Source: a virus. Taken from it: a DNA stretch of 25,202 nucleotides. Under the pieces are notes generated by a model, which worked only from the letters and a program-made list of their open reading frames with translations, was not told the origin of the DNA and did no database searches. The translations under genes and the position numbers were made by a program. The stretch covers positions 1-25,202 of IMG/VR virus record IMGVR_UViG_3300030103_000485; one strand, written 5' to 3'. Every line of letters begins with the position of its first letter. Positions within the stretch are counted from its first letter, which is position 1. Shown in pieces: positions 1-25,202 of the stretch.

Positions 1-13
1 GGAGAAAAACATA

Positions 14-2185
14 ATGCCGCTAACAAAACTACAATTCAGACCCGGGCTTGTACAGGATCTCACAGCGTATTCCAACGAAGGTGGATGGAGAGATGGTGAC
101 AAAGTACGCTTTCGTCTGGGTTATCCAGAGAAAATAGGTGGCTGGGCAAAGTACAGTAGCTCAACTTTTCTAGGCACCTGCCGTGCTTTACATAACTGGA
201 TCTCCCTTGATGGATCTAACTTTCTTGGACTGGGCACGAACTTAAAATACTACATAGAAGAGGGTGGTAGCTTTAATGATATAACTCCAATTCGTACTGG
301 CTCTCCTACAAGTGCAGGCGTTATTACCTTTGCCGCAACAACATCGGCCCCGTTTTCTAGTACGATTACAGTAACTCACGTTAACCACGGTGCAGTAGCC
401 GGAGACTTTGTTACTTTCTCCAGCGCCGCAAGTCTTGGCGGAAACATAACTGCCACCGTGTTAAACCAAGAATACAGTATTAATCAGATTCTTTCCGGCA
501 GTTCTTACGAAATTACAGCTAAAGATCTTCTTGGAGTTGCGGTAACATCCAATGGTTCTGATACAGGTAACGGCGGCAGTAATACGGTAGGCAACTATCA
601 GATCAACGTAGGTCTTAATACTACAGTTGGTGGTACAGGTTGGGGCGCAGGTCTGTATGGTGGTAGAACTTCAGCGCCGTTACAGACAACAGTCAACGAG
701 GGCGGCACTCTTTCGGCGAGTGATACTACAATCACTGTGACCAGCACTACAGGCATTGTAGCTACTGATATTATAATGATCGACAATGAGTTGATTCTTG
801 TAGGTGGTATCTCAAGCAATGATCTGACGGGCTGTACTCGTGGACACTCTGGCACAACTGCGGCTACTCATGTGGATGGAAGTTTAGTGCTTTTAGCCAA
901 AGGTAACGCTGATCCAGCGGATGATTTCTCCGGGTGGGGTGTTGCAGCTTCTGGCGGTCTATCAACCACCACACAGATACGTCTGTGGTCGCATGATAAT
1001 TTCGGGGAGGATCTCCTCATAAACCCCCGCGACTCTGGTGTATTTTACTGGGACAAGTCCACTGGCACAGGAGCCAGAGCAGTAGAACTGTCTACCCGAA
1101 CAGGCACAAAAAGAAGCGTACCCACCATTTGTAAGCAGATTATGGTGTCGGACAGAGATCGTCACGTTCTTGCTTTTGGGGCTGATGGTCTTGGTGGCGC
1201 GACAGACGCACAAGGAGACGGGGTCCAAGATCCATTGTTGATACGCTTCTCTAGTCAGGAAAACCCAATTGACTGGTATCCTGTAACAACCAACACTGCC
1301 GGGGACTTACGTCTTGGTTCTGGTTCTACTTTTGTAAAAGCTATTGAAACCAAACGTGAAATTCTGGTGTGGACTGACACTGCGTTGACATCCATGAGAT
1401 TTATCGGACCTCCCTTTACCTTTGGTTTACAGCAGCTTGCATCCAACATAACTATCGCCGGACCAAATGCCGCTGTTGCCACGGAAGATTTTGTGTTCTG
1501 GATGGGTGATGATAACTTTTATGTCTACGCTGGTCAGACAGCCCAGCTACCATGCACTGTCAAAGACAAAGTATTTAATGATATCAATCTGGAACAGAGT
1601 GACAAGATCTATGGTGGGGTAAACTCTGAGTTCAGTGAGGTGTTCTGGTTTTACCCGGCATCTGGATCAACAGAGAATGACCGCTATGTGGTGTACAACT
1701 ACCTAGAAAAGCTATGGTATTTTGGTACGTTAGCAAGAAGTGCGTGGTTGGATCGTGGTACTCGGCCCTTTCCCTTGGCTACAGAGGATGGGTATGTATA
1801 CAATCAAGAGTTCGGACATGATGATGATGGCAACGCAATGACATCATTTATAGAGTCAGCCGTAATGGATATAGGAGATGGAGATCACTTTACTTATGTT
1901 AGAAGGGTTATACCTGACCTAAGTTTCTCTGGTTCCACTGCTATATCTACCCCGCAAGCCACGTTCACTATCAAATCAAGAGACTTCCCCGGCGAAGATT
2001 TTGGAAACACAGCATCATCCACGACAACAAGAACACAAACTAATCCTGTGGAAGAGTATACAAAACAGTTGTTTGTCCGTGCTCGTGGTCGATCTTTTGC
2101 ATTGAGAGTCGAGTCAACTGCACTTGGTGCTAAGTGGCGACTTGGTAGTCCTAGAGTTGACTTACGTCAGGATGGGAGGCGCTAG
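14..2185 (+). CDS. Large virion protein, tail/packaged-DNA stabilisation type
   Basis: 723 residues. The N-terminus (residues about 4-45, with YSNEGGWRDGDKVRFRLGYP) is the opening I recognise from large tail or DNA-stabilisation proteins of podovirus-like marine phages. About residues 110-165 look like a beta-rich insert (THVNHGAVAGDFVTFSSA). About 225-298 look like a second one ending in TGCTRGHSGTTAATHVDG, a repeat type common in tail proteins. The C-terminal half (aromatic-rich, about 330-720) probably forms the conserved body. GGAG at 1-4 sits 9 bases before the ATG. Its stop overlaps the next GTG by one base. It heads the virion block and likely forms part of the tail tube or portal-neck assembly. 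The virion role is fairly secure, the exact position in the particle is not. Confidence 0.75.
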   Translation: MPLTKLQFRPGLVQDLTAYSNEGGWRDGDKVRFRLGYPEKIGGWAKYSSSTFLGTCRALHNWISLDGSNFLGLGTNLKYYIEEGGSFNDITPIRTGSPTSAGVITFAATTSAPFSSTITVTHVNHGAVAGDFVTFSSAASLGGNITATVLNQEYSINQILSGSSYEITAKDLLGVAVTSNGSDTGNGGSNTVGNYQINVGLNTTVGGTGWGAGLYGGRTSAPLQTTVNEGGTLSASDTTITVTSTTGIVATDIIMIDNELILVGGISSNDLTGCTRGHSGTTAATHVDGSLVLLAKGNADPADDFSGWGVAASGGLSTTTQIRLWSHDNFGEDLLINPRDSGVFYWDKSTGTGARAVELSTRTGTKRSVPTICKQIMVSDRDRHVLAFGADGLGGATDAQGDGVQDPLLIRFSSQENPIDWYPVTTNTAGDLRLGSGSTFVKAIETKREILVWTDTALTSMRFIGPPFTFGLQQLASNITIAGPNAAVATEDFVFWMGDDNFYVYAGQTAQLPCTVKDKVFNDINLEQSDKIYGGVNSEFSEVFWFYPASGSTENDRYVVYNYLEKLWYFGTLARSAWLDRGTRPFPLATEDGYVYNQEFGHDDDGNAMTSFIESAVMDIGDGDHFTYVRRVIPDLSFSGSTAISTPQATFTIKSRDFPGEDFGNTASSTTTRTQTNPVEEYTKQLFVRARGRSFALRVESTALGAKWRLGSPRVDLRQDGRR

Positions 2186-2412
2186 TGTCTAGCAATCAGG
2201 TCCCACCACCCAGACTGCCGGAAGCTCCACAAGAGTATACTGTAAGCTATATGTCCGATCTTATTCGTGCACTGGAGATATTCATTGAGCAGGAGCGTAA
2301 CCCGGGTGACCTACGGGCATCGACCATAACAATAACAGACTTGCCCACAAGCGCCACTGGACTTGAGACGGGGACGCTGTATAATGATTCCGGTACTGTG
2401 AAGGTAGCATAA
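2185..2412 (+). CDS. Short virion-associated protein
   Basis: 75 residues starting with GTG. GGGAGG at 2174-2179 lies just upstream and the upstream TAG shares its last base with this GTG. The C-terminus (LPTSATGLETGTLYNDSGTVKV) is a short motif often seen at the ends of small phage structural proteins, where a hydrophobic GTLYND-type strand precedes the stop. The N-terminal half is Pro-rich, then helical (SYMSDLIRALEIFIEQER). The stop overlaps the next ATG by one base, so translation is probably coupled to both neighbours. A minor virion or assembly role is inferred from position. Confidence 0.65.
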   Translation: MSSNQVPPPRLPEAPQEYTVSYMSDLIRALEIFIEQERNPGDLRASTITITDLPTSATGLETGTLYNDSGTVKVA

Positions 2413-3317
2413 TGGCAATATTTGGTGATCTTGGAAAAGCATTAGGACTAGGCAGTGCTAAAGAAGTGCTGCCGTTGATTGGTGCGGCTGCTGGTTTTTA
2501 CTTTGCTCCGGCTTTAGGTATGTCTGGTGCAATGGGTTCAGCCCTTGGTTCGGGTGTGGGTAGCCTAGCTGGGGGTAGGTCAGTCAACGATGCCCTGACC
2601 AATGCCGCTCTTTCATATGGTGTAACCTCCTTCTTGTCCCCCGCTGTCACAAGCAAGCTGCAAATGGGCGGTGGTGCAGGGTCACCTCCTAGTTTTTTAC
2701 AGAGCAAGCTGTATGGTATAGAAAAAGCAGCGGGAGCGGGTATTACTAACCCTTCTTTAATGAATATGCAGACACCGATGGACGCTGGCTCTGCCGGTGC
2801 GGGTAAAGCTAGTAGCGGGTTAGGGAGCTTTTTCGATAATTTCACAATGAGGGATGCTTCCCTTGCAGCTAGTTTAGGAGGGGCTGCGCTACAAGCACTT
2901 GACAAACCTGAAGAAGGAACACCTCAACCTGACCCGGTGGGTGGAACTCTAGTTGAAAAAGTATACGGCCCGTTAACAGACAAAGAGTATGATATTACTA
3001 ACCCGATAGAAATGGCAGAGTACAACAAAGAAGTAGATAAGTTGTACGATGATGACTTTGAGTATGAGGTTCCAGAGCCTGTCAATGCAGCGCATGGCGG
3101 AGCTATGTACGCACACGATGAAATGGGGTATGATACCCCGATAACGGGTGAAGTTAGCGGTCCCGGCACTGGTACATCTGATTCCGTGCCTGCTAGATTG
3201 TCAGATGGAGAATTTGTTTTGACGGCGAAAGCTGTTCGTGGGGCAGGTGGCGGAGACAGAGATATGGGTGCCGCTAGATTATACGACATGATGTCTGAGT
3301 TGGAGGCTACAGCGTAA
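2412..3317 (+). CDS. Gly/Ala-rich virion protein with SDSVPARLSDGEFV tail
   Basis: 301 residues. Residues 1-90 are Gly/Ala-rich and hydrophobic (LIGAAAGFYFAPALGMSGAMG and similar), typical of virion proteins that contact membranes or form internal cores. The C-terminus carries SDSVPARLSDGEFVLTAKAV followed by a Gly cluster and a short helix, a conserved ending I have seen in phage internal and tail proteins. The middle is acidic (about residues 195-225, DKLYDDDFEYEVPEP). It begins in a TAATG overlap and ends in another TAATG overlap at 3317, with GGAGG at 3301-3305 for the next gene. A component ejected with the DNA is possible but unproven. Confidence 0.65.
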   Translation: MAIFGDLGKALGLGSAKEVLPLIGAAAGFYFAPALGMSGAMGSALGSGVGSLAGGRSVNDALTNAALSYGVTSFLSPAVTSKLQMGGGAGSPPSFLQSKLYGIEKAAGAGITNPSLMNMQTPMDAGSAGAGKASSGLGSFFDNFTMRDASLAASLGGAALQALDKPEEGTPQPDPVGGTLVEKVYGPLTDKEYDITNPIEMAEYNKEVDKLYDDDFEYEVPEPVNAAHGGAMYAHDEMGYDTPITGEVSGPGTGTSDSVPARLSDGEFVLTAKAVRGAGGGDRDMGAARLYDMMSELEATA

Positions 3318-4156
3318 TGGCAACACAAACACAAGAAGTTACCCAACGGTTAGCCCCGTTTCAGGAAAATTTTTTAAAGAAAATTTTTGATGATGCTACC
3401 GCTCTTGGTAGCACAAAAATGCCGTTTGCTCCAGAAAAGCAGTTTGGTTTATCTGCGGAGCAAAAACAAGCACAACAAATGGTTGCCCCCGGTGGAGGCG
3501 GGTTGGGAGCCTATCTGCCTTTCTTGCAACAAGCACAAGGAGCGATGACGCAGGCAGGGGCTTTTGCACAGCCGGGAGCAGCACAACAGTTTATGAACCC
3601 TTATGAGCAGGCTGTTGTTGATCAAACAATGGCTGACATTCAAAGGGCTGGACAGCAGCAGCAAAATCAACTTAGTGCTCAAGCAGCGCAAGCAGGGGCT
3701 TTTGGTGGATCACGTTTTGCTGTCGGTCAAGCAGCACTTGGCGAAGCTAATATACAAGAACAATCTCGTGCAGCGGCTAATCTTAGGCAGCAGGGCTACG
3801 CACAGGCGCAGCAGGCGGCACAAAATGCAGCACAGCTACAGGCGCAGCAGGCCGGTATGTTTGGGCAGCTTGGTGGTCAGGCGCAGCAGATGGGTGTGCA
3901 GGATATAAATACTTTGCTTGGAATTGGTGGGCTAACGCAGCAGATGGGTCAGCAGGGACTGGATCTTGCTAGAAGAAATGCGCTACAAAAAGCATCAGAA
4001 CCCTTCCAAAAACTTGGTTTCTTGTCAGACTTATTCCGTGGTGTTCCATCCGCGCAACAAACTACAACACAAACAGCGCCCTCTCCTAGTATTGGGTCAC
4101 AGCTTATGGGTCTGGGTATTGCAGGTCTTGGCGCTTATGGTCAGTTTGGGAGTTAG
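3317..4156 (+). CDS. Gln/Ala-rich virion protein, candidate DNA-ejection protein
   Basis: 279 residues with a very high Gln and Ala content in about residues 40-225 (QQQQNQLSAQAAQAG, QAQQAAQNAAQLQAQQAG). The middle contains AGAFGGSRFAV, a short motif I recognise from phage proteins of this composition. Long amphipathic helices with Gln/Ala faces are expected, as in podovirus internal ejection proteins. The C-terminus is Thr/Pro then Gly-rich (LMGLGIAGLGAYGQFGS), resembling a short membrane-active tail. It overlaps the previous stop by one base and lies 2 bases before the next start. The function is inferred from composition and position. Confidence 0.65.
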   Translation: MATQTQEVTQRLAPFQENFLKKIFDDATALGSTKMPFAPEKQFGLSAEQKQAQQMVAPGGGGLGAYLPFLQQAQGAMTQAGAFAQPGAAQQFMNPYEQAVVDQTMADIQRAGQQQQNQLSAQAAQAGAFGGSRFAVGQAALGEANIQEQSRAAANLRQQGYAQAQQAAQNAAQLQAQQAGMFGQLGGQAQQMGVQDINTLLGIGGLTQQMGQQGLDLARRNALQKASEPFQKLGFLSDLFRGVPSAQQTTTQTAPSPSIGSQLMGLGIAGLGAYGQFGS

Positions 4157-4158
4157 TA

Positions 4159-5403
4159 ATGGCTATAACTAGCATAGGAAATAGATTAAAAGAGTACCAG
4201 AATAGTCCTGTATTGCAGCGCAATGTTTTTCGCAATAGAGGTATGAACGCGGCGGACGCTCGTGCCCCGCTCGGAGTTCTGGCATCCAGCCCTGAGTTAA
4301 TCAACGCAGTAGTTCAAAATCAAATTCAACCGTCTGTTACTCCTGCTAATTTCATGGGCTTTGATCAACAGCCAGACGCAGGCACTGTCGCTCCAAATAC
4401 TGGTACAATAGATGTTCCTACAATGCCGGTGCCGCGCTTGGATAATAGCGCAACAGATAGCACTGTCGAGAACCCTGTAGTAAAACCTAAAATGTCTAAG
4501 CCAAAGCGCAAGCCATCGGAGACAGCTACACAGCCATTACCTAAGAGTGAGTCTGACACGGCTCCTAAACCTAAAAAATCAACTAAGAGTAAGTCTGACA
4601 CGGCTCTTAAAAACTTCACAGATAGATTGTCCGAATTACGAGGGACTGAGACTCCGAAGACAAAGAAAGACAGGTTGAAGGAGGCCAAAGAGTTTTTGAA
4701 AGAAGCTGGTGTGTCGGATGTAGATGACATCAGAACCTCCAAGGACTTCATGCTTATGACTTTAGGTCTTAACATTGCAGCAGGACAGTCAGGTGATTTT
4801 CTTACAAACGTAGCAACTGGAGCTAAAGAAACTCTTGGTACATTTGGTGAGCTAAAAGCTAAAGAGAAAGAAGCAGAACGTGCCGTTAATCTAGCTGCCG
4901 CTGAAATGGCTAAAGCAGATTACGATGCAGCTATTGCCCGTGGTGCAAAGCTAGACGAAGCAGAACTAGAAATGTTGACTAAACAATACGAAGCAAGTCT
5001 TGGTCCAGATGATTTACAAACAGCTAGAGTCGTGGCAGAAGAAAACGGCATACCTGTCCTCGACGCACTCAAACAAATAAAAGGTTCCAAGAGCCAAACA
5101 GCTAGTTCCATAATCCTAGAAGCAATTCAAAGAGACTTTAAAAATATTAAAGGATATTTTCTGCGGCAGCTAAACACCGCAGGTGGTTTAAAATACATAG
5201 GTGAGAATTTTACTGAAGCAGCTATTGCTGACGGGCTGGGTGTAGATATAAACACACCAGAAGGTAAAAGAGAAGTTGAAGTGTTTATGGGTATAGCTAG
5301 AAACGCTCCTCCAGCATCGTTAGATAGAATAGAAGTTCCTGACGGTGAGCAGAGTGACAGCGGCAGCAGCGGCGACGGAATTAAAATAGAACCAATGAAC
5401 TAG
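4159..5403 (+). CDS. Virion protein with Lys-rich linker
   Basis: 414 residues. Residues about 110-155 form a Lys/Ser/Thr/Pro-rich, probably disordered linker (KPKMSKPKRKPSETATQPL) that contains a 14-residue in-frame duplication (SESDTAPK then SKSDTALK). Residues about 165-275 are helical and charged and could form a coiled coil (GELKAKEKEAERAVNLAAAE). The C-terminal 100 residues are a separate acidic domain ending in a Ser/Gly tail. GGGAG lies 8 bases before the ATG. It sits between the Gln-rich protein and the giant internal protein, a position typical of internal core proteins. I do not recognise a family. Confidence 0.6.
   Translation: MAITSIGNRLKEYQNSPVLQRNVFRNRGMNAADARAPLGVLASSPELINAVVQNQIQPSVTPANFMGFDQQPDAGTVAPNTGTIDVPTMPVPRLDNSATDSTVENPVVKPKMSKPKRKPSETATQPLPKSESDTAPKPKKSTKSKSDTALKNFTDRLSELRGTETPKTKKDRLKEAKEFLKEAGVSDVDDIRTSKDFMLMTLGLNIAAGQSGDFLTNVATGAKETLGTFGELKAKEKEAERAVNLAAAEMAKADYDAAIARGAKLDEAELEMLTKQYEASLGPDDLQTARVVAEENGIPVLDALKQIKGSKSQTASSIILEAIQRDFKNIKGYFLRQLNTAGGLKYIGENFTEAAIADGLGVDINTPEGKREVEVFMGIARNAPPASLDRIEVPDGEQSDSGSSGDGIKIEPMN
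4541..4611 (+). repeat. 29-bp in-frame direct repeat
   Basis: Two copies at 4541-4569 and 4583-4611, offset by 42 bases, differ at two positions. The shared core is AGTCTGACACGGCTC. The offset is a multiple of three, so the Lys-rich linker of the 414-residue virion protein gained one 14-residue unit without a frameshift. Confidence 0.85.
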
Positions 5404-5411
5404 GGGGCAAA

Positions 5412-8400
5412 ATGCCTGATTACAAGGTAACACTCCCCGACGGACGATCATTCAAAGTCACCGCTCCAGAGGGAACCTCTATGGATCAGATTCGTGCTAA
5501 GATACGAGCACAGTTTGGTGACACTAGACCTACGCCTGAAGCTGGTGTTGAAGACGAAAGCGAAGGAACACTACAGGAAATAGGTGAAGGTATTGTTGGC
5601 GGCGTAATAGAGGCAGGCTCTGGTCTTCTTGAGTCCGCCGCTCTTATTCCAGATCTTGCTACTGGCAGTGACTACGCCGTCCGCATATCCGAAGCTAAAA
5701 ACAAATTAAAAGATGATCTTGGTATTGATCCAACTGGTGCAGCCGGTGAAATAACTGAGGCACTTGTACAGTTCGTGGTCCCGGGTCTCGGGGCCGCTGG
5801 ACTTATAGGTAAGGCTGCAAAGCTACGAAACTTCAGCAAAGCTTCCAAGACAGCTTCCCAAGTTGTCGGTGCAGGTGTGACGGATGCTCTTGTAGCGAGT
5901 GACGGCACAACAACTATCGGTGACTTCTTCGAGGGTGGTCCCACGATGAGCTCCGAAAATGTCGGGGAGACTGGTAGAGAAGAAGCAGCGCGAAGAATTG
6001 GTAACAAGTTCAAGATAGGATTGGAAGCTGCTGGCGCAACGGCGGCTGCCGGACCAGTGTTTAAAGCTTTAGGAATTGCTGGTCAAGGTGCGGTTAAAGG
6101 GACTAGAGCAGTCTCTGATGTTACAGGGTTCTCTACGTTAGCAGCGCGAACTGGCGAAACAATAGCTGACTCGACTCAAAAAATTATAGATAAGTACCCT
6201 GTGGCTGACCAGCTACTAGGTTTGTTTCGTTCTCGTGGCATGCTGCCGCAGCAAGCGTTTGAAGAAAAAGCAGGTCTGGTTGGTAAGGTAGAGTCACAAT
6301 TAAATAAGACAGGTATAATTGTAGCTAACTTACAAAAAAACTTAGATAAAATATTTGGCACAAACAACGCCTCGTTCCGCAACATTATGATTGATGGCGA
6401 CTCTAATACTCAAGTCGAAGCTATGAACCTTTTGTACGGATTTTTAACAAAGGACAAAGGCTTTGTTGAAGCGGCAGAAGCCGAGGCCAGAAGGTTAGGA
6501 CAGAACTTTGATGCGAACAGCGCAACAGATCTAGCAAAATTCTTACCTGACTTTATGAAATCTGACGCAATAAAAATGCGTTCGCAAATTGATTTGCTTT
6601 CAAGGTCGATATCACGTTCTGACTTTGTGCAGGGCGGCATGATACCTGACGTTGAAAACATTGTAACAAACAACCTACAGAACTATATGCGCCGTAAGTT
6701 CGCAGCGTTTGAAGATCCCAACTGGTTCCGCAGTGACAACGAAGCATTTACCACGGCTTACGAAAACGCAGTTCAATTCTATAAGGAAAGTCCAGACATT
6801 GCAGAGGACTTATACACAAAGTTAGTGGGCCCTGTTCCAGAAAACTTTACTGTTGGTGTTGGTGTCAACCGTCGAATGAGTGACACAGCCGCAAGAGAAA
6901 TGATGGATGCTTTTGTTAAGCGGTATGAAAAGCCGTCTAAGCCTATAGCGCAAGATGGCACGGTCACCCGAGCAGTTAAAGACAGACTTCGCACCTCGTT
7001 GCTTACAAAAGAAAAGCTGAACGAGCCTGCTCTTCGGGCGGTGCTGGGCGAAGTTAAAGATCCAATGGAAGCTTTTGTTAGCACCGTTAACGACTTGGCA
7101 GAGTTCCGGGCTGTTGATTCATACTATCAGTATCTTGCCAATAACTTTTTGGATCAGGGCGATGAATTTATAAGTCAAGGAACATTTGATAATTTAAGTC
7201 TTGCAAAAAAGAATGAATACAGAAAGCTTGATTCCGGGGGCGGTGATCAAGACGTAGCTTTTGGAGCCTTGCAGGGATCTTATGTAAAGAAACCTATCTA
7301 CAATAATCTTACTAATTTGACAATGGCACAGGGCACCGCCCTTACAAATGCAACCAGACTTACCTACGGAAACTTTCTTCGTGGTAAAGGTTTGGTGCAA
7401 TTTGCAAAGACGGTTCTGTCTCCTATCACTCAAGTCCGTAACGTAACAACTGCCAGCTTGTTTGCAGCAGCGCAGGGTAATATAGGAAGAGGAGCCAATT
7501 TAGGCGAGTCCATAGGATTAGTTGTTGACAACATATACAAGGGTGAGATCCCACGTTTAGCCAAGGCTATGGGGATATCCAATGATCAGGCTCGTGGTGT
7601 TTACTTCAGGAAACTACAGGAGCTTGGAGTTGTTGGAACACAGGCGCAAGTTCGAGAGATTGATCGTCTTCTTGAAGAAGGTTTTGGCGGCAGCTTAAAG
7701 GCAGAGCTTGATGAGCTCGGTGTTTCTGTTGGCAGAGAAAAAGGGTACATAAGAAGAACTCTTGGCAGGAGTAAGCTTGGACAGTTCTTTGATTCAGCCG
7801 TCATAAAGCCGGGACAAAGAATAACTAAAGGGGCAAGGGACGCATATCAGGGCGGTGATGATATATGGAAGATATATAACTTTGAGTTTGAACGTAACAA
7901 ACTTATATCTGCTCTTGGTTCTGAAACAGATGCTCTAAGGTATGCGACAGACATGGGTTTTAGAAGCGTTGATGAGTACGCAGCAGACATTGTTAAAAAT
8001 GTAGTGCCTAACTACGAGCGTGTGCCGGAAGCAATTAAGCTTTTACGAAAAGCACCACTTGGTAACTTTATAGCGTTCCCTGCTGAAATTATTCGTACCA
8101 GCGCAAACACACTAAGGTACGCCATAAAAGAACTTCAATCACCTAATTCTAAAGTCCGTGATATTGGTATGCGTAGACTTATGGGGTTCACTGCGACAAC
8201 TGCTGTTGCCGCGCCAGCAGCGCAAGGTCTTGGTATGTATCTTGCTGGTGTTACTCAAGAACAAATGGATGCTCTGCAAAGAAGAGTTGCCCCTTGGAGC
8301 AGAAACTCTACTCTTATCCCGACATCTGTTAAGAAGGGCAAAGACGACAAAAACTATGTAACAGGGTACGTTGATTATAGTTACCTTAACCCATACGATT

Positions 8401-9554
8401 ACTGGCAGCGCCCTGCTCGTGCAGTTTTAAATGCGGTCAACAAGGGTGAGATAGATAAATTGGACGCAGACAAGGTGGTTTTGGATGCTGGCCTTGGGAT
8501 CATCGACGAGATGACAAAACCTTTTCTTACCGAAGAATCCATCCTAGCGGAGCGTATAGCGGACATAGCTATACGGGGCGGGGTAACAAGAACGGGAGCT
8601 AAAGTATATAACGACGGCTCTGGAGAGTTTGGTGTAGACGATAGCGGGACCATCGTCGCTAAAAGTTTTGCTCACATTTTTGACGCATTCAATCCGGGTG
8701 CGGTTGAACAGGTTGTCGGCGGCATAGGACCTAAACCAGAACTGGGTGGACAGGTTGGGTACAACCCAAGTAGATTAATGACTGCGTTGACTGCTCCTGA
8801 TGGCAAAGATCCTCGTGGTAACGTAAGACAGTTCGAGGAAGAGATCGCTGCCTTCATCACAGGTATTAGAGAGCAAAAGATAGACGCAGAAAAAGTGGTC
8901 AAGTATGGTGCTGCTCAGTACGGAACTGCTGTCCGGGGAGCATCGCAAATATTTAATCGTGCGGCTAAAATAGAATCTCGCATGGACCCAAATAATATTA
9001 TTGATGCATATGCAAAATCGAATGAGGTGTTGTATACTCTTCAAAATGATATGTTTAGGTTGGTTAAAGATATGCGCCAACTTGGTATGGAAGACAGAGA
9101 TATTCGTAGAGCCTTGAATAGATACAAGGTAGGTAACGCGAATAGAATAATGAAAGGTGAATTTAGTCCACAAAACGTATCTGATCAGGTAAAAAGCGCG
9201 GCTATAAAAACGCAAAGAAAACTTGGAGGAGAGTTCCCGATAAGGGAGATAAATGCAATACGAAAAAGCTTGCTTCGTAGAAAACTAACTGGTGAGCCTA
9301 TAGAAATAGAAAGACCAGAAATAGTTGACGAGTTAAGTAGTGCCACGGTCCCCGAACCACGGACCTTAGACACAGCGCAAGCACCAGAACAACCAGTTGC
9401 CGCAGCTACGGCTCCTCCCGTAGCAGCGCAAGCGGGAATCGCTCCAGCCCCTTTAGCGATTCCCGCAACAAATACATTGGCTAATGTAAACCCAATCACG
9501 CTTCCCGATCCAAGGGATCAGGTGTTAGCACAGAGATTAAGAGGTGTAGGATGA
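5412..9554 (+). CDS. Giant internal virion / DNA-ejection protein
   Basis: 1380 residues, the largest protein in the window. AGGGGG precedes the ATG by 6 bases. The first 36 residues (YKVTLPDGRSFKVTAPEG then a short helix) are a small N-terminal module seen at the start of other large phage virion proteins. Hydrophobic stretches at about 113-135 and 910-945 (FTATTAVAAPAAQGLGMYL) could insert in a membrane. The rest is mostly helical and charged. The last 70 residues are Ala/Pro-rich (VAAATAPPVAAQAGIAPAPL) and probably flexible. Size and place, last of the virion block and overlapping lysozyme by 4 bases, suit a T7 gp16-like ejection protein. I see no clear lytic transglycosylase Glu motif. 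Confidence 0.65.
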   Translation: MPDYKVTLPDGRSFKVTAPEGTSMDQIRAKIRAQFGDTRPTPEAGVEDESEGTLQEIGEGIVGGVIEAGSGLLESAALIPDLATGSDYAVRISEAKNKLKDDLGIDPTGAAGEITEALVQFVVPGLGAAGLIGKAAKLRNFSKASKTASQVVGAGVTDALVASDGTTTIGDFFEGGPTMSSENVGETGREEAARRIGNKFKIGLEAAGATAAAGPVFKALGIAGQGAVKGTRAVSDVTGFSTLAARTGETIADSTQKIIDKYPVADQLLGLFRSRGMLPQQAFEEKAGLVGKVESQLNKTGIIVANLQKNLDKIFGTNNASFRNIMIDGDSNTQVEAMNLLYGFLTKDKGFVEAAEAEARRLGQNFDANSATDLAKFLPDFMKSDAIKMRSQIDLLSRSISRSDFVQGGMIPDVENIVTNNLQNYMRRKFAAFEDPNWFRSDNEAFTTAYENAVQFYKESPDIAEDLYTKLVGPVPENFTVGVGVNRRMSDTAAREMMDAFVKRYEKPSKPIAQDGTVTRAVKDRLRTSLLTKEKLNEPALRAVLGEVKDPMEAFVSTVNDLAEFRAVDSYYQYLANNFLDQGDEFISQGTFDNLSLAKKNEYRKLDSGGGDQDVAFGALQGSYVKKPIYNNLTNLTMAQGTALTNATRLTYGNFLRGKGLVQFAKTVLSPITQVRNVTTASLFAAAQGNIGRGANLGESIGLVVDNIYKGEIPRLAKAMGISNDQARGVYFRKLQELGVVGTQAQVREIDRLLEEGFGGSLKAELDELGVSVGREKGYIRRTLGRSKLGQFFDSAVIKPGQRITKGARDAYQGGDDIWKIYNFEFERNKLISALGSETDALRYATDMGFRSVDEYAADIVKNVVPNYERVPEAIKLLRKAPLGNFIAFPAEIIRTSANTLRYAIKELQSPNSKVRDIGMRRLMGFTATTAVAAPAAQGLGMYLAGVTQEQMDALQRRVAPWSRNSTLIPTSVKKGKDDKNYVTGYVDYSYLNPYDYWQRPARAVLNAVNKGEIDKLDADKVVLDAGLGIIDEMTKPFLTEESILAERIADIAIRGGVTRTGAKVYNDGSGEFGVDDSGTIVAKSFAHIFDAFNPGAVEQVVGGIGPKPELGGQVGYNPSRLMTALTAPDGKDPRGNVRQFEEEIAAFITGIREQKIDAEKVVKYGAAQYGTAVRGASQIFNRAAKIESRMDPNNIIDAYAKSNEVLYTLQNDMFRLVKDMRQLGMEDRDIRRALNRYKVGNANRIMKGEFSPQNVSDQVKSAAIKTQRKLGGEFPIREINAIRKSLLRRKLTGEPIEIERPEIVDELSSATVPEPRTLDTAQAPEQPVAAATAPPVAAQAGIAPAPLAIPATNTLANVNPITLPDPRDQVLAQRLRGVG

Positions 9555-9994
9555 ACAAAGATCAATTAAGACAAGAGCTTGCAGACGACGAGGGCTGTAA
9601 ATATTCCGTGTATTTGGATCACCTTAATTTACCAACTTTCGGAATAGGTCACCTTATTACCGAGTCCGACCCAGAGTTCGGTCAGCCTATTGGCACAGAA
9701 GTATCTGAAGAACGAGTGCGTAAGGCATTTAATTTAGATGTGGCCGTAACCATAGATGAGTGCAAAGTATTGTACCCTGACTTCGATGATCTGCCCGAAG
9801 AGGCACAATTAGTTATTTGCAATATGATGTTTAACATGGGTCGGCCTCGCCTATCCAAGTTCAAAGGTATGAAGGCTGGAGTTGATGCCCGGGACTGGAA
9901 TAAGGCCGCAGACGAGATGGTCGATTCGAGGTGGCATGATCAGGTTCCGAACCGGGCCAAGCGTTTGGTTAAGCGGATTCGTGATCTAGCTTAG
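9551..9994 (+). CDS. Endolysin, GH24 T4-type lysozyme
   Basis: 147 residues. E14, D23 and T29 have the same spacing as the T4 lysozyme triad E11, D20, T26 (nine then six residues), followed by FGIGH as in the family. The C-terminal lobe has MMFNMGRPRLSKFKGM and ends in SRWHDQVPNRAKRL, both typical of GH24. It would cleave the glycosidic bond between N-acetylmuramic acid and N-acetylglucosamine. There is no signal peptide, so it would need a holin or another release route. The start lies in an ATGA overlap with the giant internal protein, so lysis would be expressed with late genes. Confidence 0.93.
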   Translation: MNKDQLRQELADDEGCKYSVYLDHLNLPTFGIGHLITESDPEFGQPIGTEVSEERVRKAFNLDVAVTIDECKVLYPDFDDLPEEAQLVICNMMFNMGRPRLSKFKGMKAGVDARDWNKAADEMVDSRWHDQVPNRAKRLVKRIRDLA

Positions 9995-9999
9995 TAACA

Positions 10000-10398
10000 A
10001 TGGCTACGAAGCTAAACGAAAACACAGAGGTCGCTCTACCCCTACGCAACATCATAAGCATGGTGGCTGCGGCAAGTGTAGCGACATGGGCTTACTTTGG
10101 TATCATAGAACGACTGAACCAGATAGAAACAAACATTACTATGATGGAGGCCGACTTAGGTCAAAACACAGAGTTTAGGATAAAGTGGCCCAGAGGTGAG
10201 ATGGGGTCTCTGCCAGCCGATTCAGAACAGTTTATGCTGATAGAACATCTGTCGAATCAGTTGGATGATTTGTCTGCACAGATAGATGAAGGCAAAGCCC
10301 CATACGATCAGCAGCAGAAGCTAACACTAGAGTTTTACGAAAAGCGTTTAAACGCATTAGAAGAAAATCTAGAGAAGATGCGTAATGGAAATCATTAA
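10000..10398 (+). CDS. Single-TM coiled-coil protein, candidate holin or spanin-like protein
   Basis: 132 residues. A hydrophobic segment at about 17-36 (NIISMVAAASVATWAYFGII) is followed by a long charged, helical region (residues 36-55 and 85-128, ERLNQIETNI and KRLNALEENLEKM) expected to form a coiled coil. This topology, a short cytoplasmic N-terminus, one membrane helix and a periplasmic coil, matches Rz-type inner-membrane spanins and some single-span holins. It begins 5 bases after the lysozyme stop without a strong ribosome site of its own. It overlaps the next gene by 14 bases. The lysis role is inferred from topology and position. Confidence 0.6.
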   Translation: MATKLNENTEVALPLRNIISMVAAASVATWAYFGIIERLNQIETNITMMEADLGQNTEFRIKWPRGEMGSLPADSEQFMLIEHLSNQLDDLSAQIDEGKAPYDQQQKLTLEFYEKRLNALEENLEKMRNGNH

Positions 10399-10606
10399 AA
10401 CCATAACCCTTATACTATATATGGGCGGTGATGTAGCTGAACACACCGCTTACGAAAAGATATCCAAATGTCTTAAAGCCAAGCGCACCATTGAAAGAAA
10501 TTTGTACAAGAAGAGTCAGTCCGTCAGGTACTCATGCGAAAACAAAACCGTGGAGGTATCAAAAAATGCAGACGGCACTAGCTATATTGTAAAAATAGTA
10601 GAGTAA
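10385..10606 (+). CDS. Small Cys protein with hydrophobic N-terminus, after lysis genes
   Basis: 73 residues. Residues 3-14 (IIKTITLILYMG) are hydrophobic and could be a short signal or anchor. Two Cys (in SKCLKAKR and YSCENK) may form a disulfide outside the cytoplasm. AGAGAAG lies about 7 bases upstream of the ATG, inside the previous gene. The arrangement resembles the small proteins at 10871-11077, 21809-22189 and 23068-23259. A second spanin subunit or an envelope-targeted protein is possible, but there is no lipobox. Confidence 0.55.
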   Translation: MEIIKTITLILYMGGDVAEHTAYEKISKCLKAKRTIERNLYKKSQSVRYSCENKTVEVSKNADGTSYIVKIVE

Positions 10607-10722
10607 AACTAACCAAAAACTAATCCCAGCATAAAACTAAGGAACCAGAGGCTAATTAGTAACATTGCTAAGTCACTGTGTTTACTATATAAAAACATCG
10701 ATTCTCGTGGAGCTCGTGATTA
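10607..10722 (+). other. Intergenic gap between the lysis genes and the zinc-ribbon ORF
   Basis: 116 bases that end the late + block. I see a small palindrome CTAATTAG at 10652-10659 and the promoter described separately. There is no GC-rich hairpin followed by a T run, so no factor-independent terminator is visible, even though converging transcripts meet just to the right. Confidence 0.5.
10665..10693 (+). promoter_or_regulatory. Sigma70-like promoter for the zinc-ribbon ORF
   Basis: TTGCTA at 10665-10670 and TATAAA at 10688-10693 are separated by exactly 17 bases. They match the -35 and -10 consensus at four and five of six positions. Transcription would start near 10700, just ahead of TGGAG (10708-10712) and the ATG at 10723. 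Confidence 0.5.
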
Positions 10723-10905
10723 ATGAACGTACCAATACACCCTCAAGTCTCTCAAAATCGCTGTCCGAGGTGTCAAGCACCGCTAAAAGTGATTCAAGTG
10801 CATGGTCATGGGCAGTGTGCTCACTGTAAAGCAGTGATCGACGACTGTTGTCAGGGTGAGACATGTTCAGCTACGTCTTCAGACCAGAAATCCTATCGCA
10901 CCTAG
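10723..10905 (+). CDS. Small zinc-ribbon protein
   Basis: 60 residues with C14-x2-C17 and C32-x2-C35 in a 14-residue-spaced pair (CPRCQAPLKV, then GQCAHCKAVI), the treble-clef or zinc-ribbon pattern, and three further Cys at 42, 43 and 48. TGGAG at 10708-10712 lies 10 bases before the ATG and a good promoter lies upstream. The last 35 bases overlap the opposite-strand Cys protein tail to tail. Such small zinc proteins often bind nucleic acid or a polymerase subunit. No specific role can be assigned. It does not share transcription with the leftward replication genes. Confidence 0.6.
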   Translation: MNVPIHPQVSQNRCPRCQAPLKVIQVHGHGQCAHCKAVIDDCCQGETCSATSSDQKSYRT

Positions 10906-11077
10906 CCCCGGAAACAACTAACTCTTTAAATTCTGGGTCAGACATAAGTTCAATCGTCATTTCTGCCGCTCTGTCGTTGCATTGACCTATAGTTTCATAC
11001 GGTCCTCGCGTGTCCTCGAATACTTTACAATCCGATGTATTGGTAATTAGACACACTAATATCATTGCCTCAAACAT
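10871..11077 (-). CDS. Small Cys-rich protein with hydrophobic N-terminus
   Basis: 68 residues. The start (MFEAMILVCLI) is hydrophobic. Three further Cys lie at about 17, 33 and 60 around a PYETIGQC motif, suggesting an exported protein with disulfides. GAGGT lies a few bases upstream, and the ATG is 6 bases beyond the DNA polymerase stop, so it is the last gene of the leftward replication operon. Its end overlaps the zinc-ribbon gene by 35 bases. It resembles the proteins at 10385-10606, 21809-22189 and 23068-23259 in layout. The function is unknown. Confidence 0.65.
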   Translation of the reverse strand: MFEAMILVCLITNTSDCKVFEDTRGPYETIGQCNDRAAEMTIELMSDPEFKELVVSGARCDRISGLKT

Positions 11078-11083
11078 TTTACC

Positions 11084-12958
11084 TCATTCCACCTCGCCCC
11101 AGTTGTTTACCAAAGCCATGTCAACCTCAAACGGCACGTTTAACTTTGGTATGCAGTTTTCCATAATGTCTACAATTCTGTTTGCTTGATCTTTGGACTT
11201 TATGCTGAAGCATAATTCATCATGCACTGTTAACATAGGTATCAAACCTTCCTTGTAACAGTCAACCATTGCTTTCTTGGTCTGGTCCGCGCTCGAACCC
11301 TGAATTAATTTATTCAACGCCTTGTATGTAAAAGCTCGTCGTATCCTGCCCTTGCCGCCATATTCTTTTAGAGCCTCTTCTATTTTTAAAGCTTTGCTAT
11401 ACCCAAAAGATATAGGCTCCCACATGTCAAACCTACACTTACGCCCTAGCCATGTTCTTATGGAGCCAGAGGTAGACGCTGTTTCAGCGGCTAAGTCTGC
11501 TATACCTTTAACAAACGGTACGTTCTCGTGGTATTGAGCCAACAAAGCTTTGGCCTGCTCCTCGTCGATACCCATAACACCAGCAAGCTTCTTACGCCCC
11601 ATGCCGTACATTATACCAAGGTTTACGGTCTTTGCTTCTTTGCGAGTAATACTTGCTAAATCCGCAACCATCTGATGGAAGTCGGCGTTGCCCTTCTGGT
11701 ACATTTGAATTACATTATCGATCTGGGGGTGACGATGGACCCCGGACAACTGAGCACAATAATGCGCCAACCAACGAGGTTCTTGAGAAGCATAGTCGAA
11801 GCTACCCCACTTTGTTCCTTCCTCTGGTAGAAACAACCCACGGATCAAAGACTTAATCTCTGGATCCCTAGCCGGGATTTGCTGTAGGTTCGGGTTACTA
11901 GAAGAAAACCTACCCGTAACCGTGCCGCCCTCATCCGAACGAAGAGGATTAAAGTCACAATGAATGCGACCATTACACGAATGTTCAAGGATTGTTTCAA
12001 TAAAAGTAGTATTTGCCTTGTTAAATTCACGCAATTTCACAATCTTCTGTGCAATTGGGTGCGTGTGGTTCACAAGAAACTGTTTTGTAAAGGAAGGAGC
12101 GTTAGAATTTTCTGTCCTATGGTATTTAAGCCCAAGGGCATCGAACGCCTTTGCTATAGATGCAGCTTCCCAAGGAGAAACAGCGACCCCGGTCTCTTCC
12201 TTTATCTCTTTAAGTAAATTATTCTCGCGTTGCTTTAGATATGTCTGGACTAATTCCGCTTTGTCTATGTCTACCCTAACGCCTTTGGTCTTCATGTCTA
12301 GCAGGCACGGCAGGAGACTGGACTCTAACTCAAATATGCTTGAAACTTTTTCATGCACAATGTCTGTGCGAAGCCTGTCCCACAGGCGTAAGGTTACCGC
12401 AGCGTCTTGCTCGGCATATCTTCCAACGAAGTTAGCATGCAACTGCCACATACCAGACTTCGGGTTAACACCGTGCATTTCGGCGGCGGAACGAAGCATC
12501 TTTTCGTTCTTCCACTCTCCAAGATACTCACCAGCTAACGAGTTCAAGTTATAAAACCTGCGGTTCTCATTCAATAGTGGCGCTGCAATCATTGTGTCAA
12601 TGATTTTACCTTGCACTTCAATACCGGCCCACCTCAACCAGCCCAGATCATACATTGCATTGTGCATAACCTTCTCTATATGCGGTGTTTCAAGCTGTTT
12701 CTTTAACCAGTTGATAACAGTTTTTTCTGGCATATTTCCACCAGCCTCGTGGCGTATAGGAAAGTAACCAACGAAGTCCCCTGCCGCTACAGCAAAGCCA
12801 ATGACGTATCCATCATTCCTACACCATCCCGGTCCCAGCGTAGTCAGATTTGGATCTCTGGTTTCCAAGTCAATCGCTATTCGCTCACAGTTTGTAAGAT
12901 CAGGCAGTGACGACGGAGGTGCCCACTCTTCTTCTTCATCAAATAAATCAGTCTTCAT
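11084..12958 (-). CDS. Family A DNA polymerase with 3'-5' exonuclease
   Basis: 624 residues, replicative polymerase of the phage. The exonuclease domain (about 1-210) has Exo I D30/E32 (AIDLETRDP), Exo II at 99-104 (HNAMYD) and Exo III Y181/D185. Polymerase motif A is at 385-395 (SFDYASQEPRW, D388). Motif B is the O-helix R439-xxx-K443-xxx-L447-xxx-Y451-G452. Motif C is HDE at 579-581. There is no N-terminal 5'-3' exonuclease domain, as usual for phage PolA proteins. The residue equivalent to E. coli Phe762 is Leu447. It overlaps the upstream 84-residue gene by 11 bases and is read with the leftward replication operon. Confidence 0.96.
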   Translation of the reverse strand: MKTDLFDEEEEWAPPSSLPDLTNCERIAIDLETRDPNLTTLGPGWCRNDGYVIGFAVAAGDFVGYFPIRHEAGGNMPEKTVINWLKKQLETPHIEKVMHNAMYDLGWLRWAGIEVQGKIIDTMIAAPLLNENRRFYNLNSLAGEYLGEWKNEKMLRSAAEMHGVNPKSGMWQLHANFVGRYAEQDAAVTLRLWDRLRTDIVHEKVSSIFELESSLLPCLLDMKTKGVRVDIDKAELVQTYLKQRENNLLKEIKEETGVAVSPWEAASIAKAFDALGLKYHRTENSNAPSFTKQFLVNHTHPIAQKIVKLREFNKANTTFIETILEHSCNGRIHCDFNPLRSDEGGTVTGRFSSSNPNLQQIPARDPEIKSLIRGLFLPEEGTKWGSFDYASQEPRWLAHYCAQLSGVHRHPQIDNVIQMYQKGNADFHQMVADLASITRKEAKTVNLGIMYGMGRKKLAGVMGIDEEQAKALLAQYHENVPFVKGIADLAAETASTSGSIRTWLGRKCRFDMWEPISFGYSKALKIEEALKEYGGKGRIRRAFTYKALNKLIQGSSADQTKKAMVDCYKEGLIPMLTVHDELCFSIKSKDQANRIVDIMENCIPKLNVPFEVDMALVNNWGEVE

Positions 12959-13202
12959 TTATCCGCTCCAAAGCATCTATGGGGTGTTGTGTCCACACGA
13001 ATATAGGAGTCCCTTTACCTACATAAGCACCGGATACGTTAAACGAAAAATATTCTACCGCATCCTCGTGAGTCATGTCGTGTTCTTCCACAAGGATCTC
13101 AATACATTTAGCAGCATCGTATGCCAAGACATTATCGTCTCCGCATCTTTCAGCTATACCAATTATAGCATTGTCAAATCCATCAGCTATCATCGCAGTC
13201 AT
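12948..13202 (-). CDS. Conserved-looking small acidic protein of the replication operon
   Basis: 84 residues, acidic and predicted mostly helical in the first half (AKCIEILVEEHDMTHEDAVEYFSFN), ending in an aromatic strand-like segment (GTPIFVWTQHP). It overlaps the DUF6378-like gene upstream by 20 bases and the polymerase downstream by 11 bases, so all three are translationally coupled. I do not recognise a named family. A polymerase accessory role is only suggested by position. Confidence 0.65.
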   Translation of the reverse strand: MTAMIADGFDNAIIGIAERCGDDNVLAYDAAKCIEILVEEHDMTHEDAVEYFSFNVSGAYVGKGTPIFVWTQHPIDALERINED

Positions 13203-13461
13203 TTACAATTTCCCCTCCAAGTGCAGCATAACCTATGATATCTACCCATGAGTCATCCTTTGTTGAGTCTTCAGCCAACCGTGCCAACTTTAGTCCAATC
13301 ATACAAGCGACTACCTGCTCTGGTGTTATGCACCTACCCAGTACAACACTCCATATGGTTGCTATCCGCTCGTGGTTGAACTTAGCTGGTCCATACTCCT
13401 TGGCCCTCGGACCATTGATTAGCTCTTCTGCCTTGTTCAAAAAATCTTCGCGTGTTTTCAT
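13183..13461 (-). CDS. DUF6378-like protein
   Basis: 92 residues, all helical. The pattern EELINGPRAKEYGPAKFNHE, IATIW, PEQVVACMIGLKLARL and DDSWVDIIGYAAL matches what I remember of the DUF6378 phage family, which resembles all-alpha MazG-type nucleotide hydrolases in layout. I cannot confirm metal-binding residues for pyrophosphatase activity, so that role is a guess. It begins in an ATGA overlap with the UvrD-like helicase. Lying in a replication operon, it might act on nucleotides. Confidence 0.75.
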   Translation of the reverse strand: MKTREDFLNKAEELINGPRAKEYGPAKFNHERIATIWSVVLGRCITPEQVVACMIGLKLARLAEDSTKDDSWVDIIGYAALGGEIVNDCDDS

Positions 13462-14972
13462 AGTGCAAATCCATAGTGTGATTGTGACTCAATAATATGT
13501 AATGACTTTTTAGCACGAGTTAGCCCCACATAAAACGTCCGTATTTCGGAGTCTTGATCCCTGCTTTCAACACATGCCCTTGAGGAGTCTAGCAGTAGAG
13601 CTACGTTATCCGCCTCGCCACCTTTTGCTTTGTGAATCGTCGATATCTTGATCCTCGGGGTCCCAGTCAAAATAGACTCGCCCATACGACGTACTGATGT
13701 AATGTATATTCGTTCCTTCTCGCTGACCTTCAGAACTTCGTACCACGGTGTCTCCTTGGTCACAGACGGGGACAACAGGTCTTGAATATCTGTTAGCGTG
13801 TAAGTTTGTTCGGTGTCTAAACTTGCGAGTTTCTTCCTGCCACCTCTGACGGTAGCGTCTGGGACTATTAATGTGGATAGCTTCTTCAATTCCTGTGCAG
13901 ACAGTGCTTGATCCTTGCATAGTTTTAGCCATACCTCGATTCCGGTTAGAACATTAGGGGAAATGGACCAGCCGGAACCTTCACGCCAAAACAGGTATCC
14001 TTGCTCTTTAATTGTGGTTGCGATCTTGTTAGCAATGAAATTGGTACGGGCTAAAATTAGCCACTCTCCGGCTGTTAAGTCCACATCAAGGATATCACGA
14101 TGCCAGACTACAGTGCCAGTTTCATCTTTAGGTTTCCAAACTTTTTGCTGTCTTGTACGAAGCTGTTTTACAAGAGAATCCGCGACATTATACACAGACT
14201 TGGGGAGTCTATACGACTTGTCTAATACAATCTTATTTTCGGATGCCCTCAAAAAATCTCCTACGTTTACACCCATCCAAGAGTAGATGCATTGATCGTC
14301 ATCGCCAGCAAAATATATGCGCTTTGCCTTGGGTTTAATTATATCGTGAACCATCTCCCACTGTAGCGGGACAAGGTCTTGCGCTTCGTCTACAATAAGC
14401 ACATCAAGATCAGGACTATGTCCTTGAACTATAAAGTCCTCAATCATGTCCACAAAATCTACCTTATTTGTTTCTTTCTTGTAGTCCTTGATAACCTGAT
14501 CCACCACCTTTAGCTGCTGAAAATGCAGTCTCCTGTCGTTGGTTATTTGGAACTGCTCTTCCAACGTCCTACCAGTAACCCTAGCCATCTGTATCATTGA
14601 TAGGTAAGCATCACCGCTTTTTCCTGCGGTAAACAACACACCGTCCTGCATCGTCAGAGAGGCGTTTGAAGAAAACTCTAACCCTATAAGGTCTGCTATT
14701 TTTGAGTAGTCAGAACCACGCAGCACACGTTCCTTAGTTAATCCAAGACAATGATACGCGAACGAATGTAAGGTCCTAAACCAAACCATTTGTCCAACAT
14801 CCATGCCCAACTTTTCTGCTGCCCTTGTCCGCGCTTCTTCCGCAGCTTTACGGCTGAATGAAACAAACGCTATGGACTCTGGTCTAGTGCCACTGTCCAA
14901 CTCTTTTTGTACAATGTTAATTAACTGTGTTGTCTTGCCCGTTCCCGGGGGTCCGAAGATAGTTGTTTCCAT
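13458..14972 (-). CDS. UvrD/Rep-like SF1 DNA helicase
   Basis: 504 residues with the ordered SF1A motifs: Walker A GPPGTGKT at 7-14, motif Ia FVSFSRKAAEE at 36-46, Walker B with DEAQD at 195-199, motif III AGDDDQCIY at 222-230, motif IV around SYRLPKSV at 243-250, motif V STIHKAKGGEAD at 454-465 and motif VI VGLTRAKK at 482-489. It is shorter than cellular UvrD (about 700 residues), with reduced 1B/2B subdomains. It would unwind DNA with 3'-5' polarity at the phage fork. Its ATG lies in a TAATG overlap with the primase stop, and the two are probably made in fixed proportion. Confidence 0.95.
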   Translation of the reverse strand: METTIFGPPGTGKTTQLINIVQKELDSGTRPESIAFVSFSRKAAEEARTRAAEKLGMDVGQMVWFRTLHSFAYHCLGLTKERVLRGSDYSKIADLIGLEFSSNASLTMQDGVLFTAGKSGDAYLSMIQMARVTGRTLEEQFQITNDRRLHFQQLKVVDQVIKDYKKETNKVDFVDMIEDFIVQGHSPDLDVLIVDEAQDLVPLQWEMVHDIIKPKAKRIYFAGDDDQCIYSWMGVNVGDFLRASENKIVLDKSYRLPKSVYNVADSLVKQLRTRQQKVWKPKDETGTVVWHRDILDVDLTAGEWLILARTNFIANKIATTIKEQGYLFWREGSGWSISPNVLTGIEVWLKLCKDQALSAQELKKLSTLIVPDATVRGGRKKLASLDTEQTYTLTDIQDLLSPSVTKETPWYEVLKVSEKERIYITSVRRMGESILTGTPRIKISTIHKAKGGEADNVALLLDSSRACVESRDQDSEIRTFYVGLTRAKKSLHIIESQSHYGFAL

Positions 14973-16507
14973 TAGAACGGCACCTCGTCACCTTGGACCC
15001 TGACCGCCGGAACAAGGACCTCTCTGTTAAACGCAGGAACCCACCACACACGAAGAGGCTTACTATCCCCTTTTGTAGTCTTAAATCTTTTAAGACCGTT
15101 AGCCGCGCCACCAGAGTTAAGCTCCTTCAAACGCTCTTGTATCTGTCCACGACTGTATGTCTCAAACTTGTTGTTACGCAGGTACTTCATCAACGCTTCT
15201 ATCTTGAAGTATGTCATGTTGTCCTCATCGTCGGTAAACGGTTTACCAAGTGTGATCTCTTCGGCTGACTGAGCCTGCACCCTGCCATCGCAAAATCCTT
15301 CAAGAAGATCCATGAACTGACCCTTGTATGTAAGTTCTTCGGGGACCTCAATCTCGCTCATGTCTTCCATCATTACGGAAACAATTTGCTGCCACACATC
15401 CATCTTCATCAGCGGTGGCATCTTACGGATCTGTTCCATGCAAGCTTTTTGAAATCTTTGTGGTGTCTGTAAGTCATCAGTTGTTAGCTCAACACGATGT
15501 CCAGCTACATCACAAAACCAAACAGGTGGTTCCGACTTAACTACACATAACCCCGACACATCCATGTTCGCCGCATGACTGCCGATACCAAACTTTCTTG
15601 TCTTGCAAAGTGTCTTGTTGCAAAAACTTTTAAGTGGTTCCTGATCACACGGGAATCCGTACTCTTTCTTCTCGTGCTGGTTCTGGATCGTAACGATCTC
15701 CGACGCTGGCAAGGAAGGAGTGCAGTGCTTGTTGTTAATTTCTTCTAGTCTGGCTTTCCAGTTTTCGGGCTGCTCTTTCTTACAGCCCACGGCTGCTGCA
15801 AACATCACTGTGTTGCGTGTGCCTTCGGGAATCCCCTGTCCGAACATACAGCCCAGACAGGGGGCCCAATCCTTGAACTCGTCAACCTGTTTACCAAATG
15901 TCAAACCAACAAATCCATCTGGTGATACAGCCCTCGCGTCAACAAGGTCAAGGAATTCTTTTAACGACGCTGGCTCTCCGTCTTCCCTAATCGCGTAGCG
16001 GAGAGTTTGTTCCGCATCAAAGTACGGCAGGTTAATAAAGTTCCCCACATCGCCACGCTCGACAAGAACTTGTTCTTGCTTTGGGAATACCTCGCAACCA
16101 CCATACCCAAGATACGATGATATTTCTGAAGCTTTGTCACGGAACTCTCCTGCATTGATGTACTCTTTGAAGAAGAAAAATATATGCGCCCCACCAGACT
16201 TTGAACGACATACCACTGAAGGTATTTTTAAATCGCGCAACTTTTTGTCCAGCGCAACAACGTCCAGCGGGTATTGATCGATATCCAACGCACCGAACTT
16301 GCAGTTATTTTCTTCGTTAATCGGTATAGAGCCAACACCATTGGTGCCTTTTAGATGCTCCTGAATTAGCTCTTCCGTTAGTGGTTTGCGAACAATGAAT
16401 GACTTAGCTTTTTGTTTGCCAGCCCTTCTCTCGTTCGATATTTGTGTCTGTCCATGCGCTGCGCTGAATCCTTCAAACGCAGCCATGAACCTTTGTAAAT
16501 AGGTCAT
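14972..16507 (-). CDS. Archaeo-eukaryotic-type primase (AEP / primase-polymerase)
   Basis: 511 residues. The N-terminal domain (about 1-200) has the AEP catalytic signature: D75-x-D77 (FGALDIDQY), S104-GGAH108 (SKSGGAHIFF) and a third motif at 139-162 (EVFPKQ then GNFINLPYF). This resembles primases of the TOTE-type AEP family. About 210-310 hold Cys217, 220, 287, 296 and 301 (CNKTLCKTRKFGIG), a likely metal or Fe-S site as in primase C-terminal modules. The C-terminal 100 residues may be a winged-helix-like domain. The last residues are GDEVPF, like an SSB tip. TGAGGAC precedes the ATG by 8 bases. It would make primers for the PolA enzyme. No DnaG-type primase is present. Confidence 0.88.
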   Translation of the reverse strand: MTYLQRFMAAFEGFSAAHGQTQISNERRAGKQKAKSFIVRKPLTEELIQEHLKGTNGVGSIPINEENNCKFGALDIDQYPLDVVALDKKLRDLKIPSVVCRSKSGGAHIFFFFKEYINAGEFRDKASEISSYLGYGGCEVFPKQEQVLVERGDVGNFINLPYFDAEQTLRYAIREDGEPASLKEFLDLVDARAVSPDGFVGLTFGKQVDEFKDWAPCLGCMFGQGIPEGTRNTVMFAAAVGCKKEQPENWKARLEEINNKHCTPSLPASEIVTIQNQHEKKEYGFPCDQEPLKSFCNKTLCKTRKFGIGSHAANMDVSGLCVVKSEPPVWFCDVAGHRVELTTDDLQTPQRFQKACMEQIRKMPPLMKMDVWQQIVSVMMEDMSEIEVPEELTYKGQFMDLLEGFCDGRVQAQSAEEITLGKPFTDDEDNMTYFKIEALMKYLRNNKFETYSRGQIQERLKELNSGGAANGLKRFKTTKGDSKPLRVWWVPAFNREVLVPAVRVQGDEVPF

Positions 16508-16525
16508 GGTTTGTCCTCAGTTGGT

Positions 16526-16559
16526 TTGGGGTGGCGTAAGGGAGGAAACACCACCCCAA
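16526..16559 (-). other. Intergenic hairpin between the SSB-like and primase genes
   Basis: TTGGGGTGG at 16526-16534 and CCACCCCAA at 16551-16559 form a perfect 9-bp, GC-rich stem with a 16-base loop. It lies in the 57-base gap between two leftward genes. There is no T run after it in either direction, so a classical terminator is unlikely. An RNA-processing or attenuation element that lowers primase relative to the SSB-like protein is possible. Confidence 0.6.
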
Positions 16560-16564
16560 GAGGT

Positions 16565-17347
16565 TTAAAACGGTACGTCGGCTCCTTCTTCTGCTTGTTT
16601 CTCTCCAGTACCCGTCTTAATATCACCAGCCTTGAAGGACTCGTACATTTCTTGAGCCTCCTTCTGCGCTGCTACAGGAACGTCATTTAACTCCATCTTG
16701 GATACCGCGAAGTTGAACCACGATCCCTTGTCGTTACTTTCCTGCACAGTAGTTAACTTCCACGGAACTGCCCACATAGGTGGATTAAACAATCCCTTCT
16801 CTGGGTGCATTATCTTTAGCCCAGCCATCTTTGTGTTCCACTGCTTGGCAACCTTCATCTGTGTCTTCTTCATGTCACAGATCATCTGTGTGGTAGCACC
16901 ATCTTTGTCTACCCCAAGCACTAGGAACTGTGCCACGCGAACGAGCTCGTTGCCGGAAGGCAGCATTTCATTCGCACCCACACGTTCAGTCTTTCTTATA
17001 TCAGGATGACCAGCTTCTAACTCACCCATGAAACCACCACCTGCTTCGCGAAGTTGAAACTCCAAAAACTTTGTGGTGTAGGCACACACTAGAACGGTAA
17101 GACCAGCATCTGCTTCCCAAACCTGACCAGTCACAGTGTTAAAGATATCCCCTGCCGACGCACCCTTAATGTACTTTGCGTCTGTCTTTAAAAGTTGGGG
17201 CGACAAAGGTTGTAAGATCCGTAGAAATGGGATCTGCATATCCTCTACACCAATTTGATCCATGCCTTGACCTGCGCTCTCGAACAGATCATCCATTATG
17301 TTTGCCACTGCTGTGGACTTTGCTTCTGCTACTTGTGTATCAGCCAT
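16565..17347 (-). CDS. SSB-like putative single-stranded DNA-binding protein
   Basis: 260 residues when started at the ATG at 17347, which has GAGGAA about 6 bases upstream and begins one base after the previous stop. A longer reading from 17425 has no such site and would overlap the upstream gene by 77 bases. The core (about 35-225) alternates strands and loops rich in aromatic and Lys residues (WNTKMAGLKIMHP, FNPPMWAVPWKLTTV). The C-terminus is Gly/Lys then acidic, ending EEGADVPF, very like the D-x-PF tip by which bacterial SSB recruits partners. It lies between the primase and a coiled-coil protein. The SSB role is inferred from tip, size and context, since I see no certain OB-fold signature. 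Confidence 0.65.
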   Translation of the reverse strand: MADTQVAEAKSTAVANIMDDLFESAGQGMDQIGVEDMQIPFLRILQPLSPQLLKTDAKYIKGASAGDIFNTVTGQVWEADAGLTVLVCAYTTKFLEFQLREAGGGFMGELEAGHPDIRKTERVGANEMLPSGNELVRVAQFLVLGVDKDGATTQMICDMKKTQMKVAKQWNTKMAGLKIMHPEKGLFNPPMWAVPWKLTTVQESNDKGSWFNFAVSKMELNDVPVAAQKEAQEMYESFKAGDIKTGTGEKQAEEGADVPF

Positions 17348-17348
17348 T

Positions 17349-17912
17349 TTAGTTCCTCTTAATTTTAGCTTCAGTGCCGACATAGATACCGAATGTATCA
17401 AAGTCGATGTCTTTACCAGATTCAATACGCCCCTTCACCCAAGCCTTTAAGGTTTGCGGATGAACGTGAGTTTTTTGCGCTGGTTCAAACCCCCGATTGC
17501 GAAGGTCATCGATCACCGCACCGGCCATATTATCCTGACCGACGTTGAACGAAACTGTTACATCATTCTTTATGATGTCGCCTTCACCGATAGAACGTAG
17601 CCAAGAAAAAGCTTCGTCCCTCTTTTCATCAGTGATCCTAGCATGCACAAATTGACGAAGTGCTACCTTGTTACCATCAACGGTAATGCTATCCATGCCC
17701 ATCTCCTGCATAAGAGATGGTATGTCTTCTTCGTTAACTTTTCTTTTCTTGAATTTTAGATCCTTCAGATACTGCTCTGCTTGTGCAATCTCTTCGTCGA
17801 TCTTGATAGACTCACGGATTAGGGTAGACAATGCGCTGCCCTTCTCACCGCTTACTTTGTCGAACTTACCGGCATCGACCTCCTCGTCCATTAGCGAGAA
17901 TATATCGCTCAT
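17349..17912 (-). CDS. Coiled-coil protein of the replication operon
   Basis: 187 residues. Residues about 25-62 form a charged helical hairpin (IRESIKIDEEIAQAEQYLKD then KFKKRKVNEEDI), followed by a short strand pair (MGMDSITVDGNKVALRQF) and a helical C-terminal domain (AVIDDLRNRGFEP, PQTLKAWVKGRIESG). The helical-hairpin-then-strand plan recalls Gp157-type or nuclease-inhibitor phage proteins, but I cannot place it in a family. GAAGGAGA lies 8 bases upstream of the ATG and the gene is followed at once by the SSB-like gene. It opens the replication operon proper. Confidence 0.65.
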   Translation of the reverse strand: MSDIFSLMDEEVDAGKFDKVSGEKGSALSTLIRESIKIDEEIAQAEQYLKDLKFKKRKVNEEDIPSLMQEMGMDSITVDGNKVALRQFVHARITDEKRDEAFSWLRSIGEGDIIKNDVTVSFNVGQDNMAGAVIDDLRNRGFEPAQKTHVHPQTLKAWVKGRIESGKDIDFDTFGIYVGTEAKIKRN

Positions 17913-17999
17913 CTTTCTGTCTCCTTCGTTAAAGTTTAACCCCTTCGGGTATGAGGCACTGTACCTACAACAACAGATACAGCGTAGTCAAATTGTTTT
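17913..17999 (-). promoter_or_regulatory. Leader of the replication operon with tandem inverted repeats
   Basis: The 87-base gap holds a 13-base inverted repeat at 17928-17940 (GTTAAA, one base, TTTAAC) and, one base overlapping, a 4-bp stem ACCC-CTTC-GGGT at 17939-17950. Both lie just before the start codon of the coiled-coil protein gene. Read leftward, TTGACT at 17986-17991 could be a -35 box. The 9-mer GTAGTCAAA around it recurs at the early promoter near 24166. I find no convincing -10 box at the right distance. Confidence 0.4.
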
Positions 18000-18182
18000 T
18001 TAAGCTCTCTTACTAACAGCTTCTGCAATCCTTGCTTCAGAGTTAGAAGCATCTATCGATGCCATGCGTACCAAGTGTGCCACTTGTTTTGAAACACTGC
18101 GATCATTGACATCTGCCATTTCACGCAAAGCCCCGTACACATCTATCGAAACAGCAATTGATTTCCATTTTGTTGTATCCAA
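18000..18182 (-). CDS. Ribbon-helix-helix (Arc/CopG-like) small DNA-binding protein
   Basis: 60 residues. The stretch WKSIAVSIDVYGALREMADV then RSVSKQVAHLVRMA has the strand-helix-helix pattern of ribbon-helix-helix repressors: a short strand with alternating side chains that contact DNA, then two helices. The start is TTG, supported by GGAGG about 8 bases upstream (18190-18197). It is divergent from the nuclease at 18257 across a 74-base gap and precedes the replication operon, so it may regulate either or both. A role as autorepressor is inference. Confidence 0.75.
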   Translation of the reverse strand: MDTTKWKSIAVSIDVYGALREMADVNDRSVSKQVAHLVRMASIDASNSEARIAEAVSKRA

Positions 18183-18256
18183 CGCTTTACCTCCACGGTG
18201 TTAGATGTTATGTTGCCCCAACTTATCCTATAAATACTTTTGAGGTCAACTAAATA
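18183..18256. promoter_or_regulatory. Divergent control region between RHH gene and nuclease
   Basis: 74 bases. On the - strand, TTGACC (18243-18248) is a good -35 box with only an imperfect -10 (GATAAG at 18222-18227, 15 bases away). On the + strand, TATAAAT at 18229-18235 is a good -10 without a good -35. GAGGT at 18241-18245 serves the nuclease start. GGAGG at 18190-18197 serves the opposite gene. Confidence 0.4.
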
Positions 18257-18811
18257 ATGCGAAAAAATAAAAAAATAAGTGATGGCCCTGATTATAAAAT
18301 AGCAATGGGTAAACGATCTGAGCTCCTTGCTGCTGACTATTTAATTATGAAGGGTTGTTATGTATATGCTCCGTACATTGAACAAGGACCAATCGATTTG
18401 ATAGCATTAGACCAAGAGGGAGTCGAACATCGTTTTGATGTAAAGACCGTGTCCCGCCGCAGTGACGGAACAATAATTTCTCGACTAAGAACAGACCTTC
18501 AACGACAGCTTGGCGTTCAACTGATTTACGTTTGCCTCGACACCTATGAAGTCCACCGCTATCCTCATCATTTCTCCCGTAATGTTGACCCAAAACTATC
18601 ACGCAAAAATGCTGCTAACAGACATTTTAACGGGGTGCAACCTCTAACCATTGACGAACTTCTTCCCCAAGAGTCTTCGCTGAAAGATCAATCTTCGCCC
18701 GAAGAGAACGGACAATGTATTCATCAATCGAACCCCGGGTCACAAGATCAACGTAAGTCACGGGATGATGCTGACCAATTCTGTGGCACCGATCCTCAGA
18801 CTGAATCCTAG
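18257..18811 (+). CDS. PD-(D/E)xK-like nuclease, lone rightward gene
   Basis: 184 residues. Residues 18-70 hold a nuclease-like core: E22 in GKRSELLAADYL, D47 in GPIDLIAL and D61-V-K63 in RFDVKTVSRR, matching the E...D...(D/E)xK pattern of Holliday-junction-resolvase or intron-type endonucleases. It could cut branched or foreign DNA. GAGGT lies 11 bases upstream of the ATG. It is the only + gene between 10.9 and 24.3 kb. Residues 124-184 are read from DNA that also encodes, on the other strand, the end of the SNF2 helicase. That tail is Gln/Ser/Asp-rich and looks like non-domain sequence. The nuclease family is probable, activity untested. Confidence 0.7.
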   Translation: MRKNKKISDGPDYKIAMGKRSELLAADYLIMKGCYVYAPYIEQGPIDLIALDQEGVEHRFDVKTVSRRSDGTIISRLRTDLQRQLGVQLIYVCLDTYEVHRYPHHFSRNVDPKLSRKNAANRHFNGVQPLTIDELLPQESSLKDQSSPEENGQCIHQSNPGSQDQRKSRDDADQFCGTDPQTES

Positions 18812-20072
18812 TCTCTAAATTAAAATCATTGGCATAATAAATTACGTTAGTCGCAGCGGTTAACGTAAGACCAAAACCTGCGGTTTGAGGGTTGGCTACA
18901 AAAAACCTAGCATCCTCAAACTGAAACCTGCGGATCGCCGCTTGCCGGTCAGCGTCGCTCGTGTCTCCAAAATAATTTACCGTACTGTCGCAACCGTACA
19001 CCTTCTTCAACTCTTCGGTGATCTTTTTAATGTCGTACCTAAACCGCGACCATATAATTACTTTGCCTGACATCTCCTCGACGGTCTCAAGCAGCGCAGC
19101 CATGCGATTAGTTTTGAATTCTACCAAGTCGCCATCGTCTGTTTTCAAATGACCACACAACACTTGTTGCAGCCGCAGCAGTTGTGTCATCACTGCCGGA
19201 GCGGACACCAGTTCACCGTCGTTTAGAAGTACGATAGCTGCCTTCTTCAAGGACATGTAATACTGCCGCTGCTCGTCGTTTAAGTTTACCTCGCGAACTG
19301 TGTATATTTTGGCGGGTAAATCCAGCGCTTCCTCTTTGGTCACGCGATACGAGAAACTATCCAGTTTGGTAGACAACTCCTCAAGATTTCTGTATCCCAC
19401 AATTTGTTGAAAAGTGTGACTGCCCATCCGTTGAGTTCGTGTGACGGCATACCGTCCTTGAAACGAGTAGTAGGAGTCATGCCCCAAAAGTCTGGTATCC
19501 ATAAATCCGCATTGCGAGTAAAGATCCATTGGCGATTTCGTAACGGGCGATCCTGTGAGTATACGGCGAAACGATGCACTTTTACCAATTGCAACCAGAG
19601 CTTTAGTCCTCTTGGCTTTCGGGTTTTTAATAGTCGTTGACTCATCAACCGCAAGTAAAAACGACGATCCGCGAACGAACATCTCCATGTACTTTCGTAC
19701 TTTGGTTGTTGCGAAACCTTCAACATTGATAAGGAGGATGCGGAGCTTCTTACGCTCCTCAATACCTTCCTTGAGGTGCTTTTGTTGATCCTTGTTTGGG
19801 TTCGGATTCCAAACATAAACCTCGTGTTCAATGTCCTCTCGTAGATGAGCAGGTATTTCAGATATCTGCCAGTTGCGGTACACACCTTTGGGTGCAACGA
19901 TGACGGCTGTATCGATCTTCTTCTGATCGTATAGCCACGCCATGTTGTCGATAAGAACCTTGGACTTGCCACAACCCATCTCCATAAAATAACCGTAATT
20001 GGTTTTGTCGTATGAACGCTCCAACGCAATACGCTGGTGCTCATACGGTTTGGTTTTGTACTTAAATTTCAT
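18627..20072 (-). CDS. SNF2-type SF2 helicase
   Basis: 481 residues with ordered SF2/SNF2 motifs: a Q-like motif YEHQRIAL at 10-17, Walker A GCGKS at 33-37, motif Ia VAPKGVYRNW at 59-68, motif II DEST at 143-146, motif III LTGSP at 172-176, motif IV IIWSRFR at 339-345, motif V around GFGLTLTAATN at 399-409 and motif VI QSEDRCHRIGQ at 424-434. The HRIGQ form of motif VI is the SNF2 hallmark. It is compact, without accessory chromatin domains, and probably translocates on duplex DNA during replication or recombination. It begins 11 bases after the 80-residue gene. Its last 185 bases, including motif VI, overlap the + strand nuclease. Confidence 0.93.
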   Translation of the reverse strand: MKFKYKTKPYEHQRIALERSYDKTNYGYFMEMGCGKSKVLIDNMAWLYDQKKIDTAVIVAPKGVYRNWQISEIPAHLREDIEHEVYVWNPNPNKDQQKHLKEGIEERKKLRILLINVEGFATTKVRKYMEMFVRGSSFLLAVDESTTIKNPKAKRTKALVAIGKSASFRRILTGSPVTKSPMDLYSQCGFMDTRLLGHDSYYSFQGRYAVTRTQRMGSHTFQQIVGYRNLEELSTKLDSFSYRVTKEEALDLPAKIYTVREVNLNDEQRQYYMSLKKAAIVLLNDGELVSAPAVMTQLLRLQQVLCGHLKTDDGDLVEFKTNRMAALLETVEEMSGKVIIWSRFRYDIKKITEELKKVYGCDSTVNYFGDTSDADRQAAIRRFQFEDARFFVANPQTAGFGLTLTAATNVIYYANDFNLETRIQSEDRCHRIGQHHPVTYVDLVTRGSIDEYIVRSLRAKIDLSAKTLGEEVRQWLEVAPR

Positions 20073-20083
20073 GCTTTGCCCCG

Positions 20084-20326
20084 TTATTCAGGCTCTGATA
20101 GCCCACCTTCCATAATAGAAAACTTTGCAGCTTCCAAATAAAATAAGATATCCGCAACATCCTCTTGCGTCGTTACCATTTTGATAGACCCGTCCTCTGC
20201 CGTACCAAGTATGACCACATCCTTGAATATAGTACCTGCGATTTCACACAAGATGGGCACTGGATCTTTTTTTAATTCCATCTTTCTAGGAAAATGTACA
20301 ACATTATCGTTGTCGTTCTTCGTCAT
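20084..20326 (-). CDS. Small protein, unknown function
   Basis: 80 residues. The sequence NVVHFPRKMELKKDPVPI is followed by an alternating helix and strand pattern ending in an acidic tail (SIMEGGLSEPE). It starts inside the previous gene (22-base overlap), with GGAAGGA about 7 bases upstream. It precedes the SNF2 helicase by 11 bases, so it may be expressed with it. The family is not recognised. Confidence 0.65.
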   Translation of the reverse strand: MTKNDNDNVVHFPRKMELKKDPVPILCEIAGTIFKDVVILGTAEDGSIKMVTTQEDVADILFYLEAAKFSIMEGGLSEPE

Positions 20327-20495
20327 CGGGTAGTCCTTCCGCTATGAGATAAGCTCTATCCCGCATGTCGAGATAGACTTCAAGTCTCTTCCGTGCTTTT
20401 TCTGCTTCACGGTAGAGACCCGCAGTCTGCAACTCTGTGAGCTCTTCGTCAAGTATGCGGATGATCCTGTTTATCCCTGCAAAATTCTTTTCCAT
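20304..20495 (-). CDS. Small helical protein, unknown function
   Basis: 63 residues, almost wholly helical with alternating charges (RIIRILDEELTELQTAGLYREA and EKARKRLEVYLDMRD), likely a short coiled coil. The start overlaps the zinc-ribbon protein gene by 25 bases and the end overlaps the next gene by 22. A GGGAAGC stretch lies directly ahead of the ATG. Confidence 0.6.
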   Translation of the reverse strand: MEKNFAGINRIIRILDEELTELQTAGLYREAEKARKRLEVYLDMRDRAYLIAEGLPDDEERQR

Positions 20496-20824
20496 GCTTC
20501 CCGCACCTCTGCTTCCGTGTCCTTATCCACTGGCGCTGGATCGCGCAACCAGTCTTCGATCACATCTTCTATTATACTTACCGCATCAGACCAATACATC
20601 TTTTCCGGTGTGGCGCAAAGATCTTCTTCGCTTGGCATTAATTTGGTTTCTAACATTGGGATCTCCTTCGGATCTCTTTGGATTATTTCTAGCTTACATA
20701 AAGGGCAGACCAGTAAGCTTAGTTTTTTTGTGGTAAAAAATTCAAGTTTGTGGCGGCACTTCGGACATTGGCCTGCGTCCAATCGCTTTTGCCATGTGCC
20801 GTCACCAACCTCAATCACCATCAT
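20471..20824 (-). CDS. Zinc-ribbon protein of the early region
   Basis: 117 residues. C20-x2-C23 and C40-x2-C43 (QCPKCRHKLEFF and LVCPLCKLEII), 16 residues apart, form a zinc ribbon. The second half is acidic and helical (SDAVSIIEDVIEDWL, EAEVREAWKRIL). GGAGG lies just upstream of the ATG within the end of the previous gene. It could bind nucleic acid or a host polymerase subunit. No family is assigned. Confidence 0.65.
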   Translation of the reverse strand: MMVIEVGDGTWQKRLDAGQCPKCRHKLEFFTTKKLSLLVCPLCKLEIIQRDPKEIPMLETKLMPSEEDLCATPEKMYWSDAVSIIEDVIEDWLRDPAPVDKDTEAEVREAWKRILQG

Positions 20825-21053
20825 AGACCTCCACGCCCCCGTAGGCTTCCTTGCCTGCGGTCTCTTGGACTTCGCCCCATGTCTCCGCCATCATGTCATG
20901 TACGTCAGATAGATTTAAATGACTGACCATGTCCATGTGACCTTCCATCTCTGAAGTGAAATTAAAATAAGTTTCACTCCGGTCTGCGACCTCAATCATT
21001 TTGTCCATGAACTGCTCCTCAAACTCCAGAGCCATCTGTTTCATTCTACCCAT
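20811..21053 (-). CDS. Small acidic protein, unknown function
   Basis: 80 residues, Met- and Glu-rich, helical (MKQMALEFEEQFMDKMIEVA, DVHDMMAETWGEVQET), ending in acidic residues. AAGGAGG lies 9 bases upstream of the ATG and the start shares a TAATG with the preceding gene. The family is unknown. Acidic small proteins in early phage regions are sometimes host-takeover or anti-defence factors, which is only a possibility here. Confidence 0.6.
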   Translation of the reverse strand: MGRMKQMALEFEEQFMDKMIEVADRSETYFNFTSEMEGHMDMVSHLNLSDVHDMMAETWGEVQETAGKEAYGGVEVYDGD

Positions 21054-21559
21054 TACGCAGCCTCCTTCATTAAGTGATCTACAGCCTTGGCGTGTTCCCT
21101 AATGACAGACAAATCTATGCTTCCATCTACCCGAAAATACCAATGCTTCCCAACGTGATTTAAATAATTCAACAATATTTTTGCACCAAGCGGCCTAACA
21201 TAAACTTTCCATCGACCAGACCAACGGAAGGAAGGAAAGCCCACGTTTAAAACGTGTTTGCTGTAAGTGTCAGTGGTGGAGTAATTACTGCGTTTGCCCT
21301 TAGTGTAAACGTCACCCGATATGTGAAACATCTTATTACAGTCAGCACGAAGTCTAGTGCTGACGTTGTTTGGTGTTCGTATCAGATTGGGTATAGAGTC
21401 AAAAAATTTACTGAACTCAATCACTGGCACTTTAGAAAATTTGTTGAATTCAACTTCTGCTTTGGTAAACCCCTCACCTATACGCCACACTTTTTCGCAG
21501 CCGTGATACATGTGTGTAACCGGATGAGGTGCATTAGATTTTTTTGTCCACTTACTCAT
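21053..21559 (-). CDS. Basic protein, unknown function
   Basis: 168 residues from the ATG at 21559, chosen because AGGAGG lies 9 bases before it. A TTG at 21568 would sit directly against that site. The protein is basic and rich in aromatic residues (SKWTKKSNAPHPV, SFRWSGRWKVYVRPLG, KHWYFRVDGSIDL). A helical C-terminus (IREHAKAVDHLMKE) ends it. It shares an 8-base overlap with the previous gene. I do not recognise a family. Nucleic-acid binding would fit the charge. Confidence 0.6.
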   Translation of the reverse strand: MSKWTKKSNAPHPVTHMYHGCEKVWRIGEGFTKAEVEFNKFSKVPVIEFSKFFDSIPNLIRTPNNVSTRLRADCNKMFHISGDVYTKGKRSNYSTTDTYSKHVLNVGFPSFRWSGRWKVYVRPLGAKILLNYLNHVGKHWYFRVDGSIDLSVIREHAKAVDHLMKEAA

Positions 21560-21809
21560 TCCCTTCAACCTCCTCTTCTTCCTTAACGTCCTCTTTCAAC
21601 ACCCACTGACCCCAGTAATACGACTGTTTGGTAGCTGGTGCAAAATCAAACTCACTATGCAACGTGCAGACAGCTTCACGCAGATTCCTAACGTCGGACA
21701 AGTTACAGTCCGCAGTCTCTTCGATCATGTTACACATAGCCTTCAACTTATTATGCACATCCAAAAGTCTGATACGCATATCCCTAGTCACTCTCTTACC
21801 ATTAGACAT
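21552..21809 (-). CDS. Small protein with acidic tail
   Basis: 85 residues. Residues about 8-55 are helical with two well-spaced Cys (RLLDVHNKLKAMCNMIEETA, LREAVCTLHSEFDF), then an aromatic segment (SYYWGQWVL) and an acidic tail (KEDVKEEEEVEGNE). The ATG lies in a TAATG overlap with the previous gene and AAGGGAG precedes it. The function is unknown. Confidence 0.6.
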   Translation of the reverse strand: MSNGKRVTRDMRIRLLDVHNKLKAMCNMIEETADCNLSDVRNLREAVCTLHSEFDFAPATKQSYYWGQWVLKEDVKEEEEVEGNE

Positions 21810-22189
21810 TACTTTGCTCCCTTCGGGTTTGTCTTCTTAACTTTGTTTACATCAGAATAATTATTCTTCTTGATGACCCTGCCCATAGCGTCATGCCGGA
21901 CAGTTATTTCCACGGGCAGCTTCAACGCTTCCCTTATCTCTTCAAACGTCGGTACTCTGTTGCTCATTGGTATTATTACCTCCTCTTGTGAACAAACTAC
22001 TTTTATAATAGGAAGCCCCTCGTTGAGCTCCCTCATCCTCAAATAAACTTCCATGTCCTTCAACTTTCCCTGTGCTACACACGCTTCCTTCGTTGTGTAC
22101 CTCTCCACAGAAAAAGTGCTAAAACATTTATTAACTGGTGCCCCATTAAAATCGTTAGCCATGCACAGAACAATAAGATACTTCCACAC
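21809..22189 (-). CDS. Cys protein with hydrophobic N-terminus, early region
   Basis: 126 residues from the GTG at 22189. The GTG shares a base with the TAG of the previous gene and AGGGAG lies about 8 bases ahead. An upstream start at 22225 would extend into the preceding gene by 37 bases. The N-terminus WKYLIVLCMA is hydrophobic. Cys in KCFSTFSVERYTTKEACVAQ and in KVVCSQ give the hydrophobic-start plus paired-Cys layout seen in three other small proteins here. The second half is basic and less hydrophobic (RVIKKNNYSDVNKVKKTNPK). It may be exported or membrane-anchored. The function is unknown. Confidence 0.55.
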   Translation of the reverse strand: MWKYLIVLCMANDFNGAPVNKCFSTFSVERYTTKEACVAQGKLKDMEVYLRMRELNEGLPIIKVVCSQEEVIIPMSNRVPTFEEIREALKLPVEITVRHDAMGRVIKKNNYSDVNKVKKTNPKGAK

Positions 22190-22398
22190 TAGGCTATCTC
22201 CCTTATATCTGTGCCATACACCCAATGACCATTGTCCAGATCCACCACATACCTCGTTCGCAGGATGGAGGACGCCGAACCAAGGTTTGCTTCAAAAACC
22301 TCATGCCCATACTTCTCCCCCAACTTGACCTCGTCTATCGTGACGATGGATGCCTCGCCGTACTTCGTTGAAACACGATCCCCGATCCTTATCCGCAT
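22189..22398 (-). CDS. Small SH3/KOW-like protein
   Basis: 69 residues, mostly beta: RIRIGDRVSTKYGEASIVTI, then EANLGSAS, then TRYVVDLDNGHWVYGTDI. Repeated strand-turn-strand blocks with a Gly-x-x-Val start resemble small SH3-like barrels of the KOW or CAP-Gly sort. GGAAGGG precedes the start. The start lies 8 bases inside the previous gene and the stop overlaps the next GTG by one base. No function can be assigned. Confidence 0.6.
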   Translation of the reverse strand: MRIRIGDRVSTKYGEASIVTIDEVKLGEKYGHEVFEANLGSASSILRTRYVVDLDNGHWVYGTDIREIA

Positions 22399-22625
22399 CG
22401 TCTAACCCTTCCGCCCGATATCAGTTCGCAAATATCTTCATACGACTCAGCCACCCAATAACCACCATTGTTATGTGTGCCATTGTCCACGATACATATG
22501 TCGCGTTCTAACGCCCCCCACTTGCGAGTTTCAGAACTGACACAAAACGTATCGCCTGTTAGGAAAATCTTTCCATCATCAAGACCAGTTGTCCTACACA
22601 CACGAGTCAATTCAATCGATTTCAT
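22389..22625 (-). CDS. Small Cys protein, unknown function
   Basis: 78 residues from the ATG at 22625, chosen because GGAGG lies 6 bases before it. An earlier ATG at 22652 lacks a site. The protein has six Cys-containing or aromatic patches (RVCRTTGLDD, DTFCVSSETRKWG, RDICIVDNG, EDICELISGG) spaced through mostly strand sequence. The start overlaps the DUF551-like gene by 14 bases. I do not recognise a family. Confidence 0.55.
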   Translation of the reverse strand: MKSIELTRVCRTTGLDDGKIFLTGDTFCVSSETRKWGALERDICIVDNGTHNNGGYWVAESYEDICELISGGRVRRCG

Positions 22626-22860
22626 CTTCGACCTCCCTCCAGAACTGAACATCGCCGGTCAAAAATCCACCGTGGTGGTCATTAACAAACGTATGCATAT
22701 CTTCCCACTCTTCGCCTTCGCTATCTACATAACAGCCGACAAATTTCCCGACACCTTGGATGACGGTTTCGGAAGGATGACCTTCCATCACCGTAGCTTT
22801 ATACTCGACCGACTTATCCTTCTCCGGCATACGATCTTCAACAGATATCCACTCAGCCAT
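22612..22860 (-). CDS. DUF551-like protein
   Basis: 82 residues from the ATG at 22860, which begins MAEWISVEDRMPEKDKS. This W-I-x-V-x-D-x-(L/M)-P opening and the later TGDVQFWREVED ending match the DUF551 pattern common in phage and prophage genes. The alternative ATG at 22875 adds five residues before that opening. There is only a weak GGGGT ahead. DUF551 has no firm biochemical role known to me. Confidence 0.7.
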   Translation of the reverse strand: MAEWISVEDRMPEKDKSVEYKATVMEGHPSETVIQGVGKFVGCYVDSEGEEWEDMHTFVNDHHGGFLTGDVQFWREVEDEID

Positions 22861-22861
22861 C

Positions 22862-23068
22862 TTACTCGACCCCATTGGTAAGTTTTAAAATCTCCAGCCT
22901 ATCTTTATGCAAAGCGATCTTATCCAACTCGCCTTGGATGGCTTCCATAATATCGGAATGCTCACCAATCCCAGCAGGGTTGTTTAGATATACTTCGATG
23001 TTAGCCCTATGCAGGGCGATGCTCCCTCGTGCATGTTCTTTCAATGCATCCAAAATAATTTTTTCCAT
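22862..23068 (-). CDS. Conserved-type small helical phage protein
   Basis: 68 residues from the ATG at 23068, which shares TGATG with the previous stop and has AAAGGAG 7 bases upstream. The core IALHRANIEVYLNNPAGIGE then HSDIMEAIQGELDKI is a pattern I recall from small hypothetical proteins in marine phages, including T4-like cyanophages. It is helical with a Gly-containing turn. The function is unknown. Confidence 0.65.
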   Translation of the reverse strand: MEKIILDALKEHARGSIALHRANIEVYLNNPAGIGEHSDIMEAIQGELDKIALHKDRLEILKLTNGVE

Positions 23069-23259
23069 CACTTGTCTCCTTTGACAATATCTCTTACGTC
23101 AACACAAAAGCACTGCTGATCAGGGTGATCGAAACCACGCTCTGTCGATGCCACATGGCAGGCGGAAAAATACTTATGCGTTGACCAAATTTCTAAATGT
23201 ATTTCCACTGGTGTCAGCGTACCCATACACGCCAACACCACTCCGCCTATTGCGTTCAT
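23068..23259 (-). CDS. Cys protein with hydrophobic N-terminus, early region
   Basis: 63 residues from the ATG at 23259, with GGGAGG directly ahead. An upstream start at 23289 lies well inside the previous gene and has no site. The N-terminus (MNAIGGVVLACMGTL) is hydrophobic with a Cys, which might even be lipidated, though the LAC-M context is not a good lipobox. FSACHVAS and QQCFCVDV give paired Cys. The layout matches three other small proteins here. Confidence 0.5.
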   Translation of the reverse strand: MNAIGGVVLACMGTLTPVEIHLEIWSTHKYFSACHVASTERGFDHPDQQCFCVDVRDIVKGDK

Positions 23260-23705
23260 TCCTCCTCCCAGTTCTGGTCTTCCATCCACTCTTTGAAGTC
23301 AGCGTTCACTGCCTGCATAGCCTTGGTGTAAAACTCACCAGATATCGACCAGCGTTCCATGCCACCATCCAGATTTAAACCATTAGCCCAGTTGTCTTCA
23401 AACGTGGGCCCAGATGCAGGCGATCCCCGATCAGTGCCATTCAGTGTATTCAAATAGTACCGACTAACAAACTGACCTCGCTCCTTGATCCTCGCGTCAT
23501 GCTCCTCATCGCCTGTCTCTGTGTTAGCGACCAGTGAATCCATGTCGTAGAACTCGACCAATGGATTGTCGGGGCTTTCATATGGATTGTAATCACCGCC
23601 ATATGTCAGCATGTCGTTGAGACCATAGCTGTCGTGCCAGTACACTGTCCGAACACACCACTTAATCCCAGACCAATTGTCTGTACCTTTATATAAAAAT
23701 GCCAT
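23256..23705 (-). CDS. Acidic aromatic-rich protein, unknown function
   Basis: 149 residues, rich in Asp, Glu, Tyr and Trp (NDMLTYGGDYNPYESPDNP, LVEFYDMDSLVANTETG, KEWMEDQNWEEE). No transmembrane segment or Cys cluster is visible. GGAGG lies upstream, and the ATG immediately follows the stop of the preceding 60-residue gene. High acidity and aromatic content suit a DNA-mimic or a decoy for a host protein, which is speculation. No family is recognised. Confidence 0.55.
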   Translation of the reverse strand: MAFLYKGTDNWSGIKWCVRTVYWHDSYGLNDMLTYGGDYNPYESPDNPLVEFYDMDSLVANTETGDEEHDARIKERGQFVSRYYLNTLNGTDRGSPASGPTFEDNWANGLNLDGGMERWSISGEFYTKAMQAVNADFKEWMEDQNWEEE

Positions 23706-23888
23706 TTACATTACCTCCTTACCATCTAACCAAATCTGGCTAGTCTGTTGGTCATACCGCTCTGGACAACCGTCCGCAGCCAGATCAAAAAGTTCGTGAG
23801 CCAGTGTGTCTGCGGCCTCGACCGACTCAGCGCGAACCTCGATCTGTTTCCAGACCACCGCATTTATTTCCACAAGATAGGTTTTCAT
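23706..23888 (-). CDS. Small protein resembling DpnD/PcfM-like phage proteins
   Basis: 60 residues. KTYLVEINAVVWKQIEVRAE followed by AADTLAHELFDLAADG is a strand-strand-helix pattern like the small DpnD/PcfM group. I offer this as a resemblance, not an identification. GGGGG lies 7 bases upstream of the ATG. Its stop directly precedes the next start. Confidence 0.55.
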   Translation of the reverse strand: MKTYLVEINAVVWKQIEVRAESVEAADTLAHELFDLAADGCPERYDQQTSQIWLDGKEVM

Positions 23889-23944
23889 TCTACTGCCCCC
23901 TAATCCAACAAAACCATATTAGCGTTAATTCCAACTCAATAAAC

Positions 23945-24085
23945 TTATCCACTCTTCTTACTCCCTACTTTGATGGGCTTGGCTAACGCTTCTTTCTGCC
24001 ATGCCCGATTGTTAATTGTAATGTGCAAAACCCTCGCACCTAATATCGGCTTCCTTAGTCCAACCTTGTAAATCCCTGCTTTCAT
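23945..24085 (-). CDS. 46-residue basic protein, first gene of leftward operon
   Basis: ATG at 24085 with a strong AGGGGGA about 5 bases ahead, the stop TAA at 23945-23947. The protein is basic (KVGLRKPILGARVLHITINN, KEALAKPIKVGSKKSG). It lies directly downstream of the predicted early promoter and upstream of the 60-residue gene, with a 56-base gap between. The good ribosome site is the main support. There is no family match. Confidence 0.5.
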   Translation of the reverse strand: MKAGIYKVGLRKPILGARVLHITINNRAWQKEALAKPIKVGSKKSG

Positions 24086-24137
24086 GTTCTTCCCCCTTGC
24101 ACCACGATCCACGGTCACTTATAATATGCCTGTTATC

Positions 24138-24164
24138 TGGGATAGACTCTATCAGATTATCCCA
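24138..24164. promoter_or_regulatory. Operator-like nested inverted repeats
   Basis: A 13-base perfect inverted repeat GATAGA-C-TCTATC at 24141-24153 lies inside a wider pair, TGGGATA at 24138-24144 and TATCCCA at 24158-24164. The array covers the -10 region of the predicted leftward promoter, the usual place for a repressor site. The small RHH protein is a candidate binder. Confidence 0.5.
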
Positions 24165-24173
24165 TGTAGTCAA
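24146..24173 (-). promoter_or_regulatory. Predicted leftward early promoter
   Basis: Read on the - strand, TTGACT (24168-24173) and TAGAGT (24146-24151) are 16 bases apart and match the sigma70 -35 and -10 boxes at five and four positions. It would drive the 46-residue gene and the small-gene operon beyond. The inverted repeats overlap the -10. Confidence 0.4.
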
Positions 24174-24192
24174 AGCATAAAATGCATCTATA

Positions 24193-24240
24193 TAAGGTTT
24201 TTTTTGGGTTGAAGAAAAATTTTTTATTTTTTTTGAAAAA
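24193..24240. other. AT-rich poly-T/poly-A tract
   Basis: About 48 bases, nearly all A or T, with runs of up to eight T (around 24197-24204 and 24226-24233) and AAAAATTTTTT. The tract could be a bent or easily melted element next to the iteron-like array, or a T-rich terminator for rightward readthrough. No GC stem precedes it. Confidence 0.5.
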
Positions 24241-24242
24241 GG

Positions 24243-24317
24243 CGTTACAAACGTTACAAACGTTACAAACGTTATCCAGTAAGGGCTGTAGCTGTAACAC
24301 TTCTGTAACGTTGTAAC
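24243..24317. repeat. GTTACA/TGTAAC iteron-like array
   Basis: Three perfect tandem 9-bp units CGTTACAAA at 24243-24251, 24252-24260 and 24261-24269, and a partial CGTTATCC at 24270-24277. Three inverted copies TGTAAC follow at 24293-24298, 24304-24309 and 24312-24317. AACGTT palindromes recur at 24250, 24259, 24268 and 24307. It lies next to an AT-rich tract and immediately before the terminase gene. The layout suits a replication origin, a terminase cleavage (pac) site or a regulator-binding site. Confidence 0.75.
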
Positions 24318-24341
24318 ACTTTTCAACTCGTATTGCCCCAC

Positions 24342-24932
24342 ATGAGAAGGTTTTTGACATTGAAAAAGACTGAACCCACAGAAAACACTATAGGCAAAGG
24401 TGGTAGACCGGCTGGTCTTACCAACCGACAAAGAGAGTTTGCCAAGTATTATATTGATGGTAGATACAGCAATGCGGAATGTGCAAGAAAGGCAGGCTAT
24501 GCTGCCGACAGCGCGAGAAACCATGCGGCTAAACTTCTTGACGGTAAATCTTTCCCAGAAGTGCCAGAACTTATCAAAGAACTTCGCGAGGAACGAGAGC
24601 GAAAGTATGGAGTGACATTGGTCAACCAACTTAAACGCTTTGATGAATTGTCCCACGCTGCTGAAGAGGCTGGGCATTTTTCTGCCGCCATCAACGCTGA
24701 AAAAATACGTTCTAGTCTGGGTGGTCTGACCATTGACAGGCGAGAGCAAAACCATGTGCATCAACTTGACAGCATGTCGAGAGAAGACATCGTTGCTAGA
24801 CTTGCTGCCATACGAAAGCAATATCCAAACGCTTTCCCCGAACCGGAGATGAAGAGGGTTGAAGATGCCAAGAACAGAACGATCACTGTGGACATCATTG
24901 AAGCAGAACCTGCCGAAAAGGACGCACTTTGA
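24342..24932 (+). CDS. terS: Terminase small subunit
   Basis: About 190-196 residues. The segment LTNRQREFAKYYIDGRYSNAECARKAGYA then SARNHAAKLL is the helix-turn-helix of the terminase small subunit (Terminase_2 type), which binds the packaging site. A charged coiled region (ELIKELREERERKYGV) follows for oligomerisation. The C-terminus is acidic (DIIEAEPAEKDAL) and likely contacts the large subunit. The ATG at 24342 has no ribosome site, while AGAAGG at 24345-24350 lies 9 bases before TTG 24360 and 3 before TTG 24354, so the true start may be a TTG. It is preceded by the iteron-like array and overlapped by the next gene. Confidence 0.88.
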   Translation: MRRFLTLKKTEPTENTIGKGGRPAGLTNRQREFAKYYIDGRYSNAECARKAGYAADSARNHAAKLLDGKSFPEVPELIKELREERERKYGVTLVNQLKRFDELSHAAEEAGHFSAAINAEKIRSSLGGLTIDRREQNHVHQLDSMSREDIVARLAAIRKQYPNAFPEPEMKRVEDAKNRTITVDIIEAEPAEKDAL

Positions 24933-25202
24933 GCGAATTGAAAACCGATCCGGCGAGGGCATGCCTGACGTATATTTGTGCATGGACGGTGTGCCGGTAT
25001 GGGTGGAATTAAAAATAGTTAAAAATGGCAGGGTCAATCCGTCAAAATCCCAGATAGCGTGGCATTCCTCGCATTCCAGATGCAAAGGCGTGAGTTTTTT
25101 CTTGGCCCATGATCCGGTGACCGGCGGTGTATATTTGTTTGACGGTGCATCTGCGGTTGATTTACTTGGTTCAAAGATAGGCGACCTGCGACCTGCGATC
25201 CG
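24865..25202 (+). CDS. PD-(D/E)xK nuclease, VRR-NUC-like, runs off the window
   Basis: Incomplete at the right edge: 112 complete codons are present with no stop. The ATG at 24865 has AGAGGG (24853-24858) 6 bases ahead and lies inside the terminase gene (68-base overlap in another frame). The protein shows RIENRSGEGMPDVYLCMDG then VWVELKIVKNG: P34-D35, E48-x-K50, the catalytic signature of PD-(D/E)xK nucleases in a VRR-NUC-like order, then SFFLAHDPVTGGVYLF. Its place next to the terminase suggests processing of branched DNA before packaging. Confidence 0.8.
   Translation, partial: MPRTERSLWTSLKQNLPKRTHFERIENRSGEGMPDVYLCMDGVPVWVELKIVKNGRVNPSKSQIAWHSSHSRCKGVSFFLAHDPVTGGVYLFDGASAVDLLGSKIGDLRPAI

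Follow-up and report, generated by a model that had tools for sequence, protein, structure and literature searches.

The window (the whole stretch of DNA that was analysed, a 25,202-bp viral record) contains a repeat array at 24243-24318, made up of a half with direct units, a spacer, and a half with inverted units. The direct half consists of three exact tandem copies of CGTTACA (GTTACAAAC) on the plus strand (24243-24267), with a 9-bp period that places them at 24243-24249, 24252-24258, and 24261-24267. This 0/9/18 geometry is common to most relatives. A decayed fourth unit, CGTTAT (24270-24275), and a spacer of about 20 bp (together CGTTATCCAGTAAGGGCTGTAGC, 24270-24292) join the direct half to the inverted half, which has three units on the minus strand, TGTAACA, TGTAACG, and TGTAACA (24293-24318), at offsets of 49, 60, and 68 from the first direct unit. 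The TGTAAC copies in these units are at 24293-24298, 24304-24309, and 24312-24317. We write the recognition unit as YG-NNN-CA, and we refer to arrays with the core TTA, as in the window, as type A. The length of the spacer and its TAGC end are largely conserved among relatives. In the window and in relatives the spacer also contains a small palindrome, CCCTTA-TCCAG-TAAGGG (24274-24290), whose 5-nt centre is TCCAG or CTGGA, in an orientation that differs among contigs.

The array separates early genes that run leftward from the terS operon, which runs rightward, and it is located 3' of a promoter-like TATAAT. The terS gene itself (Terminase_2, 24333-24932, plus strand) is directly downstream. 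On the other side the array adjoins an AT-rich tract (24193-24242), a candidate duplex-unwinding element; across 110 relatives the AT content of the 50 bp preceding the array averages 79%, compared to 54% in the whole window. The GTTACA hexamer has no general enrichment in the window, with 17 sites against 13.9 expected, yet six of its sites fall within 75 bp. When the window was simulated 300 times with a first-order Markov model, no 75-bp cluster had more than three copies of GTTACA or four of any hexamer. The window itself has no second such cluster. A first-pass annotation, made from the sequence alone, had described three direct units, a decayed fourth, and three inverted TGTAAC copies, unlike anything else in the window and flanked by an AT-rich tract and terS. 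We found the units at the positions it gave, both neighbours were as described, and the clustering exceeds that expected by chance.

We identified related loci by a TerS search of viral contigs, which gave at least 80 loci, and by viral scans, which covered up to 80 loci each, so that sampling is uneven. Searching phage records at the DNA level revealed nothing close to the window. In every relative examined whose sequence covers this place, about 100 contigs, the array is 5' of terS, and its geometry is nearly fixed, with direct units at 0, 9, and 18 and inverted units at 49, 60, and 68, apart from small shifts in some types. The sequence of the unit is not fixed. It occurs in more than 10 discrete types within nearly identical flanks, including GTTACA, GATACA/GGTACA, GTAACA, GTCTCA, GTCACA, GGAACA, GTGGCA, and GTGACG, with GGGACA, GTACTGA, GTAATGA, and GTGTTGA added by later searches. 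The commoner types share the YG-NNN-CA consensus and have a variable core. A clear case of switching is the pair of contigs G004 (GTTACA, type A) and G005 (GTCTCA, type D), which share mostly 97-99% identity over a stretch that starts 6.4 kb before terS and extends to 24 kb beyond it, the exceptions being small gaps and the array. The array is of a different type in the two contigs, in surroundings that are nearly identical. The first-pass annotation had proposed that absence of the repeats from close relatives that keep terS would count against a functional site; the repeats are not absent, and relatives keep the architecture with the unit sequence swapped.

Three other observations were made in these loci. 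Exact GTTACAAAC triplets in L090 and L094 look coding. An unrelated phage has three GTTACAAAC-type direct units between head genes (L087:3027-3049), with no inverted half. In G004 and G009, an open frame of 195-209 aa on the minus strand is found between terS and terL, some 1 kb downstream of where terS starts; it differs strongly among close relatives (44-99% identity), independent of array type.

Because the G005 contig does not include the primase, the protein that follows the array type could be found only with other pairs of contigs. A scan of the shared proteins for columns that split type A from type B in two backbones led to a single residue close to the C-terminal end of the primase, Leu472 in the window. 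The primase gene (14972-16507, minus strand) is 8 kb from the array in the marine phages. Its product was identified as an AEP (TOTE/CAPP-like) primase by Pfam, Foldseek, and phrog_21866 (primase). The AEP catalytic domain is in the N-terminal part (Pfam AEP-TOTE, E 3.6e-18; Foldseek, CAPP Prim-Pol 7nqd, E 1.2e-9). AlphaFold models place a winged-helix domain at the C-terminus (about residues 424-491; 15035-15238, minus strand), and a model of a 105-residue construct has good confidence in the core, with predicted helices at construct residues 30-39 and 47-57 and predicted strands at 64-70 and 76-85. Leu472 (codon at 15092-15094, minus strand) and Arg474 (15086-15088, minus strand) are in the first wing strand, and Pro484 (15056-15058, minus strand) is in the second.

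The best PDB fold matches of the winged helix were weak ones to TcpK (E 0.18 and 0.42), and a search of PDB sequences with a profile of the winged helix was uninformative. A search of cellular genomes for relatives of the primase found none. In the fetched loci we found no winged helix-turn-helix domain occurring without the primase; the single match was a primase cut by the locus boundary. The primase and the neighbouring SSB-like protein (16565-17425, Pam3 gp34-like) have acidic-hydrophobic tails, DEVPF and ADVPF, that resemble the protein-binding tip of SSB.

Forty-two contigs contain both an array and a primase. We reduced these to 25 independent points, each defined by the primase N-terminal cluster at 93%, the core, and the residue. 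The array unit and the primase wing co-vary. Over the 25 points, the NMI between residue 472 and the core was 0.876; 20,000 permutations averaged 0.494 and went no higher than 0.730, and none reached the observed value. Column 472 ranked first among the 209 variable columns of the primase (z 8.96), followed by 484 (z 4.71), 474 (3.53), and 485 (2.61), all of them in the wing; the best column after these had a z of 2.39. Counted in clusters, the pairings were TTA with Leu (five), TCT with Lys (four), ATA or GTA with Gln (three), GTAACA with His (three), GTAACG or GTAACC with Val (three), GAA with Arg (one), and GGA with Gln (one). For odd units residue 472 is Gly, Ala, or Pro, each in a single lineage, and Pro pairs with two different degenerate arrays. 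The core TAA occurs with His, Val, or Ala at 472, depending on the lineage and the end of the unit. Residue 474 is tied partly to the unit end: it is Arg with GTCTCA and Tyr with GTCTTA (L341, L352), with L251 and L272 mixed, and it is Asn with GTAACG and Lys with GTAACC. As far as the alignments indicate, residue 472 is an incomplete one-letter code for which the contexts at 474 and at 484, the third specificity position, matter.

The permutation test ignores relatedness, and we therefore built a tree of primase residues 1-417. The minimum number of changes on this tree was 16 for the core and 18 for residue 472. Among pairs on supported branches, the same direction was found in 4/4 for TTA/Leu, 4/4 for TCT/Lys, and 3 to 4/4 for RTA/Gln, and the opposite direction never, with so few pairs that a sign test alone cannot reach 0.05. 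Two pairs of contigs (G011 and L352, G009 and L401) are identical over residues 1-417, yet their wings and their arrays both differ. The G009 and L401 primases differ at three of 511 residues: 465, 467, and 472, the last being L472Q. In the 8 kb from wing to array, G011 and L352 are mostly 94-100% identical where aligned, with gaps and a few divergent stretches, and identity falls at both the wing and the array. One long co-inherited segment is therefore not the simple explanation. The likely reader of the array, judging from this co-variation, is the primase wing.

The residues expected at position 472 were written down before two further rounds of searching. The new contigs that agreed were L366 (GTAACA, His), L401 and L395 (GATACA, Gln), L448 (GTAACG, Val), and L484 (GGTACG, Gln), of which L395 closely resembles a known contig and L484 has a distant backbone. 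Two units were outside the rule: TGGGACA, found with Gln in L367 and L368 and again in the distant L444, and GTTACG, found with Leu in L350. The primase gene of L444 (L444:10001-11526) is frameshifted just after the codon for residue 472, by either a sequencing error or a broken gene. There was one clear failure, L438, which has Thr at 472 in a wing otherwise paired with TGTGTTGAG units but whose array is of CGTAACG units. L441, another mosaic of this kind, has Ala at 472, which the rule allows. In both contigs the end containing terS and the array (L438:1-2230, L441:1-2900) is 94-99.8% identical to another phage group and the rest is like the L437 group, so that they may be recent recombinants or assembly chimeras.

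Members of the primase family with about 30% identity are found in cultured phages of Klebsiella, Pseudomonas, Salmonella, Providencia, and Acinetobacter. In these phages, arrays of direct and inverted units occur just 5' of the primase gene, and they were among the top hexamer clusters when Klebsiella, Pseudomonas, and Acinetobacter phage genomes were scanned whole. Units and wings again differ together: TGGAACG occurs with the wing TKLRVNKMPLN (Klebsiella, Pseudomonas, and Salmonella phages), TGGAACC with TKLKINKSAVN (Providencia), GCAACC with GALKVNKSSV (SH-Ab 15497 and DMU1), GGAACC/GTAACC with GSIKVNKSAV (Bhz9), and GAAACC/GTAACC with GAIKVNKSAV (53 and pB23). Since these records are few and related, their apparent co-variation is support for the pairing rather than an independent test of it. 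Acinetobacter phage SH-Ab 15497 (L423) has two arrays (43038-43140 and 20961-21060), one 5' of the primase gene and one 5' of terS. The primase of Pelagibacter phage HTVC023P is a more distant one, and this phage has CTAGGAAA repeats clustered before terS. Cultured HTVC023P and phage 023Pt_psg01 (L248:11680-11770, L249:21100-21198) have clusters of their own near terS, CTAGGAAA and GTGCCA.

We consider it quite probable, on the basis of these comparisons, that the array is a set of iterons bound by the C-terminal winged helix of the primase, most likely a replication origin or the site of first priming. The proposal of an origin draws on the job of a primase, the AT-rich tract, and the iteron-like layout. 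The C-terminal winged helix would bind up to three copies of the unit in each orientation, the bound copies would bring primase to one place, and the AT-rich tract next to the bound array could open. The wing hairpin (472, 474, 484) would read the variable core of YG-NNN-CA, with the rest of the winged-helix domain, which is nearly constant, presumably reading the invariant bases. A switch in specificity would require the wing and all of the array units, at sites about 8 kb apart, to change together. Physical binding, origin function, and the order of these events are what we infer from the comparisons.

The same co-variation would be seen if the array were an operator, at which the primase wing represses or switches transcription (early leftward to late rightward) and does not start replication. 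The position of the array between divergent early and terS genes, 3' of the TATAAT, would suit an operator, as would its location 5' of the primase gene itself in the cultured relatives. However, a primase would be an odd repressor, the AT-rich tract and the many-copy layout of direct and inverted units suit an origin, and one array per genome fits an origin better than a regulon. We regard a purely regulatory site as unlikely; dual roles as operator and origin are possible.

A packaging (pac) site read by TerS is much less probable still. In the marine relatives terS follows the array directly, but in the cultured phages of all five host genera the array adjoins the primase gene, and TerS can be identical where the unit types differ (L020_B and L021_B compared to L022_D; L025_D compared to L026_C). 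No column of TerS follows the type, the best having a z of 2.05, so that specificity does not follow TerS as it should at a pac site. The first-pass annotation had suggested an initiator or packaging recognition site, with TerS, the RHH protein, and the SSB-like protein as proteins to be tested for binding. In our sequence comparisons none of the three follows the array type. G004 is of type A and G028 of type C, yet their RHH matches are identical, so that specificity does not follow the RHH protein as expected of a CopG/omega-type operator, and no column of the SSB-like protein separates types A and B. The initiator half of the suggestion gains support from the co-variation with the primase wing, and nothing points to a pac site. 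Least probable is selection for a folded RNA or a DNA hairpin or cruciform in which the direct and inverted halves pair: single strands do fold better than their shuffled versions (z -2.3 to -4.5), but this is expected of any inverted repeat, pairing in 37 heterogeneous arrays is no better in the nested register (0.875) than in other registers (0.867), and the tie to the primase wing would be left unexplained.

Iteron origins, which occur in plasmids and in phages such as lambda and P4, have short direct and inverted repeats beside an AT-rich tract, to which the replicon's own replication protein binds. The array shows features expected of such an origin: short direct and inverted repeats, clustered and unique in the genome, an adjacent AT-rich tract (as judged by composition only), and a repeat that co-varies with the DNA-binding part of a replication protein, with the mosaic L438 as the exception. 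It differs in its proposed reader, a stand-alone primase that has no helicase domain. An AEP catalytic domain with a C-terminal winged helix is also found in PolpTN2, for which origin recognition was proposed as speculation (PMC5862659). That enzyme belongs to another AEP family, and its cognate site was not identified (PMC5862659).

The winged-helix protein TcpK of plasmid pCW3 binds 9-nt tandem repeats at oriT with its beta-wing and not with the canonical helix (5vfx/5vfy; PMC6137059). TcpK is a conjugation accessory protein of unrelated sequence, and the modelled fold match is weak, if suggestive.

The closest precedent is the replicon of the PLE satellites of Vibrio cholerae, in which the RepA_N domain and the ori iterons co-vary and only cognate pairs were shown by experiment to replicate (PMC8263062). 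In both systems the DNA-binding domain of an initiator co-varies with an iteron origin, initiator and origin both being putative in our case, and the two appear to be exchanged as a matched pair between otherwise similar elements. The protein families and folds are different, RepA_N there and here a primase with a C-terminal winged helix that Pfam assigns to AEP-TOTE. In addition, PLE has domain swaps between two groups in a satellite, whereas here a few wing residues distinguish more than 10 types in an autonomous phage. The origin-directed nuclease Odn is thought to drive origin swapping in PLE (PMC8263062). Our tentative suggestion, to which we give somewhat less than even weight, is that origin conflict with co-infecting phages, satellites, or origin-cutting nucleases keeps origin-specificity groups diverse in the phages studied here, with escape occurring through the three-residue wing code and the array units changing in step.

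We found no paper in the open-access literature that describes these arrays or the code. If our interpretation is right, it provides an origin and its reader for a family of abundant marine phages and, at lower similarity, for the cultured Klebsiella, Pseudomonas, Salmonella, Providencia, and Acinetobacter phages. The idea that AEP primases locate the origin with their C-terminal winged helix, so far a speculation, would also become a base-level model that can be tested. The more than 10 natural matched pairs, one of them only three primase residues apart, make the code open to simple binding assays. The finding raises the question of why phages change origin specificity so often, and if true it would represent a natural, readable protein-DNA code for the choice of a replication origin.
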